From: Planctomycetota bacterium
GTDB taxonomy: Bacteria > Planctomycetota > Phycisphaerae > Phycisphaerales > Phycisphaeraceae
DNA length: 64,000 nt
Reading direction: 5' to 3'
Assembly (NCBI GenBank): GCA_021413865.1
Contig: JAIOPN010000014.1
Location: 372,001 to 436,000 of the forward strand
Shown: piece after piece, positions 1-64,000 of the stretch
Numbering within the stretch: position 1 is the stretch's first letter
Layout of the letters: each line of letters begins with the position of its first letter
The notes under the pieces: generated by a model
What the model was told of the DNA's origin: nothing
The model's database searches: none
What the model saw: the letters and a program-made list of their open reading frames with translations, nothing else
Translations under genes and position numbers: made by a program

Positions 1-924
1 GTGGTATTCGAGGCTGTGGGTGGTCAGGTCGAGCCTGCCGAGGAAAGCGGTGACGAACCGGCCGGACTCGAGGTCTTCGGTGAGCTGCTCGTTGATGTGT
101 TTCGCGGCGGCGTTGATGCCCGCCCCAAGGCGGACACCGATACGGAGCATGGCCCGGACCTGGGTGACGGAGAGCGCCGGCCCGATGCCGTGGCCGGTGG
201 CGTCGGCCAGGAGCAGGAGCAGGCCGGGCGTTTTCTCGGCGCTGCCGTGGAGGTGGATCAGGTCGTAGATGTCCCCGCCGGTCTCGTCCGCCGGCTTGCC
301 GTAGGTCGCCAGGTCGTACCCCTTGATGACGGGCAGCGACTTGGGCAGCACGGCCATCTGGATCTGCTTGGCAAGAGCGAGGTCGCGTTCGAGCTTGAGC
401 TTGACCATGCGTTCGTCGAGCAGGCGGACGCGCTGGATGGCGACGGCGGCCTGGCCGGCGAGCGCCTCGGCGATGCGCTGGTCCGCCGACGCGGCGCAGT
501 CGCGCGCGGGGTTGAGCAGTTGCATCACGCCGACCAGCTCGTCGTCCAGGCCGATGAGCGGCACGGTGATGAGCGAGCGGGTTCGGAAGCCAGTCTTGCG
601 GTCCACCTCGGGGTTGAAGCGCGGGTCCTTGTAGCAGTCGGGGACGGCGATGGTGGCGCGGTCGCGGGCGCACTGGCCGGCGATGCCGCGGTCGATGCTG
701 AAGCGGATCTCCTGCGCCCCGGTGGCGACCTTGGAGAAAAGCTCGCGCGTGGCGGGGTCGTAGAGGAAGACGCTGCCGCGCTCGGCGGCGAGGATCTCAC
801 GGCCGGCGTCGATGATCTGCGTGAGCAGCTCGGTCAGCTCGAAGGGCCCGGCGAGCCGGCGCGAGACGTCCAGGACGCCCAACATCGCGGCCACGTCCAG
901 GGCATGGTTATCGCCACGGCTCAT
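1..924 (-). CDS. GAF domain / PP2C-type (SpoIIE, RsbU-like) serine phosphatase, 3' end outside window
   Basis: The minus strand read from the ATG at 924 stays open to base 1, giving 308 residues without the C-terminus. The first ~165 residues fit a GAF sensor domain (AERGSVFLYD, GIAGQCARDR, SLITVPL). A short helical linker (LKLERDLALAKQIQMAVLP) leads into a PP2C/SpoIIE domain. The metal-binding motifs are visible as GGDIYDL and ADATGHGIGPAL. The linker sequence is typical of RsbU-like phosphatases that dephosphorylate STAS anti-anti-sigma factors. A STAS protein lies far away at 40949-41305 and could be a partner, but nothing in the sequence proves it. The signal sensed by the GAF domain is unknown. 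The phosphatase identity is well supported; the pathway is inferred. Confidence 0.88.
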   Translation of the reverse strand, partial: MSRGDNHALDVAAMLGVLDVSRRLAGPFELTELLTQIIDAGREILAAERGSVFLYDPATRELFSKVATGAQEIRFSIDRGIAGQCARDRATIAVPDCYKDPRFNPEVDRKTGFRTRSLITVPLIGLDDELVGVMQLLNPARDCAASADQRIAEALAGQAAVAIQRVRLLDERMVKLKLERDLALAKQIQMAVLPKSLPVIKGYDLATYGKPADETGGDIYDLIHLHGSAEKTPGLLLLLADATGHGIGPALSVTQVRAMLRIGVRLGAGINAAAKHINEQLTEDLESGRFVTAFLGRLDLTTHSLEYH

Positions 925-1110
925 GCGGCCAGTATGGCTGCACGGGAGCGGACGGTCAATGAATTGCGGCAAATAGGGTCGGCGTGATTTCCACCCCATG
1001 CAATGCAGATATCGGGAACAGGGGTGTGTGCGTTTTTCTCGATGGTCCCGTGGGGTGAAGCCGGGGAAAGATCGTGTGTGACCCGGGCCGCGCGCGGCTT
1101 AGCGTCTTGC

Positions 1111-1142
1111 TCCATCACTCTCTCCCGGGGGGAGAGGGGTCT
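1111..1142. repeat. CTCTCCC/GGGAGAG palindromic repeat, copy 1
   Basis: A short self-complementary stretch (CTCTCCC, G-rich loop, GGAGAGGGG) lies between two leftward genes. Similar sequences recur at 13461-13604, 16311-16336 and 57137-57164. Confidence 0.5.
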
Positions 1143-1151
1143 CACCGTTGC

Positions 1152-2180
1152 TCACCAAACAACCTTCCCCGTCACCACGTAGTGCGTCCCCTGCGGCACG
1201 GTGGAGCGGTACGCCTGCGCGATGACGATGCCGGTGACACCCGCGCGGGCCGGGTGCGGCGCGTCGTCCACGCGCTCGAAGTCGTGCAGCAGGCCGACCA
1301 CGTCGCCCTTCTTCACCTTAGCGCCGCAGGGAATCAACGGCTCGTAGTGCCCCGTGAACGGGGCGACCGTGAAGCAGGCGCGGTCCACCATCTCGACGCG
1401 GTGCTGCGTCTTCGCGGCGTGATGGCCGATCGGTTTGATCCTGCCCTTCAACTGGCCCAGGTGGATCGCCGCCGCCAGCACGCCCTGCCGGCCGTACTTC
1501 ACGCCGTCGATGTCCACCGCCTCGCCCCAGCCCAGCTCGGTGCCGACCGTGATCTTGCCGAGCCGCTCGGCCTCACTGGGGAGCAGCCCGGGCGTCACGT
1601 TCTGATACGTGATCACCAGCGGCGTGCCGAACCAGCGGGCCGTGTCCTCGATCACCTTGCTCTGCTCCGGGTCGTCGATGGGGTGGAAGCTCGAGCACTG
1701 CGCGAAGCGGTAGTTGGGACCGCCCGAGTGCAAGTCGATGACGATATGCACGCGCGGCCAGATGTACTCGCGCACGAAACGCGCGATGCGGTGCGTGATG
1801 CCGTTGAGCGACGTGGTCGTGCCCGCGCCGTCTACGAAAGCGCGGTTCAGGTTCACGTCGTCGTCCCTGACGCTGCTGCGCGTGCCGGACTTGAACGCGG
1901 AGGCGTTGAGCACCGGCACGAGGATGATCCGGCCGACCACGTCCTTGAGGTCGATCTCCTTGAGCAGGTGCTTGATCACCACCGGGCCCTCGTACTCGTT
2001 GCCGTGGTTGGAGCCGAAGGTCACCAGCCCCTCGCCGGGCTTGCACTTCTTGCCCACCATGACGGTCAGGGGGATGAGGTGGTCGCCCCAGAGCGAGTCG
2101 TGTTCGAGGGCGACCCAGTAGTCGCGCCGGCCGGGGGAATCGAGGTCGAGGCCGTCGGGGCGGGTGATGATGCGCGGCAT
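1152..2180 (-). CDS. Succinylglutamate desuccinylase/aspartoacylase-family (M14-like) zinc deacylase
   Basis: The 342-residue protein starts at an ATG with AGGAG seven bases upstream. The zinc-binding core of the AstE/AspA branch of the M14 family is visible: HGNEYEGP near residue 60 (the H-x-x-E pair) and DLHSGG near residue 150 (the third ligand His). The C-terminal third (TVAPFTGHYEPLIPCGAKVKKGDVVGLLHD) is a small beta domain like that of other family members. Known relatives hydrolyse N-acyl amino acids or related amides; the substrate here cannot be read from the sequence. No signal peptide is visible, so it is probably cytoplasmic. Its neighbours give no clear pathway. Confidence 0.85.
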   Translation of the reverse strand: MPRIITRPDGLDLDSPGRRDYWVALEHDSLWGDHLIPLTVMVGKKCKPGEGLVTFGSNHGNEYEGPVVIKHLLKEIDLKDVVGRIILVPVLNASAFKSGTRSSVRDDDVNLNRAFVDGAGTTTSLNGITHRIARFVREYIWPRVHIVIDLHSGGPNYRFAQCSSFHPIDDPEQSKVIEDTARWFGTPLVITYQNVTPGLLPSEAERLGKITVGTELGWGEAVDIDGVKYGRQGVLAAAIHLGQLKGRIKPIGHHAAKTQHRVEMVDRACFTVAPFTGHYEPLIPCGAKVKKGDVVGLLHDFERVDDAPHPARAGVTGIVIAQAYRSTVPQGTHYVVTGKVVW

Positions 2181-2232
2181 GGAGAGGCTCCTTATTAGGA
2201 AGAGGAATAGCCTACCCGCTTTTGCGTTGTGG

Positions 2233-2261
2233 TTGGCCGGGTGAGCGCGGGTTACGATATT
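2233..2261 (+). promoter_or_regulatory. Candidate sigma70-type promoter for the Clp-N/cupin gene
   Basis: TTGGCC at 2233-2238, a 17-base spacer and GATATT at 2256-2261 lie 23 bases before the start codon. The -35 hexamer is the same as that proposed for clpC. This is inferred from consensus matching only. Confidence 0.4.
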
Positions 2262-2284
2262 TACACCGCCCCGGGAGCCTCGCC

Positions 2285-3205
2285 ATGTTCGAGCGATTCA
2301 CCGACCGCGCCCGTAAGGTCATGGATTTCGCCAACCAGAAGGCGCAGCGCTACAACCACGACCACATCGGCACCGAGCACATCCTGCTCGGCCTCGTGAT
2401 GGAGGGCTCGGGCGTCGGCGCCAACGTGCTCAAGAACCTGGGCATAGGCATGGACAAGGTCCGCATCGAGGTTGAGAAGGTCGTCAAGCCCGGCAGCGCC
2501 ACGCCCACCTCGGGCATGCTGCCCCAGACACCGCTGGCCAAGAAGGCCCTCGAACAGGCCATCGCGGAGGCGCGCGGGCTCAACCACAACTACGTCGGCA
2601 CCGAACACGTGCTGCTGGGGCTACTGAGTGTGACGGAGGGTATTGCGGCCATCGTCCTTGCCAACCTCCGGGTCGATCTCGATGCGACACGCAAAGGAAT
2701 CATCGACCTGTTGGGCACGGGCACGAATGGCGGCGGCGCTTGTGCGATACCGTCCGAAACCCGCACGCAACCCCAAATCGTCGGCTTCAACGAGGGCAAT
2801 ACCTTTCGTGTCCTGGGCACGCTCACGCGCATGATCCTCACCCGCGCCCAGACCGGCGGTGCGATGACCCTCTTCGAGCAGTCCGGCCTCCCCGGCCAGG
2901 GCGTCCCCCTGCACGTCCACCAGCACGAGGACGAGTTCTTCCGCGTCCTCGAAGGCCAGGTCCGCTTCGCCGCTAACATGACCGCGACCCTCGCCGGTCC
3001 GGGCGACACGCTCTACGGCCCGCGCCGCATCCCCCACGAATGGTTCTTCGCCGGCGACAAGCCCAGCAAGGTCCTCATCGCCACGCTCCCCGGCACCGCC
3101 TTTGAGAACATGCTCGTTGAGTTGGGCAAGCTCCCGCCAGGCCCGCCGGACATGGCGAAGGTGACGGAAATCTGCGGCCGCGCGGGGGTGACGTTTGTCG
3201 GGTGA
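2285..3205 (+). CDS. Fusion of a ClpC-type N-terminal (Clp repeat) domain with a C-terminal cupin domain
   Basis: The 306-residue protein starts at the ATG preceded by GGGAG. Residues 1-145 are two Clp repeats nearly identical to the start of the neighbouring ClpC ([44 protein letters not shown]). No AAA+ ATPase follows. After a short linker, residues ~165-290 form a cupin-type beta barrel with the metal-binding pattern HVHQHEDEFFRVLEG and a downstream GPRRIPHEWFF. The Clp N-domain normally binds adaptors or phospho-arginine substrates for ClpC, so this protein could be an adaptor, a decoy, or a sensor whose cupin part binds a small ligand. That role is inference. The gene lies 750 bases before clpC on the same strand, with a toxin-antitoxin pair between them. 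The two domains are clear; the function is unknown. Confidence 0.85.
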   Translation: MFERFTDRARKVMDFANQKAQRYNHDHIGTEHILLGLVMEGSGVGANVLKNLGIGMDKVRIEVEKVVKPGSATPTSGMLPQTPLAKKALEQAIAEARGLNHNYVGTEHVLLGLLSVTEGIAAIVLANLRVDLDATRKGIIDLLGTGTNGGGACAIPSETRTQPQIVGFNEGNTFRVLGTLTRMILTRAQTGGAMTLFEQSGLPGQGVPLHVHQHEDEFFRVLEGQVRFAANMTATLAGPGDTLYGPRRIPHEWFFAGDKPSKVLIATLPGTAFENMLVELGKLPPGPPDMAKVTEICGRAGVTFVG

Positions 3206-3268
3206 ACGTGTATTGCGTGGTGCGAGGGCAAATCGGCGGATATGATTAGCTGTCAGTTGAGGTGCGAT

Positions 3269-3475
3269 ATGACATCCAGAACACTCCGTATCGATGGTCA
3301 AAAATTTCACATTGTCCCCGAGGACGAGTACAGAACGCTCCGCGCGGCCATGCGGTCACAACAACAACTCGCTCGGCAGGATATTGCCGATCTGACCCAA
3401 GCCGAACGGCGACTTAAAGACCCCCGGCGCAAGACCATCCCGCTGGCCCGACTCAAGGCCAAGTTGGGGCTCTGA
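3269..3475 (+). CDS. Small antitoxin-like protein of a RelE/ParE-type toxin-antitoxin pair
   Basis: The gene encodes 68 residues beginning MTSRTLRIDGQKFHIVP. An in-frame ATG at 3242 would add nine residues, but the ATG at 3269 has GAGG six bases upstream and is preferred. The protein is highly charged and mostly helical, with a C-terminal KTIPLARLKAKLGL that could wrap the toxin. It stops two bases before the toxin start, the usual spacing for translational coupling. The N-terminal EDEYRTLRAA segment resembles antitoxins paired with RelE toxins (Phd/RelB-like), but the DNA-binding fold cannot be assigned by eye. Confidence 0.7.
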   Translation: MTSRTLRIDGQKFHIVPEDEYRTLRAAMRSQQQLARQDIADLTQAERRLKDPRRKTIPLARLKAKLGL

Positions 3476-3477
3476 CC

Positions 3478-3741
3478 ATGCGATACGCCGTGGTGATCGA
3501 CACCAAAGCGGCGCGGGAAATAGAGGCACTTCCTCGACAAGATCAGCGCCGGATCATCTCCAAAATTGAGGCATTGGCCAACAACCCACGCCCGTCGGGT
3601 TGCGTCAGGCTTGCTGGAGAGTCCGGGCTTTGGCGCTGCCGATCGGGCGTGTACCGAATCATCTATCAGATTCAGGATGCTCGGCTTCTGATCGTTGTGG
3701 TGAAGGTCGGACACCGCCGAGACGTGTACCGTGGGATATAG
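3478..3741 (+). CDS. RelE/ParE-family toxin
   Basis: The 87-residue protein has the RelE/ParE layout: an N-terminal strand (YAVVIDTKAAREIEALP), two helices (RRIISKIEALANNP), then strands with RLAGESGLWRCRSGVYRIIYQI and a C-terminal VVVKVGHRRDVYRGI. The GLWRxRxGxYRIIY block and the terminal HRRDVY motif are strong family signatures. RelE relatives cut ribosome-bound mRNA; ParE relatives poison gyrase. The basic and tyrosine residues at the end favour the RelE side. It is cotranscribed with the antitoxin just upstream. The pair sits between the Clp-N/cupin gene and clpC; ClpC-family proteases often degrade antitoxins, so a functional link is possible but unproven. Confidence 0.88.
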   Translation: MRYAVVIDTKAAREIEALPRQDQRRIISKIEALANNPRPSGCVRLAGESGLWRCRSGVYRIIYQIQDARLLIVVVKVGHRRDVYRGI

Positions 3742-3820
3742 GCACGGCTCTTCCTTCCCCCGCCTTTCTTTTACCCACCCGCCCTTCTGGCCGATAAACC
3801 GACTGAGCGAGTTCTCGGCA

Positions 3821-3850
3821 TTGGCCGTAAAGCACGGCGGTTCCTACAAT
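3821..3850 (+). promoter_or_regulatory. Candidate sigma70-type promoter for clpC
   Basis: TTGGCC at 3821-3826, an 18-base spacer and TACAAT at 3845-3850 lie about 105 bases before the clpC start. A second TACAAT at 3899-3904 lacks a good -35. No CIRCE or CtsR-like operator was recognised. Confidence 0.45.
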
Positions 3851-3954
3851 CGCGCCGCAGGGACAGGGCTCGGCGGGCGGGTCATTTGACCGCTGCGCTA
3901 CAATGTAATGCGACACCACCCGCGGGACCGCCCCGCAAAGAGAAAGAGAATGCC

Positions 3955-6489
<2,535 letters not shown>

Positions 6490-6529
6490 TCGCTCTTCCG
6501 GTTTCCGCGACACACAATCCATCCCCCCC

Positions 6530-6564
6530 GAGGCCCGCGTTCCAGAACGCGGGCCTCTTTTTTT
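6530..6564 (+). terminator. Rho-independent terminator of clpC
   Basis: A perfect 12-bp stem (GAGGCCCGCGTT, loop CCAG, AACGCGGGCCTC) is followed at once by seven T residues, 41 bases after the clpC stop. Confidence 0.95.
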
Positions 6565-6683
6565 GACCCCGCGCCGCGTTACCAGACCCGACGCCAAACC
6601 GTATTGATTTGCCGTTCCCGATGCGTCAAGTTGCCGCAATTTCGGGTCGATACCACGTCTATGCGTATTCGGGCCTGTAGAAA

Positions 6684-6701
6684 CAGACTTCCGTGAGTCT
6701 G
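6684..6701. repeat. Small inverted repeat CAGACT-N6-AGTCTG
   Basis: A perfect 6-bp palindrome in the leader region of the HDOD-GGDEF gene, 66 bases before its start. It could be an operator or a minor repeat; no regulator is known. Confidence 0.4.
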
Positions 6702-6766
6702 CTGCCGGCGTAATTCGGGTTCAGGGCGCGGTTCCATTTTTTTACCGCGGGTGAGAGGGACTACTG

Positions 6767-8296
6767 ATGAATCAGCAACTCCTTGATCGAGTGCTTAAAT
6801 CCCCGAGGCTGCCGAGCCTCCCCGCCATCGCCATCGAGGTGATCGATCTCGTCCAGCAGAAGGACGTGAACATCAAGCAGATCGCCCACACGATCAGCCA
6901 CGACCCGGCGCTCTCCAGCAAGATCCTCAAGACCGTCAACTCCTCCTTCTACGGCCAGGCGCACTCCATCGCCACCATCAGCCACGCGCTGGTCGTCCTG
7001 GGGCTCAACAGCGTCAAGACGCTCGCCCTGGGCTTCAGCCTCGTACCCAACCTCCGCGACAGCGGCGGCGCGGGCTTCGACCACGTCGGCTTCTGGCGCC
7101 GCAGCCTCTACTCCGCCGTCGCCGCCAAGACCATGGCCAAACAGATCGGCCTGGTCCAGCAGGAGGAAGCCTTCTTCGGCGGCCTGCTCCAGGACCTGGG
7201 CATGCTCGCCATGTACCAGACCCTCCCCGACGACTACCCCGCCATCCTCGCCCAGATCAAGGACCAGCACCGCAACCTCTGGCAGGCGGAACGCGCCAAG
7301 CTCGACGGCATGGACCACGCCATGGTCGGCGCCGCCCTCGCCGAGAGCTGGAACCTCCCCCCGCTGCTGGTCAAGCCCGTCCTCCACCACGAGGACATCA
7401 CCGGCGCGCCCGAGGAACTCCTCCCGCTCATCCGCTGCGTCGCCCTGGGCGCGCGCCTCGCGGACGTCTTCGTCATCGAGTCCAACGGCGGGGCGCTGGA
7501 GACCTACTACAACCTCTCGCAGGAGTGGTTCAACATCCCCCGCGAGCAGGCCGAGGGCCTCTTCCGCGCCATCCACGCCACCACAGTCGAGATGAAGCGA
7601 CTCTTCGACCTGCCCACCGGCGACCTGGAAAACCCCGACGAGATCCTCTCCCGCGCCAACGAGACCCTCCAGAACATCAGCCTGCAGCAGTCCATCCAGA
7701 CCACCCAGCTCCAGCAGGAGAACCAGGAGCTGGCGCAGAAGGCGACCACCGACTCGCTCACCGGCGCCTCCAACCGCGGCCGGTTCAACGAGTTCATCGC
7801 CGAGCAATTCGAGAAGGCCAGCCAGCTCGAGCCCCTGAGCATCCTGTTCATGGACGTGGACCACTTCAAGAAGTTCAACGACACCTACGGCCACCAGACA
7901 GGCGACCGCGTGCTCGTCGAGGTCGCCTCCGTCCTCAAGGGCGCAGCCCCCAAGGGCGCGCTGGTCGCCCGCTACGGCGGCGAGGAGTTCTCCGTCATCG
8001 TCCCCCGCATGACCCGCGTGGACGCCGCCGCCCTGGCGGAGAAAATCCGCGGCCTCATCCAGTCCAACCCCGTCAGCTCCGAGGACGGCCAGACGCTCCA
8101 CGTCACCATGAGCATCGGCGTCGCCGCCTACGAGGGGGCCTTCTTCGCCCGCCCCGAGCAGGTCGTCAAGGCCGCCGACCAGGCCGTGTACGCCGCCAAG
8201 AAGTCCGGCCGCAACTGCGTCCGCGTCTTCGCCCCCCGCGTCGCCAACCCCGGCGCGACGCCGACACCCCAGCCGCCGCAGCAGCGCGTGGCGTAA
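6767..8296 (+). CDS. HDOD domain protein with C-terminal GGDEF diguanylate cyclase
   Basis: The 509-residue protein begins with an HDOD domain (residues ~10-215; LPSLPAIAIEVIDL, ISHDPALSSKILKTVNSSFY, ALVVLGLNSVKTLALG). A helical segment and a Gln-rich coiled coil (~290-325, LQQSIQTTQLQQENQEL) connect it to a GGDEF domain (DSLTGASNRGRFNEF near 328). The catalytic motif RYGGEEF near residue 403 is intact, as is MDVDHFKKFND, so cyclic-di-GMP synthesis is expected. HDOD domains serve as signalling or scaffold modules. GAGAGGG lies about 12 bases before the ATG. The gene follows the clpC terminator and is probably a separate transcript. A palindromic repeat follows its stop. Confidence 0.93.
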   Translation: MNQQLLDRVLKSPRLPSLPAIAIEVIDLVQQKDVNIKQIAHTISHDPALSSKILKTVNSSFYGQAHSIATISHALVVLGLNSVKTLALGFSLVPNLRDSGGAGFDHVGFWRRSLYSAVAAKTMAKQIGLVQQEEAFFGGLLQDLGMLAMYQTLPDDYPAILAQIKDQHRNLWQAERAKLDGMDHAMVGAALAESWNLPPLLVKPVLHHEDITGAPEELLPLIRCVALGARLADVFVIESNGGALETYYNLSQEWFNIPREQAEGLFRAIHATTVEMKRLFDLPTGDLENPDEILSRANETLQNISLQQSIQTTQLQQENQELAQKATTDSLTGASNRGRFNEFIAEQFEKASQLEPLSILFMDVDHFKKFNDTYGHQTGDRVLVEVASVLKGAAPKGALVARYGGEEFSVIVPRMTRVDAAALAEKIRGLIQSNPVSSEDGQTLHVTMSIGVAAYEGAFFARPEQVVKAADQAVYAAKKSGRNCVRVFAPRVANPGATPTPQPPQQRVA

Positions 8297-8313
8297 AACC
8301 GCACAACGCTCCC

Positions 8314-8390
8314 GTAGGGTGGTGCTGAGTCCGCGAAGCCCACCATCCGCGTATTTGAGCACCAAAGACGGTGGGCTTCGCGGACTCAGC
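8314..8390. repeat. GTAGGGTG palindromic element, copy 1
   Basis: After GTAGGGTGGT comes a perfect 21-bp inverted repeat: left arm 8324-8344 (GCTGAGTCCGCG...), right arm 8370-8390, spacer 25 bases beginning ATCCGCGTATTT. The right arm contains the stop codon of the leftward gene ending at 8386. A nearly identical copy is at 26893-26980. Confidence 0.9.
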
Positions 8391-9630
8391 TCTTCCACGG
8401 CACCCACCCGCGACCGAACGTGCGGTTGTTCGTCAGGTCGCTCCAGCTCTGCGCCATCGTCACCGTCTGGTCGTACGGGTCCGTGTCCGGCCCGCCGTGG
8501 CGGCAGACCGCGCGTGGGAACGTCGCGTGGTCGCTCAGCAGTTTCCGCATGTGGTCATACCCACGGCCCCAGGGCATGTGGCATATCTCGCCCATGTGCG
8601 TGAACCGCACCGCCGAGTCGGTGTAGTACTGCATGTCCCCCGCACCCAGGTGCTTGCCCACGCGCTCCAGGTACGCCAGCCGCTTGTGGCGGATGTACGC
8701 CCCCATCTCCTCGGTCTGGAAATGCCCCTCCGTGCACCAGAGCACGCCCGACTTGTCCATCCGGCGGAACGCGACGCGGCGGAAGCTCTTCTCGGCGATC
8801 ACGCCGTCACCCGACACGTCCGCCCACACCTGCGACGCCCCGCTCCAGTTGAAGAGCGTGTAGCGCGTGTAGAGCTCGACCACCTGCCCGATGTTGGAGG
8901 CGAAGCGCAGGATCGGGAAATTGCAGATCGGCCAGGTGTCCTCGATCGGTTCGTCGAGCCAGCACCAGCACGACACACCCGCGAAGCACCCCACGCCCTT
9001 CTCGTTGCCCGCACCCCACTGCTCGATGTAGCCCGTGCGCGGCTTGAACAGCTTGTAAGGCCTCGCCGGCGTGGACCACTTCTGCCTCGGCCGCTTCCAC
9101 GGGCCGGGCTTGCGCCACCTGTACCCGCGCGGCATGGGCGAGAGCGGAAGCGAGTCGGCGCTGTGCGACGCCAGCACGCCGTCCGGCCCGACCATCAACG
9201 CGCCGGAACACCCCTGGTCCTGCGGCCGGGGAACGTCCACGCCGATCGGCGGGTTGTAGTTCCGGTCCCACCGCGTGATCATCGCCTTGTATTTCACGTA
9301 CTCCATCACCGCCGCCTCGAGCAGCGTGCAGCCCGCGCCACGCGCCACGCCGTGCAGCCGGTCCACGCGCTCCGGGTAGATGTCCGCCAACTCGGGGTAG
9401 CGCGCGTAATCCGGCGGCGTCTCCAGCCGCGACGCGACATACGCCTCCAGCGCCCGCCGGCTCATCGCCCCCAGCGTGTCGCGCAGCTCGACGCTCTTGA
9501 GCGCCGCGGCGGTCTGCTTCTTGACGCCCGCCGCTCCGATCTTCTTGCCCTCCGCGACGCCGTCGTCGAACGGGATGATCGGGACGATCTCGATATCGAT
9601 GTTGCTCACGCTCTTGGCGGACTTGGCCAT
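8386..9630 (-). CDS. C45-like (acyltransferase/NTN-hydrolase type) protein
   Basis: The 414-residue protein starts at the ATG at 9630 with GGAGAG upstream; the longer open frame runs into repeat DNA and is not used. Near residue 160, QGCSGALMVGPDGVLASHSADS matches the nucleophile Cys region of C45-type autoproteolytic acyltransferases (acyl-CoA:6-aminopenicillanate acyltransferase relatives). Later, VIAEKSFRRVAFRRMD fits the conserved strand in which these enzymes read acid and basic residues. The N-terminus (MAKSAKSV) has no signal peptide. Its natural substrate is unknown. A shorter relative sharing the central block is at 25720-26883. The stop lies inside a palindromic element. The family assignment is moderately sure; a degenerate or novel branch is possible. 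Confidence 0.6.
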   Translation of the reverse strand: MAKSAKSVSNIDIEIVPIIPFDDGVAEGKKIGAAGVKKQTAAALKSVELRDTLGAMSRRALEAYVASRLETPPDYARYPELADIYPERVDRLHGVARGAGCTLLEAAVMEYVKYKAMITRWDRNYNPPIGVDVPRPQDQGCSGALMVGPDGVLASHSADSLPLSPMPRGYRWRKPGPWKRPRQKWSTPARPYKLFKPRTGYIEQWGAGNEKGVGCFAGVSCWCWLDEPIEDTWPICNFPILRFASNIGQVVELYTRYTLFNWSGASQVWADVSGDGVIAEKSFRRVAFRRMDKSGVLWCTEGHFQTEEMGAYIRHKRLAYLERVGKHLGAGDMQYYTDSAVRFTHMGEICHMPWGRGYDHMRKLLSDHATFPRAVCRHGGPDTDPYDQTVTMAQSWSDLTNNRTFGRGWVPWKS

Positions 9631-9675
9631 GGGTTCTCTCCTCGTTCGTTGGGGGCGGGCATTGTAGAAAGAAAC

Positions 9676-9770
9676 AGTCCAGAGTCCCGAGTCCAGAGTC
9701 AGGAAATCCAGAGTCGGAGACACCGTCGGGGGTCTTCGGCTCTGGACTCTGGACTCTGGACTCTGGACTA
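9676..9770 (-). repeat. CCAGAGT heptamer hairpin element, copy 1
   Basis: Tandem GGACTCT units on one side (9740-9768) face AGTCCAGAGTC units on the other (9676-9700), so the transcript can fold back on itself. Read leftward, the element begins AATAGTCCAGAGTC; its TAG is the stop codon of the GH127 gene. It ends GACTGTTTCTTTC. Related elements are at 28303-28377, 29876-29996 and 45036-45071. Confidence 0.85.
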
Positions 9771-12152
9771 TTTCCCCACCCGGAAACTCATCAACGGGTG
9801 TGTCCGGCTGAACGCCCGCGCCGGCACGCGGCCAAACCGCACCGGCAGCCAGGTGATGTAATCATTGCCCGCCGCGCCGGCTGAGCCGAAGTCGCAGAGG
9901 GCGAGCGTGGAGCCGTCCGTGGCGGTGTATTCGCGCAGCACCTGCGGCTTGAGCCAGGTCTCGTCGTGGATCGGTTTGGAGTCCGCGGCGCGGCGGGCGT
10001 CGAGAGTGGGGAGCGCGTCCGGGTCCACCGTGTTGTATCGCGGGTCGTAGGTCATGAGCAGCGGCCCGCGGTAGATGCTGGCGTCGCGCAGCCCCGGGCC
10101 GCGCTTGGGTTTAACGCCCGCCAGGCCCATCGACGCCCACGCCCCGCGCGAGACGCCGCCGCCGATCACCAGCGTGACGAGATTATTGCCCTTCCTGAGT
10201 TTGAGCTGGACCTTGTTGCACCGCTCGTCGAGCGAGCCGGTGTTCCCCGTGGGAACCTGGAAATTGTCGAACGTCTTCTCGCCGTTCACGTACCACGCGG
10301 TCCACCAGTCGGCGGTGAACAGCAGCTCGATCGTGCGGGCCGTCGCGCTGCGGATCGTCGTGAAGGCGGCGAGCGACATCCGCCCCGGCAGGCCGTCGGT
10401 GATCTTGCGGCCGGAGATGATCCCCCGCTCGCTGCGCACCTTCACGGGCTTATACGCACGGCCATTAATCGACAGCGAACGCGGGACCGACTTCAACCCC
10501 GCGGGATCGGGCGTCAGCCGCAGCGTCGGCGGGAGCTTTACATTCGCGGCCTCCGCCGCGGTCGGCGGCACAAATCCGAAAACGGTCCACTCCGCCTCGA
10601 AGTCGGCGACGGGACCGTAGGGCTTCACCCAGAAGTGCGGCGAGAAATCCAACTCGACGGTGACGCGGTCGCCGGGCGACCAGAGGCGCGTGACATCGAG
10701 GTACTTCCCCGCCTTCACGCCGCCGACCTTGCGTCCATTCACCGTCACCGCCGTCCTCGCCGACCAGTACGGGATGCGCAGCGCGAGCGCGAACCTCTCC
10801 GCCGCGTCCGGCGTGACCACGATGTCGATCCGCGGTTCGACCGGGTATCCCGTGTTCTGCGCCAGCCGCACCCGTCGGCCCGAGGGCAGCGCCGTCTCGA
10901 TCACGCCCGGCCCGTAATAGTTCAGCACCACCGCGCCGCCGCGCCGCATCACCGCCCAGTCGCTGACCATCCCCAGCGCCCGCGGGCCGTTCACCGAGCA
11001 GCAGTTCAGCTCCGGGCTCCCCGGGCGGGCCTGGAACACGATGTCGTGGGCGCTGGCGCGGCGGGCGCCGTCCATCGGCGTGTTGTACGTCACCCACCGG
11101 CCCGAGGGCGACATCATCCCGATCCCCGAGTTCAGAAGCGAAAACTCGATCTCGTCGGCGACGACGGAGTTCCCCGTCAGCTTCAGCATCTCGACGCTCA
11201 TCGCCATCCACGCGATGGTGCAGCAGGTTTCGATCGCGCCGGCGTGGTAGGGGTTGCCGGTCGCCTGCTCGCCGGAGGTGAACCCGCCGTTGTTGTGGCG
11301 GTCGCCCTTGGCCATGCTCCACCAGAGGTTCTCGAACGCTTTTTTGTGGGCGGCGTCGCCGGTGACGTAGTGCAGCTCGGAGAGCGCCATGATCGGGTGC
11401 AGGCTCTCCCATCGCGGCTTGGGGGTTTCCCAGAACTCTTTCCCGGCCGCGCCCTGGCGCAGGTAATCCCCCGCCGGCGGCAGCGCGAACTCGCGCACGA
11501 TCTGCCGCGCCATGGCGAGGTATCGCTTCTCGCCCGTGACGCGGTAGAGCATCGCCAGCGAGTGTGCGGGCGCCTGGTTCATCTCGTGCGCGCCGGTGTC
11601 GTGGAGTTTTTCCTTGGGGTTGTCGAGGAAGCGGTCGCAGAAATAATCGCCGATGCGGCGGGCGCAATCGAGGGCGCGCGTGTCGCCGGTGTCGTGGTGC
11701 CAGAAGAGCAGGCCGAGCATCGCGTGGTAATGCCCCCACGCGTCCCACGGCTCGTTGCATGTGGGGCAGCCCTTCTTCATGCGGTACTCGCGCGGCCAGG
11801 GGCCGAGGTAGCCGTCCGCGTCCTGCAGCCGCGTGAACTCGCCGACGAACCAGTCGATGTGCGCGGCGAGCATCGGGTTGCGCGTCAGGCGGTGGACCTG
11901 CACGGCGTGCGTCAGGTATTTCCCCGCGAACTCACCCGCCCATGGCACCTGGTTCTGCAGCGGCCGACGCTCGCGGTTGCGGAACATCTCGAGCATCGCC
12001 GGGTTGGCGCGCGGCGCGGGGAGGACCCATTGCAGCGTGACGGCGTCGAGCCGGCGGCCGATCTCGCCACCCAGCGCGAATGTTGTATCTTCGGGCGTTT
12101 CCAACACGGGACGGGCTTTGGTTTTCGCGGCCGAGGTGCGTGCGGTGGACAT
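9768..12152 (-). CDS. GH127-type (DUF1680) beta-L-arabinofuranosidase-like glycoside hydrolase
   Basis: The 794-residue protein starts at the ATG at 12152, which has GGAG eight bases upstream. The alpha/alpha-barrel part carries family hallmarks (LTHAVQVHRLTRNP, NEPWDAWGHYH, EMNQAPAHSLAMLYRVTGEKRYL). The Zn-thiolate centre of GH127 is visible: E-T-C in GAIETCCTIAW near residue 306 and the Cys pair in ELNCCSVNGPRALG near residue 386. The second of these includes the catalytic nucleophile in HypBA1-type enzymes. A C-terminal beta domain follows. No signal peptide is seen, so oligosaccharides are probably processed inside the cell. Divergent to the BNR-repeat gene (110 bases between starts), which suggests shared control. 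The exact sugar specificity is not known. Confidence 0.88.
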   Translation of the reverse strand: MSTARTSAAKTKARPVLETPEDTTFALGGEIGRRLDAVTLQWVLPAPRANPAMLEMFRNRERRPLQNQVPWAGEFAGKYLTHAVQVHRLTRNPMLAAHIDWFVGEFTRLQDADGYLGPWPREYRMKKGCPTCNEPWDAWGHYHAMLGLLFWHHDTGDTRALDCARRIGDYFCDRFLDNPKEKLHDTGAHEMNQAPAHSLAMLYRVTGEKRYLAMARQIVREFALPPAGDYLRQGAAGKEFWETPKPRWESLHPIMALSELHYVTGDAAHKKAFENLWWSMAKGDRHNNGGFTSGEQATGNPYHAGAIETCCTIAWMAMSVEMLKLTGNSVVADEIEFSLLNSGIGMMSPSGRWVTYNTPMDGARRASAHDIVFQARPGSPELNCCSVNGPRALGMVSDWAVMRRGGAVVLNYYGPGVIETALPSGRRVRLAQNTGYPVEPRIDIVVTPDAAERFALALRIPYWSARTAVTVNGRKVGGVKAGKYLDVTRLWSPGDRVTVELDFSPHFWVKPYGPVADFEAEWTVFGFVPPTAAEAANVKLPPTLRLTPDPAGLKSVPRSLSINGRAYKPVKVRSERGIISGRKITDGLPGRMSLAAFTTIRSATARTIELLFTADWWTAWYVNGEKTFDNFQVPTGNTGSLDERCNKVQLKLRKGNNLVTLVIGGGVSRGAWASMGLAGVKPKRGPGLRDASIYRGPLLMTYDPRYNTVDPDALPTLDARRAADSKPIHDETWLKPQVLREYTATDGSTLALCDFGSAGAAGNDYITWLPVRFGRVPARAFSRTHPLMSFRVGK

Positions 12153-12261
12153 GGCGAGACTCCGTCGATGTAGGGATATGAGCATATCGCAAGCGTGTTT
12201 CGGAACCGCGGGTAGCATGGACGCCCCCGACCACCCCCACCCAAATCCCGGAGCCGCCACG

Positions 12262-13461
12262 ATGCGAGCCATCCCCACACGACCCGTCACCATCGACAGC
12301 ACCCGCTACGGCGAGCGCTGGTTTCCCCTGCTCTTCCGCCACACCGACGGCACGCTGCTCATGTACGTCGAGTATGGCCACGACGCGCACTTCGCCCCCT
12401 TCTTCCGCATCGAGTCCCGCGACGAGGGGCGCACCTGGAGCAACCCTTGCGACAACGTCCCGCGCTGCACCTGGGCGCTGGGCTTCGCCGACAACGAGCT
12501 GCTCGAGATGGACGCCTATGGCGTGCAGGACCCGAAAAAAACCGAATACGCCTGCCACTACGGTGCGTGGAGCGACCCGGCGAAGCCCAACTCACCCGTG
12601 AAGAGGGAACTCATCCGCGTGCATTGCCCCTCGACGCGGGCGGCGCCGCTCGCCTCGCTCCCGGGTTACCCGACCGTCCACTGGTGGGATTTGTGGAACG
12701 GCTTGCACGGCACGAGCAACCTCAAGGGCCCGGAGATATTTCTCAACGGCCCGAACATGACCAGCGGCTTCGACGCCGGCGGGGGCAGGCTGATCGCCAC
12801 CGGTTACGGCGCGTCCAAAGATGAGTCGATCAAGGGCGACTGGGTCTGGCTCTACGAGTCGCGCGACCGCGGCCACAACTGGCGCGAAATCTCCGTCGTC
12901 GCCAGGCCCTCCGATAGTCTCCCCAGGGGCGCCAACGAGGCCACGATTGTCCGGCTCAGGGACGGCCGGCTCTACGCCGTCGCGCGGACCTTCGGCCCGC
13001 GGCTTACGCACATGTGGTCCTCCGACGAGGGCAAGACGTGGACGACGCCCGCGCCGCTGAACCTCATCGACTCCAAAGAAATACCCGGCACCGTCTGGCC
13101 CGTCTGCACGGTGATGAAAGACGGCACCCTGGCTCTCGTCTACGGCCGGCCGGGCAAACACCTCGTCCTCGACCCCTCGGGCACCGGCACGCAGTGGCAA
13201 TCCCACCTCGACCTGCACGCCTGGGAACTCGACACGCAGGCGACGATGGGTGTGCCCCCCGAGAAGCGGCTGCGCGGCATCGTGGGCCATGACCCGAACG
13301 TTTACTGCAACCGTTACACCGACTCGGGCGATTACCTGGCCGTCGTGACCAGCGGCGAGCGCGGGCTGATCGTGATGTACGACGTGCATCAATATGTGGA
13401 GAGCTGGAACGCCAAACCGGTCGAGGCGGTGCGCATGGTGCGGCTGGAGGTCTCGGGGTGA
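12262..13461 (+). CDS. BNR/Asp-box repeat (sialidase-fold) protein
   Basis: The 399-residue protein starts at the ATG at 12262, with GGAG nine bases upstream. Three Asp-box motifs of the six-bladed sialidase fold can be seen: SRDEGRTW near residue 53, SRDRGHNW near 204 and SSDEGKTW near 253. An arginine-rich active-site signature cannot be assigned with certainty, so it may be an exo-glycosidase of a sialidase-like family or a non-catalytic propeller. No signal peptide is present. It is divergent to the GH127 gene and so is likely part of a sugar-use locus. A repeat-rich stretch follows its stop. Confidence 0.75.
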   Translation: MRAIPTRPVTIDSTRYGERWFPLLFRHTDGTLLMYVEYGHDAHFAPFFRIESRDEGRTWSNPCDNVPRCTWALGFADNELLEMDAYGVQDPKKTEYACHYGAWSDPAKPNSPVKRELIRVHCPSTRAAPLASLPGYPTVHWWDLWNGLHGTSNLKGPEIFLNGPNMTSGFDAGGGRLIATGYGASKDESIKGDWVWLYESRDRGHNWREISVVARPSDSLPRGANEATIVRLRDGRLYAVARTFGPRLTHMWSSDEGKTWTTPAPLNLIDSKEIPGTVWPVCTVMKDGTLALVYGRPGKHLVLDPSGTGTQWQSHLDLHAWELDTQATMGVPPEKRLRGIVGHDPNVYCNRYTDSGDYLAVVTSGERGLIVMYDVHQYVESWNAKPVEAVRMVRLEVSG

Positions 13462-13604
13462 CCCCTCTCCCCCCGGGAGAGGGTGGCGGCGTCTTCGCCG
13501 ACGGGTGAGGGGACCCGCGGCCGGAAGGGTCGTGTGAAATTCGGATGGGCCACGCGGCCGGTGGTCCCCTCACCCCGGCCCTCTCCCGGAGGGAGAGGGG
13601 GTAA
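13461..13604. repeat. Compound CTCTCCC palindrome, copy 2
   Basis: Two small hairpins (CCCTCTCC/GGGAGAGGG at 13462-13483 and again at 13577-13601) flank an inner inverted repeat, GGGTGAGGGGACC at 13503-13515 against GGTCCCCTCACCC at 13563-13575. The whole unit can fold as one long hairpin. Confidence 0.75.
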
Positions 13605-13675
13605 GACACGCGCCCGCCGGTTTTCGATTTCCCCCCGTTTCGGCTATCGTTTTGGTCTCCCGACGGACACACGCC

Positions 13676-13981
13676 ATGAGCTCCACCATCGACCAGTTCA
13701 AACCCGGCCAGAAGGTCGCCGTCACCCAGCAGATTGCCCAGCGCGAGCGCACGTGGACGATCCGCGTCGAGGGGACGGTCGTGAAGGCCGAGCAGAAGAA
13801 GACCGGCTCGTGGTTCGCTGGCTCCAAGGACGACCACCTCTGGCTCGACCGGCTCACGATCCGCAAGGAGGACGGCGAGGTCATCGTCTGCAACCTCGAC
13901 CCCTACACGCACGTCGAGCTTCTCGCCGAGCCGCCCGCCGCGGCCGCTCCCGCCACCGAAAAGACCGACGCCGAGGCCTGA
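13676..13981 (+). CDS. Small hypothetical protein with beta-barrel-like core and Ala/Pro/Glu tail
   Basis: The 101-residue protein starts at 13676. Residues 1-80 alternate short strands (QKVAVTQQIAQ, TWTIRVEGTVVKAEQ, HLWLDRLTIRKEDGEVIVCNLDPYTHVELL), which suggests a small SH3- or OB-like barrel. The last 20 residues are a low-complexity Ala/Pro/Glu tail. No catalytic motif is evident and the family was not recognised. It stands 57 bases before the isomerase gene on the same strand and may be cotranscribed with it. An in-frame GTG at 13652 would add eight residues, but the ATG fits better. Confidence 0.65.
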   Translation: MSSTIDQFKPGQKVAVTQQIAQRERTWTIRVEGTVVKAEQKKTGSWFAGSKDDHLWLDRLTIRKEDGEVIVCNLDPYTHVELLAEPPAAAAPATEKTDAEA

Positions 13982-14038
13982 ACCCGTCTATTTTTTCGCA
14001 CCCCCGCGCCACGCCGCGCGGCAACACGGATACCAACC

Positions 14039-14929
14039 ATGCCCATCACCACGCTGCCCCTGGGTGTCACCGCCGTCATGCTGCCCGACCTGGACTTCGA
14101 CGAGCAGATCGCCCTGCTCAAGCGGTGCGGCGTGACGCACTACTCCATCCGCCCGCGCATCATCCCCGAGGGGGAGCGTGGCAAGGCGTGGGGCAACTGG
14201 GGCAACCACAAGTTCGACCTCACGCCCGCGCGCCTCGTCAAGGAGGGCAAGGAGATCCGCAAGAAGCTGCTCGACGCCGGGCTGACGCCGTTCGGCACCG
14301 TGCCGGCGGTCACGCTCTCAGACAGCGACGACGTGCTCAAGGAGGCCTTCGAGGGGGCGGCCATCACCGGCGCGGGGCGCGTGCGCGTCTCGCCGCTGAA
14401 CTGGACGGGCTACCCGCACAACCAGGTCATCAACTACGCCGAGACGGTGAAGAAAAACGTCGAGGGTTACCAGCGCGTCGTTACGCTGGCGCGCGGGTAC
14501 AAGCAGAAGGTCGTCATCGAGACGCACTGCGGCTCGATCGCCGCCTCGCCCGCGCTGGCGCTGAACATCTGCCGTAACTTCAAACCCGAGGATCTGGGCA
14601 CGATCTTCGACATCGCCAACTTCAACATCGAGGGTGCGTACAACCCCAACCTCGCGGTGGCGGTGCTGGACCAGTACATCGACCACGTGCACATCGGCGG
14701 CTCGCGCCGCGTGCAGGGGCTGTACGACTCCGCCGGTTGCCGGCAGTCGGCGACGGTGCAGGTGCCCATCGGTGAAGCGGACCTGTACATCCCCGCGTGG
14801 CTCAAGGCGCTGCACGACGCCGGCCGGCACGTCCCGCTGATGATCGAGGACTTCACGCAGAACGTCTCGGGCGCGCTGCGGCTCGAAACCAGCGCCGCGG
14901 CGCTGCACCGGGCCCTGGCGTCGCTGTGA
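14039..14929 (+). CDS. Sugar phosphate isomerase/epimerase-like TIM barrel (AP endonuclease 2 superfamily)
   Basis: The 296-residue protein fits the xylose-isomerase-like TIM barrel. The likely metal ligands appear at the expected strand ends: Glu in VVIETHCGS (~160), Asp in IFDIANFN (~190), His in YIDHVHIGGSRR (~220) and Glu in LMIEDFTQ (~265). Enzymes of this fold isomerise or epimerise sugars or sugar acids, sometimes inositol derivatives. The substrate cannot be told from sequence. A second protein of the same superfamily lies at 15475-16299, with a rhodanese gene between them. No signal peptide is present. Confidence 0.8.
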   Translation: MPITTLPLGVTAVMLPDLDFDEQIALLKRCGVTHYSIRPRIIPEGERGKAWGNWGNHKFDLTPARLVKEGKEIRKKLLDAGLTPFGTVPAVTLSDSDDVLKEAFEGAAITGAGRVRVSPLNWTGYPHNQVINYAETVKKNVEGYQRVVTLARGYKQKVVIETHCGSIAASPALALNICRNFKPEDLGTIFDIANFNIEGAYNPNLAVAVLDQYIDHVHIGGSRRVQGLYDSAGCRQSATVQVPIGEADLYIPAWLKALHDAGRHVPLMIEDFTQNVSGALRLETSAAALHRALASL

Positions 14930-14940
14930 CGCGGCTTTAG

Positions 14941-15023
14941 TCCGGTGGGGCAGGCGTCCCGCCTGCTTCTTTTCATCAGATCAAGACCAATACAGAGGCA
15001 GGCGGGACGCCTGCCCCACCGGA
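14941..15023. repeat. GGGGCAGGCG palindromic element, copy 1
   Basis: A perfect 26-bp inverted repeat (left arm 14941-14966 beginning TCCGGTGGGGCAGGCG, right arm 14998-15023) with a 31-base AT-richer spacer. It fills the gap between two rightward genes. Related forms are at 15417-15443, 35390-35416 and 46639-46716. Confidence 0.92.
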
Positions 15024-15033
15024 CCCTCACTCC

Positions 15034-15402
15034 ATGTCCACCCAAGAAGGCCTGCCCCCGAACTACCCCTTCCAGCCCGACTGGGAGGTGACGCCGCGCC
15101 AGGTCAAGGCGATGCTCGACGCCGGCGACGACTTCGTCCTCATCGACTGCCGCACGCCCGGTGAATACCAGGTCACCCGCGTCGAGGGCTCGGTGCTCGT
15201 GCCGTTGCAGGAGGTGGCGGCGCGGCTGCCCGAACTGGAAAAGTACCGCGACCAGAAGATCGTCGTGAACTGCCACCACGGCGTGCGCTCGCTCCGCATG
15301 ACCGCGGCGCTGCGGCAGCAGGGGTTCGAGGACGTAAAGTCCATGGCCGGCGGCATCGACCTCTGGGCGATGGACATCGAGCCTGGAATGAAGCGATACT
15401 GA
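15034..15402 (+). CDS. Single-domain rhodanese-like sulfurtransferase
   Basis: The 122-residue protein is one rhodanese domain. The active-site loop CHHGVRS is at residues 80-86, with Cys80 expected to carry the persulfide; VLIDCRTPGEY near residue 35 and GGIDLWAMDI near 110 are further family marks. Such proteins move sulfane sulfur or detoxify cyanide; the CHHGVRS loop is common in small bacterial rhodaneses. The start at 15034 lies 10 bases after the palindromic element and lacks a strong ribosome-binding site. It lies between two TIM-barrel isomerase genes. Confidence 0.9.
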   Translation: MSTQEGLPPNYPFQPDWEVTPRQVKAMLDAGDDFVLIDCRTPGEYQVTRVEGSVLVPLQEVAARLPELEKYRDQKIVVNCHHGVRSLRMTAALRQQGFEDVKSMAGGIDLWAMDIEPGMKRY

Positions 15403-15416
15403 GGCACGTCAACAGC

Positions 15417-15443
15417 GTGGGGCAGGCGTCCCGCCTGCCCCAC
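15417..15443. repeat. GGGGCAGGCG palindromic element, copy 2 (compact)
   Basis: A 12-bp stem (GTGGGGCAGGCG / CGCCTGCCCCAC) with loop TCC, just after the rhodanese stop. Confidence 0.85.
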
Positions 15444-15474
15444 CGGAAATACCAAATCTGAAACGGAGCGCGTT

Positions 15475-16299
15475 ATGCGTCTTGGATGCTGTGCCGGGAT
15501 CGATGATGTGGCGGTGGTGAAGGCGGCCGGGTTCGACTTCCTTGAAGTGACCGTCACGGGCGTGCTGCGCGGGCTGGAGCCCAGTTCGACCTGGGACGCC
15601 ACCGCGCCGGACCCCGCGAAGCTCGCGCTCCCCATCGAGGCCGTCAACACGCTCATGGCTCCCGGCCTGCCGATCGTCGGCCCGAGCCGCGACCGCGTGG
15701 CGCTGCAGGACTACATCCAGCGCATCGCCAAGCGCGCCGAACGGCTGGGCATCCAGCGCCTCGTCTTCGGCTCCGGCGGGGCGCGCAAACGCCCGGACGG
15801 GACCGACAACGACACGGCGCTCCAGCACCTCATCGAGTTCGTCAAGATGACCGGCGACGTCTGCGGGCACCACGGCATCACCTTGGTCATCGAGCACCTC
15901 AACCGGGGCGAGACCAACACCCTCAACTCCCTGGCCGAGTGCCGCTACGTCTGCGAACAGGCCGACAACCCCAACGTCGCCATGCTCGTGGACAGCTACC
16001 ACTATGGGCTCGAAAAAGAGGAGCCCCAGGCCATCCTCGACCTCGAGGGCACGCTCAGGCACGTCCACGTCGCCGAGGTGACCGGCCGGATTCAGCCCGG
16101 GGCACACGGCCCGGTCCGCGCGGATTCCCCCGCCTTCGACTTCGACGACTTCTTCTGCGCCCTGCGCAAGATCGGCTACGACGAGCGCGTCAGCGTCGAG
16201 TGCAAGTGGCAGCCCTCGCTCCAAGAAGGCGCCGCCGCCTGCGCCAAGTTCCTCCGCCAGGCGTGGGCCAACGCGGGCTCCGGCGAGTGCGGGGCGTGA
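15475..16299 (+). CDS. Sugar phosphate isomerase/epimerase-like TIM barrel
   Basis: The 274-residue protein belongs to the same superfamily as the gene at 14039. The N-terminus RLGCCAGIDDVAVVKAAG reads straight into the first barrel strand and helix. Candidate metal ligands are Glu in LVIEHLNRGET (~142), Asp in MLVDSYHYG (~175), His in LRHVHVAEV (~200) and Glu in SVECKWQ (~240). The EHLNR and DSYH motifs are typical of the family. The substrate is unknown. The ATG at 15475 follows AACGGAG by about seven bases. A CTCTCCC hairpin comes after the stop. Confidence 0.82.
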   Translation: MRLGCCAGIDDVAVVKAAGFDFLEVTVTGVLRGLEPSSTWDATAPDPAKLALPIEAVNTLMAPGLPIVGPSRDRVALQDYIQRIAKRAERLGIQRLVFGSGGARKRPDGTDNDTALQHLIEFVKMTGDVCGHHGITLVIEHLNRGETNTLNSLAECRYVCEQADNPNVAMLVDSYHYGLEKEEPQAILDLEGTLRHVHVAEVTGRIQPGAHGPVRADSPAFDFDDFFCALRKIGYDERVSVECKWQPSLQEGAAACAKFLRQAWANAGSGECGA

Positions 16300-16310
16300 C
16301 TCTGCTTACT

Positions 16311-16336
16311 CCCTCTCCCCCCGGGAGAGGGGAAGA
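16311..16336. repeat. CTCTCCC palindromic repeat, copy 3
   Basis: CCCTCTCC followed by CCCCGGGAGAGGGG, self-complementary, between the isomerase and epimerase genes. Confidence 0.6.
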
Positions 16337-16369
16337 GGCAGCTGTGCAAGTTCCGTCGCCTTTGTGTCG

Positions 16370-17401
16370 ATGAATACCCTCACCACGAGCGCTTTTATGC
16401 TGAACACCGATTGGCGAGGCCTCCACGGCAAACACTTCGAGGGCGCCCGCGCGCTGGTCACCGGCGGGGCGGGGTTCATCGGCTCCCACCTGGCCGAGGC
16501 GCTCATCAAGCTGGGCGCGAGCGTCACGGTCATCGACGACCTGTGCGGCGGGGATGAGGCGAACTTCAACGACTACCGCGCCGCGGCCGGCGACAGGCTC
16601 AGGTTCGTCAAAGCGTCGATCCTCGACGCCGAGGCCGTCGCGCGTTGCACCGAGGGGTGCCGTTACGTCTTCCACCAGGCGGCGCTGGGCTCCGTGCCGC
16701 GCAGCGTCGAGCAGCCGGTGCTCTACGCCCAGGTGAACATCATCGGCACGCAGACCGTGCTGGAGGCGGCGCGGAAGGCGGGCGTGAAGCGCGTGATGTT
16801 CGCCGCCAGCTCCAGCGCGTACGGCGATTCGCCGACGCTCCCGAAGATCGAGACCATGCCCCCGCTGCCCAAGAGCCCCTACGCCGCCGGCAAGCTGGCG
16901 GGCGAGGCGCTCATGCGCTGCTACGCGGCGAGCTACGGGCTGGACACCGCGAGCCTGCGTTACTTCAACATCTTCGGCTACCGGCAGAACGCCAACAGCG
17001 CCTACGCGGCCGTCATCGCGGCCTTCGCCAAGGCGCTGGTCGCGGGCAAGCCGCCGGTGATCTTCGGCGATGGCGAGCAGTCACGCGACTTCACCTTCGT
17101 CCACAACGCGGTGCACGCCAACCTGCTGGCGGCCCGCGCGGAGAGGGAGATCGGCGGCGAGGTGATCAACATCGCCTGCGGCGAGCGGGTGACGGTGAAC
17201 GAGCTGGCGGCGCAGATGGCGTCGATGTTCGGCCGACCGGACCTCAAGGCCGAGCACAGGGAGGACCGCGCCGGCGACGTGAAGCACTCGCTGGCGGACC
17301 TGTCGCAGGCGAAGAAGCTGCTGGGCTACGCCCCGATCGTGCCCTTCTCCGCCGGGCTGGCGCCGACGGTGGCGTGGTACCGAGAGGTGCTCAAGGCCTG
17401 A
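16370..17401 (+). CDS. NAD-dependent epimerase/dehydratase (extended SDR, UDP-sugar 4-epimerase-like)
   Basis: The 343-residue protein is an extended short-chain dehydrogenase. The nucleotide-binding motif TGGAGFIGSHLAE is near residue 27, DDLCGGDEAN follows, and the catalytic region has SSSAYGDSPTLPK with the YAAGK (Y-x-x-x-K) motif near residue 168. The C-terminal half (YFNIFGYRQN, FGDGEQSRDFTFVHN) binds the sugar nucleotide and resembles UDP-glucose or UDP-N-acetylglucosamine 4-epimerases. A later start at 16397 (MLNTDWRG) is possible because neither start has a clear ribosome-binding site. It probably makes precursors for cell-surface polysaccharide. Confidence 0.88.
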   Translation: MNTLTTSAFMLNTDWRGLHGKHFEGARALVTGGAGFIGSHLAEALIKLGASVTVIDDLCGGDEANFNDYRAAAGDRLRFVKASILDAEAVARCTEGCRYVFHQAALGSVPRSVEQPVLYAQVNIIGTQTVLEAARKAGVKRVMFAASSSAYGDSPTLPKIETMPPLPKSPYAAGKLAGEALMRCYAASYGLDTASLRYFNIFGYRQNANSAYAAVIAAFAKALVAGKPPVIFGDGEQSRDFTFVHNAVHANLLAARAEREIGGEVINIACGERVTVNELAAQMASMFGRPDLKAEHREDRAGDVKHSLADLSQAKKLLGYAPIVPFSAGLAPTVAWYREVLKA

Positions 17402-17445
17402 GATTTTCCGTGCGGGATCGCACCGACCGGTCATAGAATAAGAAT

Positions 17446-17952
17446 ATGTCCCAAGCCGCCGTCAGGGGTGAGTTGGGCGGCAAGTACGAGCCGCCGCACA
17501 ACACGCAGTTCAGCGTGTTCCTCGATAATCGGGTCGGGAAGCTGCACGCGCTGGTGAAGATCTTCGAGGGGCGCGAGCCGCACATCGCCGCGCTCTGCGT
17601 GGTGGACTCGGCGGACCACGCGGTGGTGCGGCTGGTCACCTCCAAGGCCGACCTGGCGCGCAGCCTGCTCGAGCGGCACGGCATGGCGTTCAGCGAGACG
17701 GACATCCTGGTCGTCGAGCTCAACACCGAACACACCCTCTCCAAGCTCTGCCAGCTCCTCCTCTCGGCCGAGCTGAACATCCAGTACGCCTACCCGCTGA
17801 TGTTCCTCCCGCACGGGAACACCGCCATCGCGCTGCAGACCGACGACCTGACGCTCACCGCCCACATCCTGCTCAAGAAGCTCTACACGCTGCTGGGCGA
17901 GAACGACCTGGGCTCCAACGCGACGCCCAGCGACGGCGGCCCGAATATCTAG
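17446..17952 (+). CDS. Tandem ACT-domain protein
   Basis: The 168-residue protein has two ACT-like beta-alpha-beta-beta-alpha-beta units. The first starts NTQFSVFLDNRVGKLHALVKIFE (~23-90) and the second DILVVELNTEHTLSKLCQLLLSAELNIQYAYPL (~88-155). ACT pairs of this kind bind amino acids and usually regulate enzymes or transport. There is no catalytic domain. It is not near the large acetolactate synthase subunit (32882), so it is unlikely to be IlvN. It lies 44 bases after the epimerase gene and could share its transcript. The ligand is unknown. Confidence 0.8.
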   Translation: MSQAAVRGELGGKYEPPHNTQFSVFLDNRVGKLHALVKIFEGREPHIAALCVVDSADHAVVRLVTSKADLARSLLERHGMAFSETDILVVELNTEHTLSKLCQLLLSAELNIQYAYPLMFLPHGNTAIALQTDDLTLTAHILLKKLYTLLGENDLGSNATPSDGGPNI

Positions 17953-18012
17953 GGGGTGGTCCGTGGTGCACGTTTTGAAAATGTCCGCGAGGGCGGGTAT
18001 TTATTGCCGCCC

Positions 18013-18837
18013 ATGCTGACCCCCGAGCAGATCGCGTTCTTCCACGAGCAGGGCTACATCCACGTGCCGGGGCTGATCCCGCGCGAGAACTGCGCCGCGG
18101 TGGTGGACGCCATCTTCGAGTTCCTCAACCTCAGCCCCGACCGGCCCGACGAGTGGTACAACTCCGCGCTCAAGCCCGGCTACGGCGGGATGGTCGAGAT
18201 GTACCACCACCCGTCGATGTGGGTCAACCGTCAGCTCCCCGAGGTGTACGAGGTCTTCCGCGCGATCATGGGCACGGACAAGCTTGTGGTCACGCTCGAC
18301 CGCGTGAGCATGAAGCCGCCGGTCTCGTCGAAGAGCAACCCGGACTGGACGGAAAAGAGCTTCGTCCACCTCGACGCGGATCCGACCGACCCCCGTTGGG
18401 CCACGGAATACGGCGTGCAGGGCGTCGTTTACCTCACCGACACGGACGAATCGATGGGCGGCTTCCACTGCGTGCCGGGCTTCCACCGCAAACACACGGA
18501 GTGGCTCCGCACGCCCAAGGACCGGCGCAGCGAGAAGCCGCCGGACTTCTCCGGCATCGTGCCGACCCCGATCCCGGGAAAAGCGGGCGACATGGTGATC
18601 TGGGACTTCATGCTCCCGCACGGCAACGGCGTGAACCACTCCAACCGGCCACGCTTCGCGCAGTACATCACGATGCTCCCCGCGGTGCTCTCGCCCGAAA
18701 CCATCGAGGACCGCATCCAGCGCTGGCGCGGGAGCATCCCCAACAAGGTCGCGGTGAAAGACGCCCCGCCGCCGACGCAAGACCCCGCCCCGCTCACGCC
18801 GCTGGGGCGGAAGCTGCTGGGCTTGGACCCCTGGTGA
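18013..18837 (+). CDS. Phytanoyl-CoA dioxygenase (PhyH)-family Fe(II)/2-oxoglutarate oxygenase
   Basis: The 274-residue protein begins MLTPEQIAFFHEQGYIHVPGLI, a classic PhyH N-terminus. The Fe(II) ligands are visible as H-x-D in FVHLDADPTD (~118) and the distal His in LPHGNGVNHSNRPRFAQY (~205), which also carries the 2-oxoglutarate-binding Arg. The substrate is not known; the PhyH family is greatly expanded in planctomycetes. A GTG at 17956 would extend the frame, but the family start is at 18013. Two further relatives of the 2-oxoglutarate oxygenase fold are in the window (44234 and 56150). Confidence 0.85.
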   Translation: MLTPEQIAFFHEQGYIHVPGLIPRENCAAVVDAIFEFLNLSPDRPDEWYNSALKPGYGGMVEMYHHPSMWVNRQLPEVYEVFRAIMGTDKLVVTLDRVSMKPPVSSKSNPDWTEKSFVHLDADPTDPRWATEYGVQGVVYLTDTDESMGGFHCVPGFHRKHTEWLRTPKDRRSEKPPDFSGIVPTPIPGKAGDMVIWDFMLPHGNGVNHSNRPRFAQYITMLPAVLSPETIEDRIQRWRGSIPNKVAVKDAPPPTQDPAPLTPLGRKLLGLDPW

Positions 18838-18869
18838 ATGCCCGGGGCGGTTGTGAATCCATATTCAAA

Positions 18870-18932
18870 TAAGACCCCCTCGACTCGCGGACTCGTCATC
18901 GGGCTTGGCTTTCCCCCGTCAATAACGGGGGA
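18870..18932. repeat. AAGACCCC...CGGGCTTGG repeat, copy 1, with adjacent hairpin
   Basis: AAGACCCCCTCGACTCGCGG followed by ...ATCGGGCTTGG matches copies at 44177-44217 and 45089-45129. Just after it, CCCCCGT and ACGGGGG (18913-18932) form a small hairpin. The stretch 18838-19038 holds no convincing gene. Confidence 0.6.
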
Positions 18933-19038
18933 TTGGGGGTCATCGGCGGGAAAGTGGATGCTTATTTGGGTCGATTCAACAGCCGATATGAAGGGCTGCG
19001 GCAGGCCCTTCTCCACGTCACCCCAGGCGATTCTTCCC

Positions 19039-19476
19039 ATGCCGATCGACAGCAAAACGGTCAGTACCCGGTCACTCACCGCCAAGGCCTACGAGAGCCT
19101 GCTGGAGACGCTCGATACCCAGAAGAAGGCCCCGACGCGCAAGGTCCAGCGCCAGCAGGAGCGCGTCCGGCTCCACCGCGATGTGACCGTGCTCTGCAAG
19201 CTCAACCCGGACAGCATCGCGCCCACCCACTTCGCCGTGAAGTCCCGCAACATCAGCGGCAGCGGGATCGGCTTCTTCCACGGTGCGTTCCTCGCCCCCG
19301 GCACGGCGTGCGAGATCGTCCTGATCACCCCCGACCGCAAGAGCGGCCTGCGGGTCATGGGCAAGGTCGCTCAGTGCCGCCACATCAAGGCGTTCATCCA
19401 CGAGGTGGGCATCAAGTTCGACGAGGCGTGTGACGTGCAGGGTCTGGTTGAGCCCGGCGCCAACGCCGCGGCCTGA
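19039..19476 (+). CDS. PilZ-domain protein (candidate cyclic-di-GMP binder)
   Basis: The 145-residue protein has a basic N-terminal part ending in RKVQRQQERVRLHRDV, then a beta-barrel domain with SRNISGSGIGFF near residue 75. Together these match the PilZ pattern R-x-x-x-R ... (D/N)-x-S-x-x-G that binds cyclic-di-GMP. GLRVMGKVAQCRHIKAFIHEVGIKF continues the barrel. The open frame extends upstream through repeat DNA, so the start at MPIDSKTV is chosen. An active GGDEF protein is at 6767-8296, so the window holds both a maker and a likely reader of this messenger. The output is unknown. Confidence 0.8.
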   Translation: MPIDSKTVSTRSLTAKAYESLLETLDTQKKAPTRKVQRQQERVRLHRDVTVLCKLNPDSIAPTHFAVKSRNISGSGIGFFHGAFLAPGTACEIVLITPDRKSGLRVMGKVAQCRHIKAFIHEVGIKFDEACDVQGLVEPGANAAA

Positions 19477-19521
19477 GACGACTCCGGCCAGACCGGACGC
19501 GCCGGTGGCGCGGCTTTCAAG

Positions 19522-21792
19522 TCACAACCGTATCACGATGAGAAGCCCCTGGTTAGCCCCGTGGTTCGGGTGGTCCGGATGCTTCGGGTGGTCCGGGTGA
19601 TCCGGGTGATCCGGGTGGCCCGTGTCCTTGGGCGATGCGACGACCGAGACATCCTCCAGCGCCAGCGTGTAAGTCTGGCCGTTCACGTCCTTGGCCCGCG
19701 CGATGACCTCAACGATCATCCCTTCGGCCAGATCGGCGGGCGCGGCCGCTTCCTTGAGCAGCCAGGCGTTGCCGTAGTGCAGCACCGTACCGGTGAACGG
19801 CTCGCTGTTGGAATCGACCACGCCGCTGGGCGTGAGGTTCACGAAGAACTCGACGCTCTCGACAAGACAGTCGGGGTCCGAGACCATCGCGAGCAGCGTG
19901 TTGTGGCTGGAGCCGGCGATAAGCGCGCCCTTGCTGTTGAGAACCCGCAGGGACGTGATCGAGGGCGGGGTGGCGGCGACGACCTGGACCGCGAGCGTCT
20001 GCGTATAGGTTGCGCCGTTGACATCGGTCGCCTGCGCGATGATCTCGACGGTGGTGCCCGCCACGAGGTCGCCGGGCAGCGTCGCATCCTTGAGCACCCA
20101 CTTGCTGTCCAAGTGGGCGAGCGTGCCGGTGACCGCCTCGCTGTTGGCATCGACCACACCGCTGGGCGTCTGGTTCACGAAGAAGGCGATGGTCTGTACC
20201 GTGCGGTCCGGGTCGGCGACCAGCGCGGCCAAGGTGTTGTGTGCGCCCCCGATGACGAGCTTGCCCTCGTGCCCGGGGACCAAGATGGTCGTGATCGAGG
20301 GGGGCGTGACAGCGACGACCTGAACCGCGAGCGTCTGCGTATAGGTCGCGCCGTTGACATCGGTCGCCTGCGCGATGATCTCAACGGTGGTGCCGATCAC
20401 CAGGTCGCCGGGCATCGTGGCGTTCTTGAGCACCCAGTCGCATTCGCGCCGGACGAGCGTACCGGTGATCCCCTCGCTGTTGGCATCGACCACGCCGCTG
20501 GGCGTGGCGTTCACGAAGAAGGCGACGGTCTGCACGAGATGGTCGGGGTCCTTGATCGAGGCGACGAGGAGATTGTCCGTCGTGCCGGGGATCGCGTTGC
20601 CCTGGTGGCTGCGGAGCTCAACGTCGGTGATCGAGGGCGGGGTGAGGCCCTGGACCTCGACGTCGCCGAGCGTCTGCGTGTAGGTCACGCCGTTCACGTC
20701 GGTCGCCCGCGCGATGATCTCGACGGTCGAACCGATCAGCAGGTCGCCGGGCATGGTCGCGTTCTTGAGGTGCCAGACACGGCCGTGGCGCGCGAGCGTG
20801 CCGGTGATCGCCTCGCTGGCGGAATCGACCACGCCGCTGGGCGTCGGGTTCACGAAGAAATCGACGGTCTGCACCGTGCGGTCGGGGTCGGTGACGTGGG
20901 CCATGAGGAAGTTGTCGGTGGTGCCGGGGACGGCCGTGCCGTGGTGGCTGAGGAGGAAGACCTTCGTGACCGTCGGGGCTTCGGGTGCGACGACCTCGAC
21001 GCCGGCGAGCGTCTGCGTGTAGGTCGCGCCGTTCACGTCGGTGGCCCGCGCGATGATCTCGACGGTCGTACCGGCGACGAGATCACCCGGCATGCTCGCG
21101 GACTTGAGCGTCCACGTCCGGCCGCGGTGCACGAGCGTGCCGGTGATCGGCTCGCTGGCGGGATCGACCACGCCGCTGGGCGTCTGGTTCACGAAGAAAT
21201 CGACGGTCTGCACGGCGTTGCCCGGGTCGAGCACCCAAGCCGTCAGTTTGTTGTCGGTCGTGCCGATGATGATCGTGCCGCGGTGGCTCAGGAGCCGGAC
21301 GTCCGCGATCGTGGGCGGCGCGGGGTTGACCGTGATGTCGGCGTCGGCGAAGCCGGTGGCGCCGGCGCTGTCGGCGACGACGGCGGTGATCTTGTAATCG
21401 CCCAGCGGAAACTTCCTGGGGCGGGTGTTCTCGATGCTGAGCACCGCGTTGCCGTCGGCGTCGATCCGCGCCGAGCCCAGGCAGATGTCGTCGTCCGTCC
21501 GCGGGTCGGCGCCGGCGGGGTTGCTGTCGCCGTTGACGTCGGCGTAGAACTTCACGCGCTTGATTGTCGCGCCCGGGTCGCTGTCGGTGATGTTGCTCGC
21601 GGTGATCGTCAGCTCGCTGCCGGCGTTGTTCACGACCGGGTTGTCCAGGACGAGGCTGCCGATGCTGATGGACAGCAGGCTGCGCGCCTCCAGGGGCTCC
21701 ATCGCCGCCCACCCGCCGCGCGCGGCGCGCCGCGATTTACCGATCCGGCTGAGCAGACGCTTCCGCAGGGTCGCGCTGAAAGAAGTTTCCAC
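19522..21792 (-). CDS. Large repeat-containing surface protein with planctomycetal LEAR-LLS N-terminus and His/Pro/Asp tail
   Basis: The 756-residue protein begins with a basic stretch and AMEPLEARSLLSISIGSLVLD, the motif typical of exported planctomycete giant surface proteins. Residues ~45-155 form an Ig- or CARDB-like unit with a calcium-type DVNGDSNPAGADPRTDDD loop. Five near-identical repeats of about 112 residues follow; each contains FFVNxTPSGVVD, a GDL segment and EIIAxATDVNGxTYTQTL. At DNA level the repeat period is 336 bases. The end is a low-complexity run of HPDHP units before a short hydrophobic end (GLLIVIRL). It is probably cell-surface adhesive or structural. The next upstream gene in the same direction is the PEP-CTERM protein. 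Confidence 0.85.
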   Translation of the reverse strand: METSFSATLRKRLLSRIGKSRRAARGGWAAMEPLEARSLLSISIGSLVLDNPVVNNAGSELTITASNITDSDPGATIKRVKFYADVNGDSNPAGADPRTDDDICLGSARIDADGNAVLSIENTRPRKFPLGDYKITAVVADSAGATGFADADITVNPAPPTIADVRLLSHRGTIIIGTTDNKLTAWVLDPGNAVQTVDFFVNQTPSGVVDPASEPITGTLVHRGRTWTLKSASMPGDLVAGTTVEIIARATDVNGATYTQTLAGVEVVAPEAPTVTKVFLLSHHGTAVPGTTDNFLMAHVTDPDRTVQTVDFFVNPTPSGVVDSASEAITGTLARHGRVWHLKNATMPGDLLIGSTVEIIARATDVNGVTYTQTLGDVEVQGLTPPSITDVELRSHQGNAIPGTTDNLLVASIKDPDHLVQTVAFFVNATPSGVVDANSEGITGTLVRRECDWVLKNATMPGDLVIGTTVEIIAQATDVNGATYTQTLAVQVVAVTPPSITTILVPGHEGKLVIGGAHNTLAALVADPDRTVQTIAFFVNQTPSGVVDANSEAVTGTLAHLDSKWVLKDATLPGDLVAGTTVEIIAQATDVNGATYTQTLAVQVVAATPPSITSLRVLNSKGALIAGSSHNTLLAMVSDPDCLVESVEFFVNLTPSGVVDSNSEPFTGTVLHYGNAWLLKEAAAPADLAEGMIVEVIARAKDVNGQTYTLALEDVSVVASPKDTGHPDHPDHPDHPKHPDHPNHGANQGLLIVIRL

Positions 21793-21968
21793 GGGATACC
21801 TTTCTTTTTGGAAAAACCGGGTTGGGGATTTTCGCGGTCATCCGCCCGGTTTGTCGTCCCCTCTGGCTCCAGAACCCCGTGATGCTGGGCGTAGCATCCA
21901 AGGCTCAATGTTCACCATACCGCACGAATTGCGGGGGTTCAACCAATTTTATAAATCCGATAAAGCAA

Positions 21969-21994
21969 CAAGCCCCGGGGTGAACCGGGGCTTG
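21969..21994 (-). terminator. Terminator of the PEP-CTERM gene
   Basis: A perfect 10-bp stem (CAAGCCCCGG/CCGGGGCTTG, loop GGTGAA). Read leftward it is followed by TTGCTTTAT. It lies 29 bases after the leftward gene's stop. Confidence 0.75.
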
Positions 21995-22022
21995 TCGTGG
22001 ATTGATGGATTGTAAGACCGAC

Positions 22023-22838
22023 TCAGGCGCGACGGCGGCGGGTGGCGAACCCCAGGCCGATGAGGCTCATCAGGCCCATCGAGGCGGTGACGGGCTCGGG
22101 GGTGCTGGGATCGGGGTCGGGGCCGCCGCCACCGCAGCCGGGCGTGCCGGGCTCGCAGGGGCCACCGGGGAAGCCGCCTTCGGGAGGCAGCGCGGTGCCG
22201 TAGAGGAAGTAGATGTTGGAGATGGTGGAGCTGTCCACGACGAAGGCCGCGGGCAGGCCGGTGAGGGTCATCACGACCTGGTTCCTGATGAGGCCGTTGC
22301 CGCTGAGGCCGCCGTTGGCGGTGGCGAGGTTGTCAGCGTCGGAGGTGATGCCGTACTGCACGCCGTTGGGGGAATCGGGGCCTTGGAGGTTGCCGACGGT
22401 GTCGAAGCGGTCCGCGGGGCCGAAGAGCCCGATGCCCGTGGAGCTCAGGCCGTGCGTCGCGTTGCCGGGGATGCCGACGCCGCTGGCGATGGCCCCGCTG
22501 TAGGCCCACTCGGAGCCGACGTTCTTGTTAGCACCGTTGTTCGCCGCGGTGGGATCGTTGACGACCAGTTCAGCGATCGCGCTGCCGCCGGTCACCGAGA
22601 GGGCCGGAGCACCCACGATGTCGAAGAAGACGGCGGTGAGGATATCGGAGGGGGCCGTGTTATCGCCCGTACCCGTGTTCGCCAGCGTGACGATCAGGTT
22701 CGTACCGCTTTTGGTGAAGTCAACGGACGCGGCCTTGGAGCCGCTGGCGCCATTGATGGTGAGTGCGTGCGCCGAGGGAGCCGAGACCGCCAAGCCCAGA
22801 CCGGCGAGAACCATGCCCGCGAAGCGATGCGTTTTCAT
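22023..22838 (-). CDS. PEP-CTERM (exosortase-sorted) exported protein
   Basis: The 271-residue protein has a signal peptide (MKTHRFAGMVLAGLGLAVSAPSAHA, cleavage after AHA). A beta-rich, Gly/Asn/Ser-rich body follows, with VDFTKSGTNLIVTLANTGTGDN near residue 40. A Pro/Gly/Cys-rich linker leads to the sorting signal TPEPVTASMGLMSLIGLGF and then ATRRRRA. That order (PEP motif, hydrophobic helix, basic tail) is the exosortase recognition signal, so the protein is likely processed and attached to surface material. No exosortase is in the window. AGAAAGG precedes the ATG. An unusually AT-rich leader lies upstream. Confidence 0.93.
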   Translation of the reverse strand: MKTHRFAGMVLAGLGLAVSAPSAHALTINGASGSKAASVDFTKSGTNLIVTLANTGTGDNTAPSDILTAVFFDIVGAPALSVTGGSAIAELVVNDPTAANNGANKNVGSEWAYSGAIASGVGIPGNATHGLSSTGIGLFGPADRFDTVGNLQGPDSPNGVQYGITSDADNLATANGGLSGNGLIRNQVVMTLTGLPAAFVVDSSTISNIYFLYGTALPPEGGFPGGPCEPGTPGCGGGGPDPDPSTPEPVTASMGLMSLIGLGFATRRRRA

Positions 22839-23344
22839 ACGTACAACCTTTCTCTTCCTAAGTAAGCACCAGACAGAGACGCCTCAAAATCTTCGGAGTT
22901 TTCACACCCCGAACCGACGGGTCACACACCCAAACGGCCTAGTTTCTCCCCAACACAAGCAGAGATGTCTGCCCCTCCCAAGCCTGCGATGTCGGAGGAT
23001 GGTCCCACCCACCCTCCTCCTGCCGCATAAAATATACGCCAGAAAAATCCCACGGCCACTCAAATGTGCCACAAATTTAAATTCCGGATTTGGCACTGCA
23101 TTTGCTTTTTTCACCGAGCCAAATAAGCCTCAAATGTCTAAGACAAGCGTTTTTAAGATGTGAAATGACAAAATAACACAAATCTATCCGGCTTCTATGG
23201 CTACCGGGGGACGTGGGCCCGTCTTATGTGAGTAACTAAGATATTATTGGACTTAAGAAACGGCGCGCCGCTGAGGTGGCATGGGCAATCTGGGCAAAGC
23301 GATGGCTACCCTGCCCACGCCAATCACGATCAGTTGGACTGCAT
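22839..23344. other. 506-base gene-free, AT-rich intergenic region
   Basis: No convincing gene is seen on either strand. The centre (about 23010-23260) is much richer in A+T than its surroundings. It holds an imperfect inverted repeat (GTGCCACAAAT at 23066 against ATTTGGCAC at 23088) and a sigma54-type promoter match. It is probably the control region of the leftward PEP-CTERM gene and may encode a small RNA. Confidence 0.6.
23091..23106 (+). promoter_or_regulatory. Sigma54 (-24/-12) promoter-like sequence
   Basis: TGGCACTGCATTTGCT matches TGGCACG-N4-TTGCW at all but one fixed position, with GG and GC at the required spacing. It points rightward, away from the PEP-CTERM gene, and no gene starts downstream on that strand before 25720. 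Confidence 0.5.
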
Positions 23345-24775
23345 CTACTCCTTAGCCCCTTTTTCCCGGAGCAGCTTGGCGATGAACTGATGGTTCGTCG
23401 CCAGCGCCGCCTGGAGCGGCGTCACGCCTTCGGCCGTTTTGGCGTTCACGTCCGCCCCTTTGGTGATCAGCAGGTCCACCAGTTTCTTGTCGGCGCCGTA
23501 GGCCGCGGCGGCCATGTGCAGCGGCGTCACGCCGGTCGAATCCTTCGCGTTCACGTCCGCACCCTTCGCGATCAGCAGTTCCACCGCCTCCTTCGCGCCG
23601 GTGCCGGCCGCCAGGTGCAGCGCGGTTCGCCCATCCTTCATCGCCGCCTTGATGTCCGCACCGCCGGCGATCAGCAGTTCCATGACATCCTTCGCGTTCG
23701 TGGCTGCGGCGGCGTGCAGGGCGGTCCGGCCGTCCTTCGCCGCGGCCTTCACGTCCGCGCCCTTGGAGATCAGCAGCTCCGCCATGCCCTTGCTCATCGC
23801 CATGAACAGCGGCGTGCAGCCCTGGGCGTCCGCGCCGTTCACATCGGCCCCCTTGGCGATCATCCGCTCGGCCGTCTCACGGGTCTGCATCGCGGCGGCC
23901 CAGTACAGCAGGCTCCTGCCGTCGCTCGCCACGATTTTGGGGTCGGCCCCCTTGTCAATCAGCAGAACCGCCATCTCCCCGGCGTCGGCGCGGACCGCGA
24001 GCTCCAGCGGCGTGCGCCCCTTGGCGTCTTTCAGGTTCACGTCCGCGCCCTTGGCGATCAGCAGCAGCACCATGGGCTTGGAGTTCCGCCGCATCGCGTA
24101 AAACAGCGGCGTCCAGCCGTCCTTCCCCTTCGCCTCCTTGTCCCCGTTCTCCCGGGCGTTGACGTTGGCCCCCTTGGCGATCAGCAGCTCCGCGGTGTGC
24201 GGGTTCTCCAGCATCACCGCGTCGTGCAGGGGCGTCCTGCCCTGGTCCGTTTTCGCGTTGACGTCCGCCCCCTTGGCGATCATCAGCTCCGCCACGTCCG
24301 CACCCTTGTAGAGAAGGATGACGTTCAGCGGCGTGGCGCCGTTGCTGTCCCGGACGCTCAGGTCCGCACCCTTGTTGACCAGCAGCGTGGCCACGTCCCG
24401 CGAGTTGTTCGCCACCGCCCATTGCAGAGGCGTCACGTTGTTCATCGCCCGGAGGTTTATGTCCGCCCCCTTGGCGATCAGCACCTCCGCCACCTCCCTG
24501 GTGTTCCGCCCCGCGGCGTAGTGCAGGGGCGTCATGCCGTTGGAGTCCTTCGCGTTCACGTCCGCCCCCTCGGAAATGAGCTGCAACGCCGTCTCCCTGG
24601 CGTTCTCCATCGCCGCCAGGTGCAGGGCCGTCCGCTCGTAGGTGTCCTTGGCGTTCACGTCCCCCTTCCGCTCCTTGGGAACGGCGGGGGCCTTCTTCTC
24701 CGCGCCGCACAGGCAGACCGGGGCGATCAGCACAAGAACGGCCGTGAGGACCAACACGTTGAAGAGTCGCTGCAT
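23345..24775 (-). CDS. Exported ankyrin-repeat protein
   Basis: The 476-residue protein starts with a signal peptide (MQRLFNVLVLTAVLVLIAPVCLCGA). Thirteen ankyrin repeats of about 33 residues follow, each built on GADVNAKDxxGxTPLHxAxxxxxxxVAELLIAK. The sixth repeat has an eight-residue insert (ENGDKEAK). No enzyme domain is present, so it is probably a protein-binding scaffold in the periplasm or at the cell surface. The long frame upstream of 24775 is not used because the signal peptide begins there. The neighbours (a membrane-anchored thioredoxin, surface proteins) are also envelope-related. The two Cys residues in the signal region do not make a clear lipobox. Confidence 0.9.
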   Translation of the reverse strand: MQRLFNVLVLTAVLVLIAPVCLCGAEKKAPAVPKERKGDVNAKDTYERTALHLAAMENARETALQLISEGADVNAKDSNGMTPLHYAAGRNTREVAEVLIAKGADINLRAMNNVTPLQWAVANNSRDVATLLVNKGADLSVRDSNGATPLNVILLYKGADVAELMIAKGADVNAKTDQGRTPLHDAVMLENPHTAELLIAKGANVNARENGDKEAKGKDGWTPLFYAMRRNSKPMVLLLIAKGADVNLKDAKGRTPLELAVRADAGEMAVLLIDKGADPKIVASDGRSLLYWAAAMQTRETAERMIAKGADVNGADAQGCTPLFMAMSKGMAELLISKGADVKAAAKDGRTALHAAAATNAKDVMELLIAGGADIKAAMKDGRTALHLAAGTGAKEAVELLIAKGADVNAKDSTGVTPLHMAAAAYGADKKLVDLLITKGADVNAKTAEGVTPLQAALATNHQFIAKLLREKGAKE

Positions 24776-24922
24776 GATGGAGGATTCCCTATCCGGCGAA
24801 CCACGGAACCACGTCGTAACACGGCGGCACACCGCCAAACAGCCGGCACCGCCGGGATTCTACTCCTCGGACCGCCGGGTCTCCGGGGTTCAATCTGATT
24901 GGATGGGTGATCACCCGCCGGC

Positions 24923-25495
24923 TCATTCCGCGTCGGCGGTGCGCTGGCCCGGGACACCCGAGAGCCAGGGGAGCAGGACGTGCTCGGGGAGGTAGCCCGC
25001 GGTCCGCGCGATCTCCTCGCCGTCGGCGTTGATGATGACGAAGGCGGGCAACGCCTCGATCCGCAGGCGCTCGACCAGCCGCGCCGTCTGCGCGTCCGGG
25101 CTGGAGAGGCTGAGCATCAGCGGCACGGCGTGGGTGCGGATGAACATGCCCACGTCCGGCTGCGAGAAAACCTCCCGCTTCATCTGGCTGCAGGGGGCGC
25201 ACCAGTCGGCGGTGAAATAGACCAGGATCGGCTTGCCCTCGACCCGTGCCTGATCGACCGCCGAGCCGTAGCTGTGGTGCCACCCCACCGCATCGACAGG
25301 GGTCGTGCCCCGCGACTCGATCAGCCCCGTGACCACCGCGAAAGCGACGATCAGGCCCAGCAGGACCAGGATGGCCCGCGAGCCGCTGCTTTTATGGGGA
25401 TGATGGGGATCGCCATTCGGGCCCGGTTGCGCCATAGGCGCGCTGCCCGGGGGGGCTGGAACGGGGTCGTTTTGGGTCGGGTCCGTGGTACTCAT
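24923..25495 (-). CDS. Membrane-anchored thioredoxin-fold protein
   Basis: The 190-residue protein has a Pro-rich cytoplasmic N-terminus, one membrane helix (AILVLLGLIVAFAVVTGLI, ~40-60) and an outward thioredoxin domain. The redox motif is WCAPC in VYFTADWCAPCSQMKREVF, near residue 100. The cis-Pro region is RIEALPAFVIINADGEEI. The pattern GKPILVYFTADWC is typical of the DsbD-gamma/thioredoxin_7 group, which reduces or isomerises disulfides in envelope proteins. It may support the Cys-containing exported proteins nearby, but that is inference. Confidence 0.88.
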   Translation of the reverse strand: MSTTDPTQNDPVPAPPGSAPMAQPGPNGDPHHPHKSSGSRAILVLLGLIVAFAVVTGLIESRGTTPVDAVGWHHSYGSAVDQARVEGKPILVYFTADWCAPCSQMKREVFSQPDVGMFIRTHAVPLMLSLSSPDAQTARLVERLRIEALPAFVIINADGEEIARTAGYLPEHVLLPWLSGVPGQRTADAE

Positions 25496-25719
25496 AACGG
25501 CTCGATCAGGTTCCCATCATCATACCCCGTATGGGGTTGAAATCGTAGCCCCATCTGCCCCACCACGACCAGGTACGGGGCCGCGCCCCCCCCGGGCTTG
25601 AACCACACAAGAAAGCCCCGCATTGGCATGACGGGGCTGCGTGGAACCGGATAAAATGCGATGCTCTGCCCGACCTCCAGCCCCCGGAAGCCCCGGAAGC
25701 CACCCGAAGAGAGTGAGAC
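25496..25719. other. Divergent intergenic region with hairpin
   Basis: Between the divergent thioredoxin-like and C45-related genes. AGCCCCG (25614-25620) and CGGGGCT (25632-25638) form a hairpin that, read leftward, is followed by TTCTTG. It may be a terminator or regulatory hairpin of unknown target. No gene is seen. Confidence 0.45.
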
Positions 25720-26883
25720 ATGACTACCTCGAATAAGACCCCCAACCTCCCCGATCCCGTCGCCATCGCCGCGGAACAGGCGAAGCGCATCAACGTCGAC
25801 CGCGAGCAGTACCTCGTCGGGCCACTGGACCGGTTGATCCTCGACTCGCCCTGGGTGACGCGCGAGGAGCTGACGGCGGGGCTGTCGGCGTTCCACAAGG
25901 AGCGCATGGCCAAGGTGCCGCCGCTGGCGCAGTACCCCGAATCCAAGCCCTGGGTCGATCACGTTCTGGCGGTCGAGCGCGAGCTGGTCCGGCAGGCGAA
26001 GCTCAACGACCTGGAGATCGCGCTGCTCAGGAGCCTGGGGGATTACACGACCTTCCGCGGGTACGTCTCCGCCAGGCCCAGGATGATCGAGAAGTGCCGC
26101 GTCGCCTACCTGCCGGAAACCGACCGGGGGGAGATGCACATCAAGAACGTGGACGACCCCTCGACGTTCTGGAAGAAGAGCGCGCCGATGAAGCCCTCCG
26201 CGTGGACCGAGGCCCCGCCGCTGGTGTGGGACGGCGTGGGGAGCGGGCTGCACATCGACGACGAGCCCGAGCAGATTTTCCCGCTGCCGTACAACCAGAT
26301 GTGCTTCACCTACGCCGACGACGTCCCCTCGGCGGTGGATTTCCTGACCCGCTACTCGCAATTCTGGGGCGGGCAGAACATCGTCCTGCACGACCGCAAG
26401 AAGCGCGCCGTCGCCATCGAGAAGGCGAGCCGGAACCACATCGAGGTCTTCACCGACACGAAGCACGGCCGGGCGCACTGCAGCGGCATGGCCTGCCGGA
26501 ACCCGAAATCGACGCAGGGCAAATACCAGCTCGCCAAGCGCGACCAGTACCGCACGCTCTTCAACGTGCCCGACGACGGGGCGGACCAGTGCTTCTGGGC
26601 CGCCTGCGACAAGGCCGAGAAGATGCTGGGCGATTTCATCGGGCAGGACCGGCCCATCAAGGCGGACGAGGTGCTCAAGCTCTTCACGACGCCCTTTCCC
26701 AAAGGGCTCTGCAAGACGGGCGTGAAGTTCCACCCCGAGCAGGGCTACGGCGAGTTCACGCTCATCACCCACGCCAGCGTCGGCACCGAGACGGAACGCA
26801 CAAACTACCGCTGGGAGCGCGGGGACAAGCCGGACCTGGAGTGGCCGACCGAGCCGGAGGTGTTGGTGCAGCGCAGGGGTTGA
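25720..26883 (+). CDS. Protein related to the C45-like protein at 8386-9630, function unknown
   Basis: The 387-residue protein has a central block (VDFLTRYSQFWGGQNIVLHDRKKRAVAIEKASRNHIEV, ~205-245) that can be matched to VELYTRYTLFNWSGASQVWADVSGDGVIAEKSF in the protein at 8386-9630. This suggests a shared C45/NTN-hydrolase-like fold. The nucleophile segment of that protein (QGCSGALMVGPDG) has no clear counterpart; HIDDEPEQIFPLPYNQMCFT occupies the place. It may therefore be inactive or use a different residue. No signal peptide is visible. A GTAGGGTG palindromic element follows ten bases after the stop. The ATG at 25720 has GAAGAGAG upstream. Confidence 0.6.
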   Translation: MTTSNKTPNLPDPVAIAAEQAKRINVDREQYLVGPLDRLILDSPWVTREELTAGLSAFHKERMAKVPPLAQYPESKPWVDHVLAVERELVRQAKLNDLEIALLRSLGDYTTFRGYVSARPRMIEKCRVAYLPETDRGEMHIKNVDDPSTFWKKSAPMKPSAWTEAPPLVWDGVGSGLHIDDEPEQIFPLPYNQMCFTYADDVPSAVDFLTRYSQFWGGQNIVLHDRKKRAVAIEKASRNHIEVFTDTKHGRAHCSGMACRNPKSTQGKYQLAKRDQYRTLFNVPDDGADQCFWAACDKAEKMLGDFIGQDRPIKADEVLKLFTTPFPKGLCKTGVKFHPEQGYGEFTLITHASVGTETERTNYRWERGDKPDLEWPTEPEVLVQRRG

Positions 26884-26892
26884 GGGGGATTC

Positions 26893-26980
26893 GTAGGGTG
26901 GTGCTGAGTCCGCGAAGCCCACCATCCGCGTATTTCGTGCGCCGAAGACGGTGGGCTTCGCGGACTCAGCACCACCCTAC
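26893..26980. repeat. GTAGGGTG palindromic element, copy 2 (full length)
   Basis: A perfect 31-bp inverted repeat: left arm 26893-26923 starting GTAGGGTGGTGCTGAGTCCG, right arm 26950-26980, spacer 26 bases. It differs from the copy at 8314 only in part of the spacer and in its complete right end. Confidence 0.95.
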
Positions 26981-27000
26981 ACATTCATCCGAATCGCCGG

Positions 27001-27390
27001 TCAGTGCGGCTGTTCCTTCACCGCGTTGCGGTTCCACGCCGGCACTTCGACGGTGATCGGGCCGTCGCCCCGGATCACGCTCTGGCAGGAAAGCCGGCTG
27101 TTGCGGCGCAGGTCCGGGGCCTCCTCCACGCGGTCGAGCTCCGCGTCGGTCGCCTCGCTGAGGCTCTGCTCCCCCTTGTTGACGTAGATGTGGCAGGTCG
27201 AGCAGGCGCAAACCCCGCCGCAGGCGTGCTCGATGTTGATCCCGTTCTCCATCGCCACCTCGAGCAGGTTCTCGCCCTTGCCCGCCATGACGGTGATTTC
27301 CTTCTCCTCCTTGCCCAGGGACTTGGGGTCCTGGAGGATGAACGTGACCTTCACGGTCGGCGGGGCCTTGGGTTCGTCGCTGTGACGCAT
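27001..27390 (-). CDS. fdx: [2Fe-2S] ferredoxin, Isc type
   Basis: The 129-residue protein has the Isc/adrenodoxin-type cluster motif: C-x5-C-x2-C within HACGGVCACSTCHIYV, with the fourth Cys in RLSCQSVI. The extra Cys inside GGVCAC is characteristic of Isc-type Fdx. The N-terminal ~20 residues are charged and not part of the fold. A GTG at 27402 is an alternative start with AGGA nearby. The protein likely supplies electrons for cluster assembly on IscU. It lies at the far end of the leftward iron-sulfur block, separated from iscA by two unrelated genes. Confidence 0.9.
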   Translation of the reverse strand: MRHSDEPKAPPTVKVTFILQDPKSLGKEEKEITVMAGKGENLLEVAMENGINIEHACGGVCACSTCHIYVNKGEQSLSEATDAELDRVEEAPDLRRNSRLSCQSVIRGDGPITVEVPAWNRNAVKEQPH

Positions 27391-27443
27391 ATAGCTATCC
27401 ACTCAATCCTAGCCCGATACGTCGGGTCATCGGGGCGGAAAAC

Positions 27444-28286
27444 TCAGAACGGTCTTGTCGCGGAGGGCGGCGAGGGGGGCGGCTGGACGGGTTGCAGTTC
27501 TTCCATCACGCGCTCCTCCGCGGGCACGGGGACCTGCCCCTTGGATTCCTTCTCTCGGTATCTGGCTTCCTCATCCGGCAGCGGGATCAGCTCCAGCCTG
27601 ATGACGTTGTAGAGCTCGCGCGTCCAGGGCGGGAGCTTCAACGGCCCGAGGTCCGGCGGCACGTACCGCATGTCCCACGGTGACAGGACCAGGGTGGTGT
27701 GCCCGAGGCCCGTCTCGGCGACGGCGGTGAAAATCTCCTCGATCGCCGGGTCGCCCATCGCCAGGCAGCCGACGGACGAGCTCCCGCCGTGGACCATGAT
27801 GTCGCCACCCAGGTTGGTCCTGTTCTCGCGCACCGCCTGGAGCCGGTCGTAGGTGTTGGGGTACGCGACCCAGAGCGCCAGGTGGAACCGGCTGTTGGGG
27901 TTGAGGTCGGCGATGCGATAGACGCCCTCGGGCACCTGCTTGTCGCCCTCTTGCAGCTTAGGCCCGAGCACGCCGCTGGCGGCGAGGATCGGGTAGCTCT
28001 TGATGAACTTGTATCCATTGGCGCGTGCGTCCATGGCGTACACCTGCAGCAGCCGCTCGTTCTTGATGGCGACCAGCTTGAGGTCCGCCGCCGGGTAGCG
28101 GACGCCCGCCGCCTTGAACGCGGGCAGCAGGCGTTCGCGCGCCGCCGGGCCGTATTGGTTCAGCCGCTCCTCCACCGTCGCGCCGCCCTTGAGCAGCACC
28201 CAGAGCCGGTGCCCGCGCGGCGTGAACGCCACGAAGGCCGCCAGGGCGAGCAGTGCGCCGATCAGAAATAACGCGCGTCGCCGCAT
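27444..28286 (-). CDS. YafK/L,D-transpeptidase-catalytic-domain protein
   Basis: The 280-residue protein has an N-terminal membrane anchor (RRRALFLIGALLALAAFVAF). A YkuD-type domain follows, with the signature MVHGGSSSVGCLAMGD near residue 180; its Cys is the expected nucleophile. The surrounding sequence (VYAMDARANGYKFIKSYPI) matches the YafK/DpaA branch. That branch cuts or forms links to peptidoglycan peptides rather than making classical 3-3 cross-links. The C-terminus is Pro-rich. It acts in the envelope. A CCAGAGT element separates it from the gene upstream. Which reaction it performs is uncertain. Confidence 0.85.
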   Translation of the reverse strand: MRRRALFLIGALLALAAFVAFTPRGHRLWVLLKGGATVEERLNQYGPAARERLLPAFKAAGVRYPAADLKLVAIKNERLLQVYAMDARANGYKFIKSYPILAASGVLGPKLQEGDKQVPEGVYRIADLNPNSRFHLALWVAYPNTYDRLQAVRENRTNLGGDIMVHGGSSSVGCLAMGDPAIEEIFTAVAETGLGHTTLVLSPWDMRYVPPDLGPLKLPPWTRELYNVIRLELIPLPDEEARYREKESKGQVPVPAEERVMEELQPVQPPPSPPSATRPF

Positions 28287-28302
28287 GATCTGAAATCCAA
28301 AT

Positions 28303-28377
28303 CCGAGTCCAGAGTCCAAAGTCGAAGAATTTTCCAGCTCTTTGACTCTGGACTCTGGACTGATTGACTCTGGACTA
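28303..28377 (-). repeat. CCAGAGT heptamer hairpin element, copy 2
   Basis: CGAGTCCAGAGTCCAAAGTC at 28304-28323 faces GACTCTGGACTCTGGAC and GACTCTGGACTA at 28344-28377. The terminal CTA (28375-28377) is the stop codon TAG of the leftward YhaM-type gene, as in the copy at 9676. Confidence 0.85.
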
Positions 28378-29388
28378 TTTTTCTTCGACCGTCGTCGGGT
28401 CGGGCCGGTAGAGCCGGGTTTCGAGCGCCCAGACCTTCTCCGTGAAGTTGCCGCCCAGCTCGGCCGCCTTCTCGCTCTCGCCGCGCGTGGCGACGATCGC
28501 CATGTGCAACTTCGCGTCCATGTTGTCCATCAGGCTCACCGCGATGGCCTCGGCCGTCGCGGGGATTTTCAACGCGCCGAACTCCGCCTTGCCGTGGTGC
28601 GACAAGATAATGTGGTGCAGCACGCGGAGCACCGGCTCGGGCACCTTCTGGCCCAGCGCGGCGCAATCCTCCGCCTTGCGCTGCAGCCAGATGACGCCGC
28701 GGGCCACGTGCCCGACGAGCTGCCCGTCGTCGCTGTAGCCGAACCCCGTCTCCCACGTCAGCTCCGTGCACTTGCCCATGTCGTGCAGCAGCAGACCCAT
28801 GAGCACGATGTCGCGGTTGAGCTGCGGGTAGAGCGGCAGCACCGCCTGGGCCAAGCGCAGCAGGCTCAGCGTGTGCTCGAGCAGGCCGGAGATGTAGGCG
28901 TGGTGCAGCGTCATCGCCGCGGGGGCGCGCTTGAAGCGGTCCATCAGGTCGGTGTCGTCGAGGTATTGTTTCGCCAGCGCCTTGATCGCCGGGTGCGTCA
29001 GGCTCTCCATCACCTTCGTGACTTCGGCGAACATCTCCTCCGGGTCGTACTTCGAGCAGGGGAGCAAATCCGCCAGTTCAACCGGCGAGGGGGTCGCCTT
29101 CTCGATCTGCTGGATGATGAGCTGCATCTCCCCCTGGTAGGGCTGCGACTGCGCGGAGATCCAGACGAAGCCGTCCGTCGGCAGCGTGCTGAAGAGTTCC
29201 TCGGTCGCGTTCCACATCCGCCCCGGAGTCCGGCCGGTCTTGTCGGCGATGAGGCACTTGATGAAGGGCTTGCCCGCCTTGGTCTGCCCGATCTGGCAGT
29301 TCTGGATCGCGTACACCCCCTCGACCAGCTTGTTCGCCTCCAGGTCCTTGATGAACGCGCGGCGCGAGGGCGGGGTCTGGGTGGGCAT
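28375..29388 (-). CDS. YhaM-type 3'-5' exoribonuclease (OB fold plus HD domain)
   Basis: The 337-residue protein begins with an OB-fold region (residues ~10-95, YAIQNCQIGQTKAGKPFIKCLIADKTGRTPGRMW). An HD phosphohydrolase domain follows: HHAYISGLLEHTLSLLRLA near residue 180, MGLLLHDMGKC near 215, and a later LHHIILSHHG. This order is that of YhaM, which removes nucleotides from RNA 3' ends. The start at 29388 is preferred because GGAG precedes it and because the longer frame would read through the terminator upstream. The stop codon is supplied by a CCAGAGT element. It is probably unrelated to iron-sulfur chemistry despite its place. Confidence 0.88.
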   Translation of the reverse strand: MPTQTPPSRRAFIKDLEANKLVEGVYAIQNCQIGQTKAGKPFIKCLIADKTGRTPGRMWNATEELFSTLPTDGFVWISAQSQPYQGEMQLIIQQIEKATPSPVELADLLPCSKYDPEEMFAEVTKVMESLTHPAIKALAKQYLDDTDLMDRFKRAPAAMTLHHAYISGLLEHTLSLLRLAQAVLPLYPQLNRDIVLMGLLLHDMGKCTELTWETGFGYSDDGQLVGHVARGVIWLQRKAEDCAALGQKVPEPVLRVLHHIILSHHGKAEFGALKIPATAEAIAVSLMDNMDAKLHMAIVATRGESEKAAELGGNFTEKVWALETRLYRPDPTTVEEK

Positions 29389-29433
29389 GGTTGGCTCCGG
29401 GGACACGATCGAAACGAGACTCATCGTAAAAAG

Positions 29434-29463
29434 AAAGCCCAGGCATAGCCATGCCTGGGCTTT
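29434..29463 (-). terminator. Hairpin terminator after the IscA-like gene
   Basis: A perfect 13-bp stem (AAAGCCCAGGCAT, loop AGCC, ATGCCTGGGCTTT); read leftward it is followed by CTTTTT. The same stem recurs at 50508-50537. It separates the Isc genes from the YhaM gene. Confidence 0.9.
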
Positions 29464-29496
29464 GCGGTTGATCAACTGTAACTCGCGCGAGCGGCC

Positions 29497-29829
29497 TCAG
29501 GCGCTGAACGAGCTGCCGCAGCCGCAGGAGCTGGTCGCGTTGGGGTTCGAGAAGACGAAGCCTCGGCCCATGACCTCGTCCTTGAAGTCGATCGTCACGC
29601 CGTTGAGGTAGAGGTAGCTCTTGGGGTCGCAGACGATGGTGACGCCGTTCTTCTCGAACTTCTCGTCCGTCTCGCGTTCCTGTTCGGTCAGGTCGAGCAG
29701 GTAGGAGAAGCCCGAGCAGCCGCCGCCCTTGACGCCCACGCGCAGGCGCACCTTGGTGGCGTCGAGCTCCTGCTGCTGGATGATCGTCTTGATTTCGCGT
29801 GCCGCGGTTTCTGAAAGTTCAATGGCCAT
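29497..29829 (-). CDS. HesB/IscA-family iron-sulfur carrier (ErpA/IscA-like)
   Basis: The 110-residue protein has the three conserved Cys: GGGCSGFSYLL near residue 38 and SSCGCGSSF near residue 103. These bind iron or a cluster in A-type carriers, which pass clusters to target enzymes. IscA and ErpA cannot be told apart by eye; the position after iscU favours an Isc role. A CCAGAGT element fills the gap to iscU and a strong terminator follows the stop. Confidence 0.93.
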   Translation of the reverse strand: MAIELSETAAREIKTIIQQQELDATKVRLRVGVKGGGCSGFSYLLDLTEQERETDEKFEKNGVTIVCDPKSYLYLNGVTIDFKDEVMGRGFVFSNPNATSSCGCGSSFSA

Positions 29830-29875
29830 GATGTAGCTCCTGTCGTTGTCTGATTATCGGGGTGATTCGTGTAAT

Positions 29876-29996
29876 AGTCCAGAGTCCAGAGTCCAGAGTC
29901 CAGAGTCCAGAGTCCAAAGTCAAGAGAGGCCGTGCGTCCTTTATCGGTTTCTTCGACTCTGGACTCTGGACCCGGGACTCTGGACTGTTTCTTTTA
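29876..29996 (+). repeat. CCAGAGT heptamer hairpin element, copy 3 (longest)
   Basis: AATAGTCCAGAGTC followed by five consecutive CCAGAGT heptamers, a 40-base spacer, then GACTCTGGACTCTGGAC and GACTCTGGACTGTTTCTTTT. It has the same two different ends as the copy at 9676 but the opposite orientation. It lies between iscU and the IscA-like gene. Confidence 0.9.
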
Positions 29997-30404
29997 TTTC
30001 GCGACCGACTGGGCCTGGCGGGCCTCCTGCTTCTTCTTGAAGTCGGCGATGGCGCTCTTGATGGCGTCCTCGGCCAGCACCGAACAGTGGATCTTCACCG
30101 GCGGGAGGCTCAGCTCCTGCACGATGTCGGTGTTCTTGATCTGGGCCGCCTCGTCGATGGTCTTGCCCTTCATCCACTCGGTGGCGAGCGACGACGACGC
30201 GATCGCCGAGCCGCAGCCGAAGGTCTTGAACTTGGCGTCCTTGATGACGCCGGTCTCCTCATCGACGAGGATCTGCAGTTTCATCACGTCGCCGCACTCG
30301 GGGGCGCCGACGACGCCGGTGCCGACGTTGCTGGCGCTCTTGTCGAGGCTGCCCACGTTGCGCGGGTGCTCGTAGTGGTCAACGACTTTGGGGCTGTATG
30401 CCAT
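29994..30404 (-). CDS. iscU: Iron-sulfur cluster scaffold IscU
   Basis: The 136-residue protein begins MAYSPKVVDHYEHPRNVGS, a textbook IscU start. The three cluster Cys are in GAPECGD (~37), FGCGSAIASSS (~63) and HCSVLAEDA (~107), and the conserved Asp is in APECGD. The usual LPPVK motif for HscA is present (LSLPPVKIHCS), although no hscA or hscB is in the window. It lies 62 bases after iscS. The C-terminus is slightly longer than E. coli IscU (KKKQEARQAQSVAK). Confidence 0.96.
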   Translation of the reverse strand: MAYSPKVVDHYEHPRNVGSLDKSASNVGTGVVGAPECGDVMKLQILVDEETGVIKDAKFKTFGCGSAIASSSLATEWMKGKTIDEAAQIKNTDIVQELSLPPVKIHCSVLAEDAIKSAIADFKKKQEARQAQSVAK

Positions 30405-30466
30405 GATCGGTTCCTTTCCTTCGTGAATCGCTTCTGTCTTCTCTGAAAATCAACTCATTACAGAAC

Positions 30467-31687
30467 TCAGTGGTGTCCCCACTCCACCGTGTTCGGGTCG
30501 ATGCCTTCCAACGCGAGTTCATACAGCGGGCTCATCTCGCGGAGGCGCTTCACGCCCTTGACCAGCGCGGCCAGTGTGTAGCGGACCTCTTCCTCGGTGG
30601 TGAACCGCCCCACGCCGAAGCGGAGCGAGCTGTGGGCTAGGTCGTCGCCGACGCCCAGCGACTTGAGGACGTAGCTCGGCTCGAGCGACGCGCTAGTGCA
30701 CGCCGACCCGGACGAGACCGCGACCTCCTTGATCGCCATCATCAAACTCTCGCCCTCGACATAGGGGAAGCTGATGTTGGACGTGTGGGGCAGGCGGCGT
30801 TCGCGGTGGCCGTTGATGTGGACGTGGTCGAGCTGCTCGAGCACGCCCTCTTCTAGGATGTTGCGCAGGGCCGTGAGGCGTGCGATCTCGGCGGGCATTT
30901 CCAGCCGCGCGATCTCGGCGGCAGCGCCCATGCCCACGATGCCCGGCACGTTGAGCGTGCCCGAACGCATGCCGCGCTCGTGCCCGCCGCCGTCGAAGAT
31001 CGGGGTCAGGCGCACCCGCGGCTTGCGCCGTCGGACGTAGAGGAAGCCCACACCCTTGGGGCCGTACATCTTGTGGCCCGACGCCGAGAGCAGGTCGATG
31101 CCCGCCGCCTCGACGTCGCAGGGGAGCTTGCCGACGTACTGCGTCGCGTCGGTGTGGAAGATGATGTCGTGTTCTTTGCAGAGCGCGCCGATCTCGGGCA
31201 CCTCGTTGACCGTGCCGATCTCGTTGTTCGCCCACATGATGGTCACGAGGATCGTGTCGGGGCGGATCGCCTTGCGGACCTGCTCGGCGTAGATGATGCC
31301 GTCGCGGCCGGGCTCCAGCCACGTCACCTCGTAGCCCTCTTTCTGCAGACGCTTGCAAGGATCAAGCACGGCCTTGTGCTCGTGCACCGCCGTGATGATG
31401 TGCTTGCCCTTGTCCTTGTACATGTCGGCGACGCCCTTGATCGCCAGGTTGTTCGACTCGGTCGAGCCGGAGGTCCAGACGATCTCCTTCTCGTTGGCGC
31501 CGATCAGCGCGGCCACCTGCTCGCGGGCCTTGTCCACGGCCTCCTCGGCCTCCCAGCCGAAGGCGTGGTTGCGGCTCGCGGCGTTGCCGAACTTGTTCGT
31601 GAGATAAGGCAGCATCGCCTCCAGCACGCGCGGGTCCATCGGCGTGGTGGCGTTGTTGTCCAGGTAGATTGGGAATTGCAGTGCCAT
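30467..31687 (-). CDS. iscS: Cysteine desulfurase IscS
   Basis: The 406-residue protein is a class V aminotransferase. The PLP Lys is in [12 protein letters not shown] (~205), the cofactor-binding His is in [11 protein letters not shown], and the long flexible catalytic loop [17 protein letters not shown] (~325-341) holds the active Cys and marks IscS/NifS group I. It takes sulfur from cysteine for IscU. The C-terminus ([21 protein letters not shown]) is close to that of E. coli IscS and would contact IscU. It is in one leftward transcript with iscR and iscU. AGGAAGGAAATAG precedes the start. Confidence 0.96.
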
Positions 31688-31712
31688 GCTCTATTTCCTT
31701 CCTGACGCTTCG

Positions 31713-32168
31713 TCAGACCGTGACCGTCTCTTCCTTCGATTCCGCCAGGTCCGCCAAGGTCACCTCCGACAAGAAGCCCCTGATCCGTTGATTCAGCTTC
31801 CGCACCGGCCCGCGGATCGTGCAGCACTCCTGCATCGCGCACCCCTGCCCCAGGATCGGCAGCCCCTCGGAACACTCGGTGAACTTCACCGGCCCCTCCA
31901 TCGCCTCGATCACCTCCAGCAGGCTCACCGCCTCGGGGGCGACGATCAGGCGATACCCCCCGTGCGACCCCCGCGTCGAGCCGATGATCTTCGCCTGCGC
32001 CAGCTCCTTGAGGATGTTCATCAACAGGGGCAGCGGCATGCCGAAGTGGTCGGCGATCTTGCGGGCGCTGACCTCGTCCGGGGCGCCGGTTTGACCTGCC
32101 TGGCGCTGCTGGGCAAGGTAGGAAAGCGCGACCAGCGCGTAGTCGGTTTTGCGAGTCAGGTGCAACAT
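31713..32168 (-). CDS. iscR: Rrf2-family regulator IscR-like
   Basis: The 151-residue protein starts MLHLTRKTDYALVALSYLA; a TTG three codons upstream is less likely. A winged helix-turn-helix occupies residues 1-80 (ISxRKIADHFGMPLPLLMNILKELAQAKII, STRGSHGGYRLI). The cluster-binding region has ECSEGLPILGQGCAMQECC: four Cys, but spaced C-x10-C-x4-C-C rather than the C-x5-C-x5-C of E. coli IscR. It likely senses iron-sulfur supply and represses its own operon. A good promoter and a perfect palindrome lie just upstream. The role follows from its position ahead of iscS. Confidence 0.9.
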   Translation of the reverse strand: MLHLTRKTDYALVALSYLAQQRQAGQTGAPDEVSARKIADHFGMPLPLLMNILKELAQAKIIGSTRGSHGGYRLIVAPEAVSLLEVIEAMEGPVKFTECSEGLPILGQGCAMQECCTIRGPVRKLNQRIRGFLSEVTLADLAESKEETVTV

Positions 32169-32206
32169 GGCCTGCAAACCCCTGTGACCGCGGAGTCGTC
32201 CTAAAG

Positions 32207-32223
32207 TTGAGACTCCATCTCAA
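32207..32223 (-). promoter_or_regulatory. Candidate IscR/Rrf2 operator
   Basis: A perfect palindrome TTGAGA-N5-TCTCAA lies 39 bases before the iscR start, at or just after the predicted transcription start. A bound regulator there would block its own operon. This is inference. Confidence 0.55.
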
Positions 32224-32232
32224 ATCGACTGC

Positions 32233-32261
32233 ATATTAGTATCAGTTCAGTACGGATTCAA
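32233..32261 (-). promoter_or_regulatory. Promoter of the isc operon
   Basis: On the minus strand TTGAAT (32256-32261), a 17-base spacer and TAATAT (32233-32238) closely match the sigma70 consensus, with optimal spacing, in the only AT-rich stretch upstream of iscR. Confidence 0.7.
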
Positions 32262-32334
32262 CCCCTATTTTTTAGAACCATTCAAATAACGGATAATCCA
32301 CAACTTATGCACACAAGTGCCGGACGAATATGCA

Positions 32335-32628
32335 CTAAAACATGCCCGGCAGCTCCCGGTCCGCCTCCGGGAAGTACCGCCGGACCACCGAGCAGTCGAA
32401 CTTCGACATGATCTCTCCCGCCGGCTCCCGTGCCAACAAAAACTCGAAAACCGCCCGCACCACCCGTTCCGGCGCGACCCGGCCGTGCGACCAGAGGTCG
32501 TAATCCGACCAGCTCAGCGTGACGCGGTACTCATGGGTGGTAGTCCCGTGATGCACCCGGACCTCGTAGGCCCACTGGTTGGGCCCCTCGGTCTCGGGTC
32601 CGATCTCAATCTGGGCGGGCGTGGCCAT
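32335..32628 (-). CDS. Small hypothetical protein
   Basis: The 97-residue protein starts at an ATG at 32628. The N-terminal half looks beta-rich (WAYEVRVHHGTTTHEYRVTLSWSDYDLW). A helix follows (PERVVRAVFEFLLAREPAGEIM), then SKFDCSVVRRYFPEADRELPGMF. No known domain was recognised. Similar FDCSVxxRYFPE endings occur in short hypothetical proteins of several phyla, from memory. It lies upstream of the isc promoter, reads in the same direction, and its start region overlaps none of the ilvB leader. It is likely real but uncharacterised. Confidence 0.65.
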   Translation of the reverse strand: MATPAQIEIGPETEGPNQWAYEVRVHHGTTTHEYRVTLSWSDYDLWSHGRVAPERVVRAVFEFLLAREPAGEIMSKFDCSVVRRYFPEADRELPGMF

Positions 32629-32653
32629 GGGCAGATTGTCGTGGCCCGGGGCA

Positions 32654-32683
32654 TTGACCACAACCCCCGACAAGGGGTACACT
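32654..32683 (+). promoter_or_regulatory. Candidate promoter of ilvB and its leader
   Basis: TTGACC (32654-32659), an 18-base spacer and TACACT (32678-32683). The expected start of transcription is within a few bases of the leader ATG at 32693, which would make the leader mRNA nearly leaderless. Confidence 0.55.
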
Positions 32684-32692
32684 TGGGGGTCT

Positions 32693-32755
32693 ATGAGCCG
32701 CCCCACCCTTCCATCCCGTCGCGGTCTGCCGGTCTTCCCGGTCGTCGTTAGCTGA
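32693..32755 (+). CDS. Candidate Val/Leu-containing leader peptide of ilvB
   Basis: A 20-codon ORF (starts MSRPTLPS, ends VFPVVVS, stop TGA) lies 126 bases before ilvB. Its last codons are valine-rich, as in branched-chain attenuation leaders. An 8-bp inverted repeat, GGTCTTCC (32731-32738) against GGAAGACC (32758-32765), spans exactly the Val codons and the stop. A ribosome stalled on Val codons would open this stem. No U-tract terminator is visible downstream, so the mechanism (antitermination or translation control) is open. It is too short to be sure it is translated. Confidence 0.45.
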   Translation: MSRPTLPSRRGLPVFPVVVS

Positions 32756-32881
32756 GCGGAAGACCCGCATCCTGCTGCCCGATCCCCGCGACAACCGATC
32801 GTATCCACCACGCTCCCGCACCGTTTCCACCCGAATCCCCCCGGCGACAGGCACCCGCCACGCCCCCCGGAGTCCGCAGCG

Positions 32882-34675
32882 ATGACCACCCGCAAGAACC
32901 CCACCCCCAACCTCAACGCCTCGGGCATGAGCTCCGCCAGCAGCGGCAAGCCCACCGAGAAATACATCGGCCTCACCGGCGCCCAGATCTTCCACGAGCT
33001 GATGCACGAGCACGGCGTCGAGCACATGTTCGGCTACCCCGGCGGCGCCATCCTCCCCGTCTTCGACGCCATCCACGAGTCCAAGTACTTCAAGTTCATC
33101 CTCAACCGCCACGAGCAGGGCGCCGGCCACATGGCCGAGGGCTACGCCCGCGCCTCGGGCAAGCCCGGCATCGTCCTGGTCACCTCCGGCCCCGGCGCGA
33201 CCAACACCGTCACCCCCATCGCCGACGCCTATATGGACGGCACGCCCCTGATCGTCTTCACAGGCCAGGTCGCCACCGGCGCGATCGGCACCGACGCCTT
33301 CCAGGAAGCCGACGTCACCGGCATCACCCGCCCCTGCACCAAGTGGAACGTCCTCATCAAGGACGTGCGCGACATCCCGCGCCGCATCAACGAGGCTTTC
33401 CACATCGCCACCACCGGCCGGCCCGGGCCCGTGCTCGTGGACCTGCCCAAGGACGTCACCGCCACCGTGCTCAAGGAGGCCGTCCACGCCGACATCCACC
33501 TGCCCGGCTACAACGTCCGCGAGCTGGGTACCTCAAGCGAGATCGCCCGCGCCGCCGAGCTGATCAACCGCGCCAAGCGCCCGGTGTTCTACGTCGGCCA
33601 GGGCGTGATCCTCGCCGGCGCGACCGACCTGCTCCGCGCCTGCGCCAAGCGCGCCAACATCCCCGTGACCACCACGCTCCAGGGCCTGGGCGCGTTCGAC
33701 GAGACCGACGCACGCAGCATCCACATGCTCGGCATGCACGGCTCGGCGTACGCCAACTGGGCGATGCGTGACGCCGACCTGGTCATCGCCGTGGGCGCCC
33801 GCTTCGACGACCGCGTGACCGGCAACCCCGCCAAGTTCGCCCCCGCCGCCCGCCAGGCCGAGCGCGAGGGCCGCGGCGGCTTCATCCACTTCGACATCGC
33901 CCCCGAGCAGATCAACAAGGCCGTCCCCGTCACCATCGGCGTCGAGGGCGACGCCCGCAAGAACCTCGAGCTCCTACTGCCCATGCTCGAATCCAGCCCC
34001 CGCAAGGAGTGGTTCGAGCGGCTGCACACCTGGATGAAAGAGACCCCGTTCCGCTACAAGGACGACACCCGCGAGTTCCACATGAAGCCCCAGGCGGTGG
34101 TCGAGGAGCTCGACAACCAGACCGACGGTGAGGCGATCATCACCACCGGCGTGGGCCAGCACCAGATGTGGGCCGCGCAGTTCTACACCTTCAAGCACCC
34201 GCGCCACTGGATCACCTCCGGCGGCCTGGGCACCATGGGCTACGGCGTGCCCGCCTCCATCGGTGCCAAGCTCGCACGACCCGACAAGCACGTCATCAAC
34301 ATCGACGGCGACGGCTCCTTCTGCATGACCTGCATGGAGATGGTCACCGCCGCGCAGTACGGCATCGCCGCCAAGACCATCATCCTCAACAACGACTTCC
34401 AGGGCATGGTCAAGCAGTGGCAGGACAAGTTCTACGAGGGCCGGTACAGCCACACCGAGATGCACAACCCCAACTTCGTGGCGTTGACCGACGCCATGAA
34501 CTGCAAGGGCTTCCGCTGCTCCAAAAAGGCCGACCTGCCCAAGGTCATGGCCGACTTCCTCGCCCACGACGGCCCGGCCGTCCTCGACGCCCTGGTCGAG
34601 AAGCACGAGCACGTGTACCCCATGCTCCCCGCGGGCAAAACGGTGGACGACATGATCCTGGGTGATTTCAAGTGA
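32882..34675 (+). CDS. ilvB: Acetolactate synthase (acetohydroxyacid synthase) large subunit
   Basis: The 597-residue protein is a TPP enzyme. The N-terminal domain has FGYPGGAILPVFDAI (~50) and the catalytic Glu in NRHEQGAGHMAEGYARASGKPG (~76). The middle domain binds FAD-like structure (~215-360). The C-terminal domain has the TPP/Mg motif GDGSFCMTCMEM ... NNDFQGMVKQWQ (~477-510), typical of AHAS. It makes acetolactate for valine and leucine and acetohydroxybutyrate for isoleucine. No ilvN small subunit follows. An extra N-terminal ~30 residues precede the fold. A candidate leader peptide lies upstream. The downstream acyltransferase gene is only 33 bases away. Confidence 0.95.
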   Translation: MTTRKNPTPNLNASGMSSASSGKPTEKYIGLTGAQIFHELMHEHGVEHMFGYPGGAILPVFDAIHESKYFKFILNRHEQGAGHMAEGYARASGKPGIVLVTSGPGATNTVTPIADAYMDGTPLIVFTGQVATGAIGTDAFQEADVTGITRPCTKWNVLIKDVRDIPRRINEAFHIATTGRPGPVLVDLPKDVTATVLKEAVHADIHLPGYNVRELGTSSEIARAAELINRAKRPVFYVGQGVILAGATDLLRACAKRANIPVTTTLQGLGAFDETDARSIHMLGMHGSAYANWAMRDADLVIAVGARFDDRVTGNPAKFAPAARQAEREGRGGFIHFDIAPEQINKAVPVTIGVEGDARKNLELLLPMLESSPRKEWFERLHTWMKETPFRYKDDTREFHMKPQAVVEELDNQTDGEAIITTGVGQHQMWAAQFYTFKHPRHWITSGGLGTMGYGVPASIGAKLARPDKHVINIDGDGSFCMTCMEMVTAAQYGIAAKTIILNNDFQGMVKQWQDKFYEGRYSHTEMHNPNFVALTDAMNCKGFRCSKKADLPKVMADFLAHDGPAVLDALVEKHEHVYPMLPAGKTVDDMILGDFK

Positions 34676-34708
34676 GATGATCCCCGCCGCCTCATGTAAG
34701 ATGCCCCC

Positions 34709-35278
34709 ATGTCGCTCGTGAAAACCGTCGCGTGTGCGCTGGGGTGGCTGCGGGCGTTGCCCAACATCATCTGCCACGCGCTCGCCAGGCCGCTGCTCGG
34801 CGAGGCACGCGCCTTCACCGGCGGCAGCGAGTGCATCGCCCGCGTCCCCGGCACCATCGGCGTTTACGCACGGCAGGCGTTCTACTCCGTCACGCTGGCG
34901 CGCGTCGGCCGTAACGTGCACTTCGGCTTCATGAGCCTCTTCAGCAAACGCGCCGCGACGCTGGGCGACCGCGTGTACATCGGCCGGTTCTGCACCATCG
35001 GCTGGGCGGAGATCGGTGACGACGTGATGCTCGCCGACGGCGTGCAAATCCTCAGCGGGGGACATCAGCACGGCTCGGGCGCGGCCGAGGGCTCGACGCT
35101 CCGCGACAACGAGCAGACCTTCACCAAAGTGACGATCGGCAAGGGCGCTTGGATCGGAGCGGGGGCGATCGTCATGGCCGACGTCGGCGAGGGGGCGATC
35201 GTCGGCGCGGGGGCCGTGGTGACCAGGCCCGTGCCCGCCGGCGCGAAGGTCGGCGGCGTCCCGGCGCGCGACCTCTGA
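34709..35278 (+). CDS. Left-handed beta-helix (hexapeptide-repeat) acyltransferase
   Basis: The 189-residue protein has a helical N-terminus (residues 1-50). Hexapeptide repeats follow (VGRNVHFGF, LGDRVYIGRFCTIG, IGDDVMLADGVQIL), then a catalytic-type His in GGHQHGS (~115) and a final set, IGKGAWIGAGAIVMADVGEGAIVGAGAVV (~145-175). The order matches WbbJ/maltose-acetyltransferase-like sugar O-acetyltransferases. It is probably involved in surface-polysaccharide or small-molecule acetylation. It starts 33 bases after ilvB with a weak ribosome-binding site and could be cotranscribed, but there is no metabolic link. Confidence 0.85.
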   Translation: MSLVKTVACALGWLRALPNIICHALARPLLGEARAFTGGSECIARVPGTIGVYARQAFYSVTLARVGRNVHFGFMSLFSKRAATLGDRVYIGRFCTIGWAEIGDDVMLADGVQILSGGHQHGSGAAEGSTLRDNEQTFTKVTIGKGAWIGAGAIVMADVGEGAIVGAGAVVTRPVPAGAKVGGVPARDL

Positions 35279-35389
35279 ATCTATCCCCTCTTTCCATCCA
35301 CGCCCAGGGACGAGCCCGCGAGTCCCCGGGGGCCGTATTCGCCTTCCTCCCCCGCGCCACCAACCTTGCGATATAGTGTCCGGTCCTCC

Positions 35390-35416
35390 GAGGCAGGCGT
35401 GACGCCTGCCCCACCG
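35390..35416. repeat. GGGGCAGGCG palindromic element, copy 3 (partial)
   Basis: GGCAGGCGT and ACGCCTGCC form a 9-bp stem with a one-base loop, followed by CCACCG; it lies just before thrS and has lost part of the left arm. Confidence 0.75.
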
Positions 35417-35434
35417 TGGCCCGAGGTTTACCCC

Positions 35435-37618
<2,184 letters not shown>

Positions 37619-37805
37619 AATATTTCAGCCTGTCGCGCAGACCGGTTGCCCGCCAGCCCGCAATTGCAGCCGGGTGTCAACCACGATTTGCATCCGAAAG
37701 GGAAGATTTTCCTTGCTGTCCCCGCGCGCCCATGCGTAGAGTTGGGTGAGCAGATCACTTGTGCATCGACCTTCCGACCACCCACCCAATGCGAGGAGTC
37801 ATGCC

Positions 37806-38264
37806 ATGGACAAAGCCAAAGTCATCGACAAACTGAACCAGGCGGTCACTCTGGAGCTGACGGGGCTGCTGCAATACAACCAGTACGCGCAGGTTCTCGT
37901 GGGCCAGGACCGCAAGGTGTGGGAAGGGTTCTTCAAGGACAATTCCGACGAGGCGTTGGCGCATGCGCGGAAGTTCGCTTCGCGCGTCGTGTCGCTCGGC
38001 GGCGTGCCCAGCACCGAGACCCACCCCATCAAGCCGGCCACGATGCTGCACGAGATGCTGGAGCACAGCCTCGAGCACGAGCGGCACGCCATCACGGTCT
38101 ATGAAGAGGCGCTGACGCTCTGCCAGGACAACACCGCCTACCGCAACCTGCTCGAGGATCAGATCCAGACCGAGACCGACGACGCCGAGGAACTGGAGAA
38201 GTTCCTGGGCCAGGTGATCAGGCTCGCGGGGCACCACCACCGCCGGATGAGCAAGACGGCGTAG
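37806..38264 (+). CDS. Ferritin-like (bacterioferritin-type) four-helix protein
   Basis: The 152-residue protein starts at ATG with GAGGAG seven bases upstream. It has four long helices with the ferritin pattern: Glu in VTLELTGLLQYNQYAQ (~17), E-x-x-H in DEALAHARKFASR (~54), Glu in HERHAITVYEEAL (~96) and a final helix with TETDDAEELEKFLGQ (~130). The second E-x-x-H of bacterioferritins is E-x-x-D here, so the diiron site may be altered. It probably stores iron or handles oxidants. It is convergent with pgk, 16 bases between stops. Confidence 0.8.
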   Translation: MDKAKVIDKLNQAVTLELTGLLQYNQYAQVLVGQDRKVWEGFFKDNSDEALAHARKFASRVVSLGGVPSTETHPIKPATMLHEMLEHSLEHERHAITVYEEALTLCQDNTAYRNLLEDQIQTETDDAEELEKFLGQVIRLAGHHHRRMSKTA

Positions 38265-38280
38265 GCCATCGTGATACCGA

Positions 38281-39480
38281 TCATTTTTCGTCGAGCAGTT
38301 CCACCGACGCGAACTTCTTGCCCTCGAGCATCTCGAGGCTCGCGCCGCCGCCGGTGGAGACGTGGCTGACCTTATCCGCTAAACCGAACTCCTCGATCGC
38401 CGCCGCGCTGTCGCCGCCGCCGATGATCGTCACCGCGCCGCGCGACGTGGCATCGGCCACCGCCTGCGCGACCGCACGGGTGCCGGCGTCGAACGGCGGC
38501 ATCTCGAACACACCCATCGGCCCGTTCCATACCACCGTCCCCGCGCCCCTCAATTGATCCGCGAATAGCTTCATCGACTTGGGCCCGATGTCGAACCCGC
38601 CCCAGCCGTCGTCGATGTTGCCGCCCTCGAAGATGCGCTTGTTGCAGTCGGGTTTGAAGTCGTCGCCGCAGTGTGTATCGACGGGCAGCACGATCTTGCC
38701 CGCGCTCTTGGCGAGCATCTCCTTGGCCTGCGCGACAAAGTCTTTTTCGACCTTGCACGCGCCGGTCTTCTTGCCCTGCGCGAGGAAGAACGTATAGGCC
38801 ATCGCCCCGCCGATGAGGATTTTGTCCACGACGCCCAGGAGATTCGTGATCACGGGGATCTTGTCGGAGACCTTCGCCCCGCCGAGGATCGCGACGAACG
38901 GCCGCTTGGGTTTGGCGATCGCATCCGACAGGTAGCGGATTTCTTTCTCGACGAGGAACCCGACGACGCAGGGCTTGCCCACCTCCTTCAGCACCTTGGG
39001 CACGGCGTACATCGAGCCCTCCGTGCGGTGGCAGGTGCCGAACGCGTCGTTGCAGTAGGCGTCGCCGAACGCCGCGAGCTTCGTGGCGTAATCGGGCTCA
39101 CCTTTTTTCTCGCCCTTGTTGAAGCGCACGTTTTCGAGGAGCAGCACCTCACCATCCTTCAGCGCCGCGACCTTCGCCGACGCATCGGGGCCGACGGTGT
39201 CGCCAGCGAACGCGACCGGCTTGCCGAGCAACTCGCCGAGCCGGGCCGCGCAGGGCTGGAGGGTGAACTCCGGTTCGGGCCCCTTGCCCTCGGGCCGGCC
39301 CAGGTGGCTCATGAGGATCAGCCGCCCACCGCGGTCGGTCACGCTCCTGATCGACTCGACCGCCATGCGGATGCGGCGGTCGTCGGTGATCTTGCCCGCT
39401 TCGAGGGGCACGTTGAAATCGACGCGCATGAGCACGCGCTTGGAGCGCACGTCCACGTCGGCGATGGTTTTCTTGGCCAT
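38281..39480 (-). CDS. pgk: Phosphoglycerate kinase
   Basis: The 399-residue protein has all PGK hallmarks: the N-terminal RVDFNVPL near residue 19, [14 protein letters not shown] near 55, the hinge and nucleotide region [12 protein letters not shown] near 200, and the C-terminal [34 protein letters not shown]. It makes ATP from 1,3-bisphosphoglycerate in glycolysis. AGGAG precedes the ATG by seven bases. It is divergent to ygfZ with 60 bases between starts, and no gap or tpi gene is adjacent. Confidence 0.97.
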
Positions 39481-39540
39481 GTTGAAGGTCTCCTGCCCGG
39501 GTCGCGGGACTTCGGGGAGGGGACATCATAAGATCGCACC

Positions 39541-40728
39541 ATGAGCGTCACCACCACGCTGCGGCAGATGCAGGAGCAGGCCGGGGCCTCGTTCGTTCCC
39601 TACGGCCCGGCGGGCGGCGGCGCGGTCGAGATGGTCGAGACCTTCGGCTTTTACGAGGGGGAGTACGCGGCGATCCGGCGCGGCGTGGGCCTGCTACACA
39701 TGCCCCAGCGCGGCGTGCTGCGTTTCACGGGCAAGGACCGCGCCGAGTTCCTCCACGCCATGCTCACGCAGGACATCAGGGGCATGACCGGCGGCGCGAC
39801 GCGGCGCGGCTTCCAGCTCAACTCCCACGGCCGCATCGTGGCCGACGTCATCATCCACCACGGCGACCTCGACACCTGGCTGGAGCTCGACGCGATCGAC
39901 ATCCCCGCGCTCAAGGCACTGCTCGAAGGCCGGCTGTTCAGCGAGGAGGTCGTGATCGAGGACTGGTCGGAGCGTTACACGGCCGTCTCGCTGCACGGGC
40001 CGGCGGTGCTCCCGCTGCTGCGACGCGTCATCGCGGAAGACCCGGCGAAGATGATCGACATGCCGGGTACGCACCACGTACTGACGCTGAACGGCCAATA
40101 CGTCACCGCCTACCGCTGGGACGAGTGCGGCGTCACCGGCGTGCGTCTGCTCATCCCGCGGGAACACGAAGCGGAGCTCGTGCAGGCGCTGGCCGCACCG
40201 CTGGGCGGGCTCAACCCGGAGCCCGCGCCGACATCACCCGAAGAGAAACCCGGCGAACAAAAAATCCGCGGCCGGGGGATCGGCTGGCTGGCGTTCAACA
40301 CGGCTCGCATCGAGGCGGGGTCGCCGCTCTTCCACATCGACTTCGGCCCCGACACGCTGCCGCACGAGACGGGCATCCTCGCCGCGACGGCGAGCTTCAC
40401 CAAGGGGTGCTACCTCGGGCAGGAGATCGTCGCCCGCATGCAGAACCTGGGCCACCCGAAGAAGGTGCTCGTGGGGCTGAAGTTCGAGGACGACCGGCTG
40501 CCGATCGCCGGGGCGCAGGTGTTCGAGCCGGCGGAGGCGGCGGGTGTTTCGGGAACGGTGATCGGCGGGGTGACGAGCTCCACGCTGGCGCCGATGCTCG
40601 GGGGCAAGGCGGTCGCGCTGGCGATGATGAAGTGGGGCAAGCACCGCGCGGGCACGAGGGCGGCCGTACCCGCCGAGGGCGGCATGGCCCCGGCGGTGGT
40701 GCAGGGTTTGTCATTTCTCAACGGGTGA
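39541..40728 (+). CDS. ygfZ: YgfZ/GcvT-family folate-binding protein
   Basis: The 395-residue protein has the aminomethyltransferase-like fold. The N-terminal FTGKDRAEFLHAMLTQDI (~57) and the YgfZ signature ATASFTKGCYLGQEIVARMQNLG, with its K-G-C-Y-x-G-Q-E core (~287), are both clear. The Cys in this motif is required in YgfZ. YgfZ helps keep certain iron-sulfur enzymes active in a folate-dependent way. That fits the Isc genes elsewhere in the window, although they are 7 kb away. It is divergent from pgk. A true glycine-cleavage T protein is less likely because of the signature. Confidence 0.88.
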   Translation: MSVTTTLRQMQEQAGASFVPYGPAGGGAVEMVETFGFYEGEYAAIRRGVGLLHMPQRGVLRFTGKDRAEFLHAMLTQDIRGMTGGATRRGFQLNSHGRIVADVIIHHGDLDTWLELDAIDIPALKALLEGRLFSEEVVIEDWSERYTAVSLHGPAVLPLLRRVIAEDPAKMIDMPGTHHVLTLNGQYVTAYRWDECGVTGVRLLIPREHEAELVQALAAPLGGLNPEPAPTSPEEKPGEQKIRGRGIGWLAFNTARIEAGSPLFHIDFGPDTLPHETGILAATASFTKGCYLGQEIVARMQNLGHPKKVLVGLKFEDDRLPIAGAQVFEPAEAAGVSGTVIGGVTSSTLAPMLGGKAVALAMMKWGKHRAGTRAAVPAEGGMAPAVVQGLSFLNG

Positions 40729-40948
40729 GCGCGGCACCGGGATTACGGGTGGCCCCGACAAAAACCGGTGGTACTCTTGCCGGTGATCTCGCCTCTCGTC
40801 TGCACTTGCGGGGTACGGTCCGTTTGTAACGCCTGTAACGCCGGGGCGGAATGATTCCGTCTCAATTTACCGGCGCGTTACCAAGTGCCCTCCATGTACC
40901 GCCGATAAGAATGGTTGGAGGCATCCTCTTCTGAAAAGAGAGAGCGCC

Positions 40949-41305
40949 ATGCTCAGCCAGAAACCGCAGTTGGAACAGACGAACAACGTCGTCGTGGCCG
41001 CGATCCCCTCGCGCGAGCTGTCGGCCGAGATGATGCAGGAGCTCGTCGAGGAGCTCATGCAGCGCATGCGGTGCGACAACGCGCAGCACTTCGTCCTGGA
41101 CCTGCGCGAGGTCGAGTACATCGCCTCGAGCTGCATCGGCGTGCTGGTGGGCTTCCTGCAGGACCTCGAGCACGTGCGCGGCCGCATCGGCCTGGCGCGC
41201 TGCCAGCCCAACGTGCTCTTCCTCTTCAAGGTGACCCGCCTGGACTCGGTCTTCCACCTCTTCGATGACGTGGAGACCGCCAAGGCGCAGATCGCGCGGC
41301 AGTAA
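40949..41305 (+). CDS. STAS-domain protein (anti-anti-sigma factor type)
   Basis: The 118-residue protein is one STAS domain (residues ~10-115). The switch region is HFVLDLREVEYIASSCIGVLVGFLQDL near residue 50, where one of the Ser in ASSCIG is the likely phosphorylation site. LARCQPNVLFLFKVTRLDSVFHLFDD completes the fold. Such proteins are partners of serine kinases and PP2C phosphatases; the RsbU-like phosphatase at 1-924 could act on one of this class. No anti-sigma kinase or sigma factor is adjacent. It is preceded by a purine-rich AGAGAG ribosome-binding site. The stretch 40729-40948 before it holds no gene. Confidence 0.85.
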   Translation: MLSQKPQLEQTNNVVVAAIPSRELSAEMMQELVEELMQRMRCDNAQHFVLDLREVEYIASSCIGVLVGFLQDLEHVRGRIGLARCQPNVLFLFKVTRLDSVFHLFDDVETAKAQIARQ

Positions 41306-41353
41306 CGGCTCCGGCCCGTGACCCCGGCTCTCACTGTGATTCACCGGGATAAA

Positions 41354-41492
41354 AGCGGTAGGGTACGTGGAGCGCAGCGCAATGCACCACTCCCGTGCCC
41401 GATTGCGCGGACCATGTCGGCTTGCCGGTGATGGCCGGTGATACCGGCGATGGTAATGGTGCGTTGCGCTGCGCTCCACGCACCCTACCGCT
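41354..41492. repeat. Large inverted repeat, GTAGGGT family variant
   Basis: Left arm 41354-41389 (AGCGGTAGGGTACGTGGAGC...) and right arm 41457-41492 are complementary over 36 bases with two mismatches; the spacer is 67 bases. The right arm ends at the TATACT that precedes aroC. Confidence 0.9.
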
Positions 41493-41503
41493 ATACTTTC
41501 CCC

Positions 41504-42589
41504 ATGCCCGGCAACTCCTTCGGTCAACTCTTCCGCATCACCACCGCAGGCGAGAGCCACGGCCCGGCGAACGTCGTCATCATCGACGGCATGCCCGCCG
41601 GCATCCCGCTCTCCGTGGACGACCTGCAGCCCGACCTGGACCGCCGCCGGCCCGGGCAATCGAAGATCACCACGCAGCGTAAAGAGGCCGACACCCCCGA
41701 GATCCTCTCGGGCGTCTTCGAGGGCAAGACCACCGGCACCTCCATCGCCATCCTCATCCGCAACGAGGACCAGCGGTCGAAGGACTACGGCGACATCAAG
41801 GAGAAGTACCGCCCCGGCCACGCCGACTACACCTTCGACGCCAAGTACGGCTTCCGCGATTACCGCGGCGGCGGCCGCTCCTCGGCGCGCGAGACAACCG
41901 TCCGCGTCGCCGCCGGCGCAGTCGCCAAGAAGCTCCTGCACACGCTGCACGGCGTGCGCATCGTCGGCTACGTCAAACAGGTCGGCGCGATCGTCGCCGA
42001 CGTGCCCGACCCCGCGGCCGTCACGCTCGAACAGGTCGAGTCGAACATCATCCGCTGCCCCGACGCGAAAAAGGCGGACGAGATGATCGCCCTGATCGAG
42101 AAGGTGCGCTCGGAGATGGACTCGATCGGCGGCACGGCCGAGGTCGTCGCGACGGGCGTTCCCGCGGGCTGGGGCGAGCCGGTCTTCGACAAGCTCAAGG
42201 CCGACCTGGGCAAGGCGATGTTCACCCTGCCCGCGGTGCTGGGCGTGGAGTACGGCGTGGGCTTCGGCTGCGCCACGCTCCGCGGCTCGCAGAACAACGA
42301 CATCTTCACCGCCAAGCAGTCGCACATTTCGACCAAGAGCAACCGCCACGGCGGGATGCTCGGCGGCATCTCCTCGGGCATGCCCATCGTCCTCCGCTGC
42401 GCGGTGAAGCCCACCAGCTCGATCCCGCTCGAACAGCCCACGGTGACGAGCAAGGGCGAGCCGACGACGATCGCCACCAAGGGGAGGCACGACCCCTGCC
42501 TGTTGCCGCGCTTCGTCCCCATGGCCGAGGCGATGATGGCGATCGTGCTGGCGGACCACTGCCTCCGCCAGCGCGCGACGCGCGGGTGA
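41504..42589 (+). CDS. aroC: Chorismate synthase
   Basis: The 361-residue protein starts [21 protein letters not shown], a near-universal chorismate synthase N-terminus. The conserved regions [14 protein letters not shown] (~47), [24 protein letters not shown] (~124), [29 protein letters not shown] (~280) and [18 protein letters not shown] (~327) are complete. It makes chorismate, the branch point for aromatic amino acids. The ATG is only six bases after a TATACT box, so the message may be leaderless. A large inverted repeat sits directly upstream. There is no strong ribosome-binding site. Confidence 0.96.
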
Positions 42590-42594
42590 TTCTG

Positions 42595-42615
42595 TAGGGT
42601 GCGCTTCAGCGCACC
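42595..42615. repeat. GTAGGGTGCGC palindrome, left of the pectate-lyase-fold gene
   Basis: GTA then GGTGCGC, TTCA, GCGCACC: a 7-bp stem with 4-base loop. A related sequence in inverted orientation (GTGCGCTGAAGCGCGTCCTACC) lies at 44154-44175, so the gene between them is bracketed. Confidence 0.7.
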
Positions 42616-42641
42616 ATCGAGAATTGCCCAGGAATAATCCG

Positions 42642-44150
42642 GTGAAATACAACCGATTGCTCGCCCTTGTTATCTGCATTCTCTGCGGTCACCTCGCCTC
42701 GGCGGCGGAGTTCTCCGACCTCTGGGGTGAGAGCGGCGAGCGGTGGAGCCCACGGAGCCGGCTGCCGGATTTTTCCCATGCCGGCTACCACAACGGCGAG
42801 CAGGCCCCGCCAAACATCGCGCCCGGCGTGAGTGTGAAGACGTTTGGCGCGACAGGCGACGGCGTCACCGACGACACGCAGGCGTTTCTCGACGCGCTGG
42901 CGGCCGTCAAGAGCGGCGCCGTCGAGGTGCCGCCGGGGCGGTACAAGATCACGAAGATCCTGGAGATCGCGCGCCCCGGCGTGGTGCTGCGCGGGGCGGG
43001 GCCGGACAAGAGCGTGCTGTTCTTCCCGGTACCGCTCAGCGATATCAAGCCCGACTGGGGCGCGACCACCGACGGGAAACGCACCTCCAACTATTCGTGG
43101 AGCGGCGGGTTCGTCTGGTTCAGAGGCAGCCTGCGCGAGCGCCCGCTGACCGCCGTGACCGCCGCCGCCGACCGCGGGGACGACGTGCTGACCGTCGTCT
43201 CCGTCGCTGAACTCCAACCGGGCCAGCGCGTCGAGATTTACCAGAGCGACACGCCGGACAACTCACTGGCGGACCATCTCTACTCCGGCGATGGCGGCGG
43301 TCTGGATCAACTGAAAGGGACCGCCCGAGTCACACTCGTGTGTCGCGTGACGAAGATCACGGGCCAGCAGGTCCACTTCGATCGGCCGCTGCGGTGGGAT
43401 GTCCAGCTCCGGTGGAAGCCGCAGATTCGCGGCTTCGATCCGACCGTGACCGAGGCCGGGGTGGAGAACCTCTGTTTCGAGTTTCCCGACACGCCGTACC
43501 CGGGCCACTTCGCCGAGCTGGGCTACAACGCAGTCGCCATGAACGGCGTGGCCGACTGCTGGGCACGCAACCTCCGCATCGTCAACGCCGACAGCGGGCT
43601 GTTTCTCAACGGCTATTTCTGCACCGCGCAGGGGATCGTGTTCGAGTCGGCGCGCCGGCCCGACGGCAGCGGTGCCACCGGGCATCACGGCGTGAGTTTC
43701 TACGGCAGCGACAACCTGTTCACCGGCTTCGATATCCGCACGCAGTTCCTCCACGACATCACCGTGGATGGCGGCGGCGCCGGCAACGTGAGCTCAAATG
43801 GCAAGGGCGTCGATCTCTGCTTCGACCACCACAGGCACGCGTGCTCGGAAAATCTCTTCGTCAACCTGGACATCGGCGCCGGCACGCACCTCTGGCGGCA
43901 CGGCGGCGGCCGCGACCTGGGCAAGGCCTGCGCCGCGCGCGGCACGTTCTGGAACATCCGCGCCAAACAGCCGCAGACGTACCCACCCGCGTCGTACGGC
44001 CCGCCGTCGATGAACTTCGTGGCCGTGCAAACCGTCGATCCCTCCGTGAAGGAGGCGGCCGGGAAATGGTTCGAGGCTATTGCACCGGCGGACGTGGTCC
44101 CGCAGGACATCCATCAGGCGCAGCTTGTGCGTCGCCTGGCCAGGAAGTGA
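42642..44150 (+). CDS. Exported right-handed beta-helix protein (pectate lyase superfamily)
   Basis: The 502-residue protein starts with GTG at 42642 (AGGA eight bases before) and a signal peptide (KYNRLLALVICILCGHLASA, cleavage before AEFS). The pectate-lyase-3 signature VKTFGATGDGVTDDTQAFLDAL is at ~68-90. Repeated parallel-helix rungs follow (GVVLRGAGPDKSVLFFP, GVENLCFEF, ADCWARNLRIVNADSGLFLNG, DNLFTGFDIRTQFLHDITVDG). Proteins like it cleave or bind uronic-acid-rich polysaccharides or act as glycosidases (GH55/GH28-like). The catalytic residues are not assigned. It is bracketed by small palindromes. Confidence 0.82.
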   Translation: MKYNRLLALVICILCGHLASAAEFSDLWGESGERWSPRSRLPDFSHAGYHNGEQAPPNIAPGVSVKTFGATGDGVTDDTQAFLDALAAVKSGAVEVPPGRYKITKILEIARPGVVLRGAGPDKSVLFFPVPLSDIKPDWGATTDGKRTSNYSWSGGFVWFRGSLRERPLTAVTAAADRGDDVLTVVSVAELQPGQRVEIYQSDTPDNSLADHLYSGDGGGLDQLKGTARVTLVCRVTKITGQQVHFDRPLRWDVQLRWKPQIRGFDPTVTEAGVENLCFEFPDTPYPGHFAELGYNAVAMNGVADCWARNLRIVNADSGLFLNGYFCTAQGIVFESARRPDGSGATGHHGVSFYGSDNLFTGFDIRTQFLHDITVDGGGAGNVSSNGKGVDLCFDHHRHACSENLFVNLDIGAGTHLWRHGGGRDLGKACAARGTFWNIRAKQPQTYPPASYGPPSMNFVAVQTVDPSVKEAAGKWFEAIAPADVVPQDIHQAQLVRRLARK

Positions 44151-44153
44151 CCG

Positions 44154-44217
44154 TGCGCTGAAGCGCGTCCTACCTAAGAAGACCCCGACCCTTCGTGGAC
44201 TCAGGATCGGGCTTGGA
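44154..44217. repeat. Palindrome half plus AAGACCCC repeat, copy 2
   Basis: GTGCGCTGAAGCGC...CTACC (44154-44175) followed by GAAGACCCCGACCCTTCG and ...ATCGGGCTTGG (44178-44217), the latter matching copies at 18870 and 45089. Confidence 0.65.
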
Positions 44218-44233
44218 TTTTAAGAAGAGAAGA

Positions 44234-45034
44234 TCAGCCGTAACTGCCTGCCGGCTTCTGCTCCGGCTGCAGCGCGGCCTGCGCGGCGCGGTAGCGGGTC
44301 CACTCCTCGCCGTGCGGGCAGAGCTGGCCGTTGTGGCGCAGGCCGGCGTGGACCAGCGTGAGCGTGGCGGCGGGCTCGTTGAAGGTCTCGACCCAGTGCG
44401 GCGTGGTGACGGCGTTCCAGAGCATGGTGCCGGGGGTCTGCACGAGGGTGTAGGTGTCCGCGGCGGTGATGGCCTGGGGTTTTTTCATCCCCTTGAGCTC
44501 GCACTTGCCGCGCAGCTCGTGCGTGGTCCAGCGGTCGGGGTCTTTCAGGCCGTGGAAATGTTTCGTGCCGTAGCGCTGCCACGCGAGCTGGTGCGTGTAG
44601 TCCATGTGGTACTGCGTGGCGGAGTTGGGGCCGGAGACGAAGAGGATGGGGAAGATGTTCTCGAAGGTGAAGCCGTTGGCGGTGAGGCGGTCGCGCCAAG
44701 GCTGGACCCAGCGCTCCTCGATGCCATGAAACACCTGGCCCGGCGCGCCCAGCGCGGCGGCGATCTTGAAATGGGCGAGCACGAACGGCCGCTCGAAGAG
44801 TTTTTCCAGCGGCATGGTGCGGGCGTCGGCGATCTGTTCGAGGACGAACTCGTCCTGCTTGGCGCCGGTGCGGAAGATGACGCCCTCGCTCTTGCGGACC
44901 TCGTCCACGAGCTGGTCGATGGGCGGCAGGTCGAAGTGGAAGAAGTCCACCAGCTCGCCGGCCATGAGGAAGTTGAAGACGCCGCCCCAGCGGTCGGCGA
45001 AGTCGGTCCAGGTTGTCGAGGGGCGGGGGTCCAT
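44234..45034 (-). CDS. Cupin/JmjC-like Fe(II)-2OG oxygenase-fold protein
   Basis: The 266-residue protein has the H-x-D iron motif in NSATQYHMDYTHQLAWQRYG (~140). Downstream, TMLWNAVTTPHWVETF holds the likely distal His. The N-terminal region (FADRWGGVFNFLMAGELVDFFHF) is helical. The pattern resembles small JmjC/cupin_8-type hydroxylases that modify proteins or tRNA; the target is unknown. It shares the metal-site logic with the PhyH proteins at 18013 and 56150 but not their sequence. A CCAGAGT half-element sits just upstream of the start. Confidence 0.65.
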   Translation of the reverse strand: MDPRPSTTWTDFADRWGGVFNFLMAGELVDFFHFDLPPIDQLVDEVRKSEGVIFRTGAKQDEFVLEQIADARTMPLEKLFERPFVLAHFKIAAALGAPGQVFHGIEERWVQPWRDRLTANGFTFENIFPILFVSGPNSATQYHMDYTHQLAWQRYGTKHFHGLKDPDRWTTHELRGKCELKGMKKPQAITAADTYTLVQTPGTMLWNAVTTPHWVETFNEPAATLTLVHAGLRHNGQLCPHGEEWTRYRAAQAALQPEQKPAGSYG

Positions 45035-45035
45035 G

Positions 45036-45129
45036 AATAGTCCAGAGTCCCGAGTCCGGGGTCCAGAGTCAAGAGGGAGAAGAAGGGAGAAGACCCCGAC
45101 GCTTCGGAGGACCTCAGCATCGGGCGTGG
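45036..45129 (+). repeat. CCAGAGT half-element (copy 4) joined to AAGACCCC repeat, copy 3
   Basis: AATAGTCCAGAGTCCCGAGT and two more degenerate units (45036-45071), without the opposite arm, then GAAGACCCCGACGCTTCGG and ...ATCGGGCGTGG (45089-45129). Confidence 0.75.
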
Positions 45130-45153
45130 TTTTTGCCCTTCCTTAAAACCATA

Positions 45154-45187
45154 GAAGCCCGCGGACGGAGCAGGTCCGGCGGGCTTC
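45154..45187 (-). terminator. Terminator of lexA
   Basis: GAAGCCCGC and GCGGGCTTC with an inner GGAC/GTCC pair; read leftward it is followed by TATGGTTTTAA. It lies 24 bases after the lexA stop. Confidence 0.8.
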
Positions 45188-45210
45188 AGTGGCTTGGGTG
45201 GCTTGATGGG

Positions 45211-45831
45211 TCAGTTGAGGTAATTACGTACGACGCCCACGACGATCCCCTGCACCTGGCAGTTGTCCACGATGATGGGTTCGTATTTCTCGTTGGCGGG
45301 CTGGAGGCGGACGTGGCCGCTCTCTTTATAGAACTTCTTGAGGGTCGCCTCGCCGGAGTCGAGCAGGGCGACGACGGTTTGGCCGTTGCGGGCGGTGGCC
45401 TGCTGGCGGCAGATGACGTAATCCCCCTCGGCGATGTGCTCATCGATCATCGAGTCGCCGCGGACGCGGAGGGCGAACATGCTGCCCGAGCCGGCGGGCG
45501 GGACGAAGAGGCCTTCGAGGTCGAGGGTCTGTCGGTCTTCGACGGCCTCGATGGGGTGGCCGGCGGCGATGGTGCCGACCAGGGGGATGCGGGTGTTGCG
45601 TTCCTCGTCGGGGAGCTGGACGTCGGGGCTAAGCTCCAAAGAGCGAGCCTTGTTGGGCTGCCGCACGAGCGCGCCCTTCTTGATGAGCGCCTCGATGTGC
45701 TCGAAGATCGTGACCTTGCTCACGCCCAGCTCGTCCGCCAATTCCTGCATAGTTGGCGAATAACCGCGTGCCACGCGCAGGTCGCGTATCCGGGTCAGGA
45801 TGTGCATCTGTTTGGGTGTCAGGTTGAGCAT
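45211..45831 (-). CDS. lexA: SOS-response repressor LexA
   Basis: The 206-residue protein has an N-terminal winged helix (1-65; MLNLTPKQMHILTRIRDLRVARGYSPT, ELADELGVSKVTIFEHIEAL). The C-terminal peptidase domain has self-cleavage site Ala90-Gly91 (TIAAGHPIE), catalytic Ser127 in RGDSMID and Lys165 in EATLKKF. It represses DNA-damage genes until RecA triggers cleavage. The recognition helix (VSKVTIFEHIEAL) differs from the E. coli one, so the operator will differ too. The start at 45831 lies inside a larger leftward ORF (45629-46366). A terminator follows. It likely shares the promoter at 46497-46525. Confidence 0.95.
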   Translation of the reverse strand: MLNLTPKQMHILTRIRDLRVARGYSPTMQELADELGVSKVTIFEHIEALIKKGALVRQPNKARSLELSPDVQLPDEERNTRIPLVGTIAAGHPIEAVEDRQTLDLEGLFVPPAGSGSMFALRVRGDSMIDEHIAEGDYVICRQQATARNGQTVVALLDSGEATLKKFYKESGHVRLQPANEKYEPIIVDNCQVQGIVVGVVRNYLN

Positions 45832-46366
45832 GGCGGGCTTCCGTTTCGAGGTCGGTGGTGAGTGCGGCGGTGGAGGCGGAGACATTTACTGAACGGTTGG
45901 GACGCAGGGCGGCGATGCGCTGGCTGGCGGGCGGCTCATGGGCCGCCAGGGGGAGCGTCTCGCGCAGCACCCGCGCCAATTCGGCCAGCGCCCGGTGCTG
46001 GGCGTAGAGCCAGGTCTCGACCGCCCCGAGCATCGCGGCCATCGAGTGCCGGTCCGCCAGGCGGGCCTTGGGCGATTCGGCGGCGACCGGCTCGTAGAGA
46101 CCCGTCGTCGCGGTGGTGCTGGTGTGCTCGAAGGTGTCCCGCTCGCGTGGCTTGGCCAAGCCCGAGAGCGCGATGCCCTGGGCCTGCCTGCCCGGACGGC
46201 GGCGGGGCATCCGCCCATAACCAGCGAAGCTGCCGGCCGTCTCCGTGTCCGGCTGCTGGCCGAGAGTTGAACCGATGGATTGCGACTCGACCAGCGAACG
46301 GCCTTTGATGTCCACCCGGGTTACAAAGTCGCCGCCGGGTCCGAGCATGACAAGGGGGTTGGCCAT
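45629..46366 (-). CDS. Unknown protein ORF overlapping the start of lexA
   Basis: The 245-residue frame starts at an ATG (46366) with GGAGAG six bases upstream and continues 203 bases into lexA in another reading frame. The N-terminal part (MANPLVMLGPGGDFVTRVDIKGRSLVES) and an amphipathic helix (~115-145, HSMAAMLGAVETWLYAQHRALAELARVL) look protein-like. Residues after ~185 (TQTDAHPDPDTRPARG and onwards, inside lexA) look low-complexity and may be a fortuitous extension. No family was recognised. The good ribosome-binding site and strong promoter ahead argue that it is translated, possibly to couple translation to lexA. Confidence 0.5.
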   Translation of the reverse strand: MANPLVMLGPGGDFVTRVDIKGRSLVESQSIGSTLGQQPDTETAGSFAGYGRMPRRRPGRQAQGIALSGLAKPRERDTFEHTSTTATTGLYEPVAAESPKARLADRHSMAAMLGAVETWLYAQHRALAELARVLRETLPLAAHEPPASQRIAALRPNRSVNVSASTAALTTDLETEARHAQPDTQTDAHPDPDTRPARGTRLFANYAGIGGRAGREQGHDLRAHRGAHQEGRARAAAQQGSLFGA

Positions 46367-46496
46367 GGGGTTCTCTCCGTAGGGGTCTGCCGTCCGCTCC
46401 ACCCCAACCTGTTGGGGTAAGCCCCGTCTCGACGCCTTCTGTTTCGACGATCCCCATAGGCCACCTTGAAACTTTCAGCACCAATCTGTACGGTTC

Positions 46497-46525
46497 ACGT
46501 TAGCATAATATCGACCGAACGTCAA
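46497..46525 (-). promoter_or_regulatory. Promoter of the lexA operon
   Basis: On the minus strand TTGACG (46520-46525), a 17-base spacer and TAACGT (46497-46502). GTTC and GAAC half-sites flank the spacer, a possible but unproven LexA site. Confidence 0.65.
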
Positions 46526-46638
46526 GGGTTTCTGTAATTGCCGTTTCAAACAGGCATTGTGACGTAGCTCCTGTGTTGTTAGGTATTTGAACACATGTCT
46601 GGTTATGGGGTCTTGATGGACGGATTGAAATTGATTGC

Positions 46639-46716
46639 TGGGGCGGGCGTCCCGCCTGTCGTCGGCCTTCCGAGGCCGGATTCAAAGAGGAAGAGAGAGG
46701 CGGGACGCCCGCCCCA
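46639..46716. repeat. GGGGCAGGCG palindromic element, copy 4
   Basis: A perfect 19-bp inverted repeat: TGGGGCGGGCGTCCCGCCT at 46639-46657 and its complement at 46698-46716; the spacer contains a smaller hairpin GGCCTTCCGAGGCC. Confidence 0.92.
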
Positions 46717-46756
46717 CCGGACTAAAATGGCAATCCCGCGTCGCATCCGATAGAAC

Positions 46757-47836
46757 ATGCCGACCATGAGCGACCCCGCACGCCCACGCATCCTCACCGG
46801 CGACACGCCCACCGGTCGCCTCCACCTGGGCCACTACGTCGGCTCCATCGAGAACCGCCTGGCGATGCAGGAGACGCACGAGTGCTTCTTCATCATCGCC
46901 AACACCCATGCGCTCACCACCCGCGCAGAGGACCCCGCGGGCGTCACCGCCGACGTGCTGGAGATCACCAAGGATTACCTCGCGGCCGACATCGACCCGG
47001 CGCGCTCCACCATCTTCATCCAGAGCGAGGTCCCCGCCATCGCCGAGCTGACGTGGTACTTCGCCATGCTGCTGGGCTACGGCCGGCTGATGCGCAACCC
47101 GACCGTGAAGGACGAGATCATCGTCAAGAACCTGGGCGACAACTACTCGTTCGGCTTCCTGATGTACCCCGTGGGCCAGGTGGCGGACATCCTCGCCTTC
47201 CGCCCGCAGTGGGTGCCGGTCGGTGAGGACCAGGTGCCGCACATCGAGATGTGCCGAGAGCTGGCGCGGAAGTTCAACGTCGCCTACTGCGGCGTGGACC
47301 CCAAGACGCCCGACGAGGAGCACGAGAAGCTGGGCGTCTTCCCCGTGCCGGCGGCGAAGGTCGGGCGCATCGCGCGGCTGCCGGGCATCGACGGCAAGAA
47401 CAAGATGAGCAAGTCGCTGGGCAACGCGATCTACCTCAGCGACGACTCGAAGACCCTCCGCAAGAAGTGCAACCAGATCTTCACCGGCCGGATGAGCGCG
47501 ACCGACCCGGGCGAGACCGACCCGGCGAAGAACCCGCTCTGGGCGTTCCACGACGCCTTCAACCACGACAAGGCGGAGGTGGCGGACATGAAGGCGCGCT
47601 ACGCCGAGGGGAAGATCGGCGACGGCGATTGCAAAAAGCGTCTGGCGGAGGTGCTGGACACGATGCTCGAGCCGATGCGCCAGCGCCGCGCGGCATTCGA
47701 CGCCGACCCCAAGCGCGTGCTCACCGTGCTGCGCGAGGGGACGTCGCGCGCCAACGGCGTCGCCGAAGAGACTCTCATGCGTGCGAAGAAGGCGATGAAG
47801 TTCGACTTCTTCAGCCGTTCGCTGCGGCTGGAGTAG
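46757..47836 (+). CDS. trpS: Tryptophanyl-tRNA synthetase
   Basis: The 359-residue protein is a class I synthetase. The HIGH-like motif is in TGRLHLGHYVGS (~20), the KMSKS motif is intact in GIDGKNKMSKSLGNAIYLSDD (~218), and VPVGEDQVPHIEMCRELA (~155) is the usual tryptophan-pocket region. It charges tRNA-Trp. An ATG three codons later (46766) is an equal start candidate; neither has a clear ribosome-binding site. No T-box-like leader was seen. It stands alone with a large inverted repeat after it. Confidence 0.95.
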   Translation: MPTMSDPARPRILTGDTPTGRLHLGHYVGSIENRLAMQETHECFFIIANTHALTTRAEDPAGVTADVLEITKDYLAADIDPARSTIFIQSEVPAIAELTWYFAMLLGYGRLMRNPTVKDEIIVKNLGDNYSFGFLMYPVGQVADILAFRPQWVPVGEDQVPHIEMCRELARKFNVAYCGVDPKTPDEEHEKLGVFPVPAAKVGRIARLPGIDGKNKMSKSLGNAIYLSDDSKTLRKKCNQIFTGRMSATDPGETDPAKNPLWAFHDAFNHDKAEVADMKARYAEGKIGDGDCKKRLAEVLDTMLEPMRQRRAAFDADPKRVLTVLREGTSRANGVAEETLMRAKKAMKFDFFSRSLRLE

Positions 47837-47847
47837 CCGGCCGGGTG

Positions 47848-47970
47848 GTGTCCTGGGTTGAAATATTTCGGGTGGCTGGGGCAGAGTCTTCGATGCCCCG
47901 GCTCTTCGTGAGCCCATCGCCGGGGCTGCGGAGGACCTTACCCCCAGCCACCCATTTCAAACCAGGACAC
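47848..47970. repeat. Large inverted repeat, GGTGGCTGGGGC family copy 1
   Basis: Left arm GTGTCCTGGGTTGAAAT ... GGGTGGCTGGGG (47848-47881) and right arm CCCCAGCCACCC ... ATTTCAA-A-CCAGGACAC (47942-47970), imperfect only at small gaps. The middle carries CAGAGTCTTCGATGCCCCGG, shared with 48861-48891. Confidence 0.88.
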
Positions 47971-47987
47971 TATCGCCGGCCGTCGGA

Positions 47988-48782
47988 TCATTTGGCCGGT
48001 TCGACCTTGATCAGCTCGATCTGGAAGATGAGCACCGCGTTGGGCCCAATGGCCGGCGGTCTGCCCTCTGCGCCGTACGCGAGGTTCGACGGCAGATAAA
48101 ACTCGTACTGGGCGCCCTCTTTCATCAGTTGCACGCCCTCGGTCCAGCCCGGGATCACGAGGTTGAGCACGAACGTCGCCGGGCCGCCGTGCTTGGCGGA
48201 GGCGTCGAACTCCTCGCCGTTGATCAGCGTGCCGCGGTAGTTGACCGTGACGGTGTCGGTGGCGGCGGGGGCTTTGCCCGCGCCCTCCTTGATCACCTTG
48301 TACTGAATCCCGCTGGCGGTCGTCTTCACGCCCTCGGCCGTCTTGTTCTTGGCCAGGAACGCCTCGCCCTCGGTCTTGTTCTTGGTCGCCACGTCGGCGC
48401 CCATCGCCTTGGCCTGCCTGGCCTGCAGCTCCTGCATCAGCTGCGTCATCACCTGCTGCATCTCGTCCTGGGTCAGCCGCGGCTTGCCCCCCAACTGATC
48501 CTTCAGCCCGCGCGCCACGATCTCCGGCTCCAGGTCGATCTGCTGCTGGCGGGCCTGCAACGCCATGATGCAGCCCATGGTGTAGCTCAGCCGCTCCTTC
48601 ATCGAGTTGAGCGGCGGCGCGGTCGGGTCGGCGGGAACAGCGTGTGTCGCAGCGGCGGGCGCGGGCGTGATCGGCGCCGCCTCGTTGCCCGCGGGCTGCG
48701 TCGCCGCGGGCTCGGCGTGCAGCAACGCCGCCGGACCGGAGAGGATCAACGCCATCACCACCGCACCTGTGAACTTCCGCAT
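47988..48782 (-). CDS. FKBP-type peptidyl-prolyl isomerase, exported (FkpA/Mip-like)
   Basis: The 264-residue protein has a signal peptide (MRKFTGAVVMALILSGPAALLHA) and an Ala/Pro-rich linker. A dimerisation domain typical of Mip/FkpA follows (~60-150, MKERLSYTMGCIMALQARQQQIDLEPEIVARGLKDQL). The C-terminal FKBP domain (~155-262) has VTVNYRGTLINGEEFDAS, VIPGWTEGVQLMKEG and LAYGAEGRPPAIGPNAVLIFQIEL. Such proteins speed folding of exported proteins. It is convergent with trpS and has no obvious partner gene. Confidence 0.93.
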   Translation of the reverse strand: MRKFTGAVVMALILSGPAALLHAEPAATQPAGNEAAPITPAPAAATHAVPADPTAPPLNSMKERLSYTMGCIMALQARQQQIDLEPEIVARGLKDQLGGKPRLTQDEMQQVMTQLMQELQARQAKAMGADVATKNKTEGEAFLAKNKTAEGVKTTASGIQYKVIKEGAGKAPAATDTVTVNYRGTLINGEEFDASAKHGGPATFVLNLVIPGWTEGVQLMKEGAQYEFYLPSNLAYGAEGRPPAIGPNAVLIFQIELIKVEPAK

Positions 48783-49110
48783 ACGTCGCCTTTCATTCGG
48801 GGTTTGAGAAGAGCCGTATCGTAGCGGGGACGAATCGCGGCGTCACCCCGACACGAACAGGGTGGCTGGGGCAGAGTCTTCGATGCCCCGGTCTGTTCGG
48901 GTGATCGGCTTGGGTGCCACTGGTCGCGTCTTCGAGACCAGTGCCGTCCGGGTGAAAACGCACTGGTCTGCCGAAGACGGCCGACCAGTGGCACCCATCA
49001 TCAACCAGGCGTTTCAAACCGGATGGGCCGTAAATCGGCTGGCGGGCCGCGGCGGGATCGGCACAATATCCTGCGCCAGCGCTTTCCTAATCCCTCTCCC
49101 GGACCTCCCC
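48783..49110. other. 328-base intergenic region, mostly repeat
   Basis: Holds GGTGGCTGGGGC copy 2 and nested hairpins (48861-48996). The rest (48997-49110) shows no promoter or gene that could be supported. Confidence 0.6.
48861..48996. repeat. GGTGGCTGGGGC family copy 2 with nested hairpins
   Basis: GGTGGCTGGGGCAGAGTCTT and GATGCCCCGG (48861-48891), then a nested structure: GGGTGCCACTGGTC (48912-48925) against GACCAGTGGCACCC (48983-48996), CGTCTTCG against CGAAGACG, and ACCAGTGC against GCACTGGT inside. Confidence 0.88.
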
Positions 49111-50118
49111 ATGCCCAAGGCCAAGCTCGTCATCACCGACTTCATCACCGGCGACCTCTCGCCCGAGCTCAACATCCTGGGCGACCTGGCCACCGTCGAG
49201 GCGCTCGACGCCTACAACGAAGACCAGCTCGTCGGCCGGATCGAGGACGCCGACGCGATCATGCTCTACCACAACCTCGCCCTCTCGCGCCGCACCATCG
49301 AACGCCTCACGCGCTGCAGGCTCATCGTCCGCTGCGGCGTGGGCGTGGACAACATCGACCGCGACTTCGCGAAATCACGCGGCATCCCCGTCGCCAACGT
49401 GCCAGACTACGGCACGGAAGAGGTCGCCGACTCCGCCATCGGCCTGACGCTCGCCATGACGCGCGGCATCGCCTACCTCAACTCCAAGCTGCGCGACGGC
49501 ACGGCCGAGCAGCGCGGCCCGTGGATGTACACGCAGGTCGAGCCGCTGCACCGCCTGCGCGGCCGGGTCTTCGCCTGCGTCGGCATGGGCCGCATCGGCA
49601 CCGCCACCGCGCTGCGCGCCAAGGCGCTGGGCATGGACGTGCTCTTCTACGACCCCTACCTCCCCGACGGCTGGGATAAAGCGATCGGCGTCCGCCGCGC
49701 CGAGTCGATCGAAGAGCTGCTCCGCAACGCCCTCGTGCTCAGCCTGCACTGCCCGCTCACGCCCGAGACGCGCCACATGATCAACGCCGCCCGTCTTGCC
49801 CTGCTCCCGCGCGGGGCCTATTTAGTGAACACCGCCCGCGGCGCGGTGGTGGACACGGCCGCCCTCCCCGCCGCGATCGCCTCCGGCCAGCTCGCCGGCG
49901 CGGGGATCGACGTCCTGGAAGGCGAACCCCCGCGCGCCGACGACGCCCTCGTCAACGCCTGGCGAAACCCCGGCCACGCGTGCCACCACCGCGTGATCAT
50001 TAATCCCCACTCGGCGTTTTATTCGGTGGAGGGGCTGATGGACATGCGCGTGAAGGGTTCGCACGCGTGCCGGCGGGCGATTTTGGGGGAGACGCTGAGG
50101 AATGTGGTGAATATGTAG
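49111..50118 (+). CDS. D-isomer-specific 2-hydroxyacid dehydrogenase (CtBP/SerA-like)
   Basis: The 335-residue protein has the two-domain fold. The NAD site is CVGMGRIGTATALRAKALGM with YDPY (~155-180). The catalytic triad fits Arg in LSLHCPLTPETRHMI or the preceding GARLV-type position (~220), Glu in LEGEPPRAD and His in INPHSAFYSVEGLMDMRVKGS (~310). The start of the fold (LVITDFITGDLSPELNIL) and the NIDRDFAKSRGIPVANVPDYGTEEVAD segment are typical of CtBP-like dehydrogenases. The substrate is unknown; SerA itself usually has an ACT domain, absent here. The upstream open frame is repeat DNA and is not used. Confidence 0.86.
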   Translation: MPKAKLVITDFITGDLSPELNILGDLATVEALDAYNEDQLVGRIEDADAIMLYHNLALSRRTIERLTRCRLIVRCGVGVDNIDRDFAKSRGIPVANVPDYGTEEVADSAIGLTLAMTRGIAYLNSKLRDGTAEQRGPWMYTQVEPLHRLRGRVFACVGMGRIGTATALRAKALGMDVLFYDPYLPDGWDKAIGVRRAESIEELLRNALVLSLHCPLTPETRHMINAARLALLPRGAYLVNTARGAVVDTAALPAAIASGQLAGAGIDVLEGEPPRADDALVNAWRNPGHACHHRVIINPHSAFYSVEGLMDMRVKGSHACRRAILGETLRNVVNM

Positions 50119-50175
50119 TCGCGCTATGTGAGGGAGGGAGATGCGATCCCGCGAACCCCTGTCAGCTGGGCCGGT

Positions 50176-50409
50176 CTAATCATCGAGCCCGCGCCCTAAG
50201 TAGTTCCCGATCTGTCTCGAAAAAATGAGCAGGATGCCGCCGATCAGCAGCCACCAGATGGACCCCGCGAGACGGTCTCGTGGGACCATATCGGCGTGGC
50301 CCGCGATGGAGAGATAGGCGAAATAGAGCAGGCCGAAGGCGGCAATCAGCGCCATGACGAGGCCCACAATGCGGCAGATAAAGGCACCGATTTTTTGGAA
50401 CTTGTTCAT
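50176..50409 (-). CDS. Small membrane protein with two helices
   Basis: The 77-residue protein starts at the ATG at 50409. Two hydrophobic segments can be seen: IGAFICRIVGLVMALIAAFGLLYFAYLSI (~7-35) and IWWLLIGGILLIFS (~55-68). The polar loop HADMVPRDRLAGS and tail RQIGNYLGRGLDD separate and follow them. No family was recognised; function unknown. It stands alone downstream of the dehydrogenase gene, convergent to it. Confidence 0.6.
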   Translation of the reverse strand: MNKFQKIGAFICRIVGLVMALIAAFGLLYFAYLSIAGHADMVPRDRLAGSIWWLLIGGILLIFSRQIGNYLGRGLDD

Positions 50410-50507
50410 GGGATCATCGTCCCGGCAGTAAATGCATGAGACAAGACGTGTACATGCACGGGACAGCATGCTCGGGGCGCAGGGCGGCGTCAAACCTCAA
50501 GCAGGCA

Positions 50508-50537
50508 AAAGCCCAGGCATGGCCATGCCTGGGCTTT
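50508..50537. terminator. Hairpin identical in stem to that at 29434
   Basis: AAAGCCCAGGCAT, loop GGCC, ATGCCTGGGCTTT. It is about 105 bases after the heparinase stop, and leftward it is followed only by TGCCTGC, so termination is less certain than at 29434. Confidence 0.6.
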
Positions 50538-50642
50538 GGGGAGTTCGATATTCAACCACCGCTCAGCTAATCGCCGGCCCCAGCGGGTTCCAGATGTAGC
50601 TTGGCTTGTTGAAGTCGCCCGCGACTGGGCGACGGTGTCATC

Positions 50643-52604
50643 TCACGGCTTGATGTGGCTCGGAAGCGCGATCGTCGTGTCGCGCCCGCCGATCGTCAGC
50701 GTGATGGCCGGTGATCCGCCGCCGATGTTCAGCCTCGCGCTCACGTCCGGCAGCGTTGCCCGCCACGGCAGCAGCAGGAAATCGCGGCGCATCGGCGTGG
50801 CCCCCGCGCCGGTGAAGTGGACCTCCCACGCCGGCTCCTCCCGGTAGAGCTCGGGCGAGACCCAGCCGCGCGTCGGGTTACGCTCCCCGCAGTGCCGCTC
50901 GACCGACACCCCGCCGCCCTGGGCCGCCATCAACAGCACCGCCAGGTCCGGCCCGCCGGGGATGCGCGTCCGCACCCCGCCGGGGATTTCCTCGACCACG
51001 CCGATGTCGTGCGCGAAGTGAAACAACTCGGTCACCTCGTGTGTGCGCGTGCCCTCGATCCAATCCGTGATCCAGAAGAACGGCGGCGCCCCCTTGTGAA
51101 ACACGACGCGCCGGCGCACCTTCACGTCACCGATGTCGCGCTCATAGGGCCCGGCGAAGTCCGCTTCCGTCACGTCCCACACCGGCCCGGTCGTCCACGG
51201 GTTTTTCAGCGGCACGTGCGAGTACCACTTGTCGCGGTCTTCACGCCAGCGGCACTGCCCCGCGCCGTCGATCAGCACTGTGTTGTGCGCCTGCGCGAGC
51301 ACGACCCACTCTCGCATCCAGTGTTCGCTGTAGGAGTGGTCACCAGCATCCACGAGGAACGGCCGTCCGAACGCGCAGAGCTCGAAGCCGAGCTTGTCCT
51401 CGTGCTGGTGCCCCTGGCCGAACCGCCCGCCGTCGAAGCACATGTAAACCGCGTCGCGCTCCCAGCCGCTGCGCATCGTGTAATACCCGATGCTCGTCGC
51501 GGCGCAGGATGTGTAGGCGGGCGGCCGGCCCTTCTTGCCCCCGCTCACCGCCCAGTCGAGCTCGGACATGTCGTAGAAGCGCGGCAACTGCCAGAGGTAT
51601 TGCGGGACGTACCGGTCGTGGCTGTCGCCGAAGAAGGGGACGCAAAAGTCCGGCCGCATGAGGCCGACGACATGACGGATCATTCGCGCCCAGGCGGCGC
51701 GGACGCGGCCGGGGTATTGCAGGCCGTGCTCCGCCGCCAGTCGCAGGAACTCGCTGGCCCCATAGAGACAGCAGTTCTGATAGCCCGGGCAGCCCTCGAT
51801 CATGGAGCCGTCGGGCATGACCTGCTTGGAGGTCTCGTCGTCGAGCCTGGCGATGACGCTGTGCTGGAGCGCGGGGGTTCGGCGGAACTCGGGGAAGAGG
51901 ATGGTGAACTTGAGCCAGGCGCTGATCCAGGCGAACAAGTGGTTGCCGCCGATGGAGGTCTGCGCGGGCTCGGAGAGGTGCGAGGTGACGTTGCACTGCT
52001 CGGCGTGGTCGAGGCCGAAGAGGATGAGCTTGCAGAGGGTGGCGTCGTCGATGCCGCCGTGGAAGAGCGAGCTCATGACCAGTTGGGGCCAACACCCGTC
52101 GGTCTCGTGCCAGGTGATGACGAGGTGGGGATCGAGATACTGGGCGATGCGCTGGTCGAGCGCGGCCTTGACGGCCGGGTCGCCCGTGGTGACCACCGCG
52201 TTCCACAGCGCCACGGAATACTGCCCCTGTGGGTTGAAGCCCGCGGCCGGTGCGACCGGCGCACCGACAAACGACGCGACATTCGGCGCCGCGCGGCGGC
52301 GCAGGTAATCGAGGAACGCCGCAGCCCCGCCGGGCTCCTCATCGGTCAGCATCCGTGCGATCGGCGCCAGCGCCTGGAACCGCTCGGTGTCGAGTTCCTC
52401 CCCGAGCCTGCGGAGCGTGTAGGTCCGGCCGGTCGGCCAGCGGTACTGCCACGCGCCACGCGCCGAGGAGATCAGGTGGTCGCGCGCATCCTCGATGCGG
52501 CCCTGCTCGGCGAGCTCACCGACCCGTTCGATCCCGCTGATGCGGACCGTCAGGAGTTGGCTGTAACGTTCCCAGATGGAAGGTGCGGGCATGGTGTGGA
52601 TCAT
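50643..52604 (-). CDS. Heparinase II/III-family protein
   Basis: The 653-residue protein has an alpha/alpha toroid domain (residues ~60-330; GGNHLFAWISAWLKFTILFPEF, DGSMIEGCPGYQNCCLYGASEFLRLA). A beta-sandwich domain follows, starting GYYTMRSGWERDAVYMCFDGG (~375), then GQGHQHEDKLGFELCAFGRPFLVDAG and AHNTVLIDGAGQ. The H-x-H-x-D and HNT elements are those of heparinase II/III lyases, which cut uronic-acid-containing polysaccharides. There is no signal peptide, unusual for such lyases. An ATG at 52592 is another possible start. It supports polysaccharide use together with the other carbohydrate genes. Confidence 0.85.
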   Translation of the reverse strand: MIHTMPAPSIWERYSQLLTVRISGIERVGELAEQGRIEDARDHLISSARGAWQYRWPTGRTYTLRRLGEELDTERFQALAPIARMLTDEEPGGAAAFLDYLRRRAAPNVASFVGAPVAPAAGFNPQGQYSVALWNAVVTTGDPAVKAALDQRIAQYLDPHLVITWHETDGCWPQLVMSSLFHGGIDDATLCKLILFGLDHAEQCNVTSHLSEPAQTSIGGNHLFAWISAWLKFTILFPEFRRTPALQHSVIARLDDETSKQVMPDGSMIEGCPGYQNCCLYGASEFLRLAAEHGLQYPGRVRAAWARMIRHVVGLMRPDFCVPFFGDSHDRYVPQYLWQLPRFYDMSELDWAVSGGKKGRPPAYTSCAATSIGYYTMRSGWERDAVYMCFDGGRFGQGHQHEDKLGFELCAFGRPFLVDAGDHSYSEHWMREWVVLAQAHNTVLIDGAGQCRWREDRDKWYSHVPLKNPWTTGPVWDVTEADFAGPYERDIGDVKVRRRVVFHKGAPPFFWITDWIEGTRTHEVTELFHFAHDIGVVEEIPGGVRTRIPGGPDLAVLLMAAQGGGVSVERHCGERNPTRGWVSPELYREEPAWEVHFTGAGATPMRRDFLLLPWRATLPDVSARLNIGGGSPAITLTIGGRDTTIALPSHIKP

Positions 52605-52629
52605 CGTGTTCAGGACAATGAAAAGAAAG

Positions 52630-52682
52630 ACCGCCTGCCGGCCTCGAACCGGCGACCTGCGCTTTACAAAAGCGCCTCGGCC
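52630..52682 (-). tRNA. Truncated tRNA-Thr(TGT): D-arm remnant to acceptor 3' strand only
   Basis: On the minus strand a perfect anticodon arm GCGCT-TTTGTAA-AGCGC (anticodon TGT, threonine), variable loop AGGTC, T-arm GCCGG-TTCGAGG-CCGGC and acceptor 3' strand AGGCGGT are present. The 5' acceptor strand (ACCGCCT or similar) and a normal D-arm are absent upstream. No CCA is encoded. It is thus a 3' fragment, most simply a remnant of integration at a tRNA gene. Confidence 0.75.
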
Positions 52683-52850
52683 GAGAGAAATCTACGGGAA
52701 TTCAAGTGTTTATGAAAATCGGACAGCAGCACGCGCAGCACAAAGGCCAGATGTCATGAAAACAAAGACCGAAAGCCAACGGCTAACTCCGTGATATCAT
52801 GTGGGACTTTGCCCGACCCCCGGGCTCAACGGACCACCACGGAGCCGCCC

Positions 52851-54155
52851 ATGGACTGTTTCCAGTACCGCAACGGCCAGTTGTTCTGCGAAGACGTGAA
52901 CCTGGACGACCTGGCGTCGCGCGTCGGCACGCCGGCGTACGTTTACTCCCGCCGTACATTGCAGGAGCACTACGACCGCCTGGCCAAGGCGTTCGCGGCG
53001 CTCAAGCCGATCATCTGCTACTCGATCAAGAGCTGCGGCAACGTGCACATCTGCAAGCTGCTCGGCGAGCGCGGCGCGGGGATGGACGTGGTCAGCGGCG
53101 GCGAATTGTTCCGCGCCAAGCTGGCGGGCGTGCCGATGGGCAAGGTGGTGTACGCCGGTGTGGGCAAGACCGACGCCGAGATCCGCGCCGCCATCGAGGC
53201 GAAGATCGGCTGGTTCAACATCGAGTCCGAGGCGGAGTTCGAGAACATCGCCGCCATCGCCAAGCAGATGGGTGCGACCGCCAACGCCGCCCTGCGCGTC
53301 AACCCCGACGTCTACGACGCCAAGACGCACGCCAAGACATCCACCGGCAAGAAGGAAACCAAGTTCGGCGTGGACATCGAACGCGCCCGGCGCTTCTTCG
53401 AGCACTACGGCCGGGACAAGCACCTGAAGCTCAACGCCATCCACCTGCACATCGGCTCGCCCATCTACTCCGCCGATCCTTACGTGCAGGCGATCACCAA
53501 GGCGCTCGAGCTCATCGACGAGCTGCGCAACCAGGGGCACACGATCTCGGCGCTGGACATCGGCGGCGGGTTCGCGGCCGACTACGAATCCGGCGCCTCG
53601 CCCGACGCGGCCAACTATGCCGAGGCGATCGTGCCGCTGCTGGAGAAATTCCACAAAGAGGGCGGGACGATCATCCTCGAGCCGGGCCGGACCATCGCCG
53701 CCAATTCCGGCATCCTGCTCAGCCGCGTGCAGTACATCAAGATGGGCGGGAAGAAGAAGTTCGTGATCGTCGATACCGGCATGCACCACCTGGTGCGGCC
53801 GACGCTGTACGACTCGTTCCACTTCATCTGGCCGACGAAGGTCTCGCCGATGCACACGCCCACGGGCCGGTCCAAGGAGATGAACCTGCCGGGCCTGGAG
53901 CTGTGCGACGTGGTCGGGCCGATCTGCGAGAGCGGGGACTTCCTGGCCAAGGAGCGGCCGCTGCCGCCGGTGGCGCGCGGCGACCTGGTGGCGATCTTCA
54001 CGGCCGGGGCGTACGGCATGGTGATGGCGAGCAACTACAACGCCATGCCGCGCCCGCCCGAGGTGCTGATCGACGGCGGCAAGGCGATCGTGATCCGCCG
54101 CCGCGAGACGTACGACGACCTGGTGCAGCAGGAGCGCGAGGCCGTGCCGGTGTGA
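52851..54155 (+). CDS. lysA: Diaminopimelate decarboxylase
   Basis: The 434-residue protein is a fold-type III PLP enzyme. The PLP Lys is in PIICYSIKSCGNVHICKLL (~58), HLHIGSPIYSADPY (~205) and LDIGGGFAADYESG (~240) bind cofactor phosphate, and LEPGRTIAANSGILLSRV (~285) and the C-terminal CESGDFLAKERPLPPVARGDLV (~365) contain the active-site Cys and substrate contacts. It makes lysine from meso-diaminopimelate. The start is the ATG at 52851 with GGAG upstream. The spelling YSIKSC rather than YAVKAN at the PLP Lys is slightly unusual. It stands next to the tRNA fragment. Confidence 0.94.
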   Translation: MDCFQYRNGQLFCEDVNLDDLASRVGTPAYVYSRRTLQEHYDRLAKAFAALKPIICYSIKSCGNVHICKLLGERGAGMDVVSGGELFRAKLAGVPMGKVVYAGVGKTDAEIRAAIEAKIGWFNIESEAEFENIAAIAKQMGATANAALRVNPDVYDAKTHAKTSTGKKETKFGVDIERARRFFEHYGRDKHLKLNAIHLHIGSPIYSADPYVQAITKALELIDELRNQGHTISALDIGGGFAADYESGASPDAANYAEAIVPLLEKFHKEGGTIILEPGRTIAANSGILLSRVQYIKMGGKKKFVIVDTGMHHLVRPTLYDSFHFIWPTKVSPMHTPTGRSKEMNLPGLELCDVVGPICESGDFLAKERPLPPVARGDLVAIFTAGAYGMVMASNYNAMPRPPEVLIDGGKAIVIRRRETYDDLVQQEREAVPV

Positions 54156-54171
54156 GAGGCTTCCGCGCCGT

Positions 54172-54744
54172 TCACGCGGCGCGCCGGCCCATCGGCAGCG
54201 ACGACACTGCGAGCACAACGACGACCAGCAGACCGATGAAGAGCAGCGGGAGTGATTTAAGTTGGGAAGGCTGCGCCAGCAGCAGCGCCAGCCACATCGC
54301 GGTCACCGCGTAGCGCCCCGAGACGAGCCGGCCGCGCATCGCCGAGCCGGCATCCAACATCGACTCGATCACCATCAGCACGAGCGCCGCCAGGATGAGC
54401 GCTGTGGAGCGTCCGCGCATCCAGAGCGTGTGGTCGAGCTGCGCCTGTTGCAGGCGGTTTTGCAGCTCGATGAGCCGGCCCTGGTTGGCCTTGACCTTTT
54501 CAGTAACCGCCACCTCCGTCGCACCGCTGGCCTCGATCCCCTTCAGCTCATCCCTCAGCCCGGTATTGAGACGGTCCAGTTCTTCCTGATACGACCCCAC
54601 GCCGACGAACCAGTTGTCGTAGGTCTCCGGCGCGACGCGCCCGAGCACCGCGGGGCCCAGCAATACACCCAGCACGACGCCCGCGATGATCAGGTAAAGG
54701 TCCCAGTGGTTCGGCGCGACGGTACGGCTTGATGTGGCATCCAT
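54172..54744 (-). CDS. Membrane protein with internal coiled coil
   Basis: The 190-residue protein has an N-terminal helix pair (LYLIIAGVVLGVLLGPAVLG, ~16-36), then an outside or inside segment (~45-110) with a likely coiled coil (EELDRLNTGLRDELKGIE, EKVKANQGRLIELQNRLQQAQ). At least three further membrane helices follow (STALILAALVLMVIESML, YAVTAMWLALLLA, LPLLFIGLLVVVVLAVSSL). No family was recognised; function unknown. It is convergent with lysA (16 bases between stops) and shares its upstream gap with the L-fuconate dehydratase gene. Confidence 0.7.
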   Translation of the reverse strand: MDATSSRTVAPNHWDLYLIIAGVVLGVLLGPAVLGRVAPETYDNWFVGVGSYQEELDRLNTGLRDELKGIEASGATEVAVTEKVKANQGRLIELQNRLQQAQLDHTLWMRGRSTALILAALVLMVIESMLDAGSAMRGRLVSGRYAVTAMWLALLLAQPSQLKSLPLLFIGLLVVVVLAVSSLPMGRRAA

Positions 54745-54841
54745 GGCAAGAGTGTAATCGCACCGCGCCGGTTCGCGCCGCGGAATTTACGGCGTTCGTT
54801 CGGCGCCGCTACACTGTCGCGCCCGATTTACGGAACCCGTC

Positions 54842-56146
54842 ATGCCCACCACCATCACCGACGTGCTCGCCCGCGACATCCGCTTCCCCACCTCCCGCCA
54901 CCTCGACGGGTCGGACGCGATGAACCCCGACCCGGACTACTCGGCCGCCTACGTGATCGTCAAAACCGACAAACCGGGCGGCCCCGAGGGGCACGGCCTG
55001 ACGTTCACCATCGGGCGCGGCAACGAGCTCTGCGTCGAAGCGGTCAAGTCCATCAGGCCGCTGCTTGTGGGCCGGACGCTCGAATCCTTCACGGCCAACA
55101 TGGGGGCGTTCTACCGCCACGTCACCGGCGACAGCCAGCTCCGCTGGATCGGCCCGGAAAAGGGCGTGATCCACCTGGCGACGGCGGCGGTGGTCAACGC
55201 GGTGTGGGACCTCTACGCGAAGGCCCAGGGCAAGCCGCTCTGGAAACTGCTGGCCGACATGACGCCCGAGCAACTGGCCTCGTGCGTCGATTGGCGCTAT
55301 CTCACCGACGCGCTCACACCCGAAGAGGCCGTCGCGATGCTCCGCAAGATGGAGCCGGGTAAAGCGGCGCGCGAGGCACAGATGCGCGAGAAGGGGTATC
55401 CCGCGTACACCACCTCCGCCGGGTGGCTGGGTTATCCCGACGACAAGATCCGCGCGCTCTGCCGCGAGGCGGTGGCGGCGGGGTACAACCACATCAAGAT
55501 CAAGGTCGGCCGGGACATGAAGGACGACCTGCGCCGCTGCGCGATCATCCGTGAGGAGATCGGGCCGGACCGCAAGCTGATGGTGGACGCGAACCAGGTG
55601 TGGGACGTGCCGCAGGCGATCGCGTGGATGAAGGAGCTCGCGGCGTTCCAGCCGTGGTGGATCGAGGAGCCGACGAGCCCGGACGACGTGCTGGGCCACG
55701 CGGCGATCGCCAAGGTCGTGCGGCCACTGGGGATCGGCGTGGCGACGGGGGAGATGTGCCAGAACCGCGTGATGTTCAAGCAGCTCCTGCAGGCCAAGGC
55801 GATCGACTTCTGCCAGATCGACTCCTGCCGGCTGGGCGGGGTGACGGAGAACATCGCGGTGATATTGATGGCGGCGAAGTTCGGCGTGCCGGTCTGCCCG
55901 CACGCGGGTGGCGTGGGCCTGTGCGAGTACGTGCAGCACCTGTCGCTCTTCGACTACATCGCCGTGAGCGGGTCGCACGAGAAGTGCGTGACGGAATACG
56001 TCGATCACCTGCACGAGCACTTCATGGAGCCCTGCGTGGTGAAGCGCGGGCATTACATGCCGCCGACACGGCCGGGGTACAGCATCCAGATGAAGGCGGC
56101 GTCGCTGGAGGAGTACGAGTACCCGAAGGGGAAGGCGTGGAAGTAA
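54842..56146 (+). CDS. L-fuconate dehydratase-like enolase-superfamily enzyme
   Basis: The 434-residue protein matches the FucD/ENOSF1 group. The N-terminal DVLARDIRFPTSRHLDGSDAMNPDPDYSAAYV is closely like that group, and YTTSAGWLGYPDDKIRALC precedes the catalytic barrel. The catalytic residues are visible: K-x-K in NHIKIKVG (~222), Asp in LMVDANQVWD (~250), Glu in WIEEPTSPDD (~277), Glu in ATGEMCQNRVMFKQ (~303) and His in VCPHAGGVGLCEY (~353). Such enzymes dehydrate L-fuconate to 2-keto-3-deoxy-L-fuconate. This supports use of fucose-containing polysaccharides. It stops three bases before a convergent gene. Confidence 0.9.
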   Translation: MPTTITDVLARDIRFPTSRHLDGSDAMNPDPDYSAAYVIVKTDKPGGPEGHGLTFTIGRGNELCVEAVKSIRPLLVGRTLESFTANMGAFYRHVTGDSQLRWIGPEKGVIHLATAAVVNAVWDLYAKAQGKPLWKLLADMTPEQLASCVDWRYLTDALTPEEAVAMLRKMEPGKAAREAQMREKGYPAYTTSAGWLGYPDDKIRALCREAVAAGYNHIKIKVGRDMKDDLRRCAIIREEIGPDRKLMVDANQVWDVPQAIAWMKELAAFQPWWIEEPTSPDDVLGHAAIAKVVRPLGIGVATGEMCQNRVMFKQLLQAKAIDFCQIDSCRLGGVTENIAVILMAAKFGVPVCPHAGGVGLCEYVQHLSLFDYIAVSGSHEKCVTEYVDHLHEHFMEPCVVKRGHYMPPTRPGYSIQMKAASLEEYEYPKGKAWK

Positions 56147-56149
56147 CGC

Positions 56150-57037
56150 TTAGATTTCGAGGAGTGATTTGGGCTTTCCCTCGGGGTACACGTCGAGGTA
56201 GCGCTGGATGTAGGCGCGGGTGACGGGGGGCATGCGGTCGAGGTGGCCGGGGGTGAGCATCACCTCGCGCTGGCCGTGCTCGTGGGACATGACGGGGTAC
56301 TGGGGTTTCCAGAACGCCGAGTGCATGGTCCAGCGTTTCCCGCCGGCGGGGTTCCAGCCGCGGTGCCAGAGGTTGGCGTTGTAATAAGCGATGTCGCCGG
56401 GCTCCATGCGGACGACCATCCCGCCGGGCATGGGCTGCTCTTTGTCCCACGCCTCGATGGCGCGGACCTCATCGGCGGCGATGGGGCCGGTGCCGGTGCG
56501 CGTAAAGCCCTTGCGGCCGGAGACGGCGATCTCCTGGGCGGTGGAGGCGCGGAGGTGGCTGGCGGGGACGATGTTGAGGTAGTGGTCGTCCTCGACGAGC
56601 GAGGCGTTGAACTGCACGAACCGGCCGTGGTGGTGGTGGAGGAACTCGACCTCGTCGGGCGCGCCGGGCTTGCCGATGTCGCGGTGCCAGGCCTGTAGAT
56701 AAGGATCGCCCGCGCCGCCGGCGAGCATGCCGAAGAGCGAGTGCCGCGCCGGCCCGCCGATGAGCGCCTCGATCTGCGGGTTAAGGTCCTCGTCGAGCCA
56801 CTGCGCGAACGCGGGCTGGTACTTGTCGGGGTGGAGCATGTTGCCGATGCGGGCGGGCAGGCGGCGCTCCTTGTCGAGCCAGCCCATCTGGCACTTGCCC
56901 TCCAGCGCCAGGTCCATGATGCGGTTGACGCCATCAACCAACGACTTGACGCGCGCCGGGGAGAAGGCCCCGCGGAGGATGATGTAACCCTCGTGGTGGT
57001 AGTGCTCGAGGTCTTTGGGGGTGATGCGCGTGGCCAT
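56150..57037 (-). CDS. Phytanoyl-CoA dioxygenase (PhyH)-family oxygenase
   Basis: The 295-residue protein starts MATRITPKDLEHYHHEGYIILRGAFSPARV. Iron ligands are H-x-D in LQAWHRDIGKPG (~125) and the distal His in AYYNANLWHRGWNPAGGKRWTMHSAFW (~232), which includes a basic residue for 2-oxoglutarate. RTGTGPIAADEVRAIEAWD lies between. The substrate is unknown; in planctomycetes such proteins are frequent and usually lie near carbohydrate genes, as here beside L-fuconate dehydratase. The longer frame beginning 12 codons upstream is less likely. Confidence 0.85.
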   Translation of the reverse strand: MATRITPKDLEHYHHEGYIILRGAFSPARVKSLVDGVNRIMDLALEGKCQMGWLDKERRLPARIGNMLHPDKYQPAFAQWLDEDLNPQIEALIGGPARHSLFGMLAGGAGDPYLQAWHRDIGKPGAPDEVEFLHHHHGRFVQFNASLVEDDHYLNIVPASHLRASTAQEIAVSGRKGFTRTGTGPIAADEVRAIEAWDKEQPMPGGMVVRMEPGDIAYYNANLWHRGWNPAGGKRWTMHSAFWKPQYPVMSHEHGQREVMLTPGHLDRMPPVTRAYIQRYLDVYPEGKPKSLLEI

Positions 57038-57136
57038 GGGTGGGTCTCGTGTGGGGACGGGGGGTTGCGTCACTGACCTTATTTCGCGGGGGATCGCAAT
57101 GCAAGAACGGGGCGTTGGAGGCTTTCACAACTCTGG

Positions 57137-57164
57137 TCCCCTCGCCCTACGGGAGAGGGGGTTG
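57137..57164. repeat. CTCTCCC palindromic repeat, copy 4
   Basis: GGTCCCCTCGCCC ... GGGAGAGGGGGT, a degenerate copy between the PhyH and pstS genes. Confidence 0.5.
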
Positions 57165-57268
57165 TTGAGCATCATTGATGCGAAACTCACGGTTTCCTAA
57201 CAAAGCGCTCATACGCTGGCCGTAACTTGGGGTGAGTGAACAACGAACCCCTTTTCAGGAGCCTTGGA

Positions 57269-58255
57269 ATGTTGAAGACCCAGTGGATGACCCGTTCGGT
57301 CGCGGCGGCGGTGGTGGCGATGAGCGCCGGTGTTGCGATGGCCGGTGAGGCGAAGGTGGACCCCAACCTGCCGGAGTACAAGGCGGTCGAGGGCATCTCG
57401 GGCTCGGTCAAGAGCATCGGCTCGGACACGCTGAACAACCTGATGACGCTCTGGGCCGAGGGCTTCCTCAAGATGTACCCCAACGTCAAGATTGAGATCG
57501 AGGGCAAGGGCTCGACAACCGCCCCGCCCGCGCTGATCGAGGGCACCGCCGCGTTCGGCCCGATGAGCCGAGAGATGAAGGGCGCCGAGATCGACGCCTT
57601 TGAAAAGAAGTACGGCTACAAGCCCACCGCCCTGGCGACCTCCATCGACATGCTCGCCGTCTATGTCCACAAGGACAACCCCATCAAGGGGCTGACCCTC
57701 CAGCAGGTTGACGCGATCTTCTCGGCGACCCGCAAGGGCGGCCTGCCCAGCGACATCACGACCTGGGGCCAGCTCGGCCTGACCGGCGAATGGGCCAAGC
57801 GCCCCATCAGCCTCTACGGCCGCAACTCCGCCTCGGGCACCTACGGCTACTTCAAGGAACACGCCCTCTTCAAGGGCGACTTCAAGAGCAGCGTCAAGGA
57901 GCAGCCCGGCTCCTCCTCCGTCGTCCAGGGCGTCGCCTCCGACAAGTTCGCCATCGGTTACTCGGGCATCGGCTACAAGACCGCCGACGTCATCGCGGTT
58001 CCCCTGGCCGAGAAGGAAGGCTCCGAGTTTGTTCCCGCCAACGTGGATCACGCCTACAGCGGGGATTACGCCCTGGCCCGTTTCCTCTTCGTTTACGTCA
58101 ACGCCAAGCCCGGCGAGCCCCTCGACCCGATCCGCCGCGAGTTCATCAAGTACATCTTCAGCAAGCAGGGCCAGATGGACGTGGTGAAGGACGGCTACTT
58201 CCCCATCACCGCCGAGATCGCCAGCAAGACCCTCGAAGGCCTGGGCATCAAGTAA
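57269..58255 (+). CDS. pstS: Phosphate-binding protein PstS
   Basis: The 328-residue protein starts at the ATG at 57269 with CAGGAG seven bases before. Its signal peptide is [25 protein letters not shown]. Mature phosphate-binding motifs are [18 protein letters not shown] (~47), [21 protein letters not shown] (~82), [14 protein letters not shown] (~185) and [24 protein letters not shown] (~215). It captures phosphate and gives it to PstCA. No clear Pho box was recognised upstream, although regulation by phosphate limitation is expected from the family. A hairpin lies between it and pstC. Confidence 0.94.
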
Positions 58256-58331
58256 CCCGCCCGGCATCCGGCGCGTGCCTCGCCACGCCGCCCCGCCGGA
58301 TCGACGAAACACGCTTGACGTGGCAAGCTTT

Positions 58332-58361
58332 GCGGGTGACGGTCTAACGGCCGTCACCCGC
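58332..58361 (+). terminator. Hairpin between pstS and pstC, likely attenuator
   Basis: A perfect 11-bp stem (GCGGGTGACGG / CCGTCACCCGC, 8-base loop) followed by TTTCG. Too few T for full termination; it may lower expression of the membrane subunits or protect the pstS message. Confidence 0.6.
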
Positions 58362-58399
58362 TTTCGACAGGGGCGCTCAGGACCCGCCCGGCGAACCGC

Positions 58400-61159
58400 A
58401 TGAACAAAGACCAGACCTCATTCACCGGCCGCACGCGCGAGCGAAAGACCAAGCGCTCCGTCCACTTCTTCGACCTCGTCGCCCGCACGACCATCACCAT
58501 CGGCGGGCTCATGACCGTCGTGGCCGTGTTCACCGTCTGCATCTTTCTCGTCTGGGTCGTGCTCCCGCTCTTTACTTCCGCGAGCGCCTCGGCGCCCCAG
58601 CGGTCCGCCGTCGCCCTCGCCGGCGAGCGCCCGCTCTTCATCGGCTCCGACGAGTACCGCCGGCTGGGCTGGGCGCTCTACCCCGACAGCACGCTCAACG
58701 TCTTCCGGCTCGACAACGGCAAGACGATCGTCAACAGGAAACTCTTTGAGTCACCGAAGATGACCGCCGCGGTTTACTCGACGCAGTTCGCCGACGCGGC
58801 GTTCGGCTTCGAGGACGGCTCGGTGCGCCTGGGCCGCATCTCCTTCGGCACCTCCTTCATTGAATCCGCCGACGCGGAGCCCGGGCTTCGTGAATTGAAA
58901 ACCGGCGAGGTCGTCGAGCACAACGGCGGGCTCGTCGAGAAGGTTCCCTCCGGCCAGCTCCGCGAGCTGGCCCTGAGCGTCAAGCTCGAGGAGGCCGTCC
59001 CCGCCATCGAGGGAACCCCGGTCGCGCGCATCGACGCCGCCCGCGGGTCGAACAACATGGTCTTCGCCGTGCTCGGCCAGGACGGCCAGCTCGTGATCGA
59101 AAACGTCCGCGCCCGCCGGAACATCATGACCGGCAAGACCACCTTCACAAAACAAACCGCCAGGCTCCCCTTCGACAAGTCCACGCACAGGCTGCCGATG
59201 TTCCTGCGGCTCGCGGGCCTGGGGGACAACGTCTTCGTCGCGTGGGAAGACGGCACGCTCGTGCGTTACGACACCCGCAACCTCGCCGCCCCGGTTGTCG
59301 CCGAGGAGATGGACCTCGTCCCCGAGCCGGGCGGGAGCCTCACCGCGCTGGAGTTCCTCATCGGCAAGGCCACGCTCGTCTCCGGTGATTCGGTCGGCAA
59401 CGTCCGCGCCTGGTTCCGCGTCAAGCCCGAGCCCGTGGCGACCCTGGATGACGGCAAGCAGGTCATCGCCACCCGAGACCTGCCGGCGAGCGTCGCGAGC
59501 CGGCTCGTCCACCCCAGCGCCCAGACGCTCCCGCAGCACCTGCGCGACCGCGCGAAAGAGCTTGCCTTCATGCCCTCGAATGACGGCTCGATGCTCGTCC
59601 CCGCCCACCTCATCCATACCGGCAAGGCCGGCGTCGTCGCGCTGGCCAGCTCCGCCCGCACGCGCCTGCTCGCCGCTTCCTACGCCGACGGCTCCGCCTC
59701 GCTCCACCAGGTCACCAGCGAGAAGCACCTGGCCACCGTCAGCTCCGACAACGCCGCCCCCTTCACCTCCATCGCCATCACGCCCAAGGACGACGGCCTG
59801 GTCGCCGTCACGGCCGCCTCCGCTTACTCCTGGGCCGTGGACGTGGGCTACCCGGAGACCACCACGCTCTCCCTGCTGGGCAAGGTCTGGTACGAGGGCT
59901 ACGAAAAGCCCGAACACATCTGGCAATCCGTCGGCGGCACCGACGACTTCGAGCCCAAGCTCGGCCTCGTCCCGCTCATCTTCGGCACCCTCAAGGCCAC
60001 GATCTACTCGCTCATGTTCGGCGTGCCCATCGCGCTGCTGGCGGCGATCTACACCAGCGAGTTCCTCAGCCCCCGCGCCCGCGGCCAGATCAAGCCCGCC
60101 ATCGAAATGATGGCCAGCCTTCCCTCCGTCGTCCTGGGATTCATCGCCGCCCTGGTCATCGCCCCCGCCGTCGAGGGCGTCGTCCCCGCGCTGCTCTGCG
60201 CCCTGATCTGCGTCCCGCTGGTCTTCCTCATCGGGGCGTACGTCTGGCAGCTCCTGCCCTACAAGATCGCGCTGGGCTACGGCCACGCCCGTTTCCCCCT
60301 CATGGTGCTCGCCTTCCCGCTGGGGCTCTGGCTCTCTTACATCGTCGGCCCGTGGGTCGAGCACTGGTTCTTCGCCGGGAACATCAAGCTCTGGCTCAAC
60401 TGGGCGCCCAGCGGCACGCCGGCGGACCTCGACAGCGCGTACCACAGCGCCGTCGGCGGCTGGATGCTTCTCTTCGTCCCGCTCTCGGCCGCGCTGGTCG
60501 GCTTCGCCATCATGCAGTTCCTTAACCCGATGATCCGCCCCCTCGCCAGCACCTGGGACCGGAAGCGCGCCGCGCTGATGGACGTCGTCAAGTTCCTCGC
60601 CGCCGCCGCCGCCACCCTCGTCCTCGCCCTGTTCTTCTCCGCCGCCCTCTCGGCCATCGGCTTCGACGCGCGCGGCTCCTTCATCGACACCTACGTGCAG
60701 CGCAACGCCATGGTCGTCGGCCTCATCATGGGCTTCGCCATCATCCCCATCGTTTACACCATCTCCGACGACGCACTCAACTCCGTCCCGCGCCACCTCC
60801 GCTCCGCCTCGCTGGGCGCGGGCGCCACGCAGTGGCAGACCACCATCCGCATCATCGTCCCCACCGCCATGAGCGGCCTCTTCTCCGCCGTCATGATCGG
60901 CATCGGCCGCGCCGTGGGCGAAACCATGATCGTCCTCATGGCCGCGGGCAACACCGCCGTCCTCGAATGGAACATCTTCAGCGGCTTTAGAACCCTCTCC
61001 GCCAACATCGCCGTCGAGCTGCCCGAGGCCGTCAAGAACTCCACCCACTTCCGCACGCTCTTCCTCGCCGCGCTCGTGCTCTTCGCCATGACCTTCGTCC
61101 TCAACACCATCGCCGAGATGGTCCGCCTGCGGTTCCGCAAGAGGGCGTTCCAGCTATGA
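58400..61159 (+). CDS. pstC: Phosphate ABC transporter permease PstC, long form with a large extracytoplasmic domain
   Basis: The 919-residue protein has one N-terminal membrane helix (~30-60), then about 460 residues outside the membrane-spanning part. This section is beta-rich and propeller-like (repeated AVYSTQFADAAFGFEDGSVRLG, FVAWEDGTLVRYDTRN, GDSVGNVRAWFRV, AASYADGSASLHQV). The permease core begins near residue 525 (FGTLKATIYSLMFGVPIALLAAIYTSEF); the EAA loop is PRHLRSASLGAGATQWQT (~797). The long form occurs in some other phyla, so it is not unique, but it is far longer than E. coli PstC (319 residues). Its stop overlaps the start of pstA (ATGA). Confidence 0.92.
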   Translation: MNKDQTSFTGRTRERKTKRSVHFFDLVARTTITIGGLMTVVAVFTVCIFLVWVVLPLFTSASASAPQRSAVALAGERPLFIGSDEYRRLGWALYPDSTLNVFRLDNGKTIVNRKLFESPKMTAAVYSTQFADAAFGFEDGSVRLGRISFGTSFIESADAEPGLRELKTGEVVEHNGGLVEKVPSGQLRELALSVKLEEAVPAIEGTPVARIDAARGSNNMVFAVLGQDGQLVIENVRARRNIMTGKTTFTKQTARLPFDKSTHRLPMFLRLAGLGDNVFVAWEDGTLVRYDTRNLAAPVVAEEMDLVPEPGGSLTALEFLIGKATLVSGDSVGNVRAWFRVKPEPVATLDDGKQVIATRDLPASVASRLVHPSAQTLPQHLRDRAKELAFMPSNDGSMLVPAHLIHTGKAGVVALASSARTRLLAASYADGSASLHQVTSEKHLATVSSDNAAPFTSIAITPKDDGLVAVTAASAYSWAVDVGYPETTTLSLLGKVWYEGYEKPEHIWQSVGGTDDFEPKLGLVPLIFGTLKATIYSLMFGVPIALLAAIYTSEFLSPRARGQIKPAIEMMASLPSVVLGFIAALVIAPAVEGVVPALLCALICVPLVFLIGAYVWQLLPYKIALGYGHARFPLMVLAFPLGLWLSYIVGPWVEHWFFAGNIKLWLNWAPSGTPADLDSAYHSAVGGWMLLFVPLSAALVGFAIMQFLNPMIRPLASTWDRKRAALMDVVKFLAAAAATLVLALFFSAALSAIGFDARGSFIDTYVQRNAMVVGLIMGFAIIPIVYTISDDALNSVPRHLRSASLGAGATQWQTTIRIIVPTAMSGLFSAVMIGIGRAVGETMIVLMAAGNTAVLEWNIFSGFRTLSANIAVELPEAVKNSTHFRTLFLAALVLFAMTFVLNTIAEMVRLRFRKRAFQL

Positions 61160-62967
61160 CCTCGACGCAGACCAAACCCGGCGCCGCCCACAACGACCCC
61201 ACCGCGGGCCCCCGCGCCGGCGTGGCGATCAAGCCACCCGCGCCTTCCTACAACCGCTCGCGCAGCCGCAACAAGACCTCCCTCTACGCCCACGGCGAAC
61301 CCATGGTCTGGCTCACCGGCGGCGCGCTGGCCATGTGCCTGCTCATGATCATCGGCCTGGTGGCGCTCATCGTCGCGCAGGGCGTCGCCACCTTCTGGCC
61401 CGGGCCGGTCGTCCGCTACCAGACCCTCGATGGCGTCCGTGCCGGTGAAACCACGCGTCTGGAAAACTACTCCCCCGAAGACTCCGTCTTCGAGCGACTC
61501 CCCGAATCCAGCCGCGCTGCCGCACGCAAGATGGTCGCCGACAATGGCGGCGTCACCGGCCGCCGGCTTGTCCGCATCGGTAACTACGAGATCACCGGCG
61601 AGCACTTCGCGTGGGTCAGCGACTTCGAGATCGCCCCCGGGGCCGACGCCGTCTCCACCCCGCCGTGGATGCTCGTCGTCGAGCGGCTGGCGTGGGGCCG
61701 GTTCTACGGCGAGCCCGTCGGCGTCGTGATCGAAGGCAAGCTCATCCCCTGCGAGCCCGCCGAGGCGTGGAAACTCTTCGGCGAGCACCACCCCGCGGTG
61801 CGCGAGCGGTGGGAGCAGCGCCGCCGCCTGGAAACCGGCGACATCGGCGTGATCAACCACCGCGCCGAGCAGGCGCGGCTCGCCCTGCGGGCCGTGGAGA
61901 TGAAGTACGGCAAGGAGTCGCCGCAGTGGCGCGCCGAGCACGAATCCTTCCTCAAGACAGAGGAGCGGGACAAGGCCGAGTTCGACCGCATTGCCCGCGA
62001 GATCGAGGCGCTCAACAACACCAACAATGGCTACAAGATCGTCCTGCGGACCGCCGACGGGACGGAGTCCACCCTGGGCATGGCCGACATCGTCCGCGCC
62101 TACCCCGCGAACCAGCTTTCGTTCGCGCAGAAGAGCGTCGTGTACCTCTCGCGCTGGTGGGAGTTCCTCACCGACGACCCGCGCGAGGCCAACAGCGAGG
62201 GCGGCGTTTACCCCGCGATCTTCGGCACCGTCGTGATGACGCTCATCATGTCGCTGCTGGTCGTGCCCTTCGGCGTGCTGGCGGCGCTCTACCTCCGCGA
62301 GTACGCCAAGGGGGGCATCCTCATCAGCGCCGTCCGCATCGCCATCAATAACCTCGCGGGCGTGCCGTCGATCGTCTTCGGCGTGTTCGGCCTGGGCTTC
62401 TTCTGCTACATCATCGGCGGCGGCATCGACCAGCTCTTCTTTTCCGCCAAGCTCCCCAGCCCCACCTTCGGCACGGGCGGCCTCATGTGGGCCTCCTTCA
62501 CCCTCGCCCTGCTCACGCTCCCGGTCGTCATCGTCGCCACGGAAGAAACCCTCGCCGCCGTCCCCGGCTCCATGCGCGAGGGCTCCTACGCCTGCGGCGC
62601 CTCCAAGTGGCAGACCATCAAGCGGATCGTCCTGCCCCGCGCCATGCCGGGCATCATGACCGGCATGATCCTCGCCATGGCGCGCGGCGCCGGCGAGGTC
62701 GCCCCGCTGATGCTCGTGGGCGCCGTCAAGCTCGCCCCCGAGCTGCCGGTGAACGGCGTGTTCCCGTTCTTCCACCCCGAGCGCAGCTTCATGCACCTGG
62801 GCTTCCATATCTACGACCTTGGTTTCCAGAGCCCCAATGCGGAGGCCGCCAAGCCCATGGTCTTCACCACCACGCTCCTGCTGATCCTCATCATCGCGGT
62901 CCTCAACCTGGCCGCGGTCTTCATCCGCGCCCGGCTGCGGCGCCGATTCTCCAGCAGCCAGTTCTGA
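61156..62967 (+). CDS. pstA: Phosphate ABC transporter permease PstA, long form
   Basis: The 603-residue protein overlaps pstC by four bases, indicating coupled translation. After a cytoplasmic N-terminus there is a membrane helix (~50-80) and an extra domain of about 260 residues. The latter contains a charged coiled-coil-like part ([11 protein letters not shown] ~290). Then comes the permease core ([36 protein letters not shown], ~350-385), with the EAA loop in [32 protein letters not shown] (~475). It forms the channel together with PstC. Its extra domain probably pairs with that of PstC; this is inference. Confidence 0.92.
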
Positions 62968-62996
62968 CCCCCGACCCACGCCCCCGAGGCCGAACC

Positions 62997-63947
62997 ATGA
63001 CCCGGATGACCCACAAAATGCCCTCCAAGCAAGACCAGCCGCCCACCGGGCACGCCGTCGAAGGGACCGCCAGCGCCGAACAGCCCGGCGCCAGCCCGGT
63101 GGCCATTCCCGAGCCGGTCTCCAACAACCGTCTCGCCGCCATCGCGCGCGGCGAGAACGTCACCTCCCTCACCCACGACGCGCTCAAGAAGGAAGTCCCC
63201 GTCGTCGAGGTCAAGAACTTCAACCTCTGGTACGGCGCCAAGAAGGCCCTCTTCGACATCAACATGCTCATCCCCAAGGGCAAGGTCACCGCGCTCATCG
63301 GCCCCTCGGGCTGCGGCAAGTCCACCCTCCTCCGCTCCGTCAACCGCCTCAACGACCTGATCGACAACATCCAGATCAAGGGCGACATGCTCCTCAACGA
63401 CGACTCGATCTACGGCCCGGGCGTGGATGTCATCGAGCTCCGCAAACGCATGGGCATGGTCTTCCAGAAATCCAACCCCTTCCCCATGTCCATCTTCGAG
63501 AACGTCGTCTATTCCCTCCGCATCGACGGCGAACGCAACCGCAGGACGCTCGAAGACGTCTGCGAACGCTCACTCCGCGGCGCGGCGCTCTGGGAGGAGG
63601 TCAAAGACCGCCTCCACGAGTCGGGCCTCTCCCTCTCGGGCGGCCAGCAGCAGCGCCTCTGCATCGCCCGCGCCATCGCCGCCGAGCCCGAGGTGCTCCT
63701 CATGGACGAGCCCTGCTCCGCCCTCGACCCCATCGCCACCGGCAAGATCGAGGACCTCATCCAGGCGCTCTCGGGCGAATACTCGATCCTCATCGTCACC
63801 CACAACATGCAGCAGGCCTCGCGCTCCAGCGACTTCACCGCCTTCATGTACCTGGGCCGCGTCATCGAGTACGGCCCGACGCTCGACATCTTCACCAAGC
63901 CCCTGTGCCGCGAGACGGAGGACTACGTCACCGGCCGCTTCGGCTGA
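62997..63947 (+). CDS. pstB: Phosphate ABC transporter ATP-binding protein PstB
   Basis: The 316-residue protein starts at 62997 with GAGG eight bases upstream. An unusual N-terminal extension of ~65 residues (Pro/Ala/Gln-rich) precedes the ATPase domain. Walker A is GPSGCGKST (102-110), the Q-loop is [17 protein letters not shown], the signature is [16 protein letters not shown] (~215), Walker B is [17 protein letters not shown] and the switch His is in IVTHNMQQA. It powers phosphate uptake. No phoU follows before the end of the window. Confidence 0.95.
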
Positions 63948-63969
63948 TCCGATTTTCGTTCATCACCAT

Positions 63970-63994
63970 GGCCGCGGCGCGTTTCGCCGCGGCC
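63970..63994. terminator. Perfect GC hairpin after pstB
   Basis: GGCCGCGGCG, loop CGTTT, CGCCGCGGCC, 22 bases after the pstB stop, without a T run before the window ends. It is probably the end of the pst operon transcript or a repeat. Confidence 0.55.
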
Positions 63995-64000
63995 GGACAA

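Follow-up and report, generated by a model that had tools for sequence, protein, structure and literature searches.

An orphan 3' half of tRNA-Thr(TGT) as a probable attachment-site scar in a Planctomycetota genome

How does half of a tRNA gene come to stand alone between two protein-coding genes? This question is raised by a short segment of the 64-kb stretch of DNA analyzed here (the window; C4:372001-436000 of a 4.37-Mb assembly in 67 contigs). Read from 52675 to 52629 on the minus strand (C4:424629-424675), it corresponds to the 3' part of a tRNA-Thr(TGT) gene, comprising the anticodon arm, the variable region, the T-arm, the acceptor 3' strand and the discriminator. It is intergenic, located outside any conserved protein domain in a 246-bp gap that separates two divergent genes (Table 1). 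The initial annotation of this stretch had described the segment as an orphan tRNA fragment and possible attachment-site scar, either the far end of an island or a remnant.

Table 1. Features of the locus and further tRNA 3' halves of the genome. Positions are those of the window unless a contig (C) is named.
Feature	Position	Strand	Evidence
Orphan 3' half of tRNA-Thr(TGT), anticodon arm to discriminator	52629..52675	-	43/46 identical to G000:C4:493250-493322, plus discriminator
Anticodon arm GCGCT-TTTGTAA-AGCGC, anticodon TGT; presumed crossover region	52659..52675	-	sequence; identity to the intact gene begins exactly here
AGGTC between anticodon arm and T-arm of the half		-	sequence
T-arm GCCGG-TTCGAGG-CCGGC; stem intact, one loop substitution	52637..52653	-	sequence, comparison with the intact gene
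Acceptor 3' strand AGGCGGT; two substitutions relative to the intact gene	52630..52636	-	sequence, alignment
Discriminator C of the half	52629	-	sequence
Sequence replacing the tRNA 5' half, then lysA upstream region	52676..52850	.	55% GC, without tRNA similarity
Heparinase II/III-like gene, starting about 25 bp beyond the 3' end of the fragment	50643..52604	-	Pfam PF07940, PF16889
lysA-like decarboxylase gene, displaced from its usual ruvB neighbor	52851..54155	+	Pfam PF02784, PF00278
Ser-GCT half	C7		66/66; integrase between gene and fragment
Met half	C13		44/44; integrase between gene and fragment
Ser-TGA half	C38:9364-9425		62/62; on a separate contig from the gene
Gly-TCC half	C55		98% over 50; just a 69-aa recombinase piece close to the gene

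Identity and limits of the tRNA half

The genome harbors 45 tRNA genes, and the sole tRNA-Thr(TGT) gene among them is located at C4:493250-493322 on the minus strand. The half differs from this intact gene at three of 46 positions (E = 3.8e-15): the T-loop has one substitution, and the acceptor strand, which reads AGGCGGT instead of AGGTGGC, has the other two. In 200 trials with shuffled queries the minimum was 15 mismatches and the mean 19.1, and the second-best place for the query on the same strand of the 64-kb window had 20. The similarity is thus far beyond chance and the fragment is real. The anticodon arm, T-arm and acceptor 3' strand had been called perfect, which holds for the two stems but not, relative to the intact gene, for the T-loop and the acceptor strand. 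Likewise, the segment expected in an intact tRNA gene was found over a matching length of 46 bases with 43 of them identical, not as a fully identical copy.

Identity to the intact gene starts abruptly with the first anticodon-stem base, and the 26 bases 5' of this point match at seven positions (7/26, counted by eye on the alignment), which is about chance. This indicates a junction and not the slow decay of a whole gene. Beyond the 3' end of the tRNA the flanks show slight similarity (6/8 bases). On the 5' side of the fragment the GC content is 55%, compared to a mean of 62% in 62 intergenic stretches. The missing 5' part and the more AT-rich sequence in its place had thus been described correctly. 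A complete, if unusual, tRNA was not found either: ARAGORN called no tRNA gene in the whole window, and Rfam detected no tRNA in 50000-55000 nor in 52580-52860.

tRNA halves elsewhere in the genome and in relatives

Four further displaced tRNA 3' halves were found in the same genome, derived from Ser-GCT, Ser-TGA, Met and Gly-TCC genes, and each of them starts in the anticodon arm. The Ser-GCT and Met halves originate from 22 stretches, picked mostly around tRNA-integrase pairs, and the window; the Ser-TGA and Gly-TCC halves were retrieved when the whole genome was searched with the 3' halves of all 45 tRNA genes, a search that missed the Thr and Met fragments already known. The Thr half carries three substitutions, whereas the Ser-GCT, Ser-TGA and Met halves carry none. 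No extra 5' halves were detected, as the 41 places retrieved with 45 5'-half queries all proved by eye to be known tRNA genes. The genome-wide searches scored 40 of 78 (3') and 40 of 68 (5') candidates, so that the counts are lower bounds, and the contrast between many 3' halves and no 5' halves is suggestive only.

A counterpart that still contains its element occurs in the same family. Genome G016 harbors an intact tRNA-Thr(TGT) gene (C97:485), a 46-nt half identical to it at 40059 and, at 38750-39919, a tyrosine integrase gene, the stretch from gene to half measuring 39.5 kb (C97:485-40104). G001 contains a similar half, in this case derived from a Thr-CGT tRNA. With like junctions in four other halves and, in G016, an island with an integrase at this very tRNA, the interpretation as an attachment-site scar, already put forward in the initial annotation, is well supported. 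We estimate a probability of about three in four that the half is a decayed scar of the attR type that has lost its element and lies in rearranged surroundings.

An origin as an ordinary duplicate, in which tRNA-Thr(TGT) was copied in whole or in part without an integrase and truncated by ordinary deletion, is unlikely. It would agree with a diverged copy that has no element left and lies in rearranged local gene order, and with the presence of more than one tRNA-Thr-like gene in several relatives. However, the cut is located in the anticodon arm, like those of the four other halves and of G016, and the extra copies found are 3' and not 5' halves, though the genome-wide searches were not exhaustive.

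Signs of element traffic at other tRNA genes of this genome were also observed and are in line with a scar. A tyrosine recombinase gene lies directly beside 11 of the 45 tRNA genes (on C7, C8, C10, C13, C27, C32, C37, C54 and C60; L091-L105), and 10 of these 11 recombinase frames run antisense into the tRNA, whose sequence would encode the recombinase C-terminus. At tRNA-Ser(GCT) an 11.7-kb island is located (L222; C7:58000-76000), in which a Prim-Pol domain protein adjoins the integrase. The tRNA-Ser(TGA) island is seemingly split, with the intact tRNA and integrase on C54 (L105) and the identical 3' half on C38 (L225). The Gly-TCC gene and fragment on C55 (L223, L224) are spaced 22.5 kb apart, and the similarity of this pair runs on past the tRNA after a small indel. 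In G028, contigs C205 and C259 (L090, L219) end inside tRNA-Thr, one in the anticodon stem and the other just past the anticodon; the ends overlap by 11 tRNA positions, possibly because the population is mixed at an attachment site. As it is only a contig end, the G028 half was not counted as a scar.

Neighboring genes and the interval to the intact gene

The genes on both sides of the gap were compared with those of related genomes. For the heparinase gene no match at E<=1e-30 was obtained in the other 50 genomes of the family; within the class, matches at E<=1e-20 occurred in 20 other genomes of 397, the best being about 31% identical. The lysA-like gene, which we take to encode a diaminopimelate decarboxylase, has its most similar relatives in Phycisphaeraceae and other Planctomycetota. 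Its usual neighbor, presumably ruvB as judged from its sequence, was located nearby in at least 29 of 50 lysA loci of relatives, which came from two collections with partly overlapping genomes and included 1.5 or 5 kb on either side as far as the contig extended. Around lysA of the window, ruvB is absent from 124 kb, and in a comparison of gene order lysA was the one gene in common with the G007 and G017 regions. A lysA gene away from ruvB and a heparinase gene without close relatives indicate that the gap is a place of changed gene order. This in turn explains how a scar can occur without its element.

Outside its tRNA part, the gap had no match in 60 relatives (61 genomes including that of the window). 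No relative sharing the gap was found among these genomes, the 51 family genomes searched include no other of its genus, and none of the close relatives showed its state before or after the change. In phage and plasmid collections, 35 phage records and one plasmid matched, all confined to the tRNA part, and no viral contig showed two patterns for the half.

The heparinase gene would gain a different meaning if an element with a tRNA-Thr half in its attP had integrated at a secondary site beside lysA and left this gene behind as cargo. Its location directly at the 3' end of the fragment, the lack of matches at E<=1e-30 in the family and the distant matches in the class are in line with such an event, which we nevertheless regard as very unlikely: neither a second junction nor an element gene was seen, and the substitutions in the half are explained equally well by decay.

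The half lies 68.6 kb from the intact gene, on its 3' side and on the same contig and strand. By the Islander criteria this pair resembles the ends of an island, as gene and fragment share their orientation (both C4 minus), the 3' fragment is placed on the 3' side of the gene within the range of 2-200 kb, and it lies outside conserved protein domains. The interval itself lacks both an integrase gene and foreign gene content. It contains argG, ppk, parB, rpoN and recR, according to gene calls from a home-made script and not a standard gene-finding program. The five proteins tested were all assigned by NCBIfam to core functions (sigma-54, RecR, argininosuccinate synthase, polyphosphate kinase and ParB); for one more protein, judged by eye to be PriA-like, there was no matching NCBIfam model. 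The GC content is 61-74% throughout, and the fragment marks no step in it.

Recombinase domains were found in the genome (21 matches to PF00589 and two to PF00239), none of them on contig C4. When 12 integrases were compared by tblastn with 124 kb of C4, the best match reached E = 0.012. This match overlies the intact tRNA-Thr, and the C-terminus of the query integrase is likewise read from a tRNA. A 430-aa open frame across the intact tRNA-Thr (L014:16019-17308) matched no NCBIfam family. The surroundings of both tRNA-Thr copies thus yielded neither an integrase or resolvase nor an integrase remnant that could be read. The neighbors of tRNA-Thr are hardly conserved.

Two readings treat the interval itself as mobile. 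In one, the 68.6-kb core block was moved to its present place by tRNA-targeting integrase activity. Bracketed by attachment repeats, it would resemble a passive island, and its transfer would fit the displaced lysA; we consider this highly improbable. In the other, a real 68.6-kb island extends from the intact tRNA-Thr to the fragment, which strand, side and size would allow. Given the core genes, the flat GC content and a contig free of tyrosine and serine recombinases, this is scarcely credible, and a present island between the two copies was rejected. The integrase and GC shift proposed as signs of an island between the two sites are both missing, so that the reading as its far end is not supported and only the alternative of a remnant survives.

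Finally, the half could serve the heparinase gene as a functional leader RNA, which is conceivable from its location about 25 bp ahead of the start codon, two possible hairpins and one terminator-like pattern. This explanation is the least probable and was discarded, since the folding energy is no better than that of shuffled sequences (z -0.10), terminator-like sites number one versus 0.6 expected, promoter-like sites are lacking and the remainder of the gap, apart from the tRNA part, is unmatched in the 60 relatives.

Proposed history and comparison with known systems

For the attachment-site scar, the following course of events may be proposed. An element with a tyrosine integrase would have entered tRNA-Thr(TGT) by a crossover in the anticodon arm, where the 3' half that it carried would rebuild a full tRNA and displace the original 3' half. 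The element would subsequently have been lost, and a later rearrangement could have brought lysA and a long core segment to its place, or the scar could have moved together with its flank. The fragment, its junction, the like pattern in this genome and in a relative and the present lack of an element are observed, whereas the formation of this copy by an integrase and the sequence in which loss and rearrangement took place are inferred. The missing integrase and integrase remnant, the core-like DNA between the copies, the three substitutions, the slight similarity of the 3' flanks and the lack of a close relative showing an earlier or later state count against a scar. As an orphan scar the footprint is ordinary in kind, and such footprints are common in bacteria. 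It would represent a record of earlier traffic of elements at a tRNA that serves as a target in a relative, too. The locus also illustrates that a tRNA gene and a matching fragment are insufficient to call an island and that the intervening DNA must be checked. Without a check for integrases, software that pairs tRNA genes and fragments would flag this core segment as foreign.

The Islander study (PMC4383910) describes the tRNA-plus-fragment signature and its filters, reports 3' fragments in 3760 of 3919 islands, 2083 being anticodon-centered, and refers to Mx8 and SSV as earlier examples of integrases that extend across attP. The half of the window resembles these islands in being an anticodon-centered 3' fragment in the orientation of the gene, on its 3' side and within 2-200 kb. 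It differs by the absence of an integrase and of foreign DNA, and would fail the integrase filter. According to a review on archaeal recombinases (PMC8371274), loop and stem of the anticodon arm correspond to the organization of core sites. A study of fragments mistaken for tRNA genes (PMC9897764) states that tRNA gene-like remnants of integration should be pervasive among prokaryotes. These are partial tRNA genes from integrating elements, as proposed here, but the example given there flanks an island, whereas the half of the window is an orphan. A core block moved by an integrase would resemble the integrase-driven rearrangement reported in Thermococcales (PMC5495485). A further counterpart is the G016 island, which involves the same tRNA-Thr(TGT) and a half that likewise begins in the anticodon stem, shifted by one base to a later start. 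G016 retains 39.5 kb with an integrase and a half identical to its gene, whereas in the window the half alone remains.
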